This document shows positions 1 through 64,000 of a DNA stretch of 64,000 nucleotides, piece after piece. This stretch comes from Lentilactobacillus senioris DSM 24302 = JCM 17472 (GTDB lineage: Bacteria; Bacillota; Bacilli; Lactobacillales; Lactobacillaceae): NCBI RefSeq assembly GCF_001436555.1, contig NZ_AYZR01000004.1:124001-188000 (forward strand), written 5' to 3'. Under the pieces are notes generated by a model. That model saw nothing but the letters and a program-made list of their open reading frames with translations, was not told the DNA's origin and searched no databases. Position 1 is the first letter of the stretch. Every line of letters starts with the position of its first letter. A program made the translations under genes and the position numbers.

Positions 1-477
1 ACTACTAGCACTATTTCAAACATCAGCGGCTTACGTTTGTTGTTCAACTCAAACGTAAACTTCACTGACGCTGTTAATACATTTAACCGTGATGCAAGTG
101 TTAAGGGTAACAAGTCAGACATTCTTTCACGTAGCGACCTTCTTGCCGCACTTAAGAAAGACGGCTTGTCAACTGTTTACATGAAGATCACACCAACCTT
201 GTTGCCACGTATCCCAGGTGGTATCTTAGATCACCTTGACAACACTGGTATCTTCATGAAGTTCAACATCGATACTGATGCTCTTCCACAAAACGTTCAC
301 TACGGTGATAACATTCGTCTTTCATACACTATCGAACCACAAAACTTGTATGTAAAGGCCCCAATTCAAACTATCATTGCTGACAACACTAAGAACTCTG
401 ACGGTTACTACGCTGTTCCTATGAACAACGACGTTATCCGTAGCATCGTTAGTGGTTTAGCTACTATTGAATTCTAA
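1..477 (+). CDS. Unrecognised protein, C-terminal part (5' end outside window)
   Basis: The frame is open from base 1, so this is the C-terminal ~158 residues of a longer protein and not a gene starting at the first TTG (base 37). I do not recognise the family. The fragment has no membrane segment or cysteine and ends in ATIEF. Codon use is strongly biased to C-ending codons (AAC, TAC, ATC, TTC) and CGT/GGT, unlike the AT-rich neighbours, which suggests a highly expressed and probably abundant protein. A strong terminator follows directly. Whether it is secreted cannot be judged without the N-terminus. Confidence 0.6.
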   Translation, partial: TTSTISNISGLRLLFNSNVNFTDAVNTFNRDASVKGNKSDILSRSDLLAALKKDGLSTVYMKITPTLLPRIPGGILDHLDNTGIFMKFNIDTDALPQNVHYGDNIRLSYTIEPQNLYVKAPIQTIIADNTKNSDGYYAVPMNNDVIRSIVSGLATIEF

Positions 478-523
478 TTTTTAAATTAGTATTGTTATAA
501 CCATTACTGAAATATAAAAATGG

Positions 524-557
524 AAAAAGGAAACATCTTACGATGTTTCCTTTTTTT
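524..557 (+). terminator. Rho-independent terminator
   Basis: The stem GGAAACATC / GATGTTTCC has a TTAC loop and a run of seven T. It ends the partial gene at the left edge. Confidence 0.85.
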
Positions 558-563
558 ATCCAC

Positions 564-698
564 AAAAAAACCAGCCAAAGATAACTTTGGCTGGTTTTCT
601 CTTACAAGTGATCAGAACTTGTCTCCACTAAGGAGCAAGGCTGACACTTTAAGATTAGAATAGTAATTCAAAAAGTATCACCCCCTTTTCCATTTGAT
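564..698 (-). ncRNA. Candidate small RNA with own promoter and terminator
   Basis: The minus strand carries a good promoter (705-733). It is followed by about 135 nt with no ORF that can form a 9-bp stem (TGATACTTT with AAAGTGTCA), then a CTTG-CTCC / GGAG-CAAG hairpin. The tract ends in a strong terminator (10-bp stem 571-594, seven U on the minus strand). No minus-strand gene follows within the window, so a free-standing sRNA is more likely than a leader. It matches no RNA family I can name. Confidence 0.4.
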
Positions 699-704
699 GA
701 CCTC

Positions 705-733
705 ATATTAATCTCAAATCATTCAAAATGCAA
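705..733 (-). promoter_or_regulatory. Sigma-A-type promoter for the candidate sRNA
   Basis: Read on the minus strand: TTGCAT (733-728), a 17-bp spacer, then TAATAT (710-705). Transcription would start near base 698. Confidence 0.45.
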
Positions 734-798
734 CTCAAATGCTTCATATTATTATCCTCATTTTTTTAGTGTTAAACTGCCAGTAAGGAGGTGTTCGG

Positions 799-1173
799 AT
801 GCAAACTTTTTATGATTTTACTGAAACTGAAATGAGTGGTCAGTCCATTAACTTTAAGGACTATCAAGGTCTGGCTATTCTAGGACTACCTTCCAATCAA
901 TTTCACCAGGAGCTAAAAACTGATGAAGAAACAGCAGAATACTGTGCTGTCCATTACGGTGTCACCTTCCCAATGACGCGTAAAATCCGGGTAAATGGGG
1001 CAGATGCCGATCCTTTATTTACTTATTTAAAGGAACAAACTAACTCTGGCCGCATTAGTTGGAATTTCACCAAATTTTTAATCGATCGCAATGGTCAAGT
1101 CGTGAAACGTTATTCTCCTAGAACCAAGCCAGGAGAGATTTTACCAGATATATTAGCAGAACTAAAAAAATAA
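799..1173 (+). CDS. Glutathione peroxidase-like protein lacking the catalytic segment
   Basis: The protein has 124 residues; the family norm is about 157-160. The N-terminus (YDFTETEMSGQSINFKDYQG) and the whole C-terminal half match thiol/glutathione peroxidases: NQF, YGVTFP, RKIRVNGADADPLFTYLK and WNFTKFLIDRNGQVVKRY. The ~35 residues that should lie between DYQG and LAILG, including the catalytic Cys (NxASKCGFT region), are absent. The usual FPCNQF is LPSNQF, so only one Cys (AEYC) remains. The frame is intact and the SD (AAGGAGG) is strong, so it is probably still made, but classical peroxidase activity is unlikely. An in-frame deletion between two short repeats encoding YQG/DQG would explain it. 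Confidence 0.8.
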   Translation: MQTFYDFTETEMSGQSINFKDYQGLAILGLPSNQFHQELKTDEETAEYCAVHYGVTFPMTRKIRVNGADADPLFTYLKEQTNSGRISWNFTKFLIDRNGQVVKRYSPRTKPGEILPDILAELKK

Positions 1174-1180
1174 TTTGGAG

Positions 1181-1209
1181 GCCAAGATTTATCAAGAATC
1201 TTGGCTTTT
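1181..1209 (+). terminator. Terminator after the peroxidase-like gene
   Basis: GCCAAGAT / ATCTTGGC stem followed by T4. Confidence 0.7.
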
Positions 1210-1291
1210 ATCTATCAGTAACCATTGACATCCCCTTAACCAATCCGCAAACTTAAGGTAGCTTACTTTTTAATGAAGGAGAACAACTTTT

Positions 1292-2008
1292 ATGACTTGG
1301 CTCATCCTTATTTTGGCCGCCTTTTTAGGTGCCCTAGTCCAAGGTCTTACTGGATTTGGTTCTGTGATCATCATGATGATTTTTCTGCCATCCATTTTAC
1401 CAATGACTCAAGCAGCCGGTATCGGTGGCGTCATCATGTTTAGTAGTGTTTTAACCCTAACAATTCGTTATCGGCATGAATTTAAGCTCAAACGAGTACT
1501 ACCACCATTTATTGTGTACGCCGCTGTAGCAACTTGGTCCGTTCACCTTAGTAGCGTTTTAGATACGCATATCTTGCGGTTGATGCTTGGCGGACTATTA
1601 GTAGCATTATGCATTTATTTTACTTTTTCCAAAACCGCCGGCAGTCAAAAATATCCCCTTTGGATTGCGTTAATTTTTATGGTAATCTCTGGCTTCTTTA
1701 ACGGTTTATTTGGAATCGGCGGTCCGTTAATGGCCCTTTACTTCTTATCACTTTCGGACTCAATGCCGGATTACTTAGGTAATATCCAGGGCTTTTTCTT
1801 AATTGATGCCATCTATATCACTGCCATTCGGGTCTTTAACGGTATTTTAGGTACCGCAGAAATTCCAGATATCATTGTTGGTATGCTGGCAGCTACCGTT
1901 GGGACAATGGTAGCCACTAGACTATCTGCTCGCTGGAACTTGGAAACGATAAAACCATTTATCTATGGGTTCATCGGGTTGAGTGGTATTTATTATTTAT
2001 TTTTCTAA
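1292..2008 (+). CDS. TSUP (TauE/SafE) family membrane transporter
   Basis: A 238-residue, strongly hydrophobic protein with about eight membrane helices. The two halves each carry the TSUP signature: GLTGFGSVIIMMIFLP near the N-terminus and GFFNGLFGIGGPLMALYFL in the second half. The family exports sulfite, sulfonates or other small organosulfur anions across the plasma membrane; the substrate here cannot be read from sequence. The start ATG has an AAGGAG site. A second, unrelated-looking TSUP gene lies at 20272-21012. It is convergent with the opuA operon and shares its terminator. Confidence 0.85.
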   Translation: MTWLILILAAFLGALVQGLTGFGSVIIMMIFLPSILPMTQAAGIGGVIMFSSVLTLTIRYRHEFKLKRVLPPFIVYAAVATWSVHLSSVLDTHILRLMLGGLLVALCIYFTFSKTAGSQKYPLWIALIFMVISGFFNGLFGIGGPLMALYFLSLSDSMPDYLGNIQGFFLIDAIYITAIRVFNGILGTAEIPDIIVGMLAATVGTMVATRLSARWNLETIKPFIYGFIGLSGIYYLFF

Positions 2009-2014
2009 ACACTC

Positions 2015-2063
2015 AAAAAGGAATGCTTCAAAGTTATTAGAACTTTGAGTGCATCCCTTTTTA
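2015..2063. terminator. Bidirectional terminator between TSUP and opuA genes
   Basis: A long imperfect stem around an ATTAG loop (AAAGTT / AACTTT core, GGATGC-type outer arm) has A-runs upstream and T-runs downstream, so it works on both strands. Confidence 0.7.
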
Positions 2064-2966
2064 TTTATTCTTCAAATCTTCAATCGAATTAATATTGGTC
2101 ATGTACTTAGGAACTGCTAACCCTACCCGGGCCCCCTTTAAATTAGGACCTAGATCAACAAATTTTCCCTGGTAATCATGATAATACTTAGCTGACGTAG
2201 TTGGTAACCATGCAGCTACCTGAGCATCCGCAACGTTAGTAGCAATTGATGCCCACATTGGTTGCATTTCCATTGCTTGAGTAGTGACGTTGTAGCCTAA
2301 GCTACGAAGGACTTCTGCCACTACATTAGTAGAAGCAATTTCTGAATCCCAAGCTACGTAAGTTAATTTAATGGTTGGCTTACCAGCTACTTTCCGAATT
2401 CCCTGAGTCCAAGTGCGGACTTTGCTAGGATTAGCCTTAATCCACTCTTGAGCCGCCTTTTGCGGATCTTTTCCGTTATTGATTTGCATCATTACTTGAG
2501 ACATTTCTGCTGGCGTCCAGTTAAACCGATCCAACATTTGATAGGCTTGGGGTTGCTCTTTTTGCAATCCTTTACGCACAATGGTGTGGATACTTTCAGT
2601 TTTACCGTAAACCTGTTTAGGATCTTTTAAAAATTTGATTGGGTACTTGGTAAACATCCAGTGAGGCTGCCAACCAGTAATCACAATTGGCTGTTTATGC
2701 TTAATGGCTTTGTCTAGGGTACTGGTCATTGCGGCTGTTGAACTAGTTTGCAGTTGCCAATTATTTTGGGTTAAACCGTATTTACTTAATGCCGTTTGGG
2801 TTGAGGCCATAATTCCAGCCCCTGCGTCAATTCCCGTGATGGTGTAATTAATTTGCGGACCCAATTTTTGCTTAGCATTGTATTTAGGAACTTTGGTGCT
2901 ACAGCCACTTAACAAAACGACCAACGTTAGAATCACTGGTAATAAAAAGGTTAATTTCTTTTTCAC
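2061..2966 (-). CDS. opuAC: Glycine betaine/proline ABC transporter substrate-binding lipoprotein
   Basis: About 301 residues. The N-terminus is a lipoprotein signal (KKK, hydrophobic stretch, lipobox LSGC), so it is membrane-anchored outside the cell. The mature part has the OpuAC/ProX fold signatures, such as TGIDAGAGIM, ITGWQPHWMF (aromatic betaine-cage region), LTYVAWDSEIASTNV and VAAWLPTTSAKYYHDY. I chose the GTG at 2966 because AGGAGG lies 6 nt upstream; the GTG at 2972 would abut the SD. It is the last gene of a three-gene operon, 10 nt after the permease gene. The system imports compatible solutes during osmotic stress. Confidence 0.9.
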   Translation of the reverse strand: MKKKLTFLLPVILTLVVLLSGCSTKVPKYNAKQKLGPQINYTITGIDAGAGIMASTQTALSKYGLTQNNWQLQTSSTAAMTSTLDKAIKHKQPIVITGWQPHWMFTKYPIKFLKDPKQVYGKTESIHTIVRKGLQKEQPQAYQMLDRFNWTPAEMSQVMMQINNGKDPQKAAQEWIKANPSKVRTWTQGIRKVAGKPTIKLTYVAWDSEIASTNVVAEVLRSLGYNVTTQAMEMQPMWASIATNVADAQVAAWLPTTSAKYYHDYQGKFVDLGPNLKGARVGLAVPKYMTNINSIEDLKNK

Positions 2967-2976
2967 ATTCACCCTC

Positions 2977-3822
2977 CTATTTATTCTGAGATTTGTTGAA
3001 GGCTTGAGTTACCCGATCCAAAATAATTGCTAAGATTACAATTGCGAAACCAGCGGTGAACCCGCTTCCGGCGTCATTACGACCCACAGCAAAGTAAACT
3101 TTGGTTCCTAAGCCCATTGCCCCAATCATTGAAGCAATTACGACCATTGAAAGTGATAACATCATACTTTGATTTACTCCGGCCATAATGGTGGATTTAG
3201 CAATTGGTAGTTGAACCTGAGTAAGGGTTTGCCAACTAGTGGAGCCAAACGAATCGGCCGCTTCAATCAAATCACCCGGCACTTGGCGGATTCCTAAGTT
3301 AGTCATTCGTACTGTAGGCGGCATCGCAAAAATAACCGAAGCCACTACCCCAGGAGCCATCCCAATTCCAAAAAATGCTACGGCAGGAATTAGATAAACA
3401 AAGGCCGGCATCGTTTGCATGAAGTCCAAAATCGGATTCACAATAGTTTTCACCTTGTTACTTTTAGCCATCCAAATCCCTAGTGGAATCCCAATTACAA
3501 TTGCAATCAGACTAGAGGTTAGGACCAGCGTAAGGGTTTGAGTCATGTCCCGCCAATAACCCTGATTAGCGATGTACCAGAAACCTAGCACTTCTAAAAT
3601 TATTAAACTCCACTTTTGTTTCTTACGGTTAGCATACAAAGTAATTGCCACAATCACTACCACAAATAACCATTCTGGTAGCAAGTCAAATACCCACTGA
3701 AACGAGTTGATAATTGCGTTTAAAAAGTTGGTAATCCCTTGAAAGAACCCTTCAAATTGGGTTAGCCAGTTAACAAATTCGTTCACCCATTGGGCCAGTG
3801 GTAACTTAGGTAAATTAAACAT
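2977..3822 (-). CDS. opuAB: Glycine betaine ABC transporter permease
   Basis: 281 residues. A hydrophilic/amphipathic N-terminal stretch and a first helix (LFVVVIVAITLYA) precede a BPD-type permease domain with about five helices. The cytoplasmic EAA loop is readable (GDLIEAADSFGSTSWQTLTQVQLPIA) and contacts the ATPase. It overlaps the ATPase gene by 8 nt, which indicates translational coupling; the ATG has GGAGG 8 nt upstream. It forms the membrane channel of the OpuA-type osmoprotectant importer with the genes on either side. Confidence 0.9.
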   Translation of the reverse strand: MFNLPKLPLAQWVNEFVNWLTQFEGFFQGITNFLNAIINSFQWVFDLLPEWLFVVVIVAITLYANRKKQKWSLIILEVLGFWYIANQGYWRDMTQTLTLVLTSSLIAIVIGIPLGIWMAKSNKVKTIVNPILDFMQTMPAFVYLIPAVAFFGIGMAPGVVASVIFAMPPTVRMTNLGIRQVPGDLIEAADSFGSTSWQTLTQVQLPIAKSTIMAGVNQSMMLSLSMVVIASMIGAMGLGTKVYFAVGRNDAGSGFTAGFAIVILAIILDRVTQAFNKSQNK

Positions 3823-5014
3823 GTTCTACACCTCCATTACCGTTTAATGCGTCTAAGATGGCACCCCGAATAATAATTCCCCGCAACCGTTGCTTGTCAT
3901 CTAAGACCGCAATAGGAACCGGAGAATGTGAAGCCTCGTCCATCATTTCTTTTAATGGCGTATCTAGTTCTACCGTGGGAACGTCGTGCTTCAAAATTCC
4001 GCTTAAAGAACGATTATTATCCTTAATCAATTGAATAACATCCGCCGAATCGATCAAGCCCACCATTTGATGCTTATTATCAATCACATAGAGACTGGAA
4101 ATTTCGTTTTCTCTCATTCGGCGTAAAGCCAATCGGGGACCATCCTTTTCGATATTGACCGTTACTGGTCTAATCATAACCTTACTTGCGGTTAGCACCT
4201 TACTACGATCGACGTCTTCAATAAACCGTTCCACATAGTCATTGGCTGGATGGGTCAAGATGTCTTCAGGCGAGCCGATTTGGACAATTTCACCATCGCG
4301 CATAATCATAATATGATCTCCAATTCTCAAAGCCTCGTTAAGGTCATGGGAAATAAAGATAATGGTTTTTTGCATATTTTCTTGTAAATCTAACAGTTCG
4401 TTTTGCATTTCTTTGCGGTTAAGGGGGTCCAAAGCAGAAAAGGCTTCATCCATCAATAAAATTTCCGGATCGTTAGCCAATGCTCTAGCCAGCCCTACTC
4501 GCTGCTGCATTCCCCCAGAAAGTTGAGTGGGATATTGATCGTTGTAGCCGGTTAAGCCCACCATTTCGAGAGCTTCACTAGCCTTTTGTTGCCTAGTAGC
4601 TTTATCTACTCCTTGTATCTCCAAACCATATTCGGCATTTTCTAAGACCGTTCGGTTCGGTAACAGCGCAAAATTTTGAAACACCATACTCATTTTATGG
4701 CGGCGCATTTCTCTTAATTCATCTTTATTCATGTCCATTACGTCCTTGCCATCTAAAATGACTTGGCCGCTAGTAGGATCAATTAGCCGATTGAGCATTC
4801 TAATCGTAGTGGATTTACCACTACCAGAAAGGCCCATAATCACAAATATTTCTCCGTCTTCCACCGTAAAATTGGCTCGATCGACTCCGATCGTAGCTCC
4901 AGTTTCCTTCAAAATATCTGCTTTGCTAGCTCCATCCGCGAGGAGTTTCTTGGCCTTATTGACCCGTTTTCCAAAAATTTTAGTTAAGTTCTTAACCTCT
5001 ACTTTAGTAGTCAA
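3815..5014 (-). CDS. opuAA: Glycine betaine ABC transporter ATPase with tandem CBS domains
   Basis: 399 residues. Walker A GLSGSGKST is at ~61-69, the signature LSGGMQQRV at ~165 and Walker B ILLMDEAF at ~185. Two CBS repeats fill the C-terminus (~265-399). In OpuA relatives these CBS domains sense ionic strength (family knowledge). The start is TTG with an excellent AAGGAGG site 7 nt upstream; no ATG fits. It is the first gene of opuA and sits behind a hairpin-bearing leader (5062-5098) that could attenuate the operon. Confidence 0.93.
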   Translation of the reverse strand: MTTKVEVKNLTKIFGKRVNKAKKLLADGASKADILKETGATIGVDRANFTVEDGEIFVIMGLSGSGKSTTIRMLNRLIDPTSGQVILDGKDVMDMNKDELREMRRHKMSMVFQNFALLPNRTVLENAEYGLEIQGVDKATRQQKASEALEMVGLTGYNDQYPTQLSGGMQQRVGLARALANDPEILLMDEAFSALDPLNRKEMQNELLDLQENMQKTIIFISHDLNEALRIGDHIMIMRDGEIVQIGSPEDILTHPANDYVERFIEDVDRSKVLTASKVMIRPVTVNIEKDGPRLALRRMRENEISSLYVIDNKHQMVGLIDSADVIQLIKDNNRSLSGILKHDVPTVELDTPLKEMMDEASHSPVPIAVLDDKQRLRGIIIRGAILDALNGNGGVEHV

Positions 5015-5061
5015 GCAACAACCTCCTTAAGTTATAACTTTGGCCCTTGAGACCAATATAC

Positions 5062-5098
5062 AAAAAAGAACTCATCCAATTAGATAAGTTCTTTTTTT
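5062..5098 (-). terminator. Terminator-like hairpin in the opuA leader
   Basis: AAAAAAGAACT / AGTTCTTTTTT arms are separated by 14 nt and lie 48 nt upstream of opuAA. No gene on either strand ends here. It is therefore either a leader attenuator of opuA or an insulator between the divergent opuA and merR transcripts. Confidence 0.5.
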
Positions 5099-5303
5099 AA
5101 AACGTATATACTACCCTAACATAAATAAAATAGTCTGTAAAATTAGCCTGTTTATTTATAAAAGTAAACTTTTTCACAACCAATCCCCCAAAATTCAAAT
5201 TATTTTTTCCTTAAAGTCTAAGTAATAATTGGTAACCTCAACGTTTCTCTTCAATTTACATTTGCAATTAATCCTTTTATAGTTAGTTCACAAAATCCAG
5301 TTC

Positions 5304-5334
5304 TTGACCTTGACGCCACGGCAACCCTTATATT
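5304..5334 (+). promoter_or_regulatory. MerR-type promoter with 19-bp spacer
   Basis: TTGACC (5304-5309), a spacer of exactly 19 bp, then TATATT (5329-5334). The overlong spacer contains an imperfect dyad, TTGACG-CCA-CGGCAA (5310-5324). This is the hallmark arrangement of promoters untwisted by MerR-family activators, so the downstream regulator is probably autoregulated. Confidence 0.6.
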
Positions 5335-5354
5335 CTTAATTAGGAGGTGCAAAC

Positions 5355-6113
5355 ATGCAGTATACCATTAAACAATTAGCCGATTTGGTAGGGATCAGTA
5401 CGCGGACGTTGCGCTATTACGATCAAATTAATTTACTTAAACCAGCTACTATTAGCGAAGCCGGTTACAGACTTTACGGCCCCCAGCAGGTGCAGCGGTT
5501 ACGCCAAATCATGACCTACCGCGCTTTAGATTTTTCATTGGCGGATATCGCGACAATTTTAACGAAAAAGCCAGACCAGTTGACTGCCGATCTCAATCAA
5601 CAGTTACTTCACTTACAACACCAAGCTCAACAACTGCAGTTAACTATCGAAGCCGTCCAACAACAAATTTTAATTAATCAAGGAGTAAGTCAAATGACAG
5701 ATCAAGAACAATTTGAAATTTTTAAGCAACAGCAACTAGCCACAAACGAAAAGCAATTTGGAGCAGAGGTACGCAATAAGTATTCTGAACCAGAAATCCG
5801 TGCGGCCAACCAAAAATACGCTCAATTAAGTGTTGAGCAATTTACCGTCATGCAACAGACAGAACAGCAATTAATTGAATTATTGAAAACCACCTTGGCC
5901 AATTCGGAAACCATTATCGCAAACCAAGCTACTATTTACCAACTACACAAACAATGGTTGACCTATACCTGGCCTAACTACTCTACTGCTGCTCATCGCG
6001 GTCTAGCCGATATGTACCTAGCCGATGAACGCTTCACCAGCTACTACGATGAACGCGCTGGCAAGGGAGCTACCCAAATTTTACGGGATAGTATCTATGC
6101 CGCAACCCAATAA
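5355..6113 (+). CDS. MerR-family regulator with TipAS-like ligand domain
   Basis: 252 residues. The N-terminal winged-helix HTH (residues 1-70, YTIKQLADLVGISTRTLRYYDQ) is typical MerR. A glutamine-rich coiled-coil dimerisation helix follows (~75-110). The C-terminal ~140-residue helical domain resembles TipAS antibiotic-recognition domains (YAQLSVEQF, the terminal LADMYLADERFTSYYDERAGKGATQILRDSI). Such proteins bind drugs and activate their own promoter; the 19-bp-spaced promoter directly upstream fits that. SD is AGGAGG. No separate target gene is obvious next door. Confidence 0.87.
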   Translation: MQYTIKQLADLVGISTRTLRYYDQINLLKPATISEAGYRLYGPQQVQRLRQIMTYRALDFSLADIATILTKKPDQLTADLNQQLLHLQHQAQQLQLTIEAVQQQILINQGVSQMTDQEQFEIFKQQQLATNEKQFGAEVRNKYSEPEIRAANQKYAQLSVEQFTVMQQTEQQLIELLKTTLANSETIIANQATIYQLHKQWLTYTWPNYSTAAHRGLADMYLADERFTSYYDERAGKGATQILRDSIYAATQ

Positions 6114-6166
6114 TCATTCGTGGTAAACTATTAGCACAACTATGGCAAAAGAGGCTCAGATTAATC

Positions 6167-6910
6167 ATGAAAATCATCATTTCTCCCGCTAAAAAAATGC
6201 AAGTAGATACGGATAGTTTTCTAGCAGAAACCGTCCCGGACTATTTATCAGAAACGCAGCAGATTCTAGCTCGGATGCGCCAACTAACATTTGAAGAACT
6301 GCACACCCTCTGGCATTGCAGCGAAAAATTAGCCCAAACTAATTATGACCAGTTACAACATCTAGATTTAAACGCAGCGGCAACACCAGCTATTATTGCG
6401 TTTACCGGCATTCAGTATCAGTACATGGCTCCCGATTTATTTACTGTGAATGCTTTGGCTTACGTAAAACAAAATCTTAGGATTCTTTCTGGCTTTTACG
6501 GTATCCTTCGGCCATTTGATGGCATTGTCCCCTATCGCTTAGAGATGCAGGCTCCTTTAACAGTTGGCAACGCTCAAAATTTATACCAATTTTGGGGAAC
6601 CAAACTAGCAACCACTTTGCAAACCAATCGCGAACCCATTATTAATCTGGCTTCTCAGGAATACGCTAAAACCATTCGGCCGTATTTACCAGCCACCCAA
6701 CCATTTATCGATATCGTTTTTGGCCAATTAGTTGCTGGGAAGGTCAAAACCAAAGCTACTTTAGCTAAGATGGCCCGCGGAGAAATGGTTCGTTACCTGG
6801 CTGAAAACAACGTCCAAACTTTAACCAAGGTGCAACAATTCGATCACCTCAATTATCAATTTCAGCCACAACTGTCAACCTCCACTAAGTTAGTTTTTCT
6901 GCAGAAATAA
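6167..6910 (+). CDS. yaaA: YaaA family peroxide-stress protein (DUF328)
   Basis: 247 residues, matching the family throughout: MKIIISPAKKM at the N-terminus, PAIIAFTGIQYQYM, LRILSGFYGILRPFDGIVPYRLEM, and GEMVRYLAEN near the end. YaaA proteins are cytosolic, bind DNA and lower free iron under hydrogen peroxide stress in E. coli (family knowledge); the role in lactobacilli is less clear. It lies 53 nt downstream of the merR-like gene on the same strand and may be cotranscribed. The SD is weak (AGAGG, about 12 nt from the ATG). Confidence 0.9.
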   Translation: MKIIISPAKKMQVDTDSFLAETVPDYLSETQQILARMRQLTFEELHTLWHCSEKLAQTNYDQLQHLDLNAAATPAIIAFTGIQYQYMAPDLFTVNALAYVKQNLRILSGFYGILRPFDGIVPYRLEMQAPLTVGNAQNLYQFWGTKLATTLQTNREPIINLASQEYAKTIRPYLPATQPFIDIVFGQLVAGKVKTKATLAKMARGEMVRYLAENNVQTLTKVQQFDHLNYQFQPQLSTSTKLVFLQK

Positions 6911-6933
6911 GCCCCGATCTTAATGACCGTGAC

Positions 6934-7581
6934 TTATTTCAACTTAATCATTCTCCCCTGCATCTCAATTATTTCTTCTTGAATCAACTTAGTAAACTGG
7001 CGGCTTAACGTTTCCGGCGTCACACTCAGCCAATTAGCTAAATCCCGTTTACTAAGGGGTAATTTAAAATAGCGACTACCAATTTGTTCACTGGTGTCTT
7101 CTAGGTACTTTTTCAACCGATCATGGGCAGTTAGGGTGCCATAGCGGGCGCTACGATTTTCTAAGTCCGTCAACCGGTTGCCAAAATTATTAATCAAACT
7201 AACGGCTAACGTCGGGGTTGTTTGCACCAACTGCTGAAAATCATTTTTTCGAATGGAGCAAATTAAGGAATCCTCAACGGTTTCAGCAAAATTGTGGTGA
7301 ATAGAATCCGTAAACAGTGCTGCTTCACTATCTACCGCGTGTTCTTCCAAAAAATACAGAATCTGTTCCTGCCCGTTTTCATCCAGTCGGTATACTTTTA
7401 CCCGGCCCCGATCAACTACTAATAGCCGATCAACATCAGAGCCAGCTTCATAAATTGTGGTACCAGCAGCATACCGCTGCTGATGAGTTGAAATAGCTGT
7501 TAATTTTTCTAACGTGGCGTTATCCAACCCCACAAAAATAGGAGCGGTTTGCACGCAGTGAAAAGGTGAATGGTTTACCAT
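6934..7581 (-). CDS. Crp/Fnr-family transcription regulator
   Basis: About 215 residues: an N-terminal cyclic-nucleotide-binding-fold domain (~15-130) and a C-terminal HTH_Crp domain with LSKRDLANWLSVTPETLSRQF as recognition region. There is no N-terminal iron-sulfur cysteine cluster; the only nearby Cys is in HCVQTAP. It therefore belongs to the FLP/ArcR-like lactobacillar group and not to a classical FNR. The start is set at 7581 because GAGGAG lies 7 nt upstream; the ATG at 7605 would put the SD inside the coding sequence. An FNR-box-like site lies just upstream between this gene and the divergent CHRD-like gene. Confidence 0.88.
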   Translation of the reverse strand: MVNHSPFHCVQTAPIFVGLDNATLEKLTAISTHQQRYAAGTTIYEAGSDVDRLLVVDRGRVKVYRLDENGQEQILYFLEEHAVDSEAALFTDSIHHNFAETVEDSLICSIRKNDFQQLVQTTPTLAVSLINNFGNRLTDLENRSARYGTLTAHDRLKKYLEDTSEQIGSRYFKLPLSKRDLANWLSVTPETLSRQFTKLIQEEIIEMQGRMIKLK

Positions 7582-7598
7582 AATAACTCTCCTCAAAA

Positions 7599-7612
7599 TT
7601 GACATTTATCAA
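7599..7612. promoter_or_regulatory. FNR/CRP-type operator
   Basis: TTGACATTTATCAA matches the TTGAT-N4-ATCAA consensus at 9 of 10 positions. Its centre lies about 40 bp before the likely start of the 7670 gene (-10-like TATACA at 7633-7638), the classic class II activator position. It also lies 18-31 nt before the regulator's own start codon, where it could repress. Confidence 0.55.
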
Positions 7613-7669
7613 TTTAATTTACCTGAAATAATTATACACTAAAGTAAATTTTGAGGAGGTAAGTTAATA

Positions 7670-8230
7670 ATGACTAAATATAAAGCAGAAATCGTTCCGT
7701 TAAATGCAGCTAAAATCGGTTCTAATGCCCACGGTACCGCCACTTTTGAGGTTACCGCTGACCAATTAACCATTCAAATTGAAATGTTTGATACTCCCGC
7801 CAACACCGAACATTGGGAACATTTCCACGGCTTTCCTGATGGCCGGCCGGCAGCAATTGCTACTGAAGCCAACGACGTTAATCAAGATGGCTTTGTCGAT
7901 TTAATGGAAACTGAATCAACATCGGGAACTACCATGGTGCCGTTTGATGACGCCCCGGAAAACATGGATATTCCTCATGACCGTTACCCAGTTGCTGATG
8001 ATCAGGGTTACTTTGCTTACACCAAACAGGTGCCCCTAAAAACCTTAACCACCAACTTTGAACAAGCCTTTGGCAGTGCTGACCTACAACTAGATAAGCG
8101 CGTTGTTTACATTCACGGCGTACCAGCCAATTTGAATTTACCGGATACGGTTGCTGGTATGGTGGGCCACTTTGATGCCCACGTCACCCTTCCCATCGCC
8201 GTTGGTAAGATTGAAAAAGTGAGTGACTAA
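7670..8230 (+). CDS. Cytosolic CHRD-like protein with an EF-hand calcium loop
   Basis: 186 residues, no signal peptide or membrane segment. The N-terminal half resembles a CHRD (chordin-like) beta domain (AxHGTATFEV, EHFHG). Residues 69-80, DVNQDGFVDLME, form a perfect 12-residue EF-hand/dockerin loop with D, N, D, G, V, D and E at the metal-ligand positions. Function is unknown. A paralogue lies at 11307-11858 with the loop at the same residues and His48/His53 also conserved. It is divergent from the Crp/Fnr gene and probably activated by it. SD GAGGAGG. Confidence 0.7.
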   Translation: MTKYKAEIVPLNAAKIGSNAHGTATFEVTADQLTIQIEMFDTPANTEHWEHFHGFPDGRPAAIATEANDVNQDGFVDLMETESTSGTTMVPFDDAPENMDIPHDRYPVADDQGYFAYTKQVPLKTLTTNFEQAFGSADLQLDKRVVYIHGVPANLNLPDTVAGMVGHFDAHVTLPIAVGKIEKVSD

Positions 8231-8236
8231 TTCGTT

Positions 8237-8395
8237 ATGAAAATAATCACCGTCATAGAATTAATTATTTACGCTATTGGCCTCGTCAGCATGTTACAAA
8301 TGCACATGGAGACTGCCATGTACTTAATGTTTGCCGGGATGATTTTGAATTGTCTCACGCATTTAATCATTCCCAATAAAAAATCAGGAGCTTAA
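8237..8395 (+). CDS. Small membrane protein, 52 residues
   Basis: The ATG reads MKIITVIELIIYAIGLVSML... and ends IIPNKKSGA. It has two hydrophobic helices with an unusually methionine-rich middle (eight Met in 52). There is no clear SD, and it begins 6 nt after the CHRD-like gene, so translation would depend on coupling. The last codons overlap the bidirectional terminator and the end of the ClC gene by 4 nt. Function unknown. Confidence 0.5.
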   Translation: MKIITVIELIIYAIGLVSMLQMHMETAMYLMFAGMILNCLTHLIIPNKKSGA

Positions 8396-8412
8396 TTAGC
8401 TCCTGATTTTTT
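8378..8412. terminator. Bidirectional terminator
   Basis: AAAAAATCAGGAGCT and AGCTCCTGATTTTTT arms are nearly perfect. The element serves the small membrane protein on plus and the ClC gene on minus, and overlaps both stop codons. Confidence 0.8.
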
Positions 8413-9648
8413 AGTTAAGATTAAATTCCCCGTTGCTACCGCCACACAAACCGCTAATCCTAATGGTAATAGTGCAGAATAGTTTAGATGACAGATTTCA
8501 AACAACATGAACATCGCCATTAATGGCGCCTGCTGAGAAGTTGCTAACAAGGCGCTGGCGCCCAGAATAGCAGCCTGCCAGATGGAAATTCCCGGGATAA
8601 ACAAACTAAGAATAAACCCAATTGTAGCTCCAATACTAGCTCCAATCGAGATGGAGGGCGTTAAGGTTCCGCCAGTTGCCCCAGCTTTTAAGGTGAAGAT
8701 CGACACAAAGGCTTTCGCAACTGCTCCCAACAAGATTAATTTAATAAGTGAGCTGGTCTGACTTTGAATCGCTAGTTGTGCTAACGCCCGGCCATTACCC
8801 ATAATTTGGGGGAAGCCCATAGCGATGATTCCGGTAACCAAACTAATTAACGGTAGTTGCCACAAGATCGGGTTACCTTTGGCTTTATGCTTACCGGCCC
8901 ACTTGAACCCCTTTCGAAAGAAGGCGCCTGCAATTCCACATACTGGAGCAATAATGGCTACCAACCAAATTGATTGCGGCGCAAAATTGAGCCGGCCCAC
9001 TAAGTAATATGGTTTGAAATCGTGCAGCCAAGAGCCAATCAACATCGCAATTAATGACATGGATAAGCTAACTACAACGATGCGTTTATTAGCCCGTTTC
9101 ATCAAAATTTCCACGCTAAACAGCATCCCGGTAATTGGCGCAATATATACTCCCGCAAAACCAGCCCCGGCTGCCGCCGCAATTAAAAGTTGCCGATCGG
9201 ACTCGTTTAGCTGAACCTGTCGTATTTTATGTAATAACTTCATCCAATTTTGGGCGATCAGAGATCCCAATTGACGAGGAGCAACTTCTCGACCAACTGG
9301 GCCACCAGCACCCACGTAAAAGATTTGAGTAACTATATCTACTAAGGTGGAGCTAACCGGAAATGTCTGTCCCTTAATTCCGTTTTCAATACTGACTACC
9401 GGCTTTAATTTTTTGCTGATAAACCACCACAGCAACGCAGCAATTAATCCAGCAATCACTAATGATAACAGTCTGTGAACCGGGGCAACATTGGTAGCCG
9501 CTGGATGTGCCGCCGTTTCATCCAAGTTTAAGAAAAGCCATTCGATGGTTTCTTGAAATAGTCCTAAAATGATGGTCCCAATTCCCACCAGGATTCCAAT
9601 CACCACTGTTGAAACTACCAGCGCTAAATTATCTCGCTGATTTTGCAT
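8392..9648 (-). CDS. ClC-family chloride (or fluoride) channel/antiporter
   Basis: 418 residues with about ten membrane helices. ClC landmarks are present: GGPVGREVAPRQ (the GREGP-type selectivity region, with VAP in place of GP), AAAAGAGFAGVYIAPITGMLFSVE, and GATGGTLTPSISIGASIG. The variant GREVAP sequence separates it from textbook EriC. Ion selectivity (chloride, fluoride) and channel versus H+ antiport cannot be decided here. No CBS domains. A perfect 22-bp palindrome at 9685-9706 lies in the promoter region. SD is AAGGGGA. Confidence 0.85.
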   Translation of the reverse strand: MQNQRDNLALVVSTVVIGILVGIGTIILGLFQETIEWLFLNLDETAAHPAATNVAPVHRLLSLVIAGLIAALLWWFISKKLKPVVSIENGIKGQTFPVSSTLVDIVTQIFYVGAGGPVGREVAPRQLGSLIAQNWMKLLHKIRQVQLNESDRQLLIAAAAGAGFAGVYIAPITGMLFSVEILMKRANKRIVVVSLSMSLIAMLIGSWLHDFKPYYLVGRLNFAPQSIWLVAIIAPVCGIAGAFFRKGFKWAGKHKAKGNPILWQLPLISLVTGIIAMGFPQIMGNGRALAQLAIQSQTSSLIKLILLGAVAKAFVSIFTLKAGATGGTLTPSISIGASIGATIGFILSLFIPGISIWQAAILGASALLATSQQAPLMAMFMLFEICHLNYSALLPLGLAVCVAVATGNLILTKKSGAN

Positions 9649-9684
9649 AACTAATAATCCCCTTTTAAAATATCACTTATCTCT

Positions 9685-9706
9685 GTAATTTGAGCCGTCA
9701 AATTAC
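9685..9706. promoter_or_regulatory. Perfect 9-bp-arm palindrome upstream of the ClC gene
   Basis: The arms GTAATTTGA and TCAAATTAC flank a central GCCG. It lies 37-58 nt before the ClC start codon with no T-run, so it looks like an operator and not a terminator. The minus strand contains a possible -35 (TTGACG) inside it. The cognate regulator is unknown. Confidence 0.4.
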
Positions 9707-9741
9707 TATAACATAGATTTTTCTCAGCTAAGTATCTTTCG

Positions 9742-9804
9742 TTGACTTTGTTTTTCTCCCGTGATAAAGTATCATTACGCTAAATGGTAATAGTTACTAT
9801 TTAG
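9742..9804 (+). promoter_or_regulatory. Promoter with Zur-box-like operator
   Basis: TTGACT (9742-9747), a 17-bp spacer and TAAAGT (9765-9770) are followed at about +4 by a 25-bp near-palindrome (9780-9804) centred on A9792. Its core AAATGGTAAT-A-GTTACTATTT differs at only three positions from the Bacillus Zur consensus (AAATCGTAAT-n-ATTACGATTT). Placement on the start site predicts zinc-dependent repression of the L32 operon. Confidence 0.55.
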
Positions 9805-9835
9805 TTAATAAACTTTAATTCTAAGGAGTACTACT

Positions 9836-9946
9836 ATGGAAAAAACTGATTTAGCAACTGCTTACCGTAAACTCAAAAGTCCTAACATCAAAACCCGCAA
9901 CCGCGCCAAAAAAATTATTCAAGACGCCAAACGCAATCAAAAATAG
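9836..9946 (+). CDS. 36-residue basic ORF in the putative Zur regulon
   Basis: MEKTDLATAYRKLKSP...QDAKRNQK, with AAGGAG 7 nt upstream. It is highly basic, has no Cys or hydrophobic segment, and is predicted mostly helical. It lies between the Zur-like site and the L32 gene, whose SD follows 12 nt after this stop. It could be a ribosome-associated peptide or a translated leader for L32. I know no homologue. Confidence 0.5.
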   Translation: MEKTDLATAYRKLKSPNIKTRNRAKKIIQDAKRNQK

Positions 9947-9970
9947 CTTGTCGCTATAGGAGGTAACATC

Positions 9971-10138
9971 ATCGCAGTCCCCGCAAGAAGAACATCCAAA
10001 AATAAAAAGAACAATCGCCGTGCCAATCAAAAATTAAAGCAACCTAACTTGTCCCGTGATCCTCAAACTGGCAAATACCATTTGAGTCATCATGTCTCAG
10101 CAGATGGTTACTATAATGGCAAAAAGGTGATTAACTAA
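9971..10138 (+). CDS. rpmF: 50S ribosomal protein L32, cysteine-free form, with an AUC start
   Basis: 55 residues. AVPARRTSKNKKNNRR at the N-terminus and HHVSADGYYNGKKVIN at the end are L32 signatures. The four zinc-ribbon Cys of the usual form are absent (SRDPQTGKY in place of CPxC), so this is the zinc-independent C-minus paralogue. The codon at the invariant Met position is ATC, 7 nt after a perfect AGGAGG; no ATG, GTG or TTG is available in frame. Either AUC is used for initiation, as AUU is in infC, or the gene is silenced by one base change. The context (Zur-like box upstream, zinc/cadmium sensor downstream) supports use under zinc limitation. Confidence 0.85.
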   Translation: MAVPARRTSKNKKNNRRANQKLKQPNLSRDPQTGKYHLSHHVSADGYYNGKKVIN

Positions 10139-10139
10139 A

Positions 10140-10185
10140 AAGATGTAAACTACCAGTGTTGAACTGATAATTTACATCTTTTTTT
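10140..10185. terminator. Bidirectional terminator
   Basis: AAAGATGTAAA / TTTACATCTTTTTTT arms separate the L32 gene from the convergent ArsR gene. Confidence 0.75.
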
Positions 10186-10191
10186 GTAGAA

Positions 10192-10554
10192 TTAATCTCC
10201 ATTGATCTCAATCGTTCCATTCACTGGTTCACCATCGTGGGCTTTACCAGTCAAAACGTGATCAGTATGTGCAAGGATGGAATTCATTGTGGTAATGACG
10301 TGCGGATCAGTCAGTTGATAATAAATTGACTTGCCCACTCTTTGTTGACTAATCAATTGATAATCTCGTAATTCCTTTAGTTGATGGGACAGCGAAGACT
10401 GTTCAATTTGTAAAATTTCTTGCAGTTCGCTTACGTTAAACTGCTTTTGCTCTAATAAATATAAAATTTGAATTCGAGTTTTATTTCCCAGTAGGCGCGC
10501 AATTTTGACCGCCTCGTCTAGCTTGGCTGGGTGAATTAAGTTAATCGATTCCAC
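10192..10554 (-). CDS. ArsR-family zinc/cobalt sensor of the CzrA (alpha-5 site) type
   Basis: 120 residues, winged HTH (residues 10-80, QSSLSHQLKELRDYQLI as recognition helix). Asp83, His85, His96 and His99 reproduce exactly the D-x-H-x10-H-x2-H alpha-5 metal site of Staphylococcus CzrA. There is no Cys anywhere, so it lacks the alpha-3 CadC/CmtR thiolate site. It should release DNA on binding Zn(II) or Co(II). It follows the CadD-type exporter gene by 12 nt in one operon. Confidence 0.85.
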   Translation of the reverse strand: MESINLIHPAKLDEAVKIARLLGNKTRIQILYLLEQKQFNVSELQEILQIEQSSLSHQLKELRDYQLISQQRVGKSIYYQLTDPHVITTMNSILAHTDHVLTGKAHDGEPVNGTIEINGD

Positions 10555-10566
10555 TGCTAACCTCCG

Positions 10567-11175
10567 TTAAATAAGTGCCAGGATATGAGTAATCGTACCT
10601 GCATCCCACAAAACATACAAGCCTAACGCAATATAAATTATCGCAGTGGTCGTTTCCCCAAATTTCGCAAAAAATTGATGAACTGCCGGGACCAATGTTA
10701 AGCGGTATGCTGCAAAAATAATCACCGTTAAAATCACCAGAAAAAGTCCTAATATAGCTGGTAGATAAGCAAATGGCGTGTTAGCAAAGAACGGGATATA
10801 CATTGCTAAATTGTCTGCGCCACACGTAGTTACTGTGATCAGCACCACGTTAGAAATAATTTTAGTTGAACTGGCCTTAGCTAGGGTCTCTTTGGCTTCA
10901 TCCACTTCATCATCATCAGCAAAAAAAGTCCGAATTCCCATGTAAATTGGAATTAAACCTAGCAAGCCTAGTAGCCATTCTGCTGGAATTAATTTTAAAA
11001 CGTAGGCCACGATAATCGCAACCGCCAACAATAATCCATTCCCCAAATACGCTCCGATCACTACTGGGCGAGCTAACTTCCCCCGATACATCCCAAACAT
11101 CAATAATAAGATCACAAAATAATCCGAAGTAGTTCCAATGTACGATAATAGGGCGGTTCCCAAAGCTTCTAACAT
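10567..11175 (-). CDS. cadD: CadD-family cadmium/zinc resistance transporter
   Basis: About 202 residues with five to six membrane helices. CadD signatures are readable: TTSDYFVILLLMFG, GAYLGNG, ITVTTCGADNLAMYIPFFA. The ATG at 11175 is chosen because AAGGAG lies 6 nt upstream; the frame is open ten codons further. The family confers cadmium resistance by export. With the CzrA-like sensor it forms a self-contained metal efflux operon with an operator-like inverted repeat over the start region. Confidence 0.87.
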   Translation of the reverse strand: MLEALGTALLSYIGTTSDYFVILLLMFGMYRGKLARPVVIGAYLGNGLLLAVAIIVAYVLKLIPAEWLLGLLGLIPIYMGIRTFFADDDEVDEAKETLAKASSTKIISNVVLITVTTCGADNLAMYIPFFANTPFAYLPAILGLFLVILTVIIFAAYRLTLVPAVHQFFAKFGETTTAIIYIALGLYVLWDAGTITHILALI

Positions 11176-11187
11176 AAATTTCTCCTT

Positions 11188-11223
11188 ATATGAAATAATG
11201 GTCATATGATATTTATTTCATAT
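11188..11223. promoter_or_regulatory. Inverted-repeat operator of the cadD operon
   Basis: ATATGAAATAA (11188-11198) and TTATTTCATAT (11213-11223) are perfect 11-bp inverted repeats around a TCATATGA core. The ATATGAA half-sites resemble ArsR/SmtB-family operators. The position, 13-48 nt before cadD, is right for repression by the operon's own sensor. Confidence 0.6.
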
Positions 11224-11269
11224 TAACACATACATATAATTAACTCCAATCTATTTTATTTATGTACCA

Positions 11270-11304
11270 AAAAAGACCCGCTCTGTATCGAGCAAGTCTT
11301 CTTC
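11270..11304 (-). terminator. Terminator after the second CHRD-like gene
   Basis: On the minus strand AGACTTGCTC / GAGCGGGTCT is followed by a T-run. Confidence 0.65.
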
Positions 11305-11306
11305 AT

Positions 11307-11858
11307 TTATCCCTCATCTATTTCCATAATCTGGCCACACGCTATTGGCAACATCACATGCGGTTTATCACCTTGCACAGTTTTAGGAAGCTCAATATCT
11401 TTAGCCACTCCGTAAACGTAAATCACCCGCTTAGCCAGATCTAACTTAGCATTATTATAAGCATCCTTAAAGTTGCGGACCAATTCGTCGATTCCCACTT
11501 CTTTGTAATAGTCGTAGTCGCCCTTTTCGTTAGCAACCGGATAACTATCTGCCGTAAAATCCAATCGTTGGGGAGCTTCATTAAGTGGAATCAGTGGTTG
11601 CCCAGAGATATGCTCAATTTCAACATAATCTATAACCCCATCTTGATTAGCATCTTGGGTCATAGCTGCCGGTTCTGCTAATCGATTATTTACTAATCCA
11701 TGGATATCTTGGTGGTGTAGCACTTTTGCGGGTACCCCGGTCATTTCAACCGTAATTTTTAAGCGTTGCTCATTTAATTCAAAGCTGGCTTTTCCGTGAG
11801 GTACCAATCCAGTTTTAGCTTCATTAAGTGGTGTGATAATCGCTTCATATCTTGTCAT
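11307..11858 (-). CDS. Second CHRD-like protein with an EF-hand loop
   Basis: 183 residues, paralogous along the full length to the protein at 7670-8230: same N-terminus (YxAxIxPLNxAK), PHGKASFEL, IHG, and DKPHVMLPIAxG near the end. Residues 69-80, DANQDGVIDYVE, again form a complete EF-hand loop. There is no signal peptide, so any calcium or other metal binding would be cytosolic. SD AAGGGGA. No FNR-like box is visible upstream, so regulation has diverged from the first copy. Function unknown. Confidence 0.7.
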   Translation of the reverse strand: MTRYEAIITPLNEAKTGLVPHGKASFELNEQRLKITVEMTGVPAKVLHHQDIHGLVNNRLAEPAAMTQDANQDGVIDYVEIEHISGQPLIPLNEAPQRLDFTADSYPVANEKGDYDYYKEVGIDELVRNFKDAYNNAKLDLAKRVIYVYGVAKDIELPKTVQGDKPHVMLPIACGQIMEIDEG

Positions 11859-11967
11859 ATCAGATTCCCCTTTTAATATGTATTTATAATTAATTAACTA
11901 ATATCGTCTTCATTATACTCTTAAATCTTCATTAGGGAATTCCTATTGCTCACTAAATTTACAGATT

Positions 11968-11995
11968 AAAAAACGACCTCCGAAGAAGTCGTCTT
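11968..11995 (-). terminator. Terminator after the GNAT gene
   Basis: ACGAC / GTCGT stem with a CTTCGGAG-like loop region, then six T on the minus strand. Confidence 0.65.
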
Positions 11996-11999
11996 AACC

Positions 12000-12545
12000 T
12001 TATTCCCAATCAGCCTTAGTTAGTTTAGTAAAGTGTTCCACGATGTATTCGTTTAGCACCGGATTAAACATTCGCTGTACCGTATGATCGTACTTGAATC
12101 CCTGCTTTTCTTGAGCTCGTTTGGATTGTAGATTACCATCCTTATAACCACACCAAATTGCTTGCAGGTCGCAGTCTTCAAAACCATAAGTCACTACCGC
12201 TTGAATTGCCTCAGGCATTATTCCCTGTCCCCAAAACGGTTCTCCTAGCCAATAGCTAATCTCTGCTTCCCCCATTTGCATAAAATCTTTGCCGTTACCA
12301 TCCGCCACTAACTCTAAACCTACCAAACCAATCACATTTTCCGGATTAGTTTTTAAGGTAATCGCAAAGATATGAGGACTCATAAAATATTCCTCAATGT
12401 AATGGCGAGAATCAGCCACACTTTGATGTGGTGGCCAACCAGCGATGGGCCCCACCTTCGGATTTTTAGCGTATTGATAAACACTAGGGGCATCTGCTAA
12501 CGTAAAGTTACGTAAAAAAAGTCTATTTGTTTGTATTTCTGTCAT
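12000..12545 (-). CDS. GNAT-family N-acetyltransferase (RimJ/RimL-like)
   Basis: 181 residues. Typical RimL-type layout: N-terminal LFLRNFTLADAPSVYQYAKNP, strand AEISYWLGEPFWGQGIMPEAIQAVVTYGF (acetyl-CoA binding region with the variant WGQGIMPEA), and SKRAQEKQGFKYD towards the C-terminus. Such enzymes acetylate protein N-termini, amines or antibiotics; the substrate is not inferable. The interesting point is upstream: the gene is preceded on its own strand by a structured leader (12620-12784) ending in an intrinsic terminator with a competing stem. Confidence 0.85.
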   Translation of the reverse strand: MTEIQTNRLFLRNFTLADAPSVYQYAKNPKVGPIAGWPPHQSVADSRHYIEEYFMSPHIFAITLKTNPENVIGLVGLELVADGNGKDFMQMGEAEISYWLGEPFWGQGIMPEAIQAVVTYGFEDCDLQAIWCGYKDGNLQSKRAQEKQGFKYDHTVQRMFNPVLNEYIVEHFTKLTKADWE

Positions 12546-12619
12546 TTCACTACTCCTAATCTACATTTAAAAACCAATTTATTCTAGAATTAGCACGGTT
12601 AGGCTAGCAGTTGAGATAC

Positions 12620-12784
12620 AAAAAAAGCCGCCGTTTCCGACGTCAGTTGTTAAGGATAGCTAAATTTTAAATTCACTATCAATAAAACGGTCGGATTTTA
12701 AGTAACTACCGCAAACCACACCAAAAACATGTACCTTACGCTACATTCTAGACAAAGCTAAAACTGTTACTTAAAATCACGACC
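12620..12784 (-). promoter_or_regulatory. Riboswitch-like transcription attenuator upstream of the GNAT gene
   Basis: Read on the minus strand, ATTTTAAGTAAC (12777-12766) pairs perfectly with GTTACTTAAAAT (12706-12695), extended by GGTCG/CGACC, enclosing 59 nt. The CCGACC at 12694-12689 is also the start of CCGACCGTTT, which pairs with AAACGGCGG (12636-12628) just before seven U. The two stems are mutually exclusive, which is the logic of an expression switch. The enclosed loop matches no aptamer I know. Confidence 0.5.
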
Positions 12785-12921
12785 CCCTTTAATTACGATT
12801 TTATTAATATCTCATTCTTACACGTCACCATTCAATCGTCAACTCAAAAGAAGTTATTAACAAGTCAAATGATTGCTCTTTTATTTCAAGTGATTATGAT
12901 TACAGCATGGGGGTGTTAAAA

Positions 12922-13584
12922 ATGACTAAGAGTAATATTGCCGAACGACCTGCGTTTGGTGCAATCTTAACGATGGTAGCTGGTAGTATTGACGCGTACA
13001 CTTTTATGTTACACGGAGAAGTGTTTGCTGGTTTGCAAACCGGAAACTTAATTTTATTAGGGCTTAACTTAGGGCGCGGACAATTCGCAATTAGTTTGCG
13101 GTATGCTTTATCGTTATTAGCCTTCTTTGTGGGTACCATTTTAATTCGCTTACTGCAACGAAGCCACCAGTTACGTGACAACGATAAACGCCGACGCCAA
13201 ATGATTTTAGCCTACGAATTCAGTTTGTTAATTATAGTGGCTTTCTTGGGAAAATACCTTCCTAACCTCTTAGCTACTTCTATTCTTTCAATAGCCGCCG
13301 CTGCGGAATTACAAGAATTTCGCAAACTAGCTGGCGGCCCGTTCACCCCATTAATGATGACCGGAAATCTAAGAACCCTTGCTGAAACCAGCTTTGACTC
13401 TATCGTTTACCATGAAGCCGCAGCTAAAAGTAAGTTCAAAACCACAGCGTTAATTATGATTACCTTTGCCTTAGGGGCCTCAATTGTCGCAATCCTAATT
13501 CCAATTGCTGGAACTTGGACTATTTTATTTCCTGCAGTCTTGTTAGCAATTGCCTGGTCACTAATTTATTTTAATGCCGATTAA
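12922..13584 (+). CDS. YoaK-family membrane protein (DUF1275)
   Basis: 220 residues from the ATG at 12922 (GGGGGTG 6 nt upstream); an in-frame ATG at 12907 lacks an SD. DUF1275 landmarks: GSIDAYTFMLHGEVFAGLQTGN near the N-terminus, and EFRKLAGGPFTPLMMTGNLRTLAE in the second half, with about six membrane helices. Function in the family is not established. It stands alone between the attenuator region and a convergent dehydrogenase. Confidence 0.85.
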   Translation: MTKSNIAERPAFGAILTMVAGSIDAYTFMLHGEVFAGLQTGNLILLGLNLGRGQFAISLRYALSLLAFFVGTILIRLLQRSHQLRDNDKRRRQMILAYEFSLLIIVAFLGKYLPNLLATSILSIAAAAELQEFRKLAGGPFTPLMMTGNLRTLAETSFDSIVYHEAAAKSKFKTTALIMITFALGASIVAILIPIAGTWTILFPAVLLAIAWSLIYFNAD

Positions 13585-13586
13585 TT

Positions 13587-13620
13587 AAAAAAGTCCTAGC
13601 ATCTAAGCTAGGGATTTTTT
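13587..13620. terminator. Bidirectional terminator
   Basis: AAAAAAGTCCTAGC / GCTAGGGATTTTTT around ATCTAA, shared by the convergent YoaK-like and dehydrogenase genes. Confidence 0.85.
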
Positions 13621-14580
13621 TTAGTTAATTACGTACTTAGGCAACTGACCATTAGCCACCGCAATGACGTTTTCAGCAATGATGTTCCCCATTGCGTTGC
13701 GAGCCTCAACCGTCGCATTTCCAATATGGGGCGTTAAGATCACGTTTTTCATTTCAGTCAATCCCGGCGTCACTTTAGGTTCATGTTCATAAACGTCTAG
13801 GGCTGCCCCGCCAATTTCACCAGCTCTTAAAGCTGTTACCAGTGCCTCTTCATCTACAATTGGCCCCCGACCCACATTAATCAAGGCAGCCGTCTTTTTC
13901 ATTTGGTGAAAGGTATCAGTATTAAATTGATGGAAGTTCTCATCTGTCAATGGAGCGTTAATACTAATAAAATCACTGGTACTAATTAGTTCATCCATTG
14001 AAACATACTTAACCCCCAAGCTACGTTCTTGTGGATCTGAAAGCTGGTGATGTTGCCAATATTGGACGTTCATCGATAGTGCCCGGGCTTTTTGGGCAAC
14101 AGATTGGCCAATATTACCCAGTCCCACGATCCCTAGCGTCTTGCCAGCGATCTCGTGACCTAAGAAGAATAGCGGTGACCAACCCGGAAAGCCAGTAGTT
14201 CTCATCATTGTGTCCCCTTCAACAATGCGATGACTTAGATCCAATATCAGCCCTAGGGTAACTTCCGCTACAGAATTAGTAGAGACTAGCGGTGTGTTGG
14301 TAACCGCAATATTTTTAGAGCGGGCATAATTAAAATCAATATTATTAAATCCAGCCCCAAAGTTAGCGATTAATTTTAGATTAGGAGCGCCATCGATAAT
14401 TTCTTTATCAACCTGCGTAGAAAGCGGAGTAATCAAAAAATCCACATCCTTCACTGCAGCCAACAATTCATTATGAGTAATCAACGTTTCCTGAGAATAC
14501 ATTGTGACTTCAAGATTTGCAGCCTTAATTTTTTCAACGGTGACTTCTGGCAATGGTGCAGAGATAAATACTTTCATCAT
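13621..14580 (-). CDS. D-isomer-specific 2-hydroxyacid dehydrogenase (glyoxylate/hydroxypyruvate reductase-like)
   Basis: 319 residues. Catalytic-domain N-terminus with FGAGFNNID, Rossmann motif GLGNIGQSVA (~152-161), INVGRGPIVDEEALV with the catalytic Arg loop, DVYEHEP with the catalytic Glu, and LTPHIGNAT with the catalytic His. NAD(P)H-dependent reduction of 2-keto acids is expected. The layout is closest to GyaR/GhrB-type glyoxylate reductases and not D-lactate dehydrogenase. Two ATGs are adjacent at the start; GGGAGGG lies upstream. Confidence 0.88.
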   Translation of the reverse strand: MMKVFISAPLPEVTVEKIKAANLEVTMYSQETLITHNELLAAVKDVDFLITPLSTQVDKEIIDGAPNLKLIANFGAGFNNIDFNYARSKNIAVTNTPLVSTNSVAEVTLGLILDLSHRIVEGDTMMRTTGFPGWSPLFFLGHEIAGKTLGIVGLGNIGQSVAQKARALSMNVQYWQHHQLSDPQERSLGVKYVSMDELISTSDFISINAPLTDENFHQFNTDTFHQMKKTAALINVGRGPIVDEEALVTALRAGEIGGAALDVYEHEPKVTPGLTEMKNVILTPHIGNATVEARNAMGNIIAENVIAVANGQLPKYVIN

Positions 14581-14656
14581 GGTAAACCCTCCCAGTTAAA
14601 TGCTTAATTTAACCCAAAGTATAGATCGAATTGTTAGGAAGAACAACCGCAAAGCC

Positions 14657-16642
14657 CTACTCTTCCAAACTTCGTTGAATATACAACATTTGATCATTGG
14701 CAATATCATCAAATAATTGATTTCCCAACTGCCTAGACCAACTACCATCTAGTACTCGATTTTGGACGTATGTATACTCTTCTTGAAATGCTCGAGTAAG
14801 AAGTTGATTTTGCACAATCTGCTCGTCTCGCGTTCTATTCCAATTGCGTTGGCGTTGGTCATAAAATGAGCGAACGACAAGCACTTCAGGATGTTCAAAA
14901 ACATCCTCAACATTTGCAAGATAATTACTAATTTCTTCAAACGGCTTTTTACTTACCCGTTGCAAATCAGTAAACCAACGTTCACGTTCCGTTCTTCGTT
15001 TTTCTCCAGTAACTTTTCTAAATTGCCGCTTTCTTTTTCGATAATTACGATTAGCTTGAGAAAACGGCATAAATAACCGCCAATAGTCTAATATCGTTTG
15101 CCATAAACCGTTGTCCAACCGTCGATACATTAAGGCCGCCGTTCGTTCATAATCAGCCGCCAGCATTTCAGAAATTTCATGAGTAGCGACCATCTGCTTA
15201 ATAGTTTCCTTCTCAATTCTTTTGGTATCCTCTAATAATTCGTTAACCTTTTGAGGATCAACAACTACGGGAGCTAATTGCTGAGAATTTAACGTATGAA
15301 TGACCGCTATAGTATTAGGATTACTAGAATGTTGACTAATCAATCTAATTGCAGCATTGATAGTATCTTCCTTTGCTTTATCCAATTCGCTTCTAGTAAA
15401 TGATTGCTGTTTAGGTGGCAATATCAATTTCAACACTATTGTTGGTACCAATAAACTTAAAATAATAACTACTGCAGCAACAAAAATTAAATCTGAACGT
15501 TCAATAAACACTTTATTTTTTAAATGTAGTGGTAACGAAAACGCCATAGCCATCGTAATGGTCCCATGAACACCACTTAGAGCAATTAAAACACTATCAG
15601 TAAACCGAGCTTTTTGTTGCCTTTGATGGGGAACTTTAACCATTCCGAGCCAAGCCCATAGAAATCGAACTACTAGCATAACTACATAAAGTAAGGTTCC
15701 CAAAATTAGTAACACACTAACACCATGTGCGCTTCTAGTTGCCAGGTCCTGCCAAACTTCCGGAAAACTAACCCCCAGCAACACAAAAACAATTCCATTC
15801 AAAATACTAGAAATAAGTTTCCAAGCAGAATTAGTGGTTATTTGTAGCCGTGATGAGGATAACTTCAAAACATTTTGTTGCCAACCATGAACGATTCCGG
15901 CGGTTACCACCGCTAAAATTCCTGACACTCCTAACATTTCCGCCGCAAAATAAACAAAAAATGGCGTCAACAGGTTATAAGGAATAATAACCTGAGGACC
16001 GCTTAACCGCTGTCTAATCATCCAAAGTCTAATTCGAACAGCTATCCATCCCAAAATTACGCCCAGTAAAATACCGCCACCAAAGACATACAAAAAGTCA
16101 GTTACCGCATGCAAAATAGAAAAATATCCCGTTACTAAGGCGGTAATTCCTAAATTAAAGACCACCAATCCTGACGCATCGTTAAATAAAGATTCCCGTT
16201 CCAAAGTATTCATTACCGGTCTGGGAACTTTAAGATCACTAGTAATAGAACTAACCGCAACCGAATCGGTTGGAGTAATGATAGCCCCCAAAATAAAAGC
16301 TAGTGATAATGATAGCGTTGGTAAAAACCATTTGGTGACTAATCCTACTACTATAATCGTAACTAACGCTAACCAAACAGACATTGATAGGGTAGAGCCC
16401 CAATGCTTAAATAAACGACGAATGTTGGTATGTTGCCCCTCGTTAAACATTAAAACTGAAATAATAACAAACAAAAAAACTTCCGGAATCATCTCAAAAT
16501 CATGAAACCAGGGAATAAATGGTAGTAACAATCCGATGTCAATCTCCCAAAAAGCGGCTGGAATTACTTTGACTTTAGCAGCAGCTAAGTTACTAGCAAA
16601 CACCGCAAAAATTATTAGTAGCAAGGTAATAGTTAACTCCAT
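14657..16642 (-). CDS. CPA1-type Na+/H+ antiporter with long cytoplasmic tail
   Basis: 661 residues. The N-terminal ~410 residues hold about 12 membrane helices with NhaP/CPA1 motifs: FILGAIITPTDSVAVSSI, ESLFNDASGLVVFN (the essential ND), and a GVHGTITMAMAFSLP segment. The C-terminal ~240 residues are hydrophilic, charged and helical, as in YjcE/NHE-like regulators of transport. It exchanges Na+ (or K+) for protons across the plasma membrane and supports pH and salt homeostasis. It lies downstream of an SDR gene but is separated from it by a terminator. Confidence 0.9.
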   Translation of the reverse strand: MELTITLLLIIFAVFASNLAAAKVKVIPAAFWEIDIGLLLPFIPWFHDFEMIPEVFLFVIISVLMFNEGQHTNIRRLFKHWGSTLSMSVWLALVTIIVVGLVTKWFLPTLSLSLAFILGAIITPTDSVAVSSITSDLKVPRPVMNTLERESLFNDASGLVVFNLGITALVTGYFSILHAVTDFLYVFGGGILLGVILGWIAVRIRLWMIRQRLSGPQVIIPYNLLTPFFVYFAAEMLGVSGILAVVTAGIVHGWQQNVLKLSSSRLQITTNSAWKLISSILNGIVFVLLGVSFPEVWQDLATRSAHGVSVLLILGTLLYVVMLVVRFLWAWLGMVKVPHQRQQKARFTDSVLIALSGVHGTITMAMAFSLPLHLKNKVFIERSDLIFVAAVVIILSLLVPTIVLKLILPPKQQSFTRSELDKAKEDTINAAIRLISQHSSNPNTIAVIHTLNSQQLAPVVVDPQKVNELLEDTKRIEKETIKQMVATHEISEMLAADYERTAALMYRRLDNGLWQTILDYWRLFMPFSQANRNYRKRKRQFRKVTGEKRRTERERWFTDLQRVSKKPFEEISNYLANVEDVFEHPEVLVVRSFYDQRQRNWNRTRDEQIVQNQLLTRAFQEEYTYVQNRVLDGSWSRQLGNQLFDDIANDQMLYIQRSLEE

Positions 16643-16731
16643 TTAATCAAATCCCCCTAACGAAATTCTAATCATTCCTGATTGTACGATGAACATCACT
16701 TTTGTTACAAGCAAAGGGCTTTTTACATATT

Positions 16732-16761
16732 AAAAGGAGGGTGACTAAAAAGTCACCCTCC
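16732..16761 (-). terminator. Strong terminator after the SDR gene
   Basis: GGAGGGTGACT / AGTCACCCTCC, an 11-bp perfect stem, with TTTT on the minus strand. Confidence 0.85.
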
Positions 16762-16770
16762 CGTCTCATT

Positions 16771-17664
16771 TTATAAATTAATTGCCTTTCCACCCGTTAC
16801 CCCGTAAATCTGGGCGGTTACGTAGCTAGCGTCGTTAGAAGCTAAGAAAACGTAAACTGGTGCTAATTCTGCTGGTTGCCCAGCTCGTTCCATCAACATG
16901 TTTTGGCCAAACGATGGTAATGCTTCTTGTGGTTGTCCATGATCTAATTGTAAGGCTGTCCAGATTGGTCCCGGAGCTACTCCGTTCACCCGGATACCCC
17001 GCTTAGCTAACTGCTTAGCCAAGCCGACCGTAAAGTTAGCAATGGCTGCCTTACTTGCTGCGTAATCAAGTAAGTGATCAGATGGTCCAAAAGCCTGAAT
17101 GGAAGTGGTCATAATAATGCTACTCCCAGCAGGCAAGGTTGGTAATGCTGCCTTAACAATCGCAAACATCGCTACAATATTAACTTTGAATGTATCCTTT
17201 ACTTGTTGAATATCTAATTCTTCAATATTATCTTGAGAAATTTGTTCAGCAGCATTTAACACTAAGGTATCTAAGCCGCCTAATTCTGAAATGGCTTTGG
17301 TGACCATTTCCTTAGGTGCATCATCATTTCTAAAATCGTATGGTAACAAGACCGCTTTACGTCCTGCATCTTGAATATACTTGGCGACTTCGTTGGCATC
17401 TGATTCTTCGCCAGGATAATACTGAATCGCTACGTCCGCGCCTTCTCTAGCGAAGGCAATCGCTGCCGCCCTGCCGATGCCAGAGTCACCACCGGTAATT
17501 AATACTCGCCGATTTTCTAGTTTTCGATTGCCTACATAACTATGTTCCCCACAGTCTGGTTGGGGATCCATTTTGTTTTGCAATGCTGGTTTGTCTTGAT
17601 CTTGGCGTTTGAATTCTTCGTTATAAAATAGCTTTCTAGGATCTCTCAAATTAGGTTCTGTCAT
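16771..17664 (-). CDS. SDR-family oxidoreductase (general-stress YhdF/YgfF-like)
   Basis: 297 residues. It has an N-terminal extension of about 48 residues typical of stress-induced SDRs (YNEEFKRQDQDKPALQNKMDP). A Rossmann fold with TGGDSGIGRA follows, then NAAEQ, the catalytic Ser in MTTSIQAF, and YAASK (Tyr and Lys). NAD(P)H-dependent oxidation or reduction of an alcohol/aldehyde or sugar is expected; the substrate is unknown. Single-gene unit with its own terminator. Confidence 0.9.
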   Translation of the reverse strand: MTEPNLRDPRKLFYNEEFKRQDQDKPALQNKMDPQPDCGEHSYVGNRKLENRRVLITGGDSGIGRAAAIAFAREGADVAIQYYPGEESDANEVAKYIQDAGRKAVLLPYDFRNDDAPKEMVTKAISELGGLDTLVLNAAEQISQDNIEELDIQQVKDTFKVNIVAMFAIVKAALPTLPAGSSIIMTTSIQAFGPSDHLLDYAASKAAIANFTVGLAKQLAKRGIRVNGVAPGPIWTALQLDHGQPQEALPSFGQNMLMERAGQPAELAPVYVFLASNDASYVTAQIYGVTGGKAINL

Positions 17665-17830
17665 TTTAAAGCCCCACTTTCTATTTTGAATTACCCTAAA
17701 GATAACGAATTCTGGCCAAATTTTAAAATTTGATGCCTAGTTCAAAATAAAAAAATTAGATATAAATGATATCAACAAAGATCATCAATTAATTTGTTGA
17801 GTAAAATTAAAAACAACGTCCAACTATAAA

Positions 17831-17864
17831 ACGCTCGCCCCTTTTTACCAGGACGAGCGTTTTT
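17831..17864 (-). terminator. Terminator after the RsgA-like gene
   Basis: ACGCTCG / CGAGCGT stem with a long loop. The T-run is stronger on plus (17861-17864), so direction is uncertain. Confidence 0.5.
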
Positions 17865-17865
17865 C

Positions 17866-18921
17866 TTATTTCTTCAAGTGTTTTAACATTTGCTTCATTT
17901 CGTTTTTACTACCGAACATGCGCTTGATTTTTTCGTTTTCTAACTCCCGAGAATTCAGGCTACTATAGGCCATTTCTCGTTGTAACTTTTGGTAACTTTC
18001 GAACCGTTCGGCAGATAGTTCACCAGCCGTAATGGCTTGTTGGACGGCGCATCCCGGTTCAGTTTGATGTTGGCAGTCCTTAAATTTACATTGGGCTGCT
18101 AGCTGTTCAATATCTTCAAAGGTTTTCGCTAAATCACCAGTCTGAATCCGCAACTCTCGCATTCCGGGGGTATCAATTACGATTCCCCCCGTTGGTAATT
18201 TTAATAGTTGCCGGAACGTAGTGGTGTGCCGCCCTTTATCGTCATCTTCCCTGATTTCTTTGGTGGCAAACACATCTTGGCCCATTAACCCGTTAATTAA
18301 CGTGGACTTGCCGACCCCCGAGGAACCCACAAAGGCTACCGTTTGGTTATTGTCCGTGTACTGGCGCAACTGCTCATAGCCCTCATTTTGCTTAGCAGAA
18401 CAAGTCACCACATCAACTCCGATCGCCACTTCGCTAAGTTCCGCTAACTTTTGTGGCAAGTCTTCACATAGATCCGCCTTGGTGAGGACAATTACTGGCA
18501 TTGCGCCACTTTCCCACGCAATCGTTAGGTATCTTTCTACTCGACGCACGTTAAAGTCCGCGTTGAGTGACATGCAAATAAAAACGGTGTCTAAGTTAGC
18601 CGCAATGATTTGACCAGCGCCATCACTACCGGCAGCACCCCGCATCAACGCACTAGTTCTCGGCAAAATCCGATGAATGATAGCCTGACCATTTTCAGCA
18701 GTAGGGGTAACCATGACCCAATCGCCCACCGCCGGAAAATCAGTGGTCATTAGTGCAGTATGTTGGAATTTACCGCTAACTTGCGCCTGCAAGATTCCAG
18801 TCTCCGCTATCACTTGATACAGGTCGCGGTGTTGTTCAGTCACTCGAGCAAGTTGTTCATTCGGAAATTCAGCAGCAGTCTGGATAATGTGATTAGTAAG
18901 TCCGTATTCAGTTAAATTCAA
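17866..18921 (-). CDS. RsgA-type ribosome-associated GTPase (circularly permuted)
   Basis: 351 residues. Order is N-terminal OB fold, then permuted GTPase motifs: TKAD (G4) near residue 147, SAKQ (G5), GSSGVGKSTLINGL (G1) near 200, TTTFRQ (G2), and DTPGMREL (G3). A C-terminal zinc knuckle C-x4-C-x-H-x5-C follows. RsgA proteins check the 30S decoding site late in assembly. The length (~350, versus ~295 for the standard lactobacillar RsgA in the pknB-rpe operon) and the lone location suggest this is the second, divergent RsgA paralogue. A structured leader precedes it. Confidence 0.85.
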   Translation of the reverse strand: MNLTEYGLTNHIIQTAAEFPNEQLARVTEQHRDLYQVIAETGILQAQVSGKFQHTALMTTDFPAVGDWVMVTPTAENGQAIIHRILPRTSALMRGAAGSDGAGQIIAANLDTVFICMSLNADFNVRRVERYLTIAWESGAMPVIVLTKADLCEDLPQKLAELSEVAIGVDVVTCSAKQNEGYEQLRQYTDNNQTVAFVGSSGVGKSTLINGLMGQDVFATKEIREDDDKGRHTTTFRQLLKLPTGGIVIDTPGMRELRIQTGDLAKTFEDIEQLAAQCKFKDCQHQTEPGCAVQQAITAGELSAERFESYQKLQREMAYSSLNSRELENEKIKRMFGSKNEMKQMLKHLKK

Positions 18922-18964
18922 TGTTTTTTATCCTCTCGTTTAGCGGGTACCACGGAAAAACTGG

Positions 18965-19130
18965 ACAAAAAAAGCCCAGCTCACCACTGCGCTTAATGCA
19001 GCGTGTCTCTGTCAGTCATTCACCAAGTTCTCTGGGTACCTCAAATAAAGCAGCTTATTTGCTGCTAGTTTCCCATCTGATTACTTAGTCAATGACCGCC
19101 ATACACGTGCCTCCGAAAGTTTAATTGCGT
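18965..19130 (-). ncRNA. Structured leader or small RNA upstream of the RsgA-like gene
   Basis: On the minus strand this ORF-free tract has long-range complementarity (GTGT with ACAC, GTCATT with AATGAC) forming an interrupted rod around smaller hairpins such as AGCAGC-AAATA-GCTGC. It ends with GAGCTGGGC plus a seven-U run, about 45 nt before rsgA. CCCAG near 19034 can pair with CTGGG of the terminator. It is either an attenuating leader or a 6S-like free RNA. I cannot assign a family. Confidence 0.45.
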
Positions 19131-19249
19131 TTAGTTTAGCATGTTAAGTAATTAGGCGTCAATTATGACTTTTCTTTTGTAGCAATCTATGGTAAGTTTT
19201 TCATCGTTTAATTACTATCAGTTAAGGAGCGATCGCTATTTATCAACTA

Positions 19250-20275
19250 ATGCAATTAAGTCCAGGGGCCTTGCGCACCAAAATCAAAATGAGTCCTCAA
19301 GGACAAAAACAGAGTTATCTTCAAGCTTTATTTTTACGAGATTTTGCCTTATTAGGCTTTGCTATTTTCTATATTTCATTGTTTAACGGTTTATTCGGCA
19401 GCGCTAACAGTAGCGTGGCCGTCGGCAGTTTTTGTATGTTATTAGGAATCCGATTCATTAACTATGGTTATCAACTTTCCGACAGTATCGTTTCTTTAGG
19501 AGCTGTTTTGGCGGTAATTTTAATGGGCAGTATTTGGTGGCATAACCTACCTCTACCGTTTTTCTTTCTCGCTCATTTCCTCAGTATTTTATTCATCTTA
19601 ATCACCACGGCCTCACAACCAGAATTTGGCAATGGTGGCATTTATACTTTTAGCTATATTTTTATCACTGGTAATCCGGTTGCCGGCCCACAAATTACCT
19701 GGCGTGCGGTTTCATTAATCACTGTCTGGTTATTATTAAGTATTATTTTGTGGCGCAATCACCACCAAAAGAGCCAACCCTACCGTTGGCATCATATGTT
19801 TACCAACTTTAACTGGCATTCTCAAACCACTCATTGGCAGTTAAGATTAGCGCTGGGCGTTAGTACTGCCTTGCTCCTATCCCAATTGCTGCACTTGAAT
19901 CGAGCAGTTTGGTTAGGCTACGCTTGTATGTCAGTCCTGCTCCCCCAACAAACTAACTACGTGAATCGAATGGGATTAAGATTATCCGGAGTCGTTGTGG
20001 GTTCCATTTTATTTATCAGTTGTATGGCCATAGTGCCCGCTTCTTTCACCTTTTTACTGGCTCCCATCACCGGTTTTGGATTGGGTTTAACGGATAATTA
20101 TTTTTACCACAGCGTTCTCAACTGCTTCGGCGCTTTAAGCATTGCCGTCACCCTCTTTGGCATCTTGCCAGCTGGAGAACTTCGTATTTGGGATAATCTA
20201 TTGGGGATTTTGGTGGCTGGAATTTTCGTTTTATTGTTTAAATTATTTCACCATAATTCACCACACCTATCTTAA
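19250..20275 (+). CDS. FUSC-like (aromatic acid exporter type) membrane protein
   Basis: 341 residues from the ATG, with about ten hydrophobic helices in two bundles and a basic linker between them. The second half resembles the FUSC/aromatic-acid exporter core (RAVWLGYACMSVLLPQQTNYVNRMGLRLSGVVVGSILF). It probably exports an organic acid or toxic compound. The SD AAGGAG (19224-19229) is about 20 nt from this ATG but 8 nt from an in-frame ATT at 19238, so initiation may be at AUU. It ends 4 nt inside the convergent TSUP gene. Confidence 0.7.
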   Translation: MQLSPGALRTKIKMSPQGQKQSYLQALFLRDFALLGFAIFYISLFNGLFGSANSSVAVGSFCMLLGIRFINYGYQLSDSIVSLGAVLAVILMGSIWWHNLPLPFFFLAHFLSILFILITTASQPEFGNGGIYTFSYIFITGNPVAGPQITWRAVSLITVWLLLSIILWRNHHQKSQPYRWHHMFTNFNWHSQTTHWQLRLALGVSTALLLSQLLHLNRAVWLGYACMSVLLPQQTNYVNRMGLRLSGVVVGSILFISCMAIVPASFTFLLAPITGFGLGLTDNYFYHSVLNCFGALSIAVTLFGILPAGELRIWDNLLGILVAGIFVLLFKLFHHNSPHLS

Positions 20276-21012
20276 AAATAGGCCTGATAACCCAAGTAAA
20301 CTGCTAACAATAATGCAAAAATGCCCACAGCCGTTTTAATATAGCGGGAAGGAACGTAGCGCACAATTATGGGACCTAAATACCCCCCCACAAATAAACC
20401 AACTAATAACGGCACAATAACTTGCCAATCAATGGTTAGGCGCCAGGCAAAAATACTGGCAGCCACCACGTTGTTACAAAAAGTCGCAAAATTACGCATA
20501 GCATTATAAATGGCGTACTCCTCATTAATGATTTTGGAGAGCACCGCAATCATTAATAATCCAGCCGCCGCCCCAAAATAACCACTATAAATTCCTACTA
20601 AGAAAACACCTAGCCAGCCTAACACGTTAAACCAATGGTTCTTGGTGATTTCTCGCTTGCTTTTAGGGACTAAAATCAAAACCCCAGCTAACAAAATAAA
20701 AATAGGAACTACCTTTTGGAAACCCGCATTAGAGCTATGAACTAAAATAATAGCCCCTAAAACGCCACCGAGTGTATTTAACAAAGCCACTTGAAATGCT
20801 TGGCGCCAATGATGCCGCAGCTCTTTTAACGACGATAAAACCGTTCCTACCCCGCCACCAACTTGGGCAATGGTAATGGTTGCATTAGCCGTAATCGGGG
20901 GTACGCCTACCGCCAGTAAAACTGGGTACAAGGTTAGCGACGCCATTCCCACAATTCCGGTCAAAATTCCTGCTATTATACTCATCAGTATTAAAAACAG
21001 TAAAGTTAGCAT
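20272..21012 (-). CDS. TSUP (TauE/SafE) family membrane transporter
   Basis: 246 residues, about eight membrane helices. TSUP features: GILTGIVGMASLTLYPVLLAVGV in the first half and GIYSGYFGAAAGLLMIAVLSKI in the second. An organosulfur or organic anion exporter is expected. It is a distinct subtype from the TSUP protein at 1292-2008 (which carries GFGS/GIGGP in the same places). SD AGGAAAA before ATG. It overlaps the convergent FUSC-like gene by 4 nt with no terminator between them. Confidence 0.83.
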   Translation of the reverse strand: MLTLLFLILMSIIAGILTGIVGMASLTLYPVLLAVGVPPITANATITIAQVGGGVGTVLSSLKELRHHWRQAFQVALLNTLGGVLGAIILVHSSNAGFQKVVPIFILLAGVLILVPKSKREITKNHWFNVLGWLGVFLVGIYSGYFGAAAGLLMIAVLSKIINEEYAIYNAMRNFATFCNNVVAASIFAWRLTIDWQVIVPLLVGLFVGGYLGPIIVRYVPSRYIKTAVGIFALLLAVYLGYQAYF

Positions 21013-21097
21013 CTTTTTCCTCCACTAAATTAATGACTTTTAACGTTACATTTATAGCTCTATTATAATCTTTTACCCATCACTCATGAACTTTGGA

Positions 21098-21113
21098 CTC
21101 TATCCTGATAGAG
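21098..21113. promoter_or_regulatory. Perfect palindrome upstream of the LLM oxidoreductase operon
   Basis: CTCTATC-CT-GATAGAG, 7-bp arms, no T-run. It lies about 90 nt before the operon start between divergent genes and is therefore operator-like. A second, weaker dyad ATTGAA...TTCAAT lies closer to the start (about 21134-21156). Confidence 0.35.
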
Positions 21114-21200
21114 GAAAATAATTGCTTTTTGGATTGAAATGAATTATGATTCAATTACCAGCTTACAAAAAGTAAGTAAAACGACTGGAGGGTAATTATT

Positions 21201-22253
21201 ATGGTAGACGTAAATAAATTAGAATTTGGGATCGAAACTTTTGGTGACATTGTCGCCAATGAAGATGGGAGTTTAAAAACAGCAGCAGAATCCATTCGGC
21301 AAATCGTTCGCGAAGGTGAACTGGCTGATAAATTAGGAATCAACGTTATCGGGGTTGGTGAACACCACCGACCCGACTACAGTGTTTCTAGCCCCGAAAC
21401 CGTTTTAGCTGCGATTGCGTCGGTCACTAAGCAAATTAAATTAGCCACTGCGGTAACCGTCCTCAGCTCAGATGACCCAGTGCGGGTTTACGAACGTTTC
21501 GCTACCTTAGATGGTCTCTCAGCTGGACGGGCGCAGGTAATGTTAGGCCGGGGATCATTTACCGAATCATTTCCGCTCTTTGGCTATGACTTAACCGATT
21601 ACGATGACCTCTTTAACGAAAAATTAGAACTATTTGATTTGCTTCGCAAGGAAGACGCAGTTACCTGGTCTGGTAAATTCCGTCCCGAATTAAAGGACCA
21701 AGAAGTGTATCCCAAGACCGAAAAGGAACTCGAAACTTACATCGGTATTGGTGGTTCTCCAGAATCAATCATTCGAGCAGCTAAATTTGGCTATAAAGTC
21801 ATCATTGCCATTATCGGGGGCCAAGCTGACCGTTTCAAACCATACATTGACCTCTACCATAAAGCTGCTGAACAACTAAACATGCCAGTTTATCCGGTGG
21901 CGGTTCACTCCCATGGCTTTATTGCCGATGATGAAGACGAAGCTGTCGAAGTAGCATTCAAAAACATCAAAGCTAACTTTGACCGCATTGGGCTTACCCG
22001 GGGCTGGGCCCCTATGAGTCGCGAACAGTTTGATAACGAAACTAAAGTCGGTTCATTTTACGTTGGTGATCCAGAAACGGTCGCCCAAAGAATTGCCCGC
22101 ACCATTGATCTTCTTGACCTAGGCCGCTTTGACTTAGTTTACGGGGCTGGAAATCAAACTGCGGCGCAACGAGAACGGATGATTGAACTTTACGCTACCA
22201 ACGTCATTCCGCGGGTGAAAGAAATTCTTTCAGAAAAGGAGGCGGCTAAGTAA
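21201..22253 (+). CDS. LLM-class flavin-dependent oxidoreductase
   Basis: 350 residues with the luciferase-like TIM-barrel pattern: FGIETFGD at the N-terminus, GVGEHHRPDYSVSSPETVLAA, TAVTVLSSDDPVRVYERFATLD, GRAQVMLGRGSF, and YIGIGGSPESI. It should bind FMN and use a reduced flavin or nicotinamide partner; the substrate is unknown. The stop codon overlaps the next ATG by 1 nt (TAATG), so the two proteins are translationally coupled and probably act together. SD is GGAGGG. Confidence 0.88.
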   Translation: MVDVNKLEFGIETFGDIVANEDGSLKTAAESIRQIVREGELADKLGINVIGVGEHHRPDYSVSSPETVLAAIASVTKQIKLATAVTVLSSDDPVRVYERFATLDGLSAGRAQVMLGRGSFTESFPLFGYDLTDYDDLFNEKLELFDLLRKEDAVTWSGKFRPELKDQEVYPKTEKELETYIGIGGSPESIIRAAKFGYKVIIAIIGGQADRFKPYIDLYHKAAEQLNMPVYPVAVHSHGFIADDEDEAVEVAFKNIKANFDRIGLTRGWAPMSREQFDNETKVGSFYVGDPETVAQRIARTIDLLDLGRFDLVYGAGNQTAAQRERMIELYATNVIPRVKEILSEKEAAK

Positions 22254-22933
22254 TGGCCTTCAAACGAATTGGGATTATCGGCGCTGGTAAAGTCGGAATC
22301 GTGTTGGCTGGGTTAGCCTTAAATGCTGGCTACGAAGTTAGAATTTCCGGTTCCGGTTCTGTTAAAAAAATTGCTTTAACTATTGATACTTTGGTTCCAG
22401 GAGCCATCGCCACCGAAAATGCAGATTTAGTCGCTAACAGTGATCTAATTATTTTAGCGATTCCGCTCAGTCGTTATAAAAATATTTCACCAGAACTACT
22501 AAAGGATAAGTTAGTTGTCGACGCGATGAATTACTGGTGGGAAACTGATGGAATTCGTGAAGAAGTTTTGGCTCCAGATTCTACTTCTAGTGAGCAGGTC
22601 CAAGAGTACTTCAAGGACAGCACCATTGTGAAAACCTTTAATCACATGGGCTATCATAACCTTCAAGAAGAAGCCAAGCCTAAAGGGGCTCCTAACCGCA
22701 AATCCCTTTTTGTAACTGGTGATAATCCGGAAGCAGTTGACCAAGTGGCTGAATTTGTAGACTCCATGGGGTTTGATCCGATCGTCCACTACAATTTGGC
22801 GGATGGCATCATGACCGAGCCCGGCAGTCCCTTATTTGGTGCTAGTCTAACCGCTTCTGAATTAAACGAAGTCATTAAAAACTTTGATCAGACAGAGTTT
22901 GGGAAGCAAATTGAGGCGGCAAAGGATAAATAA
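22253..22933 (+). CDS. NADPH-dependent F420-reductase-like NAD(P)-binding protein
   Basis: 226 residues. A Rossmann fold starts at once (RIGIIGAGKVGIVLAG), followed by ADLVANSDLIILAIPLSRY, MNYWW and VKTFNHMGYHNL, a pattern shared with F420-dependent NADP reductase-like proteins of bacteria that lack F420. It is coupled to the LLM flavoenzyme gene, so it may supply reducing equivalents or act on the same metabolite. A terminator follows. Confidence 0.82.
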   Translation: MAFKRIGIIGAGKVGIVLAGLALNAGYEVRISGSGSVKKIALTIDTLVPGAIATENADLVANSDLIILAIPLSRYKNISPELLKDKLVVDAMNYWWETDGIREEVLAPDSTSSEQVQEYFKDSTIVKTFNHMGYHNLQEEAKPKGAPNRKSLFVTGDNPEAVDQVAEFVDSMGFDPIVHYNLADGIMTEPGSPLFGASLTASELNEVIKNFDQTEFGKQIEAAKDK

Positions 22934-22939
22934 TAAATC

Positions 22940-22974
22940 AAAAACCGACACGAAAAAATTCGTATCTGTTTTTT
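22940..22974 (+). terminator. Terminator of the LLM operon
   Basis: Interrupted stem ACACGAA / TTCGTATCTGT with flanking A- and T-runs. Confidence 0.6.
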
Positions 22975-23131
22975 GTTTAAATTTACCATAATTTACAAAT
23001 AATTATTACAAAAATAAAATAGTTATACATTCTCTAATCTTTATATATCTAATAAGTTAATACCAACCTCTTTGAGTTGCTATATAATTAAATCTTATTT
23101 TAAATACAATTTTAGGAAGCGAACTATATTA

Positions 23132-23647
23132 ATGAACAAAGAATCACCAATCAGTCGGAAACAGGTAAGCCATGAATTAGTTTCCGATGATTTCTTTTCG
23201 TTGAACAAACGCAGGATCAAGTATAGACAACGCATACTGTCTATCTTGGCATGGACGGGATTGGCAGTTCCGTTTATATGGTTATTAATCCCGTTTCTAT
23301 GGCCTAAGTTGGCTAAACTCTTACATTTTCAGGCAAAAGCAAGTGAAATCAACGAACTAAAATCCTTTAGTACCTTCTTCCTCATCGCTTTTGCGGTTAT
23401 ATTATTAGGCTCAATTATTTTAACTATTCATAATAATAACCGCCAAGCCAAAGTACTAGCCCAATCGATTACTCATGATGAAAAGCTTCTTGAAAAAAGA
23501 GAACAGATCCTATCAGAATTTTATACAGAAAGATTCGGTAGTAAAGAAATGCGTGAAAATGTTAAGTTTTATTCAGTCAAGGAAGAACAAAATTTAGATG
23601 ACGATACCGTTAAAGATTTATATAGAGACAGAGGCGCATCATTATAA
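23132..23647 (+). CDS. PgaD-like small membrane partner of a polysaccharide synthase
   Basis: 171 residues from MNKES. Two membrane helices (ILSILAWTGLAVPFIWLLIPFLW and FFLIAFAVILLGSIILTI) are separated by a short loop, and the C-terminus is charged and helical. No family motif is strong, but size, topology and the gene directly downstream (a PgaC/IcaA-type synthase) match PgaD-like accessory subunits. The SD (AGGAAG) is rather far from the ATG (~13 nt). Its stop codon overlaps the likely non-AUG start of the synthase. Confidence 0.6.
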   Translation: MNKESPISRKQVSHELVSDDFFSLNKRRIKYRQRILSILAWTGLAVPFIWLLIPFLWPKLAKLLHFQAKASEINELKSFSTFFLIAFAVILLGSIILTIHNNNRQAKVLAQSITHDEKLLEKREQILSEFYTERFGSKEMRENVKFYSVKEEQNLDDDTVKDLYRDRGASL

Positions 23648-24981
23648 CTTTAGATCAAATTAACATCTTAGAATCAATCAAAAATCTACTGCACTTTAAC
23701 TTTCTTCTTTTAATTTCTTATCCCGTCATTGGTGCATTTGCATGGTTTGTCGGCGCCCTATGCTTTAAATTTTTATTCAAATATAATATTAATGAGTGGT
23801 TGAAAATACCCCAAAATATTGAACCATTAATTACAATCATGATCCCTGCCCATAATGAGGAAGTTGTCATTGAGGGAACCATTAATTATTTAATGACTAA
23901 GCTCAACTACAGTAATTACGAAGTGATCGTGATGGACGATGGATCAACCGACCAAACGCCGGTAATATTAAAACGATTGCGTGACGTTTATCCAAACCTA
24001 AGAACTATTAGAATCGAAAAAAATAAGGGGAAAGCTCATGCATTTAACATTGGAATTGGTTTTGCTAAAGGAAAATTAATTCTAAGTAACGATGCTGATA
24101 CCGTTCCTGAACCCGACGCATTAATCAAATACGTAAACACCCTACTTTACCCCAACTCCAATAACGTCGCTGCCATTACAGCCAATATGGACGTTAGAAA
24201 CAGAACCAAAATCATTGCCAAATCACAAACAGTAGAATTTTCTAGTATTGTTGGAATAATTAAACGCACTCAACAAGCGGTGTTAGGATCCATTTACGCA
24301 TATAGCGGTGCCAATACCCTCTACGTCAAAAAAGCCCTTATCGATGTGGGATTATTCAGACAAAACCGGGCGACTGAAGATATCAGTATCGCTTGGGATC
24401 ACCAAGTCCATGGCTGGCAGGCTCTGTTTGCTCCCGAAATTATGTTCTTTATGGAAGTTCCAGAAAACTTATCGATGCTTTATCACCAAAGAAAGCGTTG
24501 GGCCAAGGGTGGAACAGAGGTCTGGTTGACTAACTTTAAATTAATTTTGGCGCATCCCTTCCAAAGCGTGGGAAGAACCATAATGTTTATAGATCAAACC
24601 TTAAGTATCACCTGGGCCATTTTCTTTTGGCTTTCCACGATTTTGTTTTTACTTCAAATAATTGGCTATTGCTTAACACAAAACTGGGGCCAAATCACAC
24701 AAATGTTAACCGATTCTGCTGGATTGGTTTGTTGTGAAACCATGGTAGGTTTTTTCCAATTACTAGCAAGCCTAATCATCGATGACCATAGAAGTAAAAT
24801 CAAATATTTTAAGTTTGCTCCTTTCTACATGTTATTTTATTGGATCGTTAATACCCTAACCATCGTCACCACCTTTGTTAGCGCAGTTAAAACTATCTTA
24901 GGCCGGGGTTCAGGCGTTTGGGTTAGCCCTAAACGACAAGGCGACTTTAGCTTAAGCGAAAGTGACCATATTAATAAGTAA
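23641..24981 (+). CDS. PgaC/IcaA-like family 2 glycosyltransferase
   Basis: About 446 residues. The TTG at 23800 is not the true start: the frame upstream encodes an extra membrane helix (NFLLLISYPVIGAFAWFVGAL) that belongs to the family, and no ATG/GTG/TTG exists before it. ATC (23638) or ATT (23641), 5-8 nt after AGAGG and overlapping the previous stop, is the likely start. Catalytic features: MDDGSTD, NDADT (DxD), ATED and QRKRW. Several C-terminal helices follow. It should polymerise a beta-linked exopolysaccharide such as poly-N-acetylglucosamine. Confidence 0.8.
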   Translation: MITLDQINILESIKNLLHFNFLLLISYPVIGAFAWFVGALCFKFLFKYNINEWLKIPQNIEPLITIMIPAHNEEVVIEGTINYLMTKLNYSNYEVIVMDDGSTDQTPVILKRLRDVYPNLRTIRIEKNKGKAHAFNIGIGFAKGKLILSNDADTVPEPDALIKYVNTLLYPNSNNVAAITANMDVRNRTKIIAKSQTVEFSSIVGIIKRTQQAVLGSIYAYSGANTLYVKKALIDVGLFRQNRATEDISIAWDHQVHGWQALFAPEIMFFMEVPENLSMLYHQRKRWAKGGTEVWLTNFKLILAHPFQSVGRTIMFIDQTLSITWAIFFWLSTILFLLQIIGYCLTQNWGQITQMLTDSAGLVCCETMVGFFQLLASLIIDDHRSKIKYFKFAPFYMLFYWIVNTLTIVTTFVSAVKTILGRGSGVWVSPKRQGDFSLSESDHINK

Positions 24982-24991
24982 TTGAAAATAA

Positions 24992-25289
24992 AAAAGAGAC
25001 TGTAACATACAGTTACTCTAGTCCATAAAAATGGTCTTTAACACGAGAAAATGTGTTAAAGACCATTTTTAATTTACTTGGATAAATTAGACTACCCGCA
25101 GTCTTCACTTGACCTTGATAAATTGTTACGAAATGGAATCAAAATCTAAGCGGTGTTGCGGAGGAGCCCTACAGAAATCTTCGATTTCGTTGTAAGGCCC
25201 TTGCACAGATGACTAGGATTTATTTATAAATCCAGCCACTGCTGGTGGGAGTACGAAGTCATTTCATGACTTCTGTCACAATCCCTTTT
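24992..25289. mobile_element. MITE-like intergenic repeat with terminal inverted repeats
   Basis: A 298-bp non-coding element. The ends AAAAGAGACTGTAACA and (reversed) AAAAGGGATTGTGACA are 16-bp terminal inverted repeats with 13 matches. Inside are an 18-bp perfect hairpin (25027-25070), GGATTTAT-TT-ATAAATCC, CCAGC-CACT-GCTGG and GAAGTCAT-TTC-ATGACTTC. It has no ORF. Structure and composition suggest a short miniature element or dispersed intergenic repeat; no clear target duplication is visible. Confidence 0.55.
25027..25070. terminator. Very strong bidirectional terminator hairpin
   Basis: An 18-bp perfect stem, A5 on one arm and T5 on the other, around GAGAAAAT. It ends the polysaccharide operon and lies inside the MITE-like element. 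Confidence 0.8.
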
Positions 25290-25296
25290 ATTTAAA

Positions 25297-26532
25297 TTAT
25301 TTTCTTACCGTTAGTCCCTTCAATCCCGGCAACGTCAACATAGTCACCAAGCTCAGTAAGTATAATGCCGATAAAGAACCCATGACTACCGTCAGTGAGT
25401 AGTGATCCATCAAAATACCGATGACCACTGATGAGAATCCCCCCACCGCTCGGCCCACATTAACGATCACGTTGTTAGCCGTTGACCGAATTTCGGTTGG
25501 ATAAAGGCGCGAAATTACGGCCCCGTAGCCGCCAAACATCCCGTTTGAGAAGAAACCGACCACCGCTCCGATAATTAAAAGGGATACTAAATTATGCGCT
25601 AAGGTAATGGTGTAAACCATTAAGGCGGACGCGATTAAGAAGATCCCAAATGCCCGTCGCGGACCAAAATAGTCCAAGATGGTGCCAAACGTCATCATTC
25701 CTAGACTCATTCCTATAATCGTCGCAATCATCCACAGTGAAGAGCTAGAGACATTTAATCCCAGTTGTTTCTGCACAATAATGGGTAACCAGTTCATCAA
25801 GCCAAAGTAACCGGCAATTTGAACGGTAGTCATCACCATCAGTGCCCCACTTTGATAGGCCACTTTAGGAGAACTAAACATATATTTGAATACTGCTTTG
25901 ATCGTTGATTCATGGTTCTCTTGTTGAGATTGAATGAACTCATCGGTTTCACTCAAATGCCGCCGTACAAAGTAAGTTAGAACTACCGGTACAATCCCAA
26001 CTAAGAATAAGGCGTGCCACCCAAAGCGCGGAATAATTAGGGCCGCCAAGACGGCCGCTAAAATGGCACCAACTTGGCCGCCAATCGCCGCAATGGAGGT
26101 CATTTTGCCAATCTGATTTTTATGAAATGATTCCGCAATCATGGCAATCCCGACTCCGTATTCACCACCGGCCCCAATGCCGGCTAGAAACCGTAGTATG
26201 TAAATCTCGTTAATATTATTGGCAAACGCCATCATAGCCGTCGCAAAGGCAAAGATAAAAATAGTATAGGTAAAGGTCTTCACCCGGCCAAAGCGATCCC
26301 CGATTAAGCCAAACAAAATGCCGCCAAACAACATCCCGAGATTAGTGATAGAGCCAATTAATCCCGCCGCTCCCCCACTTAAATGCAATTGCGAAATCAT
26401 GGAACTCATGGTAAACGATAAAAAAAGCACATCCATATTTTCTAGAGCAAAACCTGAACTGGTCGAAGCAATCGTCCATTTCTGTTTGGTCGTCAAATTA
26501 TGGGTGTGCGCAATAGTTGCAGTATCTTTCAT
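25297..26532 (-). CDS. Major facilitator superfamily transporter (metabolite:H+ symporter type)
   Basis: 411 residues, 12 predicted helices. MFS motifs: GLIGDRFGRVKTF after helix 2, RFLAGIGAGGEYGVGIAMIAE (sugar/aromatic-acid:H+ symporter signature), and the equivalent LDYFGPRRAFG in the second half. It resembles AAHS/SP-like aromatic-acid or carboxylate symporters more than drug exporters; the substrate is unknown. It reads towards the MITE-like element. SD AGGAAT before ATG. Confidence 0.87.
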   Translation of the reverse strand: MKDTATIAHTHNLTTKQKWTIASTSSGFALENMDVLFLSFTMSSMISQLHLSGGAAGLIGSITNLGMLFGGILFGLIGDRFGRVKTFTYTIFIFAFATAMMAFANNINEIYILRFLAGIGAGGEYGVGIAMIAESFHKNQIGKMTSIAAIGGQVGAILAAVLAALIIPRFGWHALFLVGIVPVVLTYFVRRHLSETDEFIQSQQENHESTIKAVFKYMFSSPKVAYQSGALMVMTTVQIAGYFGLMNWLPIIVQKQLGLNVSSSSLWMIATIIGMSLGMMTFGTILDYFGPRRAFGIFLIASALMVYTITLAHNLVSLLIIGAVVGFFSNGMFGGYGAVISRLYPTEIRSTANNVIVNVGRAVGGFSSVVIGILMDHYSLTVVMGSLSALYLLSLVTMLTLPGLKGLTVRK

Positions 26533-26697
26533 GTGTTATTCCTCCAAATGAATGCTCGCTGACATTCGTTATTTTAAACTGGTTCGATTATTTCACGAAC
26601 TAAAAAATAAATCAAGGTCCAATTATTCAGAAAATCATTTCAACAAAATCACCTTGACACTCATTTCAAGTATGGTAAAGTTAACTACAAACAACGG

Positions 26698-26816
26698 AGC
26701 TTTAATTTGGTTCAGAGAAGCCAAAAGCGGACGAATAATAATCTAGTCCGTGGACTCGTAGAATTAGTAAGATGAACAACCCTTACTACAGCTGCGTTTT
26801 AACGGGCTTTTTTTGT
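26698..26816 (+). promoter_or_regulatory. PyrR-type attenuator leader of the pyr operon
   Basis: TTCAGAGAAGCC (26711-26722) inside TTTAATTTGG...CCAAA matches the PyrR RNA-binding loop, as in the lactobacillar consensus with CCAGAGAGGC. It is followed by TAGTAAG / CTTACTA (26765-26788) and a terminator-like end GCGTTTTAACGGGC plus seven T (26808-26814). UMP-bound PyrR would favour termination before pyrF. The hairpin assignments are by eye. Confidence 0.7.
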
Positions 26817-26841
26817 ACCTAAAATTAGGAGGCTGGTAGTA

Positions 26842-27561
26842 ATGGGACCATTAATTATTTCTTTAGACGTAGCTACCCGAAAAGATTTATTTCAATTACT
26901 AGATCAATTTGACGCTAATGAAACCTTAACCGTCAAAATCGGGATGGAAATGTTTTACGGTGAAGGCCCACAAATAGTTCGTGATTTGCTAAAAAAAGGC
27001 CATCACATCTTTTTAGACTTAAAACTCCATGATATTCCTAATACAGTAGAAAATGGCATGCGGCAAATTGGTCGTTTGGGAGTCACTTATACAACCGTTC
27101 ACGCTCTGGGTGGTGCCCAAATGATTGCCCAAGCTAAGCGGGGCCTGATTAACGGAGCCCAAGATGCCGGGGTCGCTCCTGCCAGGTTACTCGCCGTCAC
27201 AGAACTAACTTCAATTACCGCCCAAGGATTACGTAACGAACAAAACTGTCGCCTTCCCATGGCTGAGCAAGTAGTTAGCCTAACTCAACTAGCCAAACAA
27301 GCCGGGGCTGATGGGGTAATCACTTCACCGTTGGAAGTCCCCGCCCTTCGTGAACAAGTCGGGTCAGATTTCTTATACGTAACTCCTGGGATTCGCCCCA
27401 GTGGAGCCTCAAAAGACGACCAGGCTCGCACTGCTACTCCCAGCGAGGCAGCACACAATGGCAGCAATGCTTTAGTAATCGGCCGTCCTATTATTCAGGC
27501 CGCTGATCCGGTTAGTGCTTATCATCAATATTTGAAGGAGTGGCAAAATGCAGAACGCTAA
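26842..27561 (+). CDS. pyrF: Orotidine 5'-phosphate decarboxylase
   Basis: 239 residues. Signatures: LIISLDVATRKDL, KIGMEMFYGEGP, HIFLDLKLHDIPNTV (the catalytic D-K-x-x-D array), VHALGG, and YVTPGIRPSG. It converts OMP to UMP, the last step of de novo pyrimidine synthesis, in the cytosol. SD AGGAGG. It overlaps pyrE by 14 nt and is led by a PyrR-type attenuator. Confidence 0.95.
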   Translation: MGPLIISLDVATRKDLFQLLDQFDANETLTVKIGMEMFYGEGPQIVRDLLKKGHHIFLDLKLHDIPNTVENGMRQIGRLGVTYTTVHALGGAQMIAQAKRGLINGAQDAGVAPARLLAVTELTSITAQGLRNEQNCRLPMAEQVVSLTQLAKQAGADGVITSPLEVPALREQVGSDFLYVTPGIRPSGASKDDQARTATPSEAAHNGSNALVIGRPIIQAADPVSAYHQYLKEWQNAER

Positions 27562-28183
27562 AATTATTCAGAATTTAACCGAAGATCAAATTATCAGTTT
27601 GTCATTAACTAAACCATTCAAGTACGCTAGTGGGATGCTAGCTCCGATTTACACTGACTTTCGTTTAACAATTGCTAACCCCCAGTTACGCGACATGATC
27701 GCATCTGGCCTAGCTGAAATTATTAAAAAATACTATCCCAATGTAACTGTCATCGGTGGAGTAGCCACTGCCGGTATTCCACACGCTGCTTGGGTTGCCC
27801 AAAAGTTAAATCTCCCATTAATCTACGTTCGTTCCAAAGCCAAAGATCACGGGGCCAACAAGCAAATTGAAGGGCGCTTAAGTAAAACTGATCAGGTAGT
27901 CTTAATTGATGACTTAATTTCGACTGGTGGCAGCGTCTTACAGGCAGTTCAAGCAGTAAGGACTGCGGGTTACCAGGTCGCTGGGGTTGCCGCTATTTAT
28001 ACATACCAGTTCCCAGATGCTGAACAAAATTTTGCCGAAGCTGATACTAATTTACAGCCCCTATTAACCTATACAGACGTGATTCAACAGGAATTTGATC
28101 GTGGCCAAATCTCTCAAGCACAATTTGACTACCTCAGCGCTTGGCACCAGGATCCATGGAATTGGATGAAGCAGGAGGTCTGA
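27548..28183 (+). CDS. pyrE: Orotate phosphoribosyltransferase
   Basis: 211 residues. The PRPP-binding motif [17 protein letters not shown] is clear, with [17 protein letters not shown] at the N-terminus and [17 protein letters not shown] as the catalytic loop. It joins orotate to PRPP to form OMP, the substrate of PyrF just upstream. The start lies within the end of pyrF, with GAAGGAG as SD, so the two are translationally coupled. Confidence 0.95.
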
Positions 28184-28184
28184 G

Positions 28185-29129
28185 ATGGATACTACGTCAA
28201 ACTTACAAGTTAGCATTAATGACATTAATTTTAACAATCCGGTTCTTAATGCGGCTGGTGTACGCTGCCAGTCAACAACTGAACTCGACGCTATTTTAGC
28301 GTCAACTGCCGGAGGGGCAGTAACTAAAAGCGCGACCTTACAACCACGTAACGGAAACGAAACTCCCCGGATGCAATCTTTACCGTTTGGAAGTATTAAC
28401 TCAATGGGGCTGCCTAATTACGGCTTTGACTACTACTTGGATTATGTTATAAACCAACAGATCGCTGGAAACCAAAACCTAATTCTTTCAATCGCGGGAT
28501 TAAGCATCGCTGAAAATCTAACCATGCTAAGGCAAATCCAAGCTAGTGACTACCAAGGGCTGGTAGAGTTAAATTTATCCTGTCCCAACGTTGCCGGCAA
28601 ATCACAAGTTGGCTATGATTTTGAAGCGGTAGCGGATATTTTAGCAGCTGCCTTTACCTTTTTCGACGGCCATCTAGGACTAAAGTTGCCACCCTACTTT
28701 GATTTAAACCAGTTCGATGAACTCAGCGCCATCTTAAACCAATACCCATTAACCTACGTTAACTCGATCAATTCAATTGGGAATGGTTTAGCGGTCGATC
28801 TTGATACTGAAACTGTAGTTATCAAACCCAAAGCTGGATTTGGTGGTATTGGTGGTGATTACGTTAAACCAACTGCATTGGCTAACATCCGGGCTTTTCG
28901 CTTACGACTTAACCCAGCCATTAAAATTATTGGCACCGGGGGAATCAGTTCCGGCCAAGACGTCTTTGAACACATTTTATGCGGTGCCGATCTGGTTCAA
29001 ATTGGCACAGCGTTTGGGCCAGAAGGCACTCCCATTTTTGAGCGGGTAACTGACGAACTGGAAACAATTATGGTAGCCAAAGGCTATCGTAGTCTCGCCG
29101 ATTTCAGGGGGAAATTAAAAATAATTTAA
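28185..29129 (+). CDS. pyrD: Dihydroorotate dehydrogenase, class 1A
   Basis: 314 residues. FMN-dependent barrel: [37 protein letters not shown], and [15 protein letters not shown] with the catalytic Cys of class 1A, plus [29 protein letters not shown]. Class 1A enzymes are soluble and use fumarate. It starts 1 nt after pyrE (SD AGGAGG). Only F, E and D are here, so the other pyr genes must be elsewhere in the genome. Confidence 0.94.
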
Positions 29130-29157
29130 AACCAAATGTTAAAACTCATAAACAACT

Positions 29158-29188
29158 AAAAAAGCTAACTCGCTTGAGTTAGCTTTTT
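29158..29188. terminator. Bidirectional terminator between pyrD and ppiB
   Basis: AAAAAAGCTAACTC / GAGTTAGCTTTTT around a GCTT loop. Confidence 0.85.
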
Positions 29189-29190
29189 AC

Positions 29191-29775
29191 TTAGTCTTCA
29201 ATCGTTACCGACTTCATCACTACGTCTTCTTTTGGCTTATCGGCAGCATCTTTTTCAACTTTGCTGATGGTTTTGACAACGTCCATGCCGTCGATTACTT
29301 GACCAAAAACGGTGTGGCGGAAATCAAGCCAAGGTGTCCCACCCTTTTCGTAAGCAGCAATAATTTCCTCTGGGTAGTTAGCGGCCTTCATTTGGTCGAT
29401 CATGCCACCAGGAACGTTTTCATTAGTGACGATGAAGAACTGGCTACCATTAGTGTTAGGGCCAGCATTAGCCATTGAAAGAGCACCGTTTAAGTTAAAG
29501 ACTTCGGTAGAAAATTCGTCTTCGAATTCGCCACCAAAGCTACTTTGACCACCAGCACCAGTTCCAGTAGGATCGCCACCTTGGATCATAAAGTCAGCGA
29601 TCACCCGGTGAAAGGTAACGCCGTCGTAGTAGCCTTGCTTAGCTAAAGTCACAAAGTTTTCGACCGTTTTAGGAGCTTGGTCAGGGAATAGTTGTACCTT
29701 GATAGTGCCATAATTGGTTTCGATAGTAGCCTTAGGACCGGCCACGTTAGTTAAATCAAGTTGTGGGAAAGTCAT
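29191..29775 (-). CDS. ppiB: Cyclophilin-type peptidyl-prolyl isomerase
   Basis: 194 residues, cytosolic. Cyclophilin signatures: [42 protein letters not shown] (catalytic Arg), and [11 protein letters not shown]. It helps fold proteins at proline bonds. SD AAGGAG. The stop codon of the reverse transcriptase gene lies only 30 nt upstream on the same strand, leaving no room for an ordinary promoter. The gene may be read through from the RT island. Confidence 0.95.
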
Positions 29776-29805
29776 AGTTGTTTCTCCTTAGGATAAGTTA
29801 TGAAG

Positions 29806-30987
29806 TTATTTTCGATAAACCTTTTTAAAAAGTCGTTGTATTATTTCTGTTTTTGTTTTGTTACTTATATTCTTAACATTCATATCATGACAAATATTTT
29901 TTAAATCTTTTATAGGCATTTTCAAATAATTAATTATATATATATAGTTCTCATCCAACATACGTTTAAAATTCTTTGCAATTTTAATTAATAATTTAAA
30001 TTCATCTTTTTTAAGATTACTCTTATAACAAAGATGCATAAACAAATTATAAATATCTTTTATATTATCTTTATCGTTAATAAGAGAATATCCAAACGGT
30101 ATTCCTAATCTTTCTTTTTTTCCATATTTATCTACAGTTATAACGCCCACAAGAATATTTTCAATTTTTATCTTTAGTCTCACAAAGTCTTCAGTTTCTT
30201 TTTCTGTGCTGTTATATTCATAAAATGCTTTATATATTCTATCCTTATACTTTTTAATTTTACTAGTACTTATTTTTAAGCAAACATAATATTTATCTTC
30301 AATATTCTTTATAGAAATATTATATCCTAAAAAATTAAATGATCCAGAGTTTAACTTTAAATCATTATCAGTTACCATATAAAATTTTTTTTCAGATATC
30401 TTTAAATTTATACCGTTTAAAAAAGATTTAATTTGATTTTTAATTATGATAAGTTCATCATTCTTTACAGAGTATGGCAATATGAGAACAAAATCATCAA
30501 CAAACCTTTCATAAAGTAAATATTTATAGTTTAAAGTCATGTATTGATCAAAATTTTTAAGATATATCTCAGATAAAATAGAAGAAATAGGATTACCTTG
30601 AGGAATACCAGTTATGGTTCTATCAAAAAAAATTTCTTTTAGCAACTTTTCCTCAGAATTTGAAAATGTGCCATTACTAAAAATTATCCTATATAATTTA
30701 CTTTTATCAACACTATCAAAGAAATGGCTAATATCACCTCTTATTATTGTAAATTCATTGTTATTTACTTCTCTATATGTATTTTTTGAGTCAATAACAA
30801 TGTTACCATTAGAAATCGTTTCTACTATATCTGTAATTACTTTATATCTATCTTTAGATCTAATTGACCAAAAGAATTTAATTTTATTTGATAACAGCTT
30901 ATATTTATTAATCATATCTGCAGAATATTTATATACAATTCTGTTGTTAACAATAATTTTGTTATCATAACCACTTTTTCGGCTCAT
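29806..30987 (-). CDS. drt3a: Defence-associated reverse transcriptase, first RT of a divergent pair (DRT type 3 UG3-like)
   Basis: About 393 residues. RT blocks are in order: IIRGDISHFFDSVD (motif A, Asp85), GIPQGNPISSILSEIYL (B, ~127-143), YERFVDDFVLI (C, catalytic Asp pair at ~164-165), ISEKKFYM (D) and FNFLGYNIS (E, ~217). No maturase or endonuclease domain follows, so it is not a group II intron RT. The last ~35 residues (IKDLKNICHDMN... KTEIIQRLFKK) resemble a SAP helix-turn-helix. The ATG at 30987 is preferred (AGAGG 13 nt upstream) over 31014. The coding sequence is extremely AT-rich relative to neighbours, a sign of transfer. Naming rests on size, pairing and spacer content. Confidence 0.75.
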   Translation of the reverse strand: MSRKSGYDNKIIVNNRIVYKYSADMINKYKLLSNKIKFFWSIRSKDRYKVITDIVETISNGNIVIDSKNTYREVNNNEFTIIRGDISHFFDSVDKSKLYRIIFSNGTFSNSEEKLLKEIFFDRTITGIPQGNPISSILSEIYLKNFDQYMTLNYKYLLYERFVDDFVLILPYSVKNDELIIIKNQIKSFLNGINLKISEKKFYMVTDNDLKLNSGSFNFLGYNISIKNIEDKYYVCLKISTSKIKKYKDRIYKAFYEYNSTEKETEDFVRLKIKIENILVGVITVDKYGKKERLGIPFGYSLINDKDNIKDIYNLFMHLCYKSNLKKDEFKLLIKIAKNFKRMLDENYIYIINYLKMPIKDLKNICHDMNVKNISNKTKTEIIQRLFKKVYRK

Positions 30988-30995
30988 AATATGTA

Positions 30996-31151
30996 TATAA
31001 CCTCTATATTCCATAAAAATAAGAATATTTATTTTAATAAAATAAATTGAACACTATATGCATAGCATCCTTTGTGTGTGGACGTAATAGATTATAAATG
31101 ATGTATAATTCACCATTTATACATAACATCTACCAGTCAATAGAGGTTATA
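30996..31151. ncRNA. Candidate ncRNA/control region between the two RT genes
   Basis: The spacer is bounded by a perfect 12-bp inverted repeat: TATAACCTCTAT (30996-31007) and ATAGAGGTTATA (31140-31151). It contains a hairpin ATGTATAA / TTATACAT (31101-31124), a TATGCATA palindrome (31057-31064), and a GTGTGTG tract (31074-31080) that reads CCACACACAAAGG on the minus strand. An AC-repeat in an RT-associated ncRNA would suit templating. TATAAT-like boxes occur on both strands. Strand and ends of any RNA are not determined. Confidence 0.5.
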
Positions 31152-31183
31152 AAATCATTATAATAAATATTAAGGAAAAAACA

Positions 31184-33166
31184 ATGGCTAATAATTATTT
31201 TTTACGTACTGATATTCTTCCAGAAGAAGTACCATTATTATTTTCAAATAAACAACTATTTTCAAATAAAAATTTTACAGAAACAGAAATAAGAAAGATA
31301 ATTTTAAATCAAAAAGAAAATATTTTTAATTTTCCAAAACTCGGAGAATTTAGTAAGAAACAGGAAAGCATTCCATTCAAATATCAAGTAAACGTTCGTA
31401 AAAATAAGTCCAGAACACTAAGTTTACTTCACCCACTAGCCCAATTACAATGTTTAATATTTATAATTAAATTTGAAAACAAAATAACTATTGCAGCTTC
31501 CAGATCAAATTTTAGCGTTAGATATCCCATTACACGTAATAACAATCAACTAGATCTAACGTCTTCAGAAATTACTTCGATAAAAAAATTGGAAGGTACA
31601 TTTCTTCAACATACAAATAAACATATTTCATCAGAACAGCTAATACGTTCATTTAGACATTATTTTTCATATTCTAAGGTTCAATCTATGAATGAGCTTT
31701 ATAATTCAAGTGATTTTATAAATGCTCAAGAAAAATTTATGCATATGGTAAAGATTGATATACAAAATTTCTTTCCAAGCATTTATACACACACATTATC
31801 ATGGGTTCTTTTCAGATCTAAAAAAAACGCTAAATTATATAGATCTTCAGATATGTTTGAAAATACTATAGACCTAGTTGCTCGCGAAATAAACTATGGA
31901 GAAACAAACGGAATAATTATCGGTCCAGAATTTAGCAGAATATTAGCAGAAATATTATTATGTCAAATTGATAATAATGTTGAGAGCAAATTATATAAAG
32001 AAAAAATTATACACGAAAGAGATTATAAAATTTTTAGATTTGTAGACGATATTTTCATATTTTATGATGAAGAAAAAATTAAAAATTATGTAATAAATAT
32101 TTTAAAAAAACAATTATCGGATATTAATTTAACTCTAAATTCTTCAAAAATGTCTGTGTACTCATTTACATTATCATCTTCATTATCTCCTGTTAACAAG
32201 ATAGGATTTTATATCAACAATTTTAAAAATAAAAAAATTATTTTATCTAATGTATTTTCTAAAAATAGTTTAATATCAGCTGATGATATACGGGGCACAA
32301 ATCAGGATTGGAAACTACTTTTTACACAAGTACTACAGCTTAGTCAAGAAAATATTTCAGATTCTTCCAAAATAATTAATTATTTTTTATCATCACTTCA
32401 ACATTTTATGAATATGAAGCCTGGCAAAAGGTATATCAAATATCTCAATCTTCTAAGAACATTTCTTCAAGGATTAACTAACTTGTTAAAGGCGTCGCCA
32501 ATGCAAACAACATATACTTACACTTATTATGTTTTAATCACATTGATTAACCAATTAGAACAAAGTTATAAAGAAGACAGTTACGGTAAAGAAAATTTAA
32601 TTAAATATTTTCAGATGATATTCCAATGCTTATCTAATCTTGTCTCATATTCTTGGTTTGATATTAATCAAGGATATGATTTTTTACCAATTTTAAAGTA
32701 CTTAAATAAATTCGAATTATATTTAAATTCATATCAACTTATTTCAATGCTTAAAGATGCCGAAAATAAGTATTTTGTTTGGTCTTCTGTAGCATATTAC
32801 ATTTATAATACTAAAGATAAAAATACAGAATTACGTTATTTAACTGTTAAGAAAGTTCTTCATAAATTATTATCACAATATGTAATCAATTACTCCTTAA
32901 AAGGTAAAGAAAAAGATATCTGGTTTGATTCAGAGTGGTTTTATTTATTAAATGATTTTTCTAAATATCCTGGATTCAATAAAGCCGAATTAAATATATT
33001 AAAAGATAAATATTTAAACAGTATTAAAAAAACAGGTTTAGGAAAAATAGCAAAAGAATTTAGTAAAAATTCCTATTATGCATGGGATTCAGAGTTTGAG
33101 GATTTTTCTAAAAAGTTATTCTACAAAAAAATTATTAGTAAATATAATAAAAATATAAATTATTAA
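31184..33166 (+). CDS. drt3b: Defence-associated reverse transcriptase, second RT (DRT type 3 UG8-like)
   Basis: 660 residues. RT motifs: MVKIDIQNFFPSIY (motif A, Asp192), NGIIIGPEFSRILAEILLCQID (B, ~242-263; IIIGPEFSR replaces the usual PQG, as in Abi/DRT enzymes) and YKIFRFVDDIFIFYDE (C, Asp288/289). An N-terminal ~180-residue region precedes the palm, and a ~330-residue helical C-terminus of unknown function follows. It is transcribed divergently from the first RT. SD AAGGA 8 nt before ATG. It ends 23 nt before the DUF2075 gene with no terminator. Known type 3 DRT systems pair two RTs of about these sizes. Confidence 0.75.
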   Translation: MANNYFLRTDILPEEVPLLFSNKQLFSNKNFTETEIRKIILNQKENIFNFPKLGEFSKKQESIPFKYQVNVRKNKSRTLSLLHPLAQLQCLIFIIKFENKITIAASRSNFSVRYPITRNNNQLDLTSSEITSIKKLEGTFLQHTNKHISSEQLIRSFRHYFSYSKVQSMNELYNSSDFINAQEKFMHMVKIDIQNFFPSIYTHTLSWVLFRSKKNAKLYRSSDMFENTIDLVAREINYGETNGIIIGPEFSRILAEILLCQIDNNVESKLYKEKIIHERDYKIFRFVDDIFIFYDEEKIKNYVINILKKQLSDINLTLNSSKMSVYSFTLSSSLSPVNKIGFYINNFKNKKIILSNVFSKNSLISADDIRGTNQDWKLLFTQVLQLSQENISDSSKIINYFLSSLQHFMNMKPGKRYIKYLNLLRTFLQGLTNLLKASPMQTTYTYTYYVLITLINQLEQSYKEDSYGKENLIKYFQMIFQCLSNLVSYSWFDINQGYDFLPILKYLNKFELYLNSYQLISMLKDAENKYFVWSSVAYYIYNTKDKNTELRYLTVKKVLHKLLSQYVINYSLKGKEKDIWFDSEWFYLLNDFSKYPGFNKAELNILKDKYLNSIKKTGLGKIAKEFSKNSYYAWDSEFEDFSKKLFYKKIISKYNKNINY

Positions 33167-33189
33167 ATTACTAACTTAGGAGCATCTAC

Positions 33190-34353
33190 ATGAACGAAAT
33201 TTTAAAAGAACAATTCTTCGTCGAAGATTTAGCTGACGATCAAAAAAACGTCATTAACAACATTAATGGCTACATCAAACAAAGCCTAAATGGCTCCAAA
33301 CACTCCGTTGCAATCATCGAAGGGGCTGCCGGGACTGGTAAATCAGTGGTCTTAATGGAATTGGTTCGTAAGTACATGACCGATAAACACTACAAGACCG
33401 CCCTAGTCGTCAACCATCCCGAACTCTATAAAGCTTACCGGGATTTGGGTGAATCAATCCCAAACATGAAGGTTAACTCCATTCGCCGCCCCACTTCATT
33501 AATTAACGATGCGCAAAAGAATCATAAAAAATACGACATTATTTTCGTTGATGAAGCCCACTTGCTCTATTCCAAATCAGAACCCTACGCGCATTACCGC
33601 GGTCAAAACCAACTAACTGATTTAATGGATCTCGCCAAAGTAGTGGTCGCAGTTTACGATTTCGAACAAGTCTTTCAATCCAAGATGTACTGGGATAAGG
33701 ACCTGCTCTTCAAAACCATTGGTCAACACCCTTACGAAGTCTTCAGTATGAACTTCCAGTACCGGATGGTAGCTAGCGACGAACAAGTTCAGTGGATGGA
33801 TGATTTAACAGCTGAACAACCCATCAAACCATTTCCTACCAATAGTGACTTTGAATTCGAAGTTTTCGATAAGGCTGGCAAAATGTTTGAGGCCATCAAG
33901 AAGCGCAACAAAGAAGTCGGCATGAGTCGAATGGTAGCGACTTCCGGTTTTCCTCGAATTGATGGGCGGCATAACGTGGAAATGGATACTTTCAACTTAC
34001 CTTGGGATGAATGGGATCCTCAACGAACACACTGGGCTAAACGCGAAGGCTCAATTACCCAAGTTGGTACCATTTATACCTTACAGGGGTTTGATTTAAA
34101 CTACGTCGGCATGGTTATCGGTCCTTCATTTGGCTACGATCCCAAAACCGACACCATGACCATCATCCCCGAAAAATATTCCCACAAGGAAATCTTCAAA
34201 AAGCGTAAAGACATCAAATTTACCCAAGAAGAATACAAAGTCTTCATCGCTAACGTGCTAAACGTTTTGATGAAACGTGGTAAGTACGGACTGTATTTGA
34301 CGGCCTATGATCCTGCCTTACGCAAGCGACTTTTAGAATTGAACCAGAACTAA
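33190..34353 (+). CDS. DUF2075 P-loop ATPase
   Basis: 387 residues. Walker A EGAAGTGKSVVLMELV (~44-59) and Walker B DIIFVDEAHLLY (~117-128) match superfamily I helicase-like DUF2075 proteins; GTIYTLQGFDLNYVGMVIG is a further family motif. Codon use is ordinary for this genome, in sharp contrast to the preceding RT gene, so it looks native. SD TTAGGAG. Function is unknown. With the RT gene ending 23 nt upstream it has probably lost its own promoter. Partnership with the RTs is possible but the base composition argues against a shared origin. Confidence 0.8.
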   Translation: MNEILKEQFFVEDLADDQKNVINNINGYIKQSLNGSKHSVAIIEGAAGTGKSVVLMELVRKYMTDKHYKTALVVNHPELYKAYRDLGESIPNMKVNSIRRPTSLINDAQKNHKKYDIIFVDEAHLLYSKSEPYAHYRGQNQLTDLMDLAKVVVAVYDFEQVFQSKMYWDKDLLFKTIGQHPYEVFSMNFQYRMVASDEQVQWMDDLTAEQPIKPFPTNSDFEFEVFDKAGKMFEAIKKRNKEVGMSRMVATSGFPRIDGRHNVEMDTFNLPWDEWDPQRTHWAKREGSITQVGTIYTLQGFDLNYVGMVIGPSFGYDPKTDTMTIIPEKYSHKEIFKKRKDIKFTQEEYKVFIANVLNVLMKRGKYGLYLTAYDPALRKRLLELNQN

Positions 34354-34359
34354 TCAGAA

Positions 34360-34398
34360 AACCAGGAGGTCAAAATTGATCTCCTGGTTTCTTTGTTT
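34360..34398 (+). terminator. Terminator after the DUF2075 gene
   Basis: AACCAGGAG(GTC) / (GATC)TCCTGGTT hairpin followed by TTCTTTG. Confidence 0.7.
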
Positions 34399-34505
34399 TT
34401 TAATATAATTTAGGGCATTAACTTGACACTTGATCTAACTAATTCTAGTCTAGTACCAATCAACAAAGTTTTGATTGACCATTTTTAATTAAGGAAGGTT
34501 TACTT

Positions 34506-35369
34506 GTGAGTAAAATTGCGATTGTAACTGATAGCACTGCGACCCTATCCCCAGCAGAAGTTGAGGCTTTTGGGAACGTGTTCGTAGTCCCCATTACCTT
34601 TATGATTAACAATAACGTCTACCCCGAAGGCATTGGGATGAGCAATGACGAATTTTATGCTAAATTACCCACTTTGGATAAGTTACCAACCACTGCGCCA
34701 CCCACCCCTCAAATTATGCTTTCACTATATGATGATTTAGTTAAAAAGGGTTACGACCAAATTATCAGTATTCATTTGACTGCTGGAATTACCGGCTTCG
34801 TAAACAACCTACGAATGTTTACCAGAAACTATCAAGATGCTGAAATCGTGGTCTACGATTCCCACATGGCATTGTCCCCAATGGGGTATCAAGTCAAAAT
34901 TGCGGCTGCCATGGCCAACGAAGGGGTGCCGTTAGACCATATAATCAATACCCTTAATCAACTTCGTGATTCTATGGGCGTTTACTTTGTTGTGGATGAT
35001 CTAAAGAACCTAGTTACCGGAGGGCGCTTAAGTAAAACCGGAGCTCTTGCTGGTGGTTTACTAAAAATCAAACCGATTTTGACGTTATCCGAAGACACCC
35101 ACGAAATCATCCCGATTGGCAAAATTCGGACCATAAAAAAAGCCCTCGTTGATATCGAAGAACGTTTTAAGACCGTCTATGAACAACGGACTCATCCACT
35201 ACACGTGATGTTAATGGGAACAAACAATGAACCCGCTGTTAAAAAGTGGGAAGCTGACTTTAAATCCCGATTTCCCGATGTTTCTACTGAAGTCGACCAA
35301 ATCGGACCTGTAATTGGAACTCATGTTGGCAATAACGCCTTTGCATTAGCGTGGATTAATGAAATGTAA
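34506..35369 (+). CDS. DegV-family fatty-acid-binding protein
   Basis: 287 residues, GTG start with AAGGAAGG upstream. DegV signatures: KIAIVTDSTATLSP at the N-terminus, TTAPPTPQIMLSLYDDL, ISIHLTAGITGF, VYDSHMALSPMGYQV, and VTGGRLSKTGALAGGLLKIKPIL. The family binds fatty acids and, as FakB, presents them to the kinase FakA for phospholipid synthesis; no fakA is near. Single-gene unit between two terminators. Confidence 0.92.
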   Translation: MSKIAIVTDSTATLSPAEVEAFGNVFVVPITFMINNNVYPEGIGMSNDEFYAKLPTLDKLPTTAPPTPQIMLSLYDDLVKKGYDQIISIHLTAGITGFVNNLRMFTRNYQDAEIVVYDSHMALSPMGYQVKIAAAMANEGVPLDHIINTLNQLRDSMGVYFVVDDLKNLVTGGRLSKTGALAGGLLKIKPILTLSEDTHEIIPIGKIRTIKKALVDIEERFKTVYEQRTHPLHVMLMGTNNEPAVKKWEADFKSRFPDVSTEVDQIGPVIGTHVGNNAFALAWINEM

Positions 35370-35377
35370 TTTACTAA

Positions 35378-35408
35378 ATCCTAGTCCTTTACCGGATTAG
35401 GTTTTTTA
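35378..35408 (+). terminator. Terminator after degV
   Basis: AATCCTAGTCC / GGATTAGGTT stem, T6. Confidence 0.75.
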
Positions 35409-35528
35409 TATTGTCAGGAATAAAAGGGAAAATGATTACTCCAGCAAAAGCCTACTTCGCTTCCAAAGCACATTTACAATTACGCTAGCAACTTACAGTG
35501 TTAGCTTAAAAGTTAACTATATACGAAC

Positions 35529-35565
35529 CAAAAAAGTAACCACTCTTTTGAGTAGTTACTTTTTT
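35529..35565. terminator. Bidirectional terminator
   Basis: AAAAAAGTAAC-ACTC / GAGT-GTTACTTTTTT around a short loop; serves the broken GNAT gene on minus. Confidence 0.75.
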
Positions 35566-36003
35566 AACGTTCCATATACAATAGTGGGTATGGATTTCCC
35601 TGCCCATCATGATTTGTTCTTTTATACGTTTTAAATCCTAGATGTTCATAAAATCCCTTAGCCAAGGGATTTTGTTCATTAACGGCGAGATCATTAATTG
35701 AGTAATTTTCAATTCCATAGCTAAGTAATTTTTTCCATATCCTTTGCCTCTTTCTTCGTCAGCAACAAAGAGCATTTCCAAATGCTGGTTATTAACTCCC
35801 AAAAAGCCTACCGGAATATGAGTTTCGGTTTCAATAATAAGTAACCGCTGAACTTCTGTTAACGCTTGTGGAACATACTGTCTAATATCCGCTATTTTCT
35901 TCTCTGATAGAAAAAGGTGGGTTGCCTTGACTGAACTTTCCCAGACAGATAAAAGTTGCTGGATCAGAGTTTCTGGGCGGTATTTGACTTCAGTAATTTT
36001 CAT
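35564..36003 (-). pseudogene. GNAT N-acetyltransferase, broken by a -1 frameshift in an A6 tract
   Basis: The first ~98 residues read through the GNAT acetyl-CoA loop (EMLFVADEERGKGYGK). At the A-run (near 35731-35736) the frame then moves to nonsense ending at 35638. A one-base shift restores the expected tail: KLLSYGIENYSINDLAVNEQ, NPLAKGFYEHLGFKTYKR, PYPLLYMER and stop at 35564, giving 146 residues. It is either a recent pseudogene (A7 to A6), a sequencing error, or slippage-dependent expression. The SD (GAGG) and ATG are intact, and the terminator at 35530-35565 overlaps the restored stop. Confidence 0.8.
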
Positions 36004-36133
36004 TTTTTACCTCATTAATCGTAATATCTTTTAATAATATAAATACAATGTAAAAATCATATTATCATTATTGTATTGAAAATTGTCCAGTGTTACATTT
36101 TAGTTTATCAATTAAAAAAAGGAGAAACTTTCA

Positions 36134-36301
36134 ATGTTAAAAATACTATCGATTTTATCAATAATTTTACTTGTTATGTTAAGTGCATATTTCATAAATG
36201 GCGGTTGGGCCCAAAACATCGGTGAATTATATAGAAACTACAAGGAATCTAGAATGTCATTTTCAACATTCGTTAAAACCATAATGAAATCTATAATCTA
36301 A
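36134..36301 (+). CDS. Small single-helix membrane protein, 55 residues
   Basis: MLKILSILSIILLVMLSAYFINGG opens with one strong hydrophobic helix, followed by a short basic tail ending KTIMKSII. SD AAGGAG 9 nt before ATG is excellent, so it is probably translated. It lies in an AT-rich stretch with another tiny membrane protein 62 nt downstream. Possible roles include a toxin-like or bacteriocin-like peptide or a membrane modulator. No family recognised. Confidence 0.55.
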   Translation: MLKILSILSIILLVMLSAYFINGGWAQNIGELYRNYKESRMSFSTFVKTIMKSII

Positions 36302-36362
36302 AAATTCCCTAAATCAATAAGTTTGAGCATTTACATAAATACATATTTTGGAGAAATCAATA

Positions 36363-36548
36363 ATGCTGATTATAATACCACTTTTTATTATATTAATAGT
36401 TTTCCTAGTTCTAGGAGTTAGACTCGCTCTCCATTATCAAGAGAAAGTAACAACCTGGCAAAAATTTGTTATCTTATTCCTTTTTCTCGGATTACTTTGG
36501 GGCATATATGAATATATTTTTGTCTTTCATGTACAATTTGAATTTTAA
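36363..36548 (+). CDS. Small two-helix membrane protein, 61 residues
   Basis: MLIIIPLFIILIVFLVLGVRLALHY, a hydrophilic linker (QEKVTTWQK), then FVILFLFLGLLWGIYEYIFVF form two helices with the charged linker between them. The ATG at 36363 follows GGAG by 9 nt; the upstream TTG (36348) overlaps that site. A terminator follows, so the two small ORFs look like a mini-operon. Function unknown; a pair of this kind could be peptide plus immunity protein, but nothing in the sequence proves it. Confidence 0.5.
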   Translation: MLIIIPLFIILIVFLVLGVRLALHYQEKVTTWQKFVILFLFLGLLWGIYEYIFVFHVQFEF

Positions 36549-36559
36549 TTGCTAAGTCA

Positions 36560-36595
36560 AAAAAGAGAACTCAACTAACTGAGTTCTCTTTTTTC
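36560..36595 (+). terminator. Terminator after the small membrane-protein pair
   Basis: AAAAAAGAGAACTCA / TGAGTTCTCTTTTTT, near-perfect 15-bp arms. Confidence 0.85.
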
Positions 36596-36928
36596 TATTC
36601 TCTAGTTTAATTAAATAACCTAATCACTTGTGATACAGACTTGCATCTCTAATTACCTTTACATCACTTATTATACTGATTTCTAGCCTACTTTAATACT
36701 AACAAGCAGGCACCCTCAAAGGAATTCCTGCTTGTTTTTGTTCTACTTTTTTAAATGCATTAATCTGGTCTACTACTTTTTGACTAAATCATCGCATATG
36801 AACGTGCAATAATTTATTTTCCTTATCGATAGTAACCTGCTCAGTAAATGTGACATACACTTAATTTAGGTAATCACGGTTACCTGATTTAGTAATTTAA
36901 ATAACACTTGCGGTAGCATTAACAATTA
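36596..36928. other. AT-rich spacer with a hairpin and possible gene remnant
   Basis: It contains one terminator-like hairpin (AACAAGCAGG / CCTGCTTGTTTTT, 36700-36739). A short minus-strand stretch (about 36793-36858) decodes to a plausible C-terminal tail ending LLHVHMR, with stops just upstream. I see no intact gene. It is probably decayed coding sequence beside the accessory gene at 36929-37699. Confidence 0.35.
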
Positions 36929-37699
36929 TTAAAATTTAACAATGGCATTTAACCTAAAATTATTTAATCCTGTCACCGGATCTAATTTAAATGCGCACTT
37001 TTTTAAACTTCCTATAGAAATATTTTCTCCATTTTTGCCAATATCTTCAAACAAAGCAATTCGTGATTCTCTTTGATAATTATATTTTTCACGCTTTAAA
37101 AATACTATTTTACCAGGATCTGCTTTAAACTCGTCTACCGTGATATTTTGCTGAATTGACTCTGGATAATATTCTACGTTTTGTAACCGAATATTTCTTC
37201 CTTTTTGAGTAAACTTACTATCCATAACACTTAGCAACCCACTAGCATTAATAACAACCGGAATACGCTTATTATCATCACTTAATCTTATTAAATCATC
37301 AATAACATTATCCTTTATTTTTAATACTGCTTTTTCAGTTTTTTTATCATATTCTTCAATTTCTAAATCTTCTCTAGCATTAAGGTTACACAATGATAGA
37401 ACTCCCCATTCTCGGACAGTATCATATGTAAATTCCACATTGATTGAATTAACATCATTAGGATCTAAAATATATTCTTTATCATCAATAATCATCGTAG
37501 TTTTGCTTTGTTTAGGATCAAAATTAATAATTCTAGCACCTTCACTTTTATCTCCAATAACATCATCACCATATTCATTTTCTAAATCAATAAAATAACC
37601 TAAAGGTGAAAAATGTAATTCTCCATTATTTATAAAATTATCAACGTACTGTGGTTCAACAAATTTAATTAATAATCCAGGAACTGTTTCTTTATCCAT
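36929..37699 (-). CDS. Unrecognised accessory protein, 256 residues
   Basis: A soluble, acidic protein with no signal or membrane segment. The N-terminus (GLLIKFVEPQYVDNFINNGELHFSPLGYF, then GDDVIGDKSEG) has the look of DUF2971-like or similar orphan proteins found in accessory regions, but I cannot assign a family. Further on: a FTYD...CNLNARED segment and a C-terminal KYNYQRESRIALFED, which may be catalytic-like. It is AT-rich compared with the housekeeping genes. SD AGGAGG is strong. It is isolated, with a terminator upstream and decayed sequence downstream, consistent with acquired cargo. Confidence 0.6.
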   Translation of the reverse strand: MDKETVPGLLIKFVEPQYVDNFINNGELHFSPLGYFIDLENEYGDDVIGDKSEGARIINFDPKQSKTTMIIDDKEYILDPNDVNSINVEFTYDTVREWGVLSLCNLNAREDLEIEEYDKKTEKAVLKIKDNVIDDLIRLSDDNKRIPVVINASGLLSVMDSKFTQKGRNIRLQNVEYYPESIQQNITVDEFKADPGKIVFLKREKYNYQRESRIALFEDIGKNGENISIGSLKKCAFKLDPVTGLNNFRLNAIVKF

Positions 37700-37812
37700 T
37701 TAAACCTCCTAAATTTATAAAATTACGTCCATATAATACAACGTATTTTAACATTAAACTATGCTCTGGCCAGGTTTCATTATATTGTGAATACCAGTTC
37801 TCCATTTATACT

Positions 37813-37842
37813 AAAAGCTCATCCAGTCACTGCTGGATGAGC
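37813..37842 (-). terminator. Terminator of the thioredoxin operon
   Basis: GCTCATCCAG / CTGGATGAGC perfect 10-bp arms with TTTT on the minus strand. Confidence 0.8.
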
Positions 37843-37892
37843 CTCATGGTAAAAATATATAGTTAAAATTTAAGCCGATAAAGGTAACTTAA

Positions 37893-38219
37893 TTACCCTT
37901 TAGTTGCATCACGAATAAACGCTTCAACTTCCTCTTTCGTCTTACGTGCTTTATTTACTAGCCTATCAACTTCTTTTCCATCTTCATATACGATAAAGCT
38001 AGGAATTCCTAAAACGTTAAGTTCTTCAAATAAATCTAAATTCTGATCTCTATCCACTTGAAGAAAAGTATATTCCGGAAAATCAGCTTCAATTTCTGGC
38101 ATACGTGGCTTAATGAAGTTACAATCAGGACACCATTCTGCCATAAACTCAACTACATATTTTCCATTGCTGAGCCTTTGTTCTAACTCTAGTTTATTAA
38201 TAACTGGTAACTTTTTCAT
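37893..38219 (-). CDS. Thioredoxin-like protein with WCPDC active site
   Basis: 108 residues, thioredoxin fold: VVEFMAEWCPDCNFIKPRMPEIEADFP, LQVDRDQN, and the cis-Pro in LGIPSFIVYEDGK. The CPDC active site differs from classical CGPC and is seen in YtpP/TrxL-type bacillar thioredoxin-like proteins. It probably reduces or repairs protein disulfides in the cytosol. It is the second gene of a two-gene operon, 18 nt behind trxA. SD AAAGGAT. Confidence 0.85.
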   Translation of the reverse strand: MKKLPVINKLELEQRLSNGKYVVEFMAEWCPDCNFIKPRMPEIEADFPEYTFLQVDRDQNLDLFEELNVLGIPSFIVYEDGKEVDRLVNKARKTKEEVEAFIRDATKG

Positions 38220-38237
38220 GAATACCGATCCTTTTCA

Positions 38238-38552
38238 TTAATTAGTATATTGTGATAGTACTTGAGTTAATTGGTCTTTAGTACGTAACCCAACCAGTTT
38301 TTCAACAACCTTACCATCTTTTTTAACAATTAAAGTAGGAATGGACATGATTCCAAATTTAGTTGGGATTTCTTGATTAGCATCAACATCCATCTTAGTC
38401 ACCTTGACTTTGTTACCCAACTCTTCGTCTAGTTTTTCAACAATTGGTCCTTGCATTTTACATGGAGGACACCAAGCTGCCCAAAAATCAGTTAAAGTGA
38501 CACCGGTACTGGTTTCTTTTTCAAAATCTTTATCAGTTAAATTTTTAATCAT
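38238..38552 (-). CDS. trxA: Thioredoxin with WCPPC active site
   Basis: 104 residues from MIKNLTD. The ATG at 38552 has GAGGAG 6 nt upstream; the ORF extends five codons further without need. Features: TDFWAAWCPPCKMQGPIVEKL, MDVDANQEIPTKFGIMSIPTLIV with the cis-Pro. CPPC in place of CGPC raises redox potential in thioredoxin-like proteins (family knowledge). It is expressed from a promoter carrying a 17-bp inverted repeat (38606-38647) next to an ArsR-rhodanese regulator. Confidence 0.88.
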   Translation of the reverse strand: MIKNLTDKDFEKETSTGVTLTDFWAAWCPPCKMQGPIVEKLDEELGNKVKVTKMDVDANQEIPTKFGIMSIPTLIVKKDGKVVEKLVGLRTKDQLTQVLSQYTN

Positions 38553-38605
38553 GTCTATTCTCCTCATTAATTTTGGTTAATTATCATTCTTCAACATTCG
38601 ATTAA

Positions 38606-38647
38606 ATCATCAAATCATTCAACTAATCAATTGAATGGTTTGATGAT
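38606..38647. promoter_or_regulatory. Large inverted-repeat operator of the trx operon
   Basis: ATCATCAAATCATTCAA and TTGAATGGTTTGATGAT match at 16 of 17 positions around 8 nt. The core TTCAA-N8-TTGAA recurs upstream of the neighbouring ArsR-rhodanese gene (39408-39425), so both are probably bound by that regulator. Confidence 0.65.
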
Positions 38648-38696
38648 AACACATACTTTTTGTAAGTACAAGCAAGTAAAAAATAAAACAACAAAA

Positions 38697-38725
38697 AAGA
38701 CCGCTTATTTAAGTAAGGCGGTCTT
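38697..38725 (-). terminator. Terminator after the ArsR-rhodanese gene
   Basis: AAGACCGC / GCGGTCTT with a T-run on the minus strand. It overlaps the gene's stop codon and separates it from trxA. Confidence 0.75.
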
Positions 38726-39386
38726 AACTAATTGTGCTGCTGATTCTTTTCCAATCATAATAACTTGAGTTCAAACTAAATGCATTAAATCCATTTTCAT
38801 TTAATAATTGAGTTGCTAAATTTGAATTTTGGCATAACCTCCCGCGACAATACACAATTATTACTTTATTTTTAGGCAATTTAGCAAAATTATCCGTAAG
38901 ATGGTCTAATGGGATATTAATTGCTGTATCAATGTGTCCCGCCAAAAATTCATCTTCTGGTCGGACATCTAAAATAAAATTATTAGTAGTGTCAGCAGTT
39001 CGATCAACTACTTCCTCTAATGATAGAGTTTTAATGCCATCCTGATTATCAGCTTCATCTTGGATATATTTCATTTCTGATAGTTCATTTTCTCCTACTG
39101 AGGTTAATAAATGCATTAGTTCAACGATTTGAGGAGATATCACACTATAAACTACATAATTTCCGTTTTTTTCGGCTTTAACTAGATGACTATCTTTTAG
39201 AACTTGCAGGTGTCGCGAAGTATTAGCAAAACTAAGACCAGTTTCCTTTGAAATACTTTCTACAGTTTTAGCTGACTGTGATAATAAATCTAGGATTTCA
39301 AGTCGCTTGTCATTACTAATTCCCTTACCAATTCTGGATAATTCTTTATATAATTTATTTTTGTACACTGTAGCTTCTTCTAAAAT
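38724..39386 (-). CDS. ArsR-family HTH fused to a rhodanese domain
   Basis: 215-221 residues. Winged HTH (~15-95, NTSRHLQVLKDSHLVKAEKNGNYVVYSV), then a rhodanese domain (~115-215) with NFILDVRPEDEFLAGHIDTAINIPL and the active-site loop CRGRLC. Such fusions sense persulfide/thiol stress (family inference). The GTG at 39368 has no SD. A perfect AGGAGG (39400-39395) sits 8 nt before an in-frame ATT at 39386 (coding ILEEATVYKNKLYKE), so AUU initiation is likely. An operator-like dyad lies just upstream; trxA and a second thioredoxin follow. Confidence 0.8.
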   Translation of the reverse strand: MLEEATVYKNKLYKELSRIGKGISNDKRLEILDLLSQSAKTVESISKETGLSFANTSRHLQVLKDSHLVKAEKNGNYVVYSVISPQIVELMHLLTSVGENELSEMKYIQDEADNQDGIKTLSLEEVVDRTADTTNNFILDVRPEDEFLAGHIDTAINIPLDHLTDNFAKLPKNKVIIVYCRGRLCQNSNLATQLLNENGFNAFSLNSSYYDWKRISSTIS

Positions 39387-39407
39387 TTGATTATCCTCCT
39401 AACCGTG

Positions 39408-39425
39408 TTCAATGATTTTGTTGAA
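39408..39425. promoter_or_regulatory. Operator-like dyad upstream of the ArsR-rhodanese gene
   Basis: TTCAA-N8-TTGAA, the same half-sites and spacing as the core of the trx operon repeat. It predicts autoregulation. Confidence 0.55.
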
Positions 39426-39507
39426 TAGTTTAGGGATTAAATGTGGATATGTCAATCTTTTACACTGAAATGAATGCAACTCGAGTTAATTATAATAATT
39501 CAACTCA

Positions 39508-39987
39508 TCACTTATGATACGGACTACCCTCATTAATCATAAATGCTCGATAGATTTGCTCCGTCAGCACCGTACGCATCAATTGGTGTGGCATAGTGAA
39601 CTTGCCAAATGAGATTTGAGTGTCGGCCCTTTTCAATACAGCTGGATCCATGCCTAGTGAACCACCAATCACAAAGGTCAAATCGGAGTGACCATAAGTG
39701 GTTAACCGCTGAATTTCAGCGGCAAATTCTTCAGAAGTACGTTCTTTTCCCAAGATTGCGAGTGCAAAGACGTACTCTCGGTCTTTTATTTTACTTAAAA
39801 TGCGTTTGCCTTCTTTGGCCATTACGGTAGCCATCTCAGCTTCACTTAAAGATTCTGGAGCTTTCTCATCTGGAACCTCAACAATTTCAAACTTACAAAA
39901 CCGCCCCAGCCGTTTAGCATATTCTGCGATAGCCTGCTTCCAATATTTTTCTTTGAGTTTACCGACAACTACGAGTTTGATATTCAT
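39508..39987 (-). CDS. rlmH: 23S rRNA (pseudouridine1915-N3) methyltransferase RlmH
   Basis: 159 residues from [16 protein letters not shown]; the ATG at 39987 follows AAAGGAAT. SPOUT-fold signatures: [31 protein letters not shown] (SAM-binding knot), [23 protein letters not shown], and the C-terminal SPYHK. It methylates pseudouridine 1915 in helix 69 on the assembled 70S ribosome. In Firmicutes it typically ends the wal/htrA neighbourhood, as here. Confidence 0.95.
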
Positions 39988-40036
39988 TAATGGGATTCCT
40001 TTCGTTTCTGTGTACAACCGGGTAGTTTTTAACAGT

Positions 40037-40338
40037 TTGTCCACAGAGTTATCCACAGGTTAACAACTGCCTGTTAGTTTTTTTGAACTGCACTTTAATT
40101 TTTAAATACAAGTCTTAAATTTTTTATCCACAGCTCAATGCACAACGTACGTTCGCATTGTTTTTTTACAAATCCCATTATACCAGCATTTAGGTGTCCA
40201 AACAAATACCGTTTTTAGCCTTTTAAAAAGTTATCCACAAGAGCTGTGGATTAATGAGTTTTGCTTAATCCACCATTTAAAGTACGATTTAACGCCATTT
40301 TGCTTCACAACAGGAAGATATCCACAAAGTTATCCACC
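40037..40338. promoter_or_regulatory. DnaA-box cluster between rlmH and the gdpD gene
   Basis: Three exact TTATCCACA boxes (40049-40057, 40124-40132, 40231-40239) and four single-mismatch boxes (40037, 40245 on minus, 40318, 40330) fall within 300 bp of otherwise featureless AT-rich DNA. This density is far above chance. The rlmH gene is just downstream on the minus strand, so the site may be a DnaA titration or regulatory cluster. Confidence 0.75.
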
Positions 40339-40491
40339 GACTATTTTTGCTAATTTTCACTTGACTAAATCTTTTTAACTCATTAGTCTCCTCTTGTTCG
40401 GCTTTTAATCTAATTACGGAAAATGATTCCGATTACACTAAAAAAGTGTTCGTAATTTTATCGTTATACTAATTTAGGCTTAGCTCAATTA

Positions 40492-42282
40492 CTAGTTTTT
40501 ACTATCCGCACCCAGTTCACTCATTAACGCCAACAACAAATTAGCATAGCTAGGATGATCGGTGTTATCTTTAATTTCTACTTGTAACTCGTGTAATTGA
40601 TCGGTGATAATACCATCTACCCCTAAGAACATCATCTGATCCATTTGATCGATATCATCAACTGTCCATGCATATACTTGTTGGTGCCGCTGATTAGCGT
40701 TACTGATAAAACTATCATTAAGCGTTGTAGCTTCCATTGTATAGGCGTTCGCTTTGGTTTCTGGGAAAGTTAAGTTGTAGGGTAATATATAACTAACAAA
40801 TAAATCTGGTGCTTGGCTTTTTAGCTGTTGAACAACTGGATACGATAATGTATGAATACGGTCATGATGCTTTAATAAAGTCCGCTGATAACGTTGAATA
40901 AACAGGCTAGTCATATTTGGCGTATCATACGGTGTGACTTTAATTTCCACCAATAATTTTTGATGAATTTGATGAGCTACTTTTAAATATTGATCAAAGC
41001 TGGCAATTTTAGCCTTATGGCCATTTTCCCGTACCGTAATGCGAGTTAGCTGTTTCAAGGTTAACTGATGTGGTTCCTTATCAATCCCCGCCAAATCATC
41101 TAAGTTCTCATCGTGCATTACCACAAATTGGTGATCTTTAGTTTCGTGAATATCCATTTCCACGTAGTCCGGATTTTCCTTAGCCGTTTTGCGGAGTGCC
41201 GGGATCGTATTTTGAACCCCATTGCCGTTATCTACTCCCCGGTGTGAAATTGCCATTGGTTTAGACAGAGCATGCCCGTTCAATACCACTGCATTAAAAG
41301 CTACCATGCTGGCCGTTAAAAATACCAATGCCGTTCCAGTAACCCATCGCTGCCAGTGGCGAACCTTAGGTCTACTAAATTGCAACAAGCTAGCGGCTCG
41401 TAATTGTCTAAAATCGTTAGCCCCACTAATCATTAATCCAAACACCAATGTAGACATATAATAGTTCATAAATTCCGAAATCAATTCCATCAAGAACAAA
41501 TTAACCATTGCTCCTGCAAAAGCTAACTTTGTGGTATCTAAATACAGCTGTGAAAAATAAGCCAGCAAATATACTAGCATGGTGATTAAGGCTTTAGTCC
41601 CCACAATTAGCACAATATTCCCTATGTAAAACCACACTCTACCATGAGTTTTTCGCCAACTTAATCTAATTGCTGGCACTGTTCGTACTTGCTGAATAAT
41701 CATTAAAGGTAACGTTAATAATAACCGAATCCCTAAATAACCAACAAGCACATAAAAAGTAACGATCGCCACTGTTGCTACCGGATTTTGTAGTAAAAAT
41801 TGCCAAATAAAGTCAGGAATCTTAACCTTATTAAGTAACGGACTGCTTAATAACAGGCCGCCAAACGGAACAATGATAATAAAATACCCTAAGAAAAATA
41901 AGAAGGTTACCGGAGAAGTTCCCTGTAAACTCAAAATCGTCTTACGCAAAACTGCCCATAAGGTTCGCGGTTTTTCTTGTCTAATATTAACGATGCTTAA
42001 CAAAATAAAAGCAAATTGCCAATAAATTACAACTACTAAAGCTAATAACTCAGCAAGTAACCCTAGTGCTACCCAAGGACTGCCAGTAATAATTTCGATG
42101 GCATTAGTGTAAGAAACGTATGGGATGTTTCCCATTCGCAATATCCAACTAGTCAACCAGGTAAATACTGGGACTGCCACGGCTCCAATCAGCATCGTGG
42201 TCCAGAAAACTATAGAAATATAGCTCCCCCAGTGATGCCAAAAGCGGTGATTTGCCTCCTTAAAAAATTGCCATGAATTCAT
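40492..42282 (-). CDS. Membrane-anchored glycerophosphodiester phosphodiesterase
   Basis: 596 residues. The N-terminal ~330 residues hold about eight membrane helices (glycerophosphoryl diester phosphodiesterase membrane domain). The C-terminal catalytic barrel carries SHRGVDNGNGVQNTIPAL (HRG), YVEMDIHETKDHQFVVMHDENLDDLAG (E, D, H metal ligands) and TVDDIDQMDQMMFLGVDGIITD. It probably hydrolyses glycerophosphodiesters or lipid/teichoic-acid headgroups at the membrane. SD GGGGGAA. It is a single gene upstream (on minus) of the DnaA-box region. Confidence 0.9.
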   Translation of the reverse strand: MNSWQFFKEANHRFWHHWGSYISIVFWTTMLIGAVAVPVFTWLTSWILRMGNIPYVSYTNAIEIITGSPWVALGLLAELLALVVVIYWQFAFILLSIVNIRQEKPRTLWAVLRKTILSLQGTSPVTFLFFLGYFIIIVPFGGLLLSSPLLNKVKIPDFIWQFLLQNPVATVAIVTFYVLVGYLGIRLLLTLPLMIIQQVRTVPAIRLSWRKTHGRVWFYIGNIVLIVGTKALITMLVYLLAYFSQLYLDTTKLAFAGAMVNLFLMELISEFMNYYMSTLVFGLMISGANDFRQLRAASLLQFSRPKVRHWQRWVTGTALVFLTASMVAFNAVVLNGHALSKPMAISHRGVDNGNGVQNTIPALRKTAKENPDYVEMDIHETKDHQFVVMHDENLDDLAGIDKEPHQLTLKQLTRITVRENGHKAKIASFDQYLKVAHQIHQKLLVEIKVTPYDTPNMTSLFIQRYQRTLLKHHDRIHTLSYPVVQQLKSQAPDLFVSYILPYNLTFPETKANAYTMEATTLNDSFISNANQRHQQVYAWTVDDIDQMDQMMFLGVDGIITDQLHELQVEIKDNTDHPSYANLLLALMSELGADSKN

Positions 42283-42365
42283 TTTAATTCCCCCTTGACT
42301 TTGTCTTTAACGATAGCATATTTGCTGACAAAAAACTGACCCCAGGCCTCTTGTTAAGCAAACAA

Positions 42366-42411
42366 AAGGGACACCAGTTTGATCATTTTTTGATCAAATT
42401 GATGTCCTTTT
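42366..42411 (-). terminator. Terminator after htrA
   Basis: GGACATCAATTTGATC / GATCAAACTGGTGTCC-type long stem with T-run on the minus strand. Confidence 0.75.
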
Positions 42412-42422
42412 CATATAGCAGT

Positions 42423-43658
42423 TTATTCTGTTGTCGTTGTCTTAGTTAACTTAACGTTACCAGTCTTTTCTTTACCGTTGTGATAATAAGTAATAGAGAT
42501 CGTATCGCCCACCTTGTGCTTGTACAATAAGTCACGCAAAGTACTTTGATCAGACATCTTCTTACCATCGATTTCGGTAATTACATCATACTTCTTGATA
42601 CCGGCGTCCTTAACCGCAGCGTCTGAGTTGACCTTCAAGACTACTACCCCTCTAGTTACTGAAGTAGGTAGTTTCAAAATAGATTTTTGTTGATCTTCCG
42701 AAATATTAGAAAGGTCAGTATAACTAATTCCTAGTGCTGGCCGACTAACTTTTCCGTCTTTAATTAATTGGTTAATAATCGTAACTACTTCGTTACTTGG
42801 AATAGAAAAGCCCATCCCTTCAACGGAGTTACCTGAACTATCTGCAGATAATTTCATTGAGTTAATTCCGATTACTTGACCAGCCATATTAATTAATGGC
42901 CCACCAGAGTTACCAGGATTGATTGCAGTATCAGTTTGGATAACGGTAGCATTACCAATTTGTTGGCCACTATCATTAGTTTGAGCCACTTCTCGTTTCT
43001 TGGCAGAGATAATTCCTTGGGTAACTGAGGTTGCGTACTCAGACCCCATTGGTGACCCAATTGCTAGGACGGGTTCTGCTACTTTGATATTGTCAGAATT
43101 ACCGAACGAAGCTACCTGGTTAATCTTAGAGGCATCAACTTTGATAACCGCTAAATCCGTCACGGAGTCTTTACCAACGATTGTTGCGGATAACTTCTTT
43201 CCGTTACTTAAAATAATTTCCAGGGCGTTAGATCCCTCTACCACATGGTTATTAGTAACGATATAAGCAGTGTTTCCGCTCTTCTTATAAATTACCCCAG
43301 AACCTTCACTACTTGTCTCTAGCTTATCGTTGTCACTGCTACTAGAGTCAGATGATGAGCTACCACCAAACAAAGCTCCCAAAGTATCTTCGTTATCGCT
43401 TTGCTTTTGCAAATTAATAACGGAAACTACAGCATTCTTAGTTGAATTAAAAGCTTTTTCAGATTGAGATGACAAGTTAACTTTCATATTGCTAACTTTG
43501 GCAGTGCCTCCGCTATTGTCCTGAGAAAGCACCCCCGAATTTTGAACATTCCCACTGTCGTTTCGATTTAAGTATGAAGCTCCACCATAGACAATTCCGC
43601 CACCTAAAGCGCCGGCAATTAAAGCAGTGGCGACTATTTTACCAAAATCATTACTCAT
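42423..43658 (-). CDS. htrA: HtrA/DegP-like membrane-anchored serine protease
   Basis: About 411 residues from MSNDFGKIV. One N-terminal helix (VATALIAGALGGGIVYGG) anchors it; a Ser/Asp-rich linker follows. The trypsin-like domain carries the catalytic His in VTNNHVVEGS, Asp in TDLAVIKVD and Ser in NPGNSGGPLIN. One C-terminal PDZ domain (GVVVLKVNSDAAVKDAGIKKYDVITEI) follows. It degrades misfolded surface proteins and processes exported ones. AGGAGG is 11 nt before this ATG. It lies downstream of the wal operon, as usual in lactobacilli. Confidence 0.93.
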   Translation of the reverse strand: MSNDFGKIVATALIAGALGGGIVYGGASYLNRNDSGNVQNSGVLSQDNSGGTAKVSNMKVNLSSQSEKAFNSTKNAVVSVINLQKQSDNEDTLGALFGGSSSSDSSSSDNDKLETSSEGSGVIYKKSGNTAYIVTNNHVVEGSNALEIILSNGKKLSATIVGKDSVTDLAVIKVDASKINQVASFGNSDNIKVAEPVLAIGSPMGSEYATSVTQGIISAKKREVAQTNDSGQQIGNATVIQTDTAINPGNSGGPLINMAGQVIGINSMKLSADSSGNSVEGMGFSIPSNEVVTIINQLIKDGKVSRPALGISYTDLSNISEDQQKSILKLPTSVTRGVVVLKVNSDAAVKDAGIKKYDVITEIDGKKMSDQSTLRDLLYKHKVGDTISITYYHNGKEKTGNVKLTKTTTTE

Positions 43659-43749
43659 ATGCCTGAATTCCCTCCTAGAAAAATTAAGGTATGTAGCCAG
43701 TGCCACATATAAACTAAATTTATTCTAACTCAAAAACCATATAAATACC

Positions 43750-44559
43750 TTAAACGACGATTAAATTCGATGCTTTTTCTGCATCAGTATCAAATAAGTT
43801 AAAGTCATAGCCCACTCCCATATCGTGTTCCGTCAAAATCGAAGCCACCGTTAAATGCGCCAATGACTTCAAATTATTATGCTGACTACGATGGCCTAAA
43901 AAAACGTTTTTAGTTCGATTTCCAATAATATCTAACATCGCGTTAGCTCCGTCTTCGTTAGACAAATGACCTTTATCTCCCATAATTCGTTGCTTCAGTG
44001 GCCAAGAGTACTCACCATTTTGGAGCATTTCGATATCATGGTTACATTCCAACAAATAAGCATCTGCATCTTTAATAGTTCCTTCAATTCGCTCGGAAAC
44101 GTAACCCGCATCGGTTAAAACTGCGAAGGCTTTATCCCGATGATGAAACACATAAAATTGTGGTTCTGCAGCATCGTGGGAAACTGAAAAACTCTCAATA
44201 TCCAAATCACCAAAGTCTAACACCGTATTAGCCGGAAAAATGTTTTTTTGCTCCAACGGTACTTTGCCAATTTTGCCGTCCATAGCGTTCCAAGTTCCTT
44301 CGTTAGCATAGACATCCAAGCCGTACTTTCGGGCCAAAACACCCACACTTTGGCGGTGATCAGAATGCTCATGGGTTACCAACAAAGTATCCACGTCGTG
44401 CAAATCACGACCAATAGAAGCCATTAACTCCGCGATCTTTTTGCCACTAAGACCGGCATCTAATAATACCTTATGTTCTGGTGTTTCGATGTAAGTAACG
44501 TTACCCGTGCTGCCGCTAGCTAACACTGAAATTTTCATGTCATCATTTTGAGTTTGCAA
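43750..44559 (-). CDS. walJ: WalJ/YycJ metallo-beta-lactamase-fold exonuclease
   Basis: 269 residues, TTG start with AAGGAAG upstream. An internal ATG at 44538 (MKISVLASGSTGNVTYIET) is the alternative. Metal-binding motif THEHSDHRQSVG, then SVSHDAAEPQFYVF, TDAGYV and FLGHRSQHNN. YycJ proteins are DNA 5'-3' exonucleases linked to replication or mismatch repair (family knowledge). It is cotranscribed with the WalRK signalling genes. Confidence 0.9.
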   Translation of the reverse strand: MQTQNDDMKISVLASGSTGNVTYIETPEHKVLLDAGLSGKKIAELMASIGRDLHDVDTLLVTHEHSDHRQSVGVLARKYGLDVYANEGTWNAMDGKIGKVPLEQKNIFPANTVLDFGDLDIESFSVSHDAAEPQFYVFHHRDKAFAVLTDAGYVSERIEGTIKDADAYLLECNHDIEMLQNGEYSWPLKQRIMGDKGHLSNEDGANAMLDIIGNRTKNVFLGHRSQHNNLKSLAHLTVASILTEHDMGVGYDFNLFDTDAEKASNLIVV

Positions 44560-44576
44560 GTTTGCCGTCTTCCTTT

Positions 44577-45401
44577 TTAACTATTTGTTGCTGCTTTAAT
44601 ATTTGAAGTGGAATCTTTAATGATACTTCCTGTAAAGGCGTTAATCCGTTTGATTTGAATGGTTGGCGAGTTATTATACTTAATCGCCACTACCCAAGTC
44701 GGAATCAAAACGCAATTATCGTCAATATTAACCAACTTAGTGTACTCCAATTTTGACCATTTGATGCGGGTATTATTAGGAATTTCGTTGTACTGGTACA
44801 ACCAGATTAGTGCGCGTTCTTCGGAGATGGTTTCCGATTTTTCCCGCAAACTCTTAATATCTTCCAAGTACCTTTGAGTATAGCCGATTAACTGGTGTTG
44901 GTCGTTAATTTCAAATCGAATTTGCCCAACTGCTGAGTAAATATTACGCCCTAAAGCTTTTTGAGTATATACCAACGTATTAGCGTCTGATAACTCTTTA
45001 CTATACTGATACTGCTGACCATACAAGATGAACGTAGAATCAGTCAGCATTTTATTAATCGTTTCTTGGGGAGCATCTTGCGCCACATTAATTGGCTGAG
45101 TAAATTCACTGGTCAATTCATAATCATTAAAGCTGGTACTTTGATTGGTTAACTGACCCATTTTTTGCTGTAATGTATTGGTTCTGGTTCCAGAAACATA
45201 GTAAGCTGCCTGTTCTTCATCAGACAACTTTCCCACCTTAATCTGATCATTTTTCATTTCCTTAATAATCGTGGAATTGCTGTCTCCTTGCGAAACATTT
45301 TCAGATTGAAGATTCTGATTTTGTTGATACATCCCAAACAAGAAGATATCAATCGCCAAAAAGGTAAATAGAAAAATAATTTCCACTCGCTTAAAGTTCA
45401 A
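44577..45401 (-). CDS. walI: WalI (YycI), regulator of the WalK kinase
   Basis: 274 residues, TTG start. One N-terminal membrane helix (IIFLFTFLAIDIFLFGMY) precedes an extracellular domain with two YycI/YycH-type repeats, ending in ITRINAFTG-like sequence (IQIKRINAFTGSI). It interacts with WalH and the kinase WalK in the membrane to tune cell-wall signalling. It follows walH by 18 nt. Confidence 0.88.
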   Translation of the reverse strand: MNFKRVEIIFLFTFLAIDIFLFGMYQQNQNLQSENVSQGDSNSTIIKEMKNDQIKVGKLSDEEQAAYYVSGTRTNTLQQKMGQLTNQSTSFNDYELTSEFTQPINVAQDAPQETINKMLTDSTFILYGQQYQYSKELSDANTLVYTQKALGRNIYSAVGQIRFEINDQHQLIGYTQRYLEDIKSLREKSETISEERALIWLYQYNEIPNNTRIKWSKLEYTKLVNIDDNCVLIPTWVVAIKYNNSPTIQIKRINAFTGSIIKDSTSNIKAATNS

Positions 45402-45419
45402 TGACGCGCCCCCCTTTCA

Positions 45420-46736
45420 TTAATTAGTCGTCACCGTTGTTCCACTCATTTGACTATAACTTTGCCACTTGCCATTGTATTTGATATACCATTCCGGAGT
45501 TAGTTTAACGAGCATAGAAGAAGAATCCTTCTTCAGGCTATACCCAATATGAATTTGACTAATTGAGCGCTCTTTATAACCCAATTCCTTTAACCGGTCA
45601 ATTACCGTTTGGGTTGGCAACATTGTTACCGTGGAATTGCCGTTAGGAATCGGTACTTGGGGACTAGTTAATGGGAAACGATACCGGACCGTTTCTGTAT
45701 TAACGTTTTGCATGGTAATTGATCCTTGACCATTATTTCCAAAGACCGGAAACCCTTCTACGAAATAACGATAGGTTATCATGTGGCTATTTAAATTATG
45801 GTCATATAAACGGACGTTATCCAAAGAAACTCCTAAGGTAACCAAATTATTGTACCCACCAGTCAGCAAACTAGTAAGAGATAAGCTTCCTGGTTTAGCC
45901 TGAAAGTCACTATAATTAACCATCTTTTGCTTTTCATTAAAGTTTAATTGCCGGTTATTACCATCGGTATAGCTGGTATTATTACCTTGCTTTTTCACCC
46001 GTACGTTTTGTGAATTTTCACCGTTTAGTAAACGGCTAACGTAATAATCCTCCGATTGACTGCTTACTAAGTAACGATAAGGTTGTAGGGTAAAGCTATT
46101 TTCAGTGTAAACATTGGGTTTATTATTCAGCATATGCACGGCAGCTGGAACTTTCCGGATGTTGCCACCTTGCATAATTTGTTGAAGTCCCTCAAGATTA
46201 TGCTTTTTAATGCTTATCCGATAGATTTTATACTCTTTATCCGCCAATAAGTACAAATGCTCGCTATCGTCAGTTGGAACGACAATATGGTCTACTTCAT
46301 AATTAGGTAAATCCTTGAAACGGTTATTAACAAAGGCGTCTACCATTTTCATAGTAACCGTGCTTGTATAATTTAATAAGAAACTATTTGGTCGTTCCAA
46401 CGCTTCAACGTAGTTTCCCTTAGACTTAGAACTAATAGTCTTTAGACTAGCATCTTGGTAATCATGCATTTGGTGTTTAATTTCTGCCACGGTATTCACT
46501 GAAGTGTTAATCAATAACTCTTGGTTACCATTTTGATCAGCATACACCGCTTGAACCGGGCTATAAACGTAGCCAATGGACTTATTAACCGATTCAGTTT
46601 TAGCGGGGGTCTTAGTATTATTTTGCTGCCGGCTACCGTATCGAGCAGGATTTAACCACATGGCTACTGACAACGCCAAACTTAGTAAAACCGCTATTGT
46701 CAGTAAGGTAGGCAACAGGTATTTTCTAAACTTCAT
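45420..46736 (-). CDS. walH: WalH (YycH), regulator of the WalK kinase
   Basis: 438 residues. One N-terminal membrane helix (LLPTLLTIAVLLSLALSVAMWL) with W-NPARYG after it, then a large extracytoplasmic region containing SIGYVYSPVQAVY and GYSLKKDSSSMLVKLTPEWYIKYNGKW near the end, all YycH-like. The start overlaps the end of walK by 11 nt, so the proteins are translationally coupled. Confidence 0.9.
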   Translation of the reverse strand: MKFRKYLLPTLLTIAVLLSLALSVAMWLNPARYGSRQQNNTKTPAKTESVNKSIGYVYSPVQAVYADQNGNQELLINTSVNTVAEIKHQMHDYQDASLKTISSKSKGNYVEALERPNSFLLNYTSTVTMKMVDAFVNNRFKDLPNYEVDHIVVPTDDSEHLYLLADKEYKIYRISIKKHNLEGLQQIMQGGNIRKVPAAVHMLNNKPNVYTENSFTLQPYRYLVSSQSEDYYVSRLLNGENSQNVRVKKQGNNTSYTDGNNRQLNFNEKQKMVNYSDFQAKPGSLSLTSLLTGGYNNLVTLGVSLDNVRLYDHNLNSHMITYRYFVEGFPVFGNNGQGSITMQNVNTETVRYRFPLTSPQVPIPNGNSTVTMLPTQTVIDRLKELGYKERSISQIHIGYSLKKDSSSMLVKLTPEWYIKYNGKWQSYSQMSGTTVTTN

Positions 46737-48585
46737 CCCAAAGATCCTCCTCTGCTAACGGTTCATAAGGTAGGGCGATATAGAACGTAGAACCTCGACC
46801 TTCAACACTTTCAGCCCATAATTGGCCCCCTAGCGCTTCTACCACTTCCTTAGAAATAGCGAGTCCTAAACCACTCCCACCTTGTTTTCTAGAACGGGCT
46901 TTATCAACCCGGTAGAATCGGTCAAAGATGTGAGGAATGTCTTTACGCGGAATTCCCAATCCTTGGTCACTAACGCTTAAAATAACTTTATTTCGAGTTT
47001 CATAGAGGCGACAAGTGATTATGCCACCATCTGGAGAGTACTTAATCGCGTTGTTCATGAGGTTATCTAACACTTGAGTGAAACGGTCGGTATCCAAATC
47101 AACCCATAAATCACGTTTAGTAAAAATGCGTTTGATGGTGTAGGTTTTTTCGGGATGTTCATCCTTTTGTAAGATCATGTCGAAACGGTTCAAAATGTAA
47201 TTGAAGAGTTCGTTGATATTGACCAATTCAGTATTCATCTTTTGAGTTCCCGAATCCATTCGTGACAAGGTCAATAGATCGTTGATCATCCGAATCATTC
47301 GATCGGTTTCATCTTCAGTGACCTTCAAGAACTTCGGCGCTAACTTAGGATCTTGCCAAGCCCCATCAGATAGAGCTTCAATGTAAGACCGCACACTAGT
47401 TAATGGTGTCCGCAATTCATGAGAAACGTTAGAAACAAATTGTTTCCGATCAGCATCAATCTTTTGTTGTTCGGTAATATCATGAAGCACACAAACTAGC
47501 CCACTAATAAAACCGGATTCCCGTTGAATTAATGAGAAATGAGCGTGCAAAATCATATTGTGATCATCATCTGAAAAATCCAAAATTAATTCATCTGGTT
47601 TCTCCAGTAATTCCCGTAAACTGTAATCCTTATGGATATCTAAAACATCTAAGATGGACTGTCCGAGAGCTTGGTCTTCTGGCATGTCTAAGAAACTAGC
47701 TGCGGTATCGTTAATGATAATAACGTTTCCGCGCCGATCAGTTGCTAACACCCCATCAGTCATGTTAGCCAGCACCGAATCTAGTCGGCGCCGCTCGGAT
47801 TCAGTCGATTCATAGGATTCTTCTACCCGCACAGATAAGTTATTTACCGCACCGGCTAATTGGCCCAATTCATCATTACCATAAACATGAACCTGACCAG
47901 AGTAGTCTCCCCTAGCGATCCGCATGGTTTGCTTTTTCATTTCTTCAATTGGTCGGGTGATAGCACCGGAAATAACGATCGCAATGATCAGCCCCAAAAT
48001 AATCGCAATAGTTGCTGCAAATAGGTAAATCACAGTGATACTACTGATGTTTTTGTAAACCTGATCTAGGCTAGCCTTAATATAAACTACCCCGACAATT
48101 TCACTATTATTATTACCAGAGCTCTTAATTAACGGCGTAATTAGGGTGTAGTAACGAGTATTGCTATTAGAATCATAGGTGTTTTTTTCGATAGTTCGAC
48201 TATTATAAATCGCACTTTTAATGTTATTATCAGTCGTTTTTTGCCCCACTATCGACTGGTTATTAACCTGATTAGTTCCTCGAATAGTCCCTTTATTATC
48301 AATCACTTGAATTTGAGCGGTATTAGTATTATCAGAGTCATCCAAAATGGTTTTAATTCTAAGATCGGCCGCCGTTTCGTCCGAACGACTAAGCTCCGTA
48401 ATTAAGGAGTTGGTAACGTAGGACTGTAATTGAATCTGATTTTTAAACGTCGAAAGGTTTTGATGTTCCAATTGACGCACGAAAACCGCGCCAACGATTT
48501 CCAAGGTAACTAATAGCACCAAGGCAAAAACTAGCGCGATTTTAAATTTGATTGATTGATAAAATTTGATTCGATTGTTCACCAC
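46726..48585 (-). CDS. walK: WalK sensor histidine kinase
   Basis: 619 residues: helix 1 (IALVFALVLLVTLEIVGAVFV), an extracellular PAS-like domain, helix 2 (~180-205), HAMP, a cytoplasmic PAS (NMTDGVLATDRRGNVIIIND), HisKA (FVSNVSHELRTPLTSVRSY with the phospho-acceptor His) and HATPase (NNAIKYSP, DQGLGIP, GSGLGLAISK). It controls cell-wall hydrolase genes through WalR and is usually essential. SD AAGGTAAG. Confidence 0.95.
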   Translation of the reverse strand: MVNNRIKFYQSIKFKIALVFALVLLVTLEIVGAVFVRQLEHQNLSTFKNQIQLQSYVTNSLITELSRSDETAADLRIKTILDDSDNTNTAQIQVIDNKGTIRGTNQVNNQSIVGQKTTDNNIKSAIYNSRTIEKNTYDSNSNTRYYTLITPLIKSSGNNNSEIVGVVYIKASLDQVYKNISSITVIYLFAATIAIILGLIIAIVISGAITRPIEEMKKQTMRIARGDYSGQVHVYGNDELGQLAGAVNNLSVRVEESYESTESERRRLDSVLANMTDGVLATDRRGNVIIINDTAASFLDMPEDQALGQSILDVLDIHKDYSLRELLEKPDELILDFSDDDHNMILHAHFSLIQRESGFISGLVCVLHDITEQQKIDADRKQFVSNVSHELRTPLTSVRSYIEALSDGAWQDPKLAPKFLKVTEDETDRMIRMINDLLTLSRMDSGTQKMNTELVNINELFNYILNRFDMILQKDEHPEKTYTIKRIFTKRDLWVDLDTDRFTQVLDNLMNNAIKYSPDGGIITCRLYETRNKVILSVSDQGLGIPRKDIPHIFDRFYRVDKARSRKQGGSGLGLAISKEVVEALGGQLWAESVEGRGSTFYIALPYEPLAEEDLWDEV

Positions 48586-48610
48586 TAGCTCTTACCTTTC
48601 AAAATATTCA

Positions 48611-49327
48611 TTAAGCTTGATCACTTTCTGGGTTGTGTAGATAGTACCCTACCCCACGCCGGGTGACTAACCAGACTGGGTGACTTGGATTGTCTTCGAT
48701 TTTTTCACGTAGTCGCCGGACGGTAACATCCACGGTCCGAACATCTCCAAAGTAGTCATAACCCCAAACGGTTTGTAGCAAATGTTCCCGAGTCATTACT
48801 TGACCAATGTGTTGGGCTAGGTAATGAAGCAATTCAAATTCCCGATGGGTTAATTCAATGTTTTCACCGCGCTTAGAAACGGAATAGGCTTCCGGATGAA
48901 TTACCAAGTCGCCGATAACGATATCTTTGTTGTCATTATCACTTTCAGCGCTAGCAGCAGCACTACTTTGGCGCCGCAAATTAGCCTTAACTCGGGCTAC
49001 CAGTTCACGGTTAGAAAACGGCTTGGTAACATAATCATCAGCCCCTAATTCTAGCCCTAACACTTTATCTAATTCAGAATCCTTAGCAGTTACCATGATG
49101 ATTGGCGTATCCTTAGTCTTTCGGACTTCTCGAGCAACTTCTAGCCCGTCCACTTTAGGTAACATCAAATCTAAAATGATTAGATCCGGATCAAAATCAG
49201 TTACCTTTTGGATCGCTTCTTCACCATCGTAAGCCACTCCAACTTCATAGCCTTCTTTTTCCAAATTAAATTTTTCAATGTCTACAATCGGTTTTTCATC
49301 ATCGACCACTAAAACTTTTTTAGCCAT
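48611..49327 (-). CDS. walR: WalR response regulator
   Basis: 238 residues: a receiver domain ([18 protein letters not shown], phosphorylated Asp in [31 protein letters not shown]) and an OmpR/PhoB winged helix (~130-235, [43 protein letters not shown]). First gene of the wal operon. A minus-strand TGTTATAAT box (complement near 49420-49428) about 95 nt upstream is a good extended -10 promoter. Confidence 0.96.
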
Positions 49328-49558
49328 ATTAAGTTAGCTCCTATTCGTTTGTTTAAATTCAATTTTTAAAGTTATTTGCCTTCATTTAATGAGTCGTAAT
49401 TAAAACTTCCGACACGCCCATATTATAACATAGCTATCAATCAGCAATAGATTTGCAAAAGTTTTGAAATCAAAGTTAAACAAAACCAATGATTTAAAAA
49501 AATAATCCTCCCTATAAATACCAACTGAAGATTTTTTTATTTTTTTCGTAAGAAACCC

Positions 49559-49587
49559 TTGCACACCATAAAATCCTATGGTACTAT
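49559..49587 (+). promoter_or_regulatory. tRNA promoter
   Basis: TTGCAC, a 17-bp spacer and TACTAT, 20 nt before the tRNA 5' end. Confidence 0.6.
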
Positions 49588-49606
49588 TATTAAGTCGATT
49601 AGCGAT

Positions 49607-49679
49607 GGGCAGTTAGCTCAGTTGGTAGAGCAACGGACTCTTAATCCGTGGGTCCAGGGTTCGAGCCCCTGACTGCCCA
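49607..49679 (+). tRNA. tRNA-Lys (anticodon CTT)
   Basis: Cloverleaf: acceptor GGGCAGT / ACTGCCC, D-arm with AGCTCAGTTGGTAGAGC, anticodon stem ACGGA / TCCGT with loop CTCTTAA (anticodon CTT), T-loop GGTTCGAGCC. The discriminator is A and the CCA end is not encoded. It is a single tRNA unit with its own promoter and a terminator downstream. Confidence 0.95.
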
Positions 49680-49695
49680 TTACATATATTCACTA

Positions 49696-49737
49696 AATAC
49701 CAGTCATGCCGCGTAAGCCATGATTGGTATTTTTTTG
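49696..49737 (+). terminator. Terminator after tRNA-Lys
   Basis: ATACCAGTCATG / CATGATTGGTAT arms followed by T7. Confidence 0.8.
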
Positions 49738-49872
49738 TGCTTAATTAGCCATAAGTCGTTTTATAAACTTCCAATACCTAAAAGGAATATAATAACTGTA
49801 ATAAAAGATCGTAATCTAGTTATGAGCTTTTATTATCAGGGGAATTTATATTTATTTTAGGAGGGATCTACT

Positions 49873-50106
49873 ATGGAAAGTCATCAACCAAAACAAGAAA
49901 ATAAGTTAGCTAAAATTTTAAATGCCATTGTGTTAGTACTTGTGATTATATTTATCCTAATGTTCAAGAGCCAAGTCGTTAATACATTCATCGGTTGGGG
50001 AATGAGCGGCTTTGTAGCTCAGGTTATCTTCTTTGCTTTACTATTGTTGATCTTTTTCATCGCATCATTATTAATTAATTTCTTTACTAAAGATAAAACT
50101 GAATGA
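49873..50106 (+). CDS. Small two-helix membrane protein, 77 residues
   Basis: A hydrophilic N-terminus (MESHQPKQENKLAK) is followed by two helices (ILNAIVLVLVIIFILMF and VIFFALLLLIFFIASLLINFF) and a short charged tail (TKDKTE). SD TAGGAGGG is strong. No family recognised. Between its own terminator and tRNA-Lys it is an independent unit. Size and topology resemble small stress- or envelope-related membrane proteins, but that is only an impression. Confidence 0.65.
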   Translation: MESHQPKQENKLAKILNAIVLVLVIIFILMFKSQVVNTFIGWGMSGFVAQVIFFALLLLIFFIASLLINFFTKDKTE

Positions 50107-50114
50107 GCTTTTAC

Positions 50115-50147
50115 CTAAGTTTCGGATTGCTAATTCCGAAACTTTTT
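50115..50147 (+). terminator. Terminator after the small membrane protein
   Basis: AAGTTTCGGA / TTCCGAAACTT stem followed by T6. Confidence 0.75.
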
Positions 50148-50190
50148 TATTATTCCCAAAAGTGGGGATAACTTTTTTAGTGAAATTAAT

Positions 50191-50248
50191 TAGTTTATCC
50201 ACTTGTGGATAAAAAAGCCCATAACTTTTATCGTTATGGGCTTTTTAT
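50191..50248. terminator. DnaA-box hairpin and bidirectional terminator
   Basis: TTATCCAC-TTG-style dyad ending TGTGGATAA (a perfect minus-strand DnaA box, 50204-50212) abuts AAAAAAGCCCATAA / TTATGGGCTTTTT, the terminator of mleP. Confidence 0.65.
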
Positions 50249-50250
50249 AA

Positions 50251-51228
50251 TTAAATAAATTGAATTAATGTCATCACGATTGGAACTACCACAATGAATA
50301 ATACCGTACTGGTAGTTACTAAATTAGTGGCATACTCTACATCCCCGTGAGCTTCATTGGCTAATATTGGCATTACTGCTAAAGCTGGTGCAGCTGCTTG
50401 AACTACTAAGGTCTGCATTTCCATAGATGGTAACCCATGACCGAGGTGGGATCCCAATAGAATTAAACAAACCATAATGGCAGGTGTAACAATAAATCTT
50501 CCTATTAAGCCTAAGAGCGTATCGCGATCAAATTTGATACTTTTTAGTCCCGCATTATGCAATACAATTCCAATATAAATTAAAGACAACGGTGTAACTA
50601 GACTTCCGACGTAGTTTAGCGTATTGCCTGCCCAATTAGGTACCGGTAGCTTTAAGAATAACCACAAAAGGGCAACTATAAAACCTAATAAGGGCGCAGG
50701 TAATAACTTTTTCCAGTTAAATTTTGTTTCTGCTTTCTGTCCCTTTTGCTTTGTAGGATCATCATTAGAAATTAAGAAGACCCCGAACGCCCAAGTAGAT
50801 ACAGTATTAGTTACATAGTAGACCAAAAAATAAGGCATACTTTTGGAACCAAACAAAGCAAGATTTAAAGGCAATCCCACAAAAATGGTATTAGCGTTAA
50901 CCACCATATTCATGAAAACACCCCGACGTCCAGGACGAATTCTAGCAATTTTGACTACCAAGTAGGCAATCACGTAGCCGATTATCACAGCAGCAAAAGA
51001 ATAGATTAAGCCACTAGATAAGCTGACTAACTTATTAACCGTTAAGTTTGACATGACAGACATGAAAATATTGGCGGGCAAAGCCACATTCATAATTAAT
51101 TTGGATAGGCTGCCACTAAAGTTTTCATCAAACCAGCCTAAACTGGTTAAGAGATATCCCAGTGCCATCATTAATAGAATGGTAAAAACACTGGCTACGG
51201 AGGTCATAAAAGCTCCCAAAAAGTTCAC
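50251..51228 (-). CDS. mleP: Malate permease, auxin efflux carrier (AEC) family
   Basis: 325 residues, about ten membrane helices with the AEC pattern: ILLMMALGYLLTSLGWF, KLIMNVALPANIFMSVMSNL, NANTIFVGLPLNLALFG, and the C-terminal half starting PAPLLGFIVALLW. Placement directly behind mleS makes it the malate/lactate carrier of malolactic fermentation. It follows mleS by 23 nt on the same strand. Confidence 0.88.
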   Translation of the reverse strand: MNFLGAFMTSVASVFTILLMMALGYLLTSLGWFDENFSGSLSKLIMNVALPANIFMSVMSNLTVNKLVSLSSGLIYSFAAVIIGYVIAYLVVKIARIRPGRRGVFMNMVVNANTIFVGLPLNLALFGSKSMPYFLVYYVTNTVSTWAFGVFLISNDDPTKQKGQKAETKFNWKKLLPAPLLGFIVALLWLFLKLPVPNWAGNTLNYVGSLVTPLSLIYIGIVLHNAGLKSIKFDRDTLLGLIGRFIVTPAIMVCLILLGSHLGHGLPSMEMQTLVVQAAAPALAVMPILANEAHGDVEYATNLVTTSTVLFIVVVPIVMTLIQFI

Positions 51229-51251
51229 TTTCCTTCTTTATTCATTTTAGA

Positions 51252-52880
51252 TTAATATTTAGGTTCCCAGCGAGTATCATCAATAGCAGCCTTAACATCT
51301 GAAATTGATTCGCGGTTCAGTCCTTGTTCTACAACGCTATTGGCAACTGCCAACGCAACGGTTTGTGAAAATTGATCTAACTTAGAAACTGGTGGTAAAA
51401 CAGCGGCACCAGCTTGAGTTGGATCCACAATTCCACCCAAAGAATGAGCAGCAGCTGAGATCATTTCATCATTTAAAACTTTTGCTGTAGAAGCAATCAC
51501 CCCTAAGCCAAGACCAGGGTAAACCAAAGCATTATTAGCTTGACCAATATGATAAGTAACCCCTTTGTATTCAACATCAGCGGCTGGAATTCCAGTTGCA
51601 ACTAATGCTCGGCCATCTGACCACTTGATTAAATCTTCAGCAGTTGCTTCAGCCAACTTGGTTGGGTTGGAAAGTGGGAAAATAATTGGCCTGTCAGTAT
51701 TAGCACTCATGTCTTTTACAATTTCTTCAGTAAACGTTCCTGGTTGAGTGGAAGTTCCCACCATTACCGTAGGGTGAATTTCGCTTACAACAGCTGCTAA
51801 ATTATCCAATTGATCAGCATTTTCAAATTCAGAGCGAGAGCGAGCAAATTCCCGTTGTTCTGGTGTTAAAGTACTATCATCGTCAAATAATAGTCCTTGT
51901 TTATCTACCATGTAGAAATGCTTTTTAGCTTCTTCGGGTGCCATTCCTTCTTGAACGAATTCATCAAAAATCCGTTTAGTAATTCCGGCCCCTGCAGAGC
52001 CAGCTCCAAAACAAAGATAAATTTGATCAGTCATCTTTTGCTTAGAAATGTTTAACGCACCTAAGATTCCCGCCAAGACGATGATCCCGGTTCCTTGAAT
52101 ATCATCATTAAAAGTGGTGATTTGGTCTTTGTACTTGTTTAACAAGTTTGCCGCATTATCCCGACCAAAATCTTCAAAATGCAAATAAAGATTTGGGAAA
52201 AGACGTTCAGCAGTCTGCACAAATTGATCAACAAAGTCATAGAACCGATCGCCGGTAACCCGTTCGTGTTGGTTACCTAGGTATAATTTATCGTTTAGCA
52301 ACTTGGAGTTGTTAGTACCAGTATCCAAAACTACTGGCATTACCTGGCTAGGATCAATTCCTGCAGCAGCCGTATAAACCATTAACTTTCCGACCGAAAT
52401 ATCTACTCCGTTAGTGCCCCAGTCACCAATTCCCAAAATTCCTTCGGCATCGGTTACAACAATTAAACGAATGTCGCGTCCATCAGCTGCATTTCGCAAA
52501 GTTTGTTCCATGTTTTTTGGTTCATCAATAGAAAGATAAACTGCGTTTTGAGATTGAACATATAATTCACTATAGTTTTCAATGGTGGTTGCAATCGTAG
52601 GATCGTATACGATTGGCATAAATTCTACAATGTGTTCGCTAAATAATTTATAAAATAGTACTCGGTTTTCGTTAAAAATATCCATCAAAAAGATCCGCTT
52701 ATCCAAGTCGCTTCCCTTGTGCTGAAATTGAGCATAAGTTTGTTCAACTTGTTCTGATAAATTTTGTACCTTTGGTGGTAGTAGTCCTTGTAAACCTAAG
52801 TTTTGTCGTTCTTGTTTGGTAAAAGCCGTTCCTTTATTTAAAAATGGATTATTTAAAATTGCCACTGGATTAGTCATTTT
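51252..52880 (-). CDS. mleS: Malolactic enzyme
   Basis: 542 residues from [20 protein letters not shown] (AGGAGG upstream of the ATG at 52880). Malic-enzyme fold with [67 protein letters not shown], and [22 protein letters not shown], then the NAD site [10 protein letters not shown]. It decarboxylates L-malate directly to L-lactate and CO2 using NAD and Mn. This uses up a proton and gives acid tolerance. Divergent from the LysR regulator. Confidence 0.93.
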
Positions 52881-52938
52881 CCCGCCTCCTGTTTTAATTA
52901 ACTGGGTTAGTCTAATCCCTGACAAAAATTATAGTCAA

Positions 52939-52952
52939 ACTTATTTATAAGT
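52939..52952. promoter_or_regulatory. LysR-type operator in the mleR-mleS intergenic region
   Basis: The palindrome ACTTATTTATAAGT fits T-N11-A and lies between the divergent mleR and mleS starts, where the LysR regulator should bind. Confidence 0.5.
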
Positions 52953-53030
52953 ATAAAAAAAATTGATAATTAATTTAAAAAACCTGTTATTTAGGCTATA
53001 ATAGCCTCAAATGTTTTGGGAGAATATAAA

Positions 53031-53912
53031 ATGAATATTAAAGAATTAGAATATTTTCAAGATTTAGTAGAGAAAAGGAATTTTTCAATAGTTGCGGCTG
53101 ATTTTAAGGTAAGTCAGCCTACCATTACTATGGCCATCAAGCGACTCGAAGCAGAATTAAATACTATCTTATTTATGCGCGATCCGGGAAGGAACCATTT
53201 ATCCGTTACCACAAGTGGTAAACAATTAGCCGTCCACGTTGCCGCCATTCTAAACCATCTTGAGATTGCTAAAAATCAGATTAATTCCATTAATCATCAA
53301 AAAATTAAATTCGGTTTACCACCCATTATTGGGCAAAAATATTTTCCTCAACTTGCTGCCCTACTTAACCAACATGATCTTTTAAACCAAGTAATTTCGG
53401 TTGAACGTGGGTCTGCAGAGTTAATTAATTTATTGAATAATGGCTCACTAGATTTAGCATTATTAGGTTCAGTTGTCCCCCTCAATCAAGAATCACTTCA
53501 CGCTCAAGAATTTGCTCAATCTAACTTTAAGATTATCGTTAGTCAAAACTCTCCCTTGGCTTCTCTGACTAAAATCTCTTTTAAGGAACTTAAAGGGCAA
53601 TCATTTATCACATTGAGTGAAAATTTCGTCCATGATAAAGCCCTGAAACAACTGAGTCACCTAAACCATTTCCGCCCGAAAATTATATTTAAAAGCAACG
53701 ACCCTCAAGTAGTTCAAAGAATGGTTCAAAATGACGTTGGCATTAGTCTACTAGCAGAAACTGCTATTACAGAAGACGTACACGCAATTGAATTGGCTGA
53801 TGATTCTCAACCCCATTTCCATATGAGCATTGCTTATAGAAGTGATCACCTAATAACAGACTTTGAACGTCAAGTAATTGACTGGATTTTAAATTTAACC
53901 AACTATCATTAA
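53031..53912 (+). CDS. mleR: LysR-family regulator of malolactic fermentation
   Basis: 293 residues from the ATG at 53031 (GGGAGAA upstream). LysR HTH at the N-terminus (MNIKELEYFQDLVEKRNFSIVAADFKVSQPTITMAIKRLE, read in parts) and a periplasmic-binding-like effector domain (~90-293) with KIVSQNSPLASLTKI. Divergent placement from mleS-mleP is the classic mleR arrangement; malate would be the co-inducer. Confidence 0.87.
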   Translation: MNIKELEYFQDLVEKRNFSIVAADFKVSQPTITMAIKRLEAELNTILFMRDPGRNHLSVTTSGKQLAVHVAAILNHLEIAKNQINSINHQKIKFGLPPIIGQKYFPQLAALLNQHDLLNQVISVERGSAELINLLNNGSLDLALLGSVVPLNQESLHAQEFAQSNFKIIVSQNSPLASLTKISFKELKGQSFITLSENFVHDKALKQLSHLNHFRPKIIFKSNDPQVVQRMVQNDVGISLLAETAITEDVHAIELADDSQPHFHMSIAYRSDHLITDFERQVIDWILNLTNYH

Positions 53913-53918
53913 CCATCA

Positions 53919-53957
53919 TAAAAAACCCCAGAAGGTCTTAGCCTTTCTGGGGTTTTT
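53919..53957. terminator. Bidirectional terminator
   Basis: AAAAAACCCCAGAAGG / CCTTTCTGGGGTTTTT around TCTTAG, shared by mleR and the anti-sigma gene. Confidence 0.85.
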
Positions 53958-53984
53958 GAATCTACATATAATTTATAGTGTCGT

Positions 53985-54914
53985 TTAATAACTTACTGGC
54001 TGATAAGGTACTCGCTTAACCGCAGCTCCCACTGAACTTGCTGTAATCCAAGATTGGTTGGCCAACGCTTTAAACTCTTCACTTCTACCACTTACAATCA
54101 TCCCTGCAAATTTAGCTTGCTTGAGCTTAGGATATTTTTGTGCATACTGCTGCACGTATTTCGCCATATCAAAACCATCGTAATCAAGCAATTCCAACTT
54201 TGAAGCCTGCTGGAAAGTTCGACGATGCTGTTGATACTCTTCTTCATTGATTTTCCCATTCTCAAGTTGAATTCCTAATAAATCATTCTCCATATCGGTC
54301 GAATCGGCCTTTCCACTTACTCCTAGCCATAACCAATTAGCCTTAATGGTGGTTGGTAATTTTTGCTGAATTTCTGCATAGGTTAACGGATGGTCAAAAG
54401 TAACGGCTACTTCTGCCACGTAGTTTTTCATTTTAGCAACTTTAGCAATTTCTTGAGCCGGTTTAACGATTGGTCGCTTCACTCGATTATTATAAAGTAC
54501 TGGAATCTTAGTTTGAGTGTCTCGATCATACGCTCCAGAATTAGCTAGATCTACAGAACCAATATTATTAGCTAAAACGGAGTTGTTAAGCAAAGAATAA
54601 TTACCGATTGCCATTGACCAAGGTACTCGGTAACCATCAATTTCCTTATACCGATGGCTAACCACTTGCCCACCCCAAACGGAATTATTGGCCAACATCT
54701 GATCACTAATTTGAATATTAGGGGCCATAATTTCTTCTCTACCACACATCTCAGTATTTAGCTTTTGAACTTGATAAGCAGCTAGCATCTGTGAGGCCTT
54801 ATACCCCAGAATTAAAATTACAGGTACCGTAACGATCACAATCAAAATGGTAGTGATCAAGCGCCGCCATCTGACTCTTCTAGCCATTTTTTCAAATTGT
54901 TGGTTTTTATCCAT
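53985..54914 (-). CDS. Anti-sigma factor (sigma-factor-regulator N/C-terminal family)
   Basis: 309 residues. Cytosolic N-terminus (~20 basic residues), one membrane helix (LITTILIVIVTVPVILILGYKA), then an extracytoplasmic domain of ~265 residues with the family C-terminal region (VAEVAVTFDHPLTYAEIQQKLP, KFAGMIVSGRSEEFKALANQSWITASSVGAAV). It overlaps the sigma-factor gene by 8 nt. It should hold the ECF sigma at the membrane until an envelope signal releases it. Confidence 0.85.
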   Translation of the reverse strand: MDKNQQFEKMARRVRWRRLITTILIVIVTVPVILILGYKASQMLAAYQVQKLNTEMCGREEIMAPNIQISDQMLANNSVWGGQVVSHRYKEIDGYRVPWSMAIGNYSLLNNSVLANNIGSVDLANSGAYDRDTQTKIPVLYNNRVKRPIVKPAQEIAKVAKMKNYVAEVAVTFDHPLTYAEIQQKLPTTIKANWLWLGVSGKADSTDMENDLLGIQLENGKINEEEYQQHRRTFQQASKLELLDYDGFDMAKYVQQYAQKYPKLKQAKFAGMIVSGRSEEFKALANQSWITASSVGAAVKRVPYQPVSY

Positions 54915-55398
54915 GGTTGTCCCCCATTTTCTTTCTTAATTTTTGCCTTAGTCGATACAAACGCATCTTAATTGCCGCAGGAGTTTTGTGATTTGCCTCA
55001 GCAATTTCCTCTAATGACCGTTGCTCTATGTACTTTTGAACAAAAAGTTGCCGATCTTTATCCGGTAAATGTTTTAAGGCTTTTACCATTTTCTTTTCCT
55101 GAGGATCTACCTGTAACGTGTCATTAGCTTGATTTGTAGCTGGCTGTAGGTATTTTTCTAAAATCACTTGGAATCTTTGCTGCCGTCGATAATAATCAAT
55201 ATATTGCCGCTTGGCCATTTGGTACATATACGGCCTAATCTCAGTCGGTGGCAAAATTAAATCCATCTCTAATACCTTCACGAATATGTTTTGGACCACA
55301 TCCTCTGCCACTTCTAAATTAGCACCGTGCTGGACTAAATAGCGGGTTAATTCTAATGAGATGTCTTTGATCTGTTCTTCATAACCATCAAGTCGCAT
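54907..55398 (-). CDS. ECF-type RNA polymerase sigma factor
   Basis: 163 residues from MRLDGYEEQ (GGGAGGT upstream; the ORF extends eight codons further). Region 2 (LEVAEDVVQNIFVKVLEM, YMYQMAKRQYIDYYRR) and region 4 (LKHLPDKDRQLFVQKYIEQRSLEEIAEANHKTPAAIKMRLYRLRQKLR, read in parts) are clear. Paired with the downstream anti-sigma gene. Likely an envelope-stress sigma; its regulon is not visible here. Confidence 0.9.
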   Translation of the reverse strand: MRLDGYEEQIKDISLELTRYLVQHGANLEVAEDVVQNIFVKVLEMDLILPPTEIRPYMYQMAKRQYIDYYRRQQRFQVILEKYLQPATNQANDTLQVDPQEKKMVKALKHLPDKDRQLFVQKYIEQRSLEEIAEANHKTPAAIKMRLYRLRQKLRKKMGDNHG

Positions 55399-55480
55399 GA
55401 TACCTCCCTTACACTTATACAACGAATAGCAGCTTCAAAAGTAACGGCCAATTTTAAATTTTTCTGTTTTTCTTCCCAAT

Positions 55481-55519
55481 AAAAAAGATCACCAACTTAA
55501 AAATTGGTGATCTTTTTTA
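55481..55519 (-). terminator. Terminator after dnaB
   Basis: AAAAAGATCACCAA / TTGGTGATCTTTTTT; the A-rich side gives T-runs on both strands. Confidence 0.8.
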
Positions 55520-55522
55520 TTT

Positions 55523-56902
55523 TTATCCTCCCGGTACGTAAGCAATCGAAGAGAATTTATTATACGATTTTACAAATAATAATTTGACCGTTCCACGAGG
55601 ACCAGATCTATTTTTTTCTAAAATGACTTCAACTTCCCCAACGTTTTGGTCATCAGCTTCACTGCCACCATCATCGTCATCATCGCCGCCATCTCGTTCA
55701 TAATAATCGTCACGATACAGAAACGCTACGATGTCAGCATCTTGTTCGATTGAACCAGATTCTCGAATATCAGACAAAACTGGTCGTTTATCCTGGCGTT
55801 GTTCCACACCACGAGAAAGCTGGGACAATGCAATAACTGGAACGTGTAATTCTTTAGCCAGCTTCTTTAATTGCCGAGAAATATCGGAAACTTCTTGTTG
55901 CCGGTTTTCATGATTGGTACCTTCAATCAGTTGCAAGTAATCAATCACGATCATACCTAGGTTACCAGTTTCTTTTTCTAACCGGCGACATTTAGCACGA
56001 ATTTCAGACATTTTCACTCCGGCTGCATCATCGATGTAGATGTTAGCTTTGGATAAACTGCCCATTGCCACAATCAAGTTTTGCCATTCATCTTCGGCTA
56101 AGTTACCAGTTCGCAAATGATTAGCATCAATACTACCTTCTGCACACAGCATCCGGTTTACCAGTGATTCAGCACTCATTTCCAAACTAAAAATAGCCAC
56201 AGCCTTGTCGGTCTTGGTTGCTACGTTTTGGGCCACGTTTAACGCAAATGCCGTTTTCCCGACGGCTGGTCGAGCAGCTAAAATAATTAACTCATCTTCG
56301 TGTAACCCCGTAGTAATCTTGTCTAGTTCAGGATAGCCGGTCGATAAACCAGTGACCGTATCGCCATCTTGCGATAAGCGATCAATTTCAGCAAACGAAG
56401 AATTTAAGACATCCCGAATCGACTTGAACCCGCTTTGGTTACGGTTTTCAGCCACATTCATAATTTCTTTTTCGGCATTATCTAAAACGGTAGTTACGTC
56501 TTCTTCAGACGAATAACCAGCGGTGACGATATTAGTAGCGGTTTGGATCAACCGTCTTAACACTGCCTTATCCCGCACAATCTTAGCATAATAAGCAACG
56601 TTAGCAGCTGTAGGCACCGTTGCAGCTAGATCCGTAATATATTCAATGCCTCCAACGTTCTCCAAATTACCTTGAGTGGTTAAAAGGTCGGTAATCGTAA
56701 CAACATCGACAGCTTCATCCCGGTCATTTAAATCCGTCATAGCGGTAAAAATTAGTTGGTGGGCCCGCTTATAAAAATCATTGGCGGTCACATATTCAGA
56801 TGCCTCTACCAACGCATCCCCATTCAAGAAGATGGCCCCTAAAACGGCCTTTTCCGCTTCCAGGTTCTGGGGTGGGACTTCATTTACAAATTCATTATTC
56901 AT
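55523..56902 (-). CDS. dnaB: Replicative DNA helicase
   Basis: 459 residues from MNNEFVNEVPPQNLEAE (GGAG 6 nt upstream; the ORF is open seven codons further). N-terminal DnaB domain with PPQNLEAEKAVLGAIF, then the RecA-like motor: LIILAARPAVGKTAFALNVA (Walker A), IFSLEMSAE, MIVIDYLQLI (Walker B) and SQLSRGVEQR. It unwinds DNA at the replication fork (called DnaC in Bacillus). Standard location after rplI near the origin. Confidence 0.95.
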   Translation of the reverse strand: MNNEFVNEVPPQNLEAEKAVLGAIFLNGDALVEASEYVTANDFYKRAHQLIFTAMTDLNDRDEAVDVVTITDLLTTQGNLENVGGIEYITDLAATVPTAANVAYYAKIVRDKAVLRRLIQTATNIVTAGYSSEEDVTTVLDNAEKEIMNVAENRNQSGFKSIRDVLNSSFAEIDRLSQDGDTVTGLSTGYPELDKITTGLHEDELIILAARPAVGKTAFALNVAQNVATKTDKAVAIFSLEMSAESLVNRMLCAEGSIDANHLRTGNLAEDEWQNLIVAMGSLSKANIYIDDAAGVKMSEIRAKCRRLEKETGNLGMIVIDYLQLIEGTNHENRQQEVSDISRQLKKLAKELHVPVIALSQLSRGVEQRQDKRPVLSDIRESGSIEQDADIVAFLYRDDYYERDGGDDDDDGGSEADDQNVGEVEVILEKNRSGPRGTVKLLFVKSYNKFSSIAYVPGG

Positions 56903-56925
56903 TATTTTCTCCAAATACAGCAAAA

Positions 56926-56957
56926 GGGATTAAACGAGCAACCTCGTAATCCCTTTT
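56926..56957 (-). terminator. Terminator-like hairpin between rplI and dnaB
   Basis: AAAAGGGATTA-CGAG / CTCG-TAATCCCTTTT. It lies between two genes read in the same direction, so it probably lowers read-through from rplI to dnaB. Confidence 0.6.
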
Positions 56958-56968
56958 CCGGCGCTAAA

Positions 56969-57421
56969 TTAAGCTTCGGTAACGTGAACCCGAATCGTAG
57001 CCGTTACGTCCGTATAAAGCTTAACAGGAACATTAGTGTAGCCAGCTACCCGAATAGGTTCTGGTAATTCAATTTTGCGTTTATCTAACTTAATTTGGTA
57101 CTGCTTATCCAATGCCGTAGCAATTTGCTTGCTAGGAATTGAACCGAATAACCGACCATCGGTACCGGCTTTGGCAGTAATTTCAACAACGGTATTGTCA
57201 GCTTCCAACTTGTTTTTGATCATTTTAGCACTGGCGATTTCTTCGTCTTCATGACGTTGTTCTGCCCGTTTTTGACCTTTAAGTTCGCTCATGGCTTGCT
57301 TAGAAGCTTCTTTGGCTTTGCCGTTTTTAATCAAAAAGTTTTGAGCATAGCCATCAGGTACGTTTTTAATTTCACCACGTTTACCTTTACCCCGAACGTC
57401 TTCTAGAAAAATGACTTTCAT
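56969..57421 (-). CDS. rplI: 50S ribosomal protein L9
   Basis: 150 residues. [33 protein letters not shown] (read in parts) is the L9 N-terminal domain; a long helix ([24 protein letters not shown]) connects to the C-terminal domain with [13 protein letters not shown]. Binds 23S rRNA near the L1 stalk and helps keep the reading frame. Lies 27 nt after gdpP in the same direction. Confidence 0.95.
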
Positions 57422-57448
57422 TCTTAAACACCTACTATCCTCAAAAAT

Positions 57449-59473
57449 TTAATCTTCACTGTTATTATTATGCTCAATATCAGTGATAGTTTCAAGTAAC
57501 ATATCACGAGCTTCTTCAACTGATAAATCAGCTAACTGAGTAGCACCACTAGATAAGTGACCACCGCCACCCATGGCCTCCATGATAATTTGAACATTGA
57601 TCGCCCCGGTACTTCTAGCCGAAATACCGATCAGATTATCTGGCCGTCTAGTGATGATAAAGCCCGCATCCACGCCGGACATGCTAAGCAGTGAATCACA
57701 TGCTTGCGCTGCCGTTACTGAATCGTATTCTACATTATCTTCACCAACTATTAAAGCCATTTTCGGCTTAAAGAAATCGACTAACGAAATTAAATGGTTT
57801 CTAGCCATATAACTATCGATATTTTCCTTCATAAAGGACTGCATTTCAATAGAGTCAGCCCCCGCTGAACGCAAGTAACTAGCAGCATCGAAGGTTCGCG
57901 TTCCGGTGCGCATTGCAAACGAATGGGTATCAATAAAGATCCCAGTCAACATTGCTGTCGCTTCTAACTTATTAATTGGTTCGCCCTCGTGCGGTTGATA
58001 CTCAAACATTTCGGTAATCAATTCACAAGTTGAAGAGGCATATGGTTCGATATAAACCAACATTGGGTTTTCTGGAAATTCTTCACCTCGGCGGTGATGG
58101 TCGATAATCACTGTCCGATCAGATAGCCGCTCATACAACGCTTCAGAGATACTAATTGATGGTTTAGAATGATCTACCATAATTAACAAACTAGTATCCG
58201 TAGCCTTTTCAAGCGCTTCTTCTGGAGTAATGATCGCATCTTCAATTTCTGGATATTCTTGAATAGCTTCTAATAAGCGTTGAATATCAGAATGCATTTG
58301 TTCTTTGTCCAAAACAATCCAACAAGTTTGCCCATTCATCTCAGCAATTCGTCTAATTCCTAAACAGGCCCCTAATGAATCCATATCAGGACGAGTATGG
58401 CCTTGAACAAATACTTGATCTGATTCCTTCATCAATTCGTTTAACGCTTGCGAAATCATCCGTGCCCGGACTCTAGTCCGTTTTTCCATCGGATTAGTCT
58501 TACCACCATAGAAACGAGCTTGACCATCAAGGGATTTAACCACAACTTGATCTCCACCCCGTCCTAGTGCTAAGTCTAAGTTGGTTTGGGCTTGATCCGC
58601 CAAATGATTCAAATCATCATCGCCATACGAAATTCCCATACTAAGTGTTAATGGGAAGTTTTGTTTAGAAGTACTCTCACGAACAGAATCTAAAACACTG
58701 AATTTATCAGCTTCAATCGCATCCAATGATTTGGCATAGGCTAATAAGAAGAAGTGATCATCATCAACTTGTTTCAAATACATTCCAAATTTTTGTGACC
58801 AAGTAGCCAATTCATTCGTTACGTAGTTACTAAGGTTGGAAATTTCTTGATCGGTTAATGATTGGGTAATTTCATCATAGTTATCTAAAAATACTTGTCC
58901 CACAACGATTCGCTCATCTTCATACTGCTCTTGGATTTCCACGTACTTAGTGATGTCTAGCAAGTAAGCAGTATTATAAGCTTTTTGAACCAGTACCGAG
59001 AAACGATGATCACGCCAGTTAATAACCGGATCTTCTTCTTCAGGATCAAAATTAGCAATTACTCCCGCCAACTGTTCATCAACCTCTACTAGCGGTTTAC
59101 CTAAAATATTTTCCTGACCAAAATATTGTTGCAATGCCGGATTAACCCATTCAATCCGTTGATCATCATCATAAACTAGCATCCCTAGTGGCATTTCCAG
59201 CAATGCTTCTTGCTCGCCACGGTGAATCCGATACGATAAATCATTAATGTAACGGTTAGTTTCTGACCCCATTACGTTCATTGCCGTAATGGTATAAATC
59301 AATCCGACAACACTAATAATAGAAATCGTTACCCCCATCGCAAAATTATACAAGAACGAAACGACTACACTATAGATCACCAAGATGGCGATGAACACTA
59401 AAATACGGCGTAGGCGTCCGTTACGCATAAACGGAGGTAATTGATTCGGGTGTGACTCATTTCCGTTTTTCAT
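57449..59473 (-). CDS. gdpP: c-di-AMP phosphodiesterase GdpP
   Basis: 674 residues: two membrane helices (~25-65), a PAS domain, a degenerate GGDEF domain (no GGDEF; LGRGGDQVVVKS present), then DHH (HTRPDMDSLGACLG, VDHSKPS, IIDHHRRGEE) and DHHA1 (GGGGHLSSGA). It hydrolyses c-di-AMP and thus tunes potassium, osmolyte and cell-wall homeostasis. That links functionally with the opuA osmolyte importer at 2-5 kb. A large gap separates it from rpsR. Confidence 0.94.
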   Translation of the reverse strand: MKNGNESHPNQLPPFMRNGRLRRILVFIAILVIYSVVVSFLYNFAMGVTISIISVVGLIYTITAMNVMGSETNRYINDLSYRIHRGEQEALLEMPLGMLVYDDDQRIEWVNPALQQYFGQENILGKPLVEVDEQLAGVIANFDPEEEDPVINWRDHRFSVLVQKAYNTAYLLDITKYVEIQEQYEDERIVVGQVFLDNYDEITQSLTDQEISNLSNYVTNELATWSQKFGMYLKQVDDDHFFLLAYAKSLDAIEADKFSVLDSVRESTSKQNFPLTLSMGISYGDDDLNHLADQAQTNLDLALGRGGDQVVVKSLDGQARFYGGKTNPMEKRTRVRARMISQALNELMKESDQVFVQGHTRPDMDSLGACLGIRRIAEMNGQTCWIVLDKEQMHSDIQRLLEAIQEYPEIEDAIITPEEALEKATDTSLLIMVDHSKPSISISEALYERLSDRTVIIDHHRRGEEFPENPMLVYIEPYASSTCELITEMFEYQPHEGEPINKLEATAMLTGIFIDTHSFAMRTGTRTFDAASYLRSAGADSIEMQSFMKENIDSYMARNHLISLVDFFKPKMALIVGEDNVEYDSVTAAQACDSLLSMSGVDAGFIITRRPDNLIGISARSTGAINVQIIMEAMGGGGHLSSGATQLADLSVEEARDMLLETITDIEHNNNSED

Positions 59474-59938
59474 AATTTAACCTCTTATTATAGATAGTTC
59501 TGACTTTATTTTACCATAAAATAAAAACTAATATTTTAGCGTCATTAAGTTGATTATAAATTTCAAAACGAATATTAATTTCTTAGACATACTTACTAGT
59601 AACCAATAAGTCTCCCCAAATTAGTCGATGTTTATTCAAAAATAATAAAAGCATCCTTAATTAGGATGCCCTTACACGATAATATAGATAGTTTTTAGTT
59701 ACCTGTAACTTTTCAGTTGTTACACATCAAGTCGCAGTTAACTTACCCCTTTTATAACATGTTTGGTTTATCATTAACAGATTTTAATAATCCATTATTT
59801 AAGATTACCGCAAAAAAACTGCCTCATCTAAGCTACTATAACTATGATAGTAAGTTAAACCATAACATTACTTATGGATATATATCCACTATTCCATAAT
59901 TATGCGGTTCAAAAACTTAATTGTCAAATCATTTAAAT
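59474..59938. other. AT-rich spacer between rpsR and gdpP
   Basis: About 460 bp without a credible gene, in a place where lactobacilli usually have little. It contains a hairpin GCATCCT-TAA-TTAGGATGC (59651-59669) and short dyads. Short ORFs on plus lack ribosome binding sites. It may hold the gdpP promoter or decayed sequence. Confidence 0.4.
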
Positions 59939-59977
59939 AAAAAAGAACTTATTTGAGAATTCAAATAAGTTCTTTTT
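59939..59977 (-). terminator. Terminator of the rpsF-ssb-rpsR operon
   Basis: AAAAGAACTTATTTGA / TCAAATAAGTTCTTTTT, 14-bp perfect arms. Confidence 0.9.
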
Positions 59978-59991
59978 GTTACGCTATTAGC

Positions 59992-60228
59992 TTAGTCTTC
60001 AGCAACGAAAGGCATAAGTCCCATGATACGGGAACGCTTGATTGCTACGGTAAGCTTACGTTGGTTTTTAGCACTAGTACCAGTAACACGACGAGGTAAA
60101 ATCTTGCCTCGTTCTGATACGAAACGCTTCAATAAATCAGTATCTTTGTAGTCGATGTATTCGATGTGGTTAGCAGCGATAAAATCAACTTTACGACGGC
60201 GACGGCCGCCACGTCTTTGTTGAGCCAT
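59992..60228 (-). CDS. rpsR: 30S ribosomal protein S18
   Basis: 78 residues: basic N-terminus ([16 protein letters not shown]), then [27 protein letters not shown] and [21 protein letters not shown], all S18 hallmarks. It has no zinc-ligand cysteines. It binds S6 and 16S rRNA in the 30S platform. Third gene of the rpsF-ssb-rpsR operon. Confidence 0.96.
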
Positions 60229-60260
60229 GTTTTATTTCCTCCTTACGTTATTATCGTCCC

Positions 60261-60800
60261 TTAGAACGGTAAATCATCGTCGGAAATGTCGATTGAGTCA
60301 CCATTATTGGCAAAAGGATCAGCAGCGTTATTGTTGGTGTTATTAGAGTTGTTACTCCCACCACCATTATTCTGTGAACCGCCAAATGGATTATCAAACG
60401 GATTTCCGCTTGTCGTAGGAGCGGACCCCGCTGGTGCCATCCCAGGATAAGCACCATTGTTGTTACCACCTTCACGGTCAGACCGTGATTGCAATAAAGC
60501 AAAGTTTTCAACAACAATTTCCGTTACGTAAACGCGATTACCTTGTTGGTTTTCATAGTTCCGGGTTTGAATCCGACCATCAATTCCAACTAGTGAACCT
60601 TTACGAACGAAGTTAGCGAAGTTTTCAGCTGATTTACGCCAGATGACGCAGTTAATGAAGTCAGCTTCCCGTTCGCCTTGTTGATTTTTAAAAGTCCGAT
60701 CAACGGCCAGTGTGAAGGTCCCAACAGCGGTCCCAGATTGGGTGTATCGTAGATCAACATCACGGGTAAGGCGTCCCGTTAAAACTGCTCGATTAAGCAT
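60261..60800 (-). CDS. ssb: Single-stranded DNA-binding protein
   Basis: 179 residues: an OB fold ([33 protein letters not shown], read in parts; [25 protein letters not shown]), a Gly/Asn-rich disordered linker (~110-168), and the acidic protein-interaction tip DDDLPF at the C-terminus. Binds ssDNA at forks and recruits repair proteins. Lies between rpsF and rpsR as in most Firmicutes. Confidence 0.96.
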
Positions 60801-60832
60801 GCTGAATGCTCCTTTCTTTTATAAACAAATTT

Positions 60833-61129
60833 CTAGTTATCACGTACAACGATCATGTGACGTAAGATGTCGTCATTGATCTTTGATAGACGGTCAAATT
60901 CGTTAAGTGATTCGTCACTATCAGTAGTCATGTTAATGATGTGGTAAATACCTTCGTTGTAACCACCGATTTCGTAAGCGAAACGACGCTTAGACCAGTC
61001 TTTTGAATCGATAATCTTAGCACCATTATCAGTCAAGATCTTGTCGAAACGTTCTACTAAAGCAGTTTTAGCAGCGTCGTCCATATCTGGCCGGATGATG
61101 TAAGTGATTTCGTATTTCTTTTCTTCCAT
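60833..61129 (-). CDS. rpsF: 30S ribosomal protein S6
   Basis: 98 residues: [49 protein letters not shown] and HMIVVRDN are S6 signatures. It pairs with S18 on the 30S platform. First gene of the operon; the SD GGGAGG can be sequestered by a CTCC in the leader (61139-61178). Confidence 0.96.
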
Positions 61130-61138
61130 GTTTTTGCA

Positions 61139-61178
61139 CCTCCCTGTGGACTAATGGCCCCTTACTTGGGGCAAGGAG
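61139..61178 (-). promoter_or_regulatory. rpsF leader hairpin masking the Shine-Dalgarno
   Basis: On the minus strand CTCC (61178-61175) and CCCC (61171-61168) can pair with GGGG (61161-61158) and the GGAG of the SD (61143-61140). This gives a two-part stem over the rpsF ribosome binding site. S6:S18 feedback on such leaders is known in bacteria; whether this one matches that class is unproven. Confidence 0.4.
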
Positions 61179-61278
61179 AGTTCTGTTTAGACAGATACTC
61201 ACAGTTAGATATACTATCACGTTTCCGTCAAGATTACAATTGCCTTTTTCTTTGATCCCGATACTTAACTAAATACGA

Positions 61279-61312
61279 AAAAAAGAGACTATCGCGTGAT
61301 AGTCTCTTAATT
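61279..61312 (-). terminator. Terminator after gyrA
   Basis: AGAGACTATC / GATAGTCTCT around GCGT, with seven T on the minus strand. Confidence 0.88.
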
Positions 61313-61317
61313 TAATT

Positions 61318-63873
61318 CTAATCCTCGTTGTCAGATTCATTGTGTGCAATTTCGCGATCGGCCAAATTTGATACGGCATCTGCAACAGCAGTTGAAGCAT
61401 CATCAGATGCAGAAGGAGCTTTATCCTCTGCTTCAGTTTCTTTTTCAACCTTAGCCATAGTTGCTACTTTAGATTCACCGTCCATCTTGATCAAATGAAC
61501 TCCTAATGTAGCTCGACCAGTTTGAGATACCTTTTCAATTCCGAAACGAATCATAACCCCTTTATCGGTGATCAACATAATGTCTTCATCACCCTTAACG
61601 GTAGTTAAACCAGCTAATGGCCCATTCTTTTCAGTTACGTTAACGGTCTTAATTCCTTTTCCGCCACGACCCTTAATTGGGTATTCAGAAGCAGGCGTCT
61701 TCTTACCGTAACCCTTTTCTGAAATAACGAATACATCACTATCCGGCGCTAAGATATCTGAACCAACTACGTAATCGTCTTCGCGAAGGCGAATACCTCG
61801 AACCCCAGTCGCACTTCGACCCATTGTCCGAACTGCGTCAGCTCTAAAGCTAACAGCGTATCCTTGATGAGTTCCGATAATGATATTTTCATCATCGTCA
61901 GCAATTAAGACGTTGGTAACTTGGTCACCATCTTTTAGATGAATGGCCTTAAGTCCATTACTTCGGATATTTGTAAATTCAGCAACTGGCGTCTTCTTAA
62001 CGGTTCCCAAGAGAGTTGTAAAGAAGAGGTCTTTATCAACATCACTACTACGATCAGCAACGTTGATCACAGCTTGAATTTTTTCACCCGAATCAATATT
62101 AAGCAAGTTAATAATCGGAATTCCCTTAGCGGCACGACCGTATTCAGGAATTTCGTACCCTTTCATCCGGTAAACTTTTCCGGCATCGGTAAAGAAGAGC
62201 AAAATATCGTGGGTAGAGGTTGAAACCAAGTGTTCAATGAAATCGTCGTCATGAACACCCATACCTTGGACCCCACGACCACCACGATTTTGCGCCTTGA
62301 ACTCGGTAGTTGGAAGTCGTTTGATGTAGCCGTTATGAGTCAAACTAACGATTACGTCTTCTTCTTCGATCAAGTCTTCGTCTTCTAGACTAAGAACTTC
62401 TCCAACTAGTAATTCAGTTCGCCGATCATCGCCAAACTTATCTTGAATTTCCAAGAGTTCTTGGTAAATGATTTCGTTAACGCGCTCGCGACTAGCCAAA
62501 ATTTCTTTGTAGTTTTCAATGGCCTTCATCAAGTCATTGTATTCTTTTTCAACTTTTTCACGTTCCAAACCAGTCAAACGAACTAACCGCATATCTAAGA
62601 TCGCTTGAGATTGCTTATCACTTAACCCAAATTGACTCATCAATTCGTTTTTAGCAATTTCACCAGTTTGAGATCCCCGAATAATCGCAATGATGGCATC
62701 AATATGGTCTAACGCAATCCGTAAACCTTCTAAGATGTGGGCTCTAGCTTGCGCTTTCTTCAATTCGTAAGCTGTCCGGCGTTTGATAACTTCCACTTGG
62801 TGTTCCAAGTAGTAGGTCAAGATTTCTTTTAAGCTAAGCACTTGTGGCGTGCCTTTAACAATTGCCAACATGTTGAAGCTAAATGAAGTCTGCATCAAGG
62901 TTAGCTTGTAAAGGTTATTTAAGATTACTTCGGCACTAGCATCCCGGCGTACATCAATTACGATTCGCATTCCTTCTCGGTCAGACTCATCGTTAACATC
63001 AGTGATGCCTTCGATCCGTTTTTCCCGAGCTAGTTCAGCAATTCGTTCAATCAATTTAGCCTTGTTAACCATGTAAGGAATTTCGGTGGCCACGATTCTT
63101 TGCTTACCGTTAGCATCACCTTCAATTTCTACCCGCGCTCTTAAAGTAATTGAACCCTTTCCAGTTTCGTAGGCTTTTCTGATTCCAGATTTGCCCATTA
63201 CAACTCCTCCCGTTGGGAAGTCAGGTCCCGGAAGAACTTCCATTAGGTCAGCAGTGGTAGCGTCTGGATTATTCATCAAGACGTGAATAGCACTAATAAC
63301 TTCAGAAAGGTTGTGCGGTGGAATGTTAGTAGCCATCCCAACGGCAATCCCAGATGCCCCGTTGACTAACAGGTTAGGAAAACGCGCTGGTAAAACGGAT
63401 GGTTCCCGTTCAGTGCCATCATAGTTATCTTGAAAATCAATTGTATCTTTATTGATATCTCGAATCATTTCCATGGCGATTTTGCTCAACCGAGCTTCGG
63501 TATACCGCATAGCAGCAGCCCCATCACCATCGACAGACCCAAAGTTACCATGTCCATCAACTAACATATAGCGGTAACTAAATTCTTGAGCCATTCGTAC
63601 CATTGATTCGTAAACGGCAGTATCCCCATGGGGGTGATACTTACCCAAAACGTCCCCAACAATTCTGGCAGACTTTTTGTATGGTTTATCAGGGGTAACC
63701 CCTAATTCGTGCATATCATATAAAATTCGCCGGTGAACCGGTTTTAATCCATCTCGAACGTCTGGTAACGCCCGAGCAACAATAACACTCATTGCGTAGT
63801 CAAGAAATGACGTCCGCATTTTTTTAGATAAGTCAATTTCAGTAACATGACTTTCAAAATTTTCTTCGGCCAA
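61318..63873 (-). CDS. gyrA: DNA gyrase subunit A
   Basis: About 851 residues. The TTG at 63873 ([20 protein letters not shown]) follows GGAGG by 9 nt; the GTG at 63912 lies in the parS-like site and has no SD. Catalytic core: [46 protein letters not shown] with the active Tyr. The quinolone-site serine (HGDTAVYE region) is in the wild-type context. GyrA box QNRGGRG starts the C-terminal DNA-wrapping blades; the tail is acidic. It introduces negative supercoils with GyrB. Confidence 0.96.
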
Positions 63874-63904
63874 GCTGTCTAACCTCCATTCTTGGTCAGG
63901 TGAT

Positions 63905-63920
63905 TGTTTCACGTGAAACT
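63905..63920. promoter_or_regulatory. parS-like centromere site
   Basis: TGTTTCACGTGAAACT differs at one position from the Firmicutes consensus TGTTnCACGTGAAACA. It sits just upstream of gyrA, in the origin-proximal zone where Spo0J/ParB sites cluster. Confidence 0.8.
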
Positions 63921-64000
63921 ACATTGGTACACTAGGATTTTTCCTAATCCTAACAGTGTTTCACAACACTAAATATCAAGGTTTTCAACAAACGTTGCGT

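Follow-up and report, generated by a model that had tools for sequence, protein, structure and literature searches.

In the 64,000-nucleotide stretch of the Lentilactobacillus senioris DSM 24302 genome that we analysed (the window), two reverse transcriptase (RT) genes lie back to back at 29806-33166. Both ORFs are intact, and each contains a VDD motif.

29806..30987, minus strand: drt3a, UG3-type (class 2) RT, 393 aa, with PADLOC, NCBIfam and PDB profile matches
31184..33166, plus strand: drt3b, UG8-type (class 1) RT with a C-terminal tyrosine, 660 aa, with PADLOC, NCBIfam and PDB profile matches
29799..33169, no strand: exchanged segment, lacking a counterpart in a sister genome of 94% identity (blastn, window against L194)

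The ORFs confirmed a preliminary description of two complete RTs of 393 and 660 residues with VDD motifs. The first ATG of drt3a, in frame and upstream at 31014, would give 402 aa (ORF 29806-31014), the ATG at 30987 being the more likely start. The pair, flanked by genes for a cyclophilin-type isomerase and an SLFN-group-3 helicase, was also correctly recognized as an AT-rich island: the three 1-kb bins covering it have a G+C content of 22-26%, whereas those at 27-30 kb and 33-35 kb reach 38-47%. Insertion by a mobile element was rejected, since no integrase gene adjoins the pair among the neighbouring genes examined and no direct repeats of at least 14 nt were found within either flank, each flank being searched separately. 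Rfam searches returned only tRNA at gathering scores across the whole window, and no family in the locus; 5.5 kb searched at E up to 1 gave one weak match outside the pair.

Profile searches assigned the proteins to DRT type 3, in agreement with the UG3 plus UG8 pairing suggested earlier. The best PADLOC family for Drt3a was Drt3a (PDLC03768, 1.4e-50), far ahead of UG17 (2.9e-28), and for Drt3b it was Drt3b (PDLC03784, 1.8e-119), far ahead of Drt6 (2.4e-45). Drt3a was also the best NCBIfam family of the former, at 135 bits (below the curated cut-off of 200), while the latter scored 289 bits with NCBIfam Drt3b (below the cut-off of 350). Profiles headed by the window proteins matched solved structures end to end: that of 46 Drt3a matched PDB 9z6y_A (1.6e-105), and that of 54 Drt3b matched 26cz_A (8.1e-198) and 9z6y_H (6.6e-190). 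The entry 26cz is EcoDRT3 by name and sequence, and 9z6y/9z6z contain chains labelled Drt3a and Drt3b. Families of group II introns, retrons and DGRs scored far lower for both proteins, and neither was placed in these clades, an outcome that the description had named as a refutation. A group II intron RT was rejected on 83 and 41 bits with group_II_RT_mat for the two RTs (cut-off 300) and no Rfam intron, and a retron on 42 bits with the Retron St85 RT for Drt3a (cut-off 235) and no Rfam retron RNA; other DRT families were ruled out for both RTs by their scores. The class 1 RTs Drt4, Drt6 and AbiK, which are related to the Drt3b RT domain but gave far lower scores, are single-gene systems (see also PMC13213688).

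The catalytic aspartates D85, D164 and D165 of Drt3a are present, and invariant among 67 aligned Drt3a; D192, D288 and D289 of Drt3b are intact. Residues E22, R71, R241, D278 and Y666 of EcoDRT3b correspond to E15, R77, R252, D288 and Y660 of the window protein (from alignments, numbered by hand), which are conserved in 68, 67, 69, 69 and 66 of 69 aligned Drt3b, respectively. Drt3b of the window keeps all of its protein-template residues (E15, R77 and R252), the equivalents of which serve EcoDRT3b in writing poly(CA), and its last residue, Y660, matches the C-terminal priming tyrosine.

The ncRNA that had been supposed to lie between the genes could be placed as a predicted minus-strand fold, backed by comparison with relatives.

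30994..31154 (ends estimated), minus strand: predicted DRT3 ncRNA, from its fold and an anatomy common to relatives
31073..31079, minus strand: predicted RNA template, with the sequence ACACACA, left unpaired by the minimum-energy fold and 1 nt 3′ of the boundary helix
31157..31162, minus strand: TATAAT as a candidate −10 element for transcription of the ncRNA and drt3a, 5 nt ahead of the first P1 pair

The predicted ncRNA is located 5′ of drt3a and on the same strand, as a multi-branched fold made up of a closing helix (P1), the boundary helix, the template and further hairpins, and its 3′ end is just ahead of the drt3a start codon. The z score of the intergenic fold was −4.15 on the minus strand versus −1.31 on the plus strand, and that of the ncRNA fold was −5.1 in a 243-nt context. 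Plain sequence alignment of divergent ncRNAs yielded no consensus fold, in either a mixed or a lactobacillus group, and we therefore compared their anatomy through individual folds with shuffles. Of the 20 distinct divergent loci, 17 had an unpaired template beside a helix (200 shuffles: mean 2.6, maximum 8), the exceptions being L054, L055 and L068. The template motif was present on the drt3a strand in all 21 divergent intergenic regions, 19 times inside the ORF-bounded gap and twice (L047 and L051, where the called ORF start overruns the motif) by eye. ACACA occurred on this strand in 19/21 gaps and antisense in 2/21 (shuffled mean 4.3, maximum 10; 200 shuffles). In co-directional relatives, ACACAC was found 3′ of drt3b in 76/82 and antisense in 1/82, and a looser template test was passed, less cleanly, by 30 of 71 loci (shuffled mean 12.0, maximum 17; 60 shuffles).

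A covariance model of four enterococcal ncRNAs extended to L062, L066 and L059, and compensatory changes were seen in 35 of 52 pairs across six relatives in the alignment fitted to the covariance model. The same model matched the window ncRNA weakly and without significance, with E 0.012 in the 401-base gap and 0.3 in a 10-kb search, where it tied with an unrelated 34-nt stretch; in a 574-kb search the window ncRNA was absent from the matches. The covariation pertains to the relatives only, because the window ncRNA has no alignable close relative. In 15 of 20 divergent loci, a −10-like element with at least 5/6 matches immediately precedes P1 (control fraction 0.26); a general promoter scan did not list the TATAAT site and detected no promoter excess (37 versus 31.5 expected). 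The fold abuts drt3a, and the sole Shine-Dalgarno-like sequence for this gene, AGAGG at 31005-31001, is inside the 3′ arm of P1, as would suit a purely regulatory 5′ leader of drt3a, the real template RNA being elsewhere. We consider this very improbable, because ACACAC with the boundary helix is found again at the same position across the divergent clade.

At the site of the exchanged segment, the sister genome carries a 75-aa ORF in a gap of 456 bp, and a clear Drt3a was found in only two of the 24 genomes of the genus examined, that of the window and G291. Since so close a genome lacks the locus, DRT3 appears dispensable, and the distribution would fit a decayed or silent DRT3, with open genes in a non-functional or unexpressed system. 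The intact frames, the full set of catalytic residues, the stable RNA fold and the intact template, however, make decay or silence highly unlikely.

A scan of genome contigs with the single Drt3b sequence of the window found no relative; a profile was required to recover relatives there. Both genes were present in 112 of 135 loci examined; they are linked in relatives, contrary to the other condition for refutation that the description had set. The other 23 had a drt3b-like ORF alone in the sequence examined, and 21 of these were low-scoring class 1 RTs on viral contigs. The two-gene loci comprised 28 divergent (20 distinct) and 84 co-directional ones. Divergent and co-directional Drt3b formed two supported sister clades (one long-branch row excluded), with the template between the genes in the divergent clade and 3′ of drt3b in the co-directional clade; gene layout tracks phylogeny. 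All divergent loci with a named organism were from Bacillota. The earlier idea of a new architecture needs one correction: the divergent layout is not peculiar to this locus, being the usual one among the Bacillota sampled. We found no paper describing the divergent DRT3 layout in the literature searched, though one may be in print elsewhere. The layout seems to set apart a deep branch of DRT3, a system characterised only recently, in Gram-positive bacteria.

The depth of this clade, in which Drt3b is 25-49% identical to that of the window, could mean that the Bacillota lineage is DRT3 by descent but has a different DNA product or use (with a different primer or effector, for instance), in which case EcoDRT3 would be a poor guide. 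Of 21 divergent loci, 7 have a template of just ACACA before an A or G, and three divergent members (L046, L047 and L054) lack the C-terminal priming tyrosine. For the window we regard such a change of output as unlikely, as the long template ACACACA, the terminal tyrosine and every selectivity residue are all present there. By lacking the tyrosine, the three members offer natural experiments on the priming model.

EcoDRT3a writes poly(TG) from an ACACAC template and EcoDRT3b makes poly(CA); beyond its genes, DRT3 features a 6:6:6 complex, the poly(TG)/poly(CA) product and anti-phage activity (PMC13174585). EcoDRT3 and the window locus share the two RT families, the selectivity residues, the C-terminal tyrosine and an unpaired ACACAC template beside a stem-loop (predicted in the window). 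In contrast to the divergent genes of the window, which enclose the predicted ncRNA on the drt3a strand and 5′ of that gene, EcoDRT3 has co-directional genes with the ncRNA downstream of drt3b, an order absent from the window and perhaps not a family-wide feature. Drt3b identity between the two is about 23-30%, and the ncRNA sequences are not alignable. DRT10 consists of a UG17 RT, a SLATT protein and an ncRNA, and UG17 is the second-best PADLOC family of the window Drt3a. According to the DRT10 paper (PMC12632851), its ncRNA, like the one predicted in the window, is upstream of the coding genes, with the template directly 3′ of a boundary-setting stem-loop; unlike the window, it has a single RT with the SLATT protein, a variable template and no Drt3b.

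Divergent DRT3-like pairs occur on plasmids of Lactiplantibacillus plantarum and Pediococcus pentosaceus (NZ_CP013155.2, NZ_CP143286.1 and NZ_CP085475.1), with Drt3b 38% identical over 98%. The two annotated regions, on NZ_CP013155.2 and NZ_CP085475.1, have the divergent layout and the template in the gap, as in the window. Unlike the window pair, these are plasmid-borne and adjoin IS30 and recombinase genes. They are annotated merely as RNA-directed DNA polymerase. The NCBI Drt3a/Drt3b cut-offs, which serve in genome annotation, missed all five divergent pairs tested, and DRT3 in lactic acid bacteria is, therefore, probably under-reported.

The sequence shows the identity and intactness of the genes, their key residues, the position and fold of the predicted RNA, and the gene layout with its phylogeny. 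We conclude that the window locus is a real DRT3 of a distinct lineage. It is very probably a complete anti-phage system of a Bacillota-specific lineage, for which a poly(TG)/poly(CA) mechanism is the best explanation; its chemistry and defence, along with ncRNA expression and the DNA product, would by analogy resemble those of EcoDRT3 (PMC13174585). Drt3a would bind the minus-strand ncRNA and copy ACACACA repeatedly into poly(TG), with read-through halted by the helix immediately 5′ of the template. Drt3b, primed by Y660, would make poly(CA) without a nucleic-acid template, its active-site E15 and R252 letting in A and C alternately. The two strands would anneal into repetitive double-stranded DNA, whose build-up, normally limited by a host nuclease, would arrest the infected cell. 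A transcript that probably begins just ahead of the closing helix would cover the ncRNA and continue into drt3a, drt3b being read the opposite way. In the window's host, AddAB/RexAB would need to replace RecBCD as the nuclease; the genome has AddA above cut-off with an adjoining RexB-like gene (RexB itself below the curated cut-off), and no recD above the curated cut-off was found, making this host a test of the generality of the nuclease guard. That the ncRNA and drt3a share a transcript, and that AddAB plays this part, is suggested by the anatomy alone.

According to the papers, no described system other than DRT3 builds a duplex by writing one strand from RNA and the other from the active site of a protein, and present knowledge of DRT3 comes from co-directional systems of Gram-negative bacteria. 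The window locus and its relatives form a deep sister lineage with the protein-template residues kept and the RNA changed beyond alignment, and because the residues were kept while the RNA diverged, what is essential (ACACA, the boundary helix and the E/R/Y residues) can be separated from what is free.

A third layout, a weak lead, was seen in L056, L196 and L197, where drt3a and drt3b are co-directional and the template RNA is antisense in the gap between them; no further full-length members were found in viral contigs, plasmids and 329 genomes. A speculative reading, to which we give only modest credence as a whole, is that an early split divided DRT3 into two differently wired lineages. The Bacillota ncRNA would then lead the drt3a transcript at its 5′ end and face drt3b across a short two-way control region, the start region of which overlaps the drt3b start; the template RNA, Drt3a and Drt3b would thereby be opposed at the DNA and RNA level; and the order with the ncRNA 5′ of the class 2 RT, common to DRT10, would be the older state, the E. 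coli order being derived. Under the early split, the Shine-Dalgarno sequence of the window drt3a would be locked in the closing helix of the ncRNA.

The two reverse transcriptase (RT) genes, earlier described as complete and back to back in an AT-rich island, are both intact, and the low G+C was confirmed (three 1-kb bins over the pair at 22-26%; bins at 27-30 kb and 33-35 kb at 38-47%).

29806-30987 (or 31014), minus strand: drt3a, open reading frame, intact RT gene
31184-33166, plus strand: drt3b, open reading frame, intact RT gene, back to back with drt3a

The pair is flanked by genes for a cyclophilin-type isomerase and an SLFN-group-3 helicase. The latter (33190-34353, plus strand) weakly matches Nhi in PADLOC (4.5e-16); judging by its close orthologues, present in at least seven further genomes of the genus, it appears to be an ordinary chromosomal gene. 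An AT-rich orphan reading frame of 256 aa (36929-37699, minus strand) matches nothing in Pfam or NCBIfam, and PDC-S31 weakly in PADLOC (0.0054).

The preliminary assignment to DRT type 3, itself a known system, held in profile searches, the best PADLOC and NCBIfam families being Drt3a and Drt3b. In PADLOC, Drt3a scored 1.4e-50 (runner-up family UG17, 2.9e-28) and Drt3b 1.8e-119 (runner-up Drt6, 2.4e-45). In single-sequence searches against solved structures, Drt3b matched 26cz (3e-47) and 9z6y (4.5e-35), and Drt3a matched 9z6y at 1.6e-8, barely above another RT. Profiles headed by the window proteins matched 9z6y_A (Drt3a, 1.6e-105) and 26cz_A (Drt3b, 8.1e-198) over nearly all profile positions. 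The NCBIfam scores were the best for each protein, yet below the cut-offs (Drt3a 135 bits, cut-off 200; Drt3b 289 bits, cut-off 350), as were those of the four further divergent loci scored (L045, L047, L052 and L059); a single co-directional control, L070, gave 383 and 743 bits. A weak Rho_N match, under the Pfam cut-off (E 0.002), lies at the Drt3a C-terminus (residues 365-394 of the 402-aa form).

That UG3 RTs pair with UG8 RTs has been described (97% adjacency, PMC8934634). Linkage was likewise the rule among relatives of the window pair: 112 of 135 loci examined, the window included, carry both genes, the other 23 being L092, L149 and 21 class 1 RTs of viral contigs. This survey, its query profile built from divergent members, took in 80 of 317 genome loci and omitted L001-L039 and L042-L044, short or weak loci of the first genome searches, several of them duplicates. 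Among the two-gene loci, the co-directional order drt3a-drt3b (84) outnumbers the divergent layout (28). Divergent loci with an organism name are all from Bacillota, and the source genomes of the others belong to the same family, order or class as the window. Only two co-directional loci, L048 and L056, come from genomes of that class; L056 is a long branch, and L048, its Drt3b sitting among Prevotella sequences on a very short branch, is probably a misplaced contig.

In a Drt3b tree rooted on class 1 RTs, one clade (SH-aLRT 97) unites the 20 divergent sequences with L056, and a second (SH-aLRT 90) holds the remaining 57 co-directional ones. A reduced tree, omitting L056, two long outgroup sequences and thirty co-directional ones, recovered clades of 19 divergent (98/95) and 28 co-directional sequences (97/96). 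In a Drt3a tree without outgroup, a branch of 99 parts 63 co-directional sequences from 21 divergent ones plus L056. Judged by these clades, the split in layout coincides with the split in sequence, close to the base of DRT3.

The position of the template motif was compared in 21 divergent loci, reduced from 28 by intergenic identity. ACACA occurs on the drt3a strand in 19 of the 21 gaps and antisense in 2 (mean of 200 shuffles 4.3, maximum 10); in the two misses, L047 and L051, it is present where the called drt3a frame overruns. ACACAC, counted likewise, is in 13 gaps (14 with L051), and in seven loci (L045, L046, L047, L055, L060, L068 and L075) the template is only ACACA, with A or G as the next base. 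In co-directional loci ACACAC lies within 350 nt 3' of drt3b in 76/82, antisense in 1/82, and 5' of drt3a in 6/80. Three loci with co-directional genes, both confirmed by PADLOC, possibly represent a third layout, with an antisense template in the gap:

L056, 5980-6151: gap between genes
L196 (Erysipelothrix phage SE-1), 2679-2967: gap between genes
L197, 2825-2952: gap between genes

ACACA is antisense in all three gaps and on the sense strand in none; antisense folds gave z of -5.1, -3.4 and -1.5, sense folds -2.1, -2.8 and -0.7.

In the window, folding of 30980-31190 favoured the minus strand (z -4.15 versus -1.31 for plus). In the predicted RNA, closing helix P1 is followed by a long helix, ACACACA and two hairpins, after which comes the 3' arm of P1.

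31079-31073, minus strand: predicted template ACACACA, 1 nt after the 3' strand of the long helix
31162-31157, minus strand: candidate promoter element TATAAT, 5 nt before P1

The template is unpaired beside a helix in 17 of 20 divergent loci (mean of 200 shuffles 2.6, maximum 8), L041 being omitted as a near copy of L040; L054, L055 and L068 failed. Across six relatives, window excluded, both-sided changes occur in 35 of 52 pairs of a model-fitted alignment, versus 5-10 with partners slid; a covariance model of relatives did not recognise the window RNA significantly. A TATAAT-like match (at least 5/6) precedes P1 in 15/20 loci (fraction 0.26 in a control of pooled overlapping windows); the window's TATAAT was not among the sites of a general promoter scan. 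As the stretch between the ncRNA and drt3a showed no terminator-like site, one shared transcript is possible. The sole Shine-Dalgarno-like site before drt3a, AGAGG (31001-31005, minus strand, 13 nt from the ATG), is within the 3' arm of P1, so that folding of the predicted ncRNA could block drt3a translation. In some relatives such a site, judged by eye, lies outside the closing helix.

The template-adjacent boundary of the predicted RNA resembles that described for DRT10 (PMC12632851). We found no description of the divergent layout in the literature accessible to us, though it may be in print elsewhere; PMC13174585, on E. coli DRT3, does not contain the words divergent, Bacillota or Firmicutes. 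That paper reports base selection by E22, R71 and R241 and priming by Y666 in EcoDRT3b. Window Drt3b has E15, R77, R252 and Y660 at the counterparts, conserved in 68, 67, 69 and 66 of 69 aligned Drt3b proteins, respectively. The three proteins without the C-terminal tyrosine (L046, L047 and L054) are all from divergent loci; that of L047 ends in phenylalanine. By homology with EcoDRT3, poly(TG) would be written from the RNA template, poly(CA) would be protein-templated and protein-primed, and the two would anneal, with toxicity upon infection. In E. coli, RecBCD keeps DRT3 action down (PMC13174585). The window genome has AddA above cut-off, an adjoining RexB-like gene below its cut-off and a recD match below its own; we infer that AddAB may be the guard in place of RecBCD.

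Relative to the sister genome (G133), 94% identical over 4125 bases of one flank and 2245 of the other, the segment 29799 to 33169 has been exchanged: the same two neighbours are 456 bp apart there, versus 3.4 kb in the window. The sister site (L194) has a 75-aa reading frame (about 4177-4404, minus strand) as alternative content. Two of 24 genomes of the genus, G291 and that of the window, have a clear Drt3a; in three more the only RT matches are weak. The Drt3b profile at 1e-3 matched 37 of 397 genomes in the family sample, full-length in only four. L040 and L041 are divergent pairs borne by plasmids, mobilizable or conjugative, in Lactiplantibacillus plantarum and Pediococcus pentosaceus, adjoining IS30-type transposase and recombinase genes; in the two plasmid regions examined, the pair is annotated solely as RNA-directed DNA polymerase.
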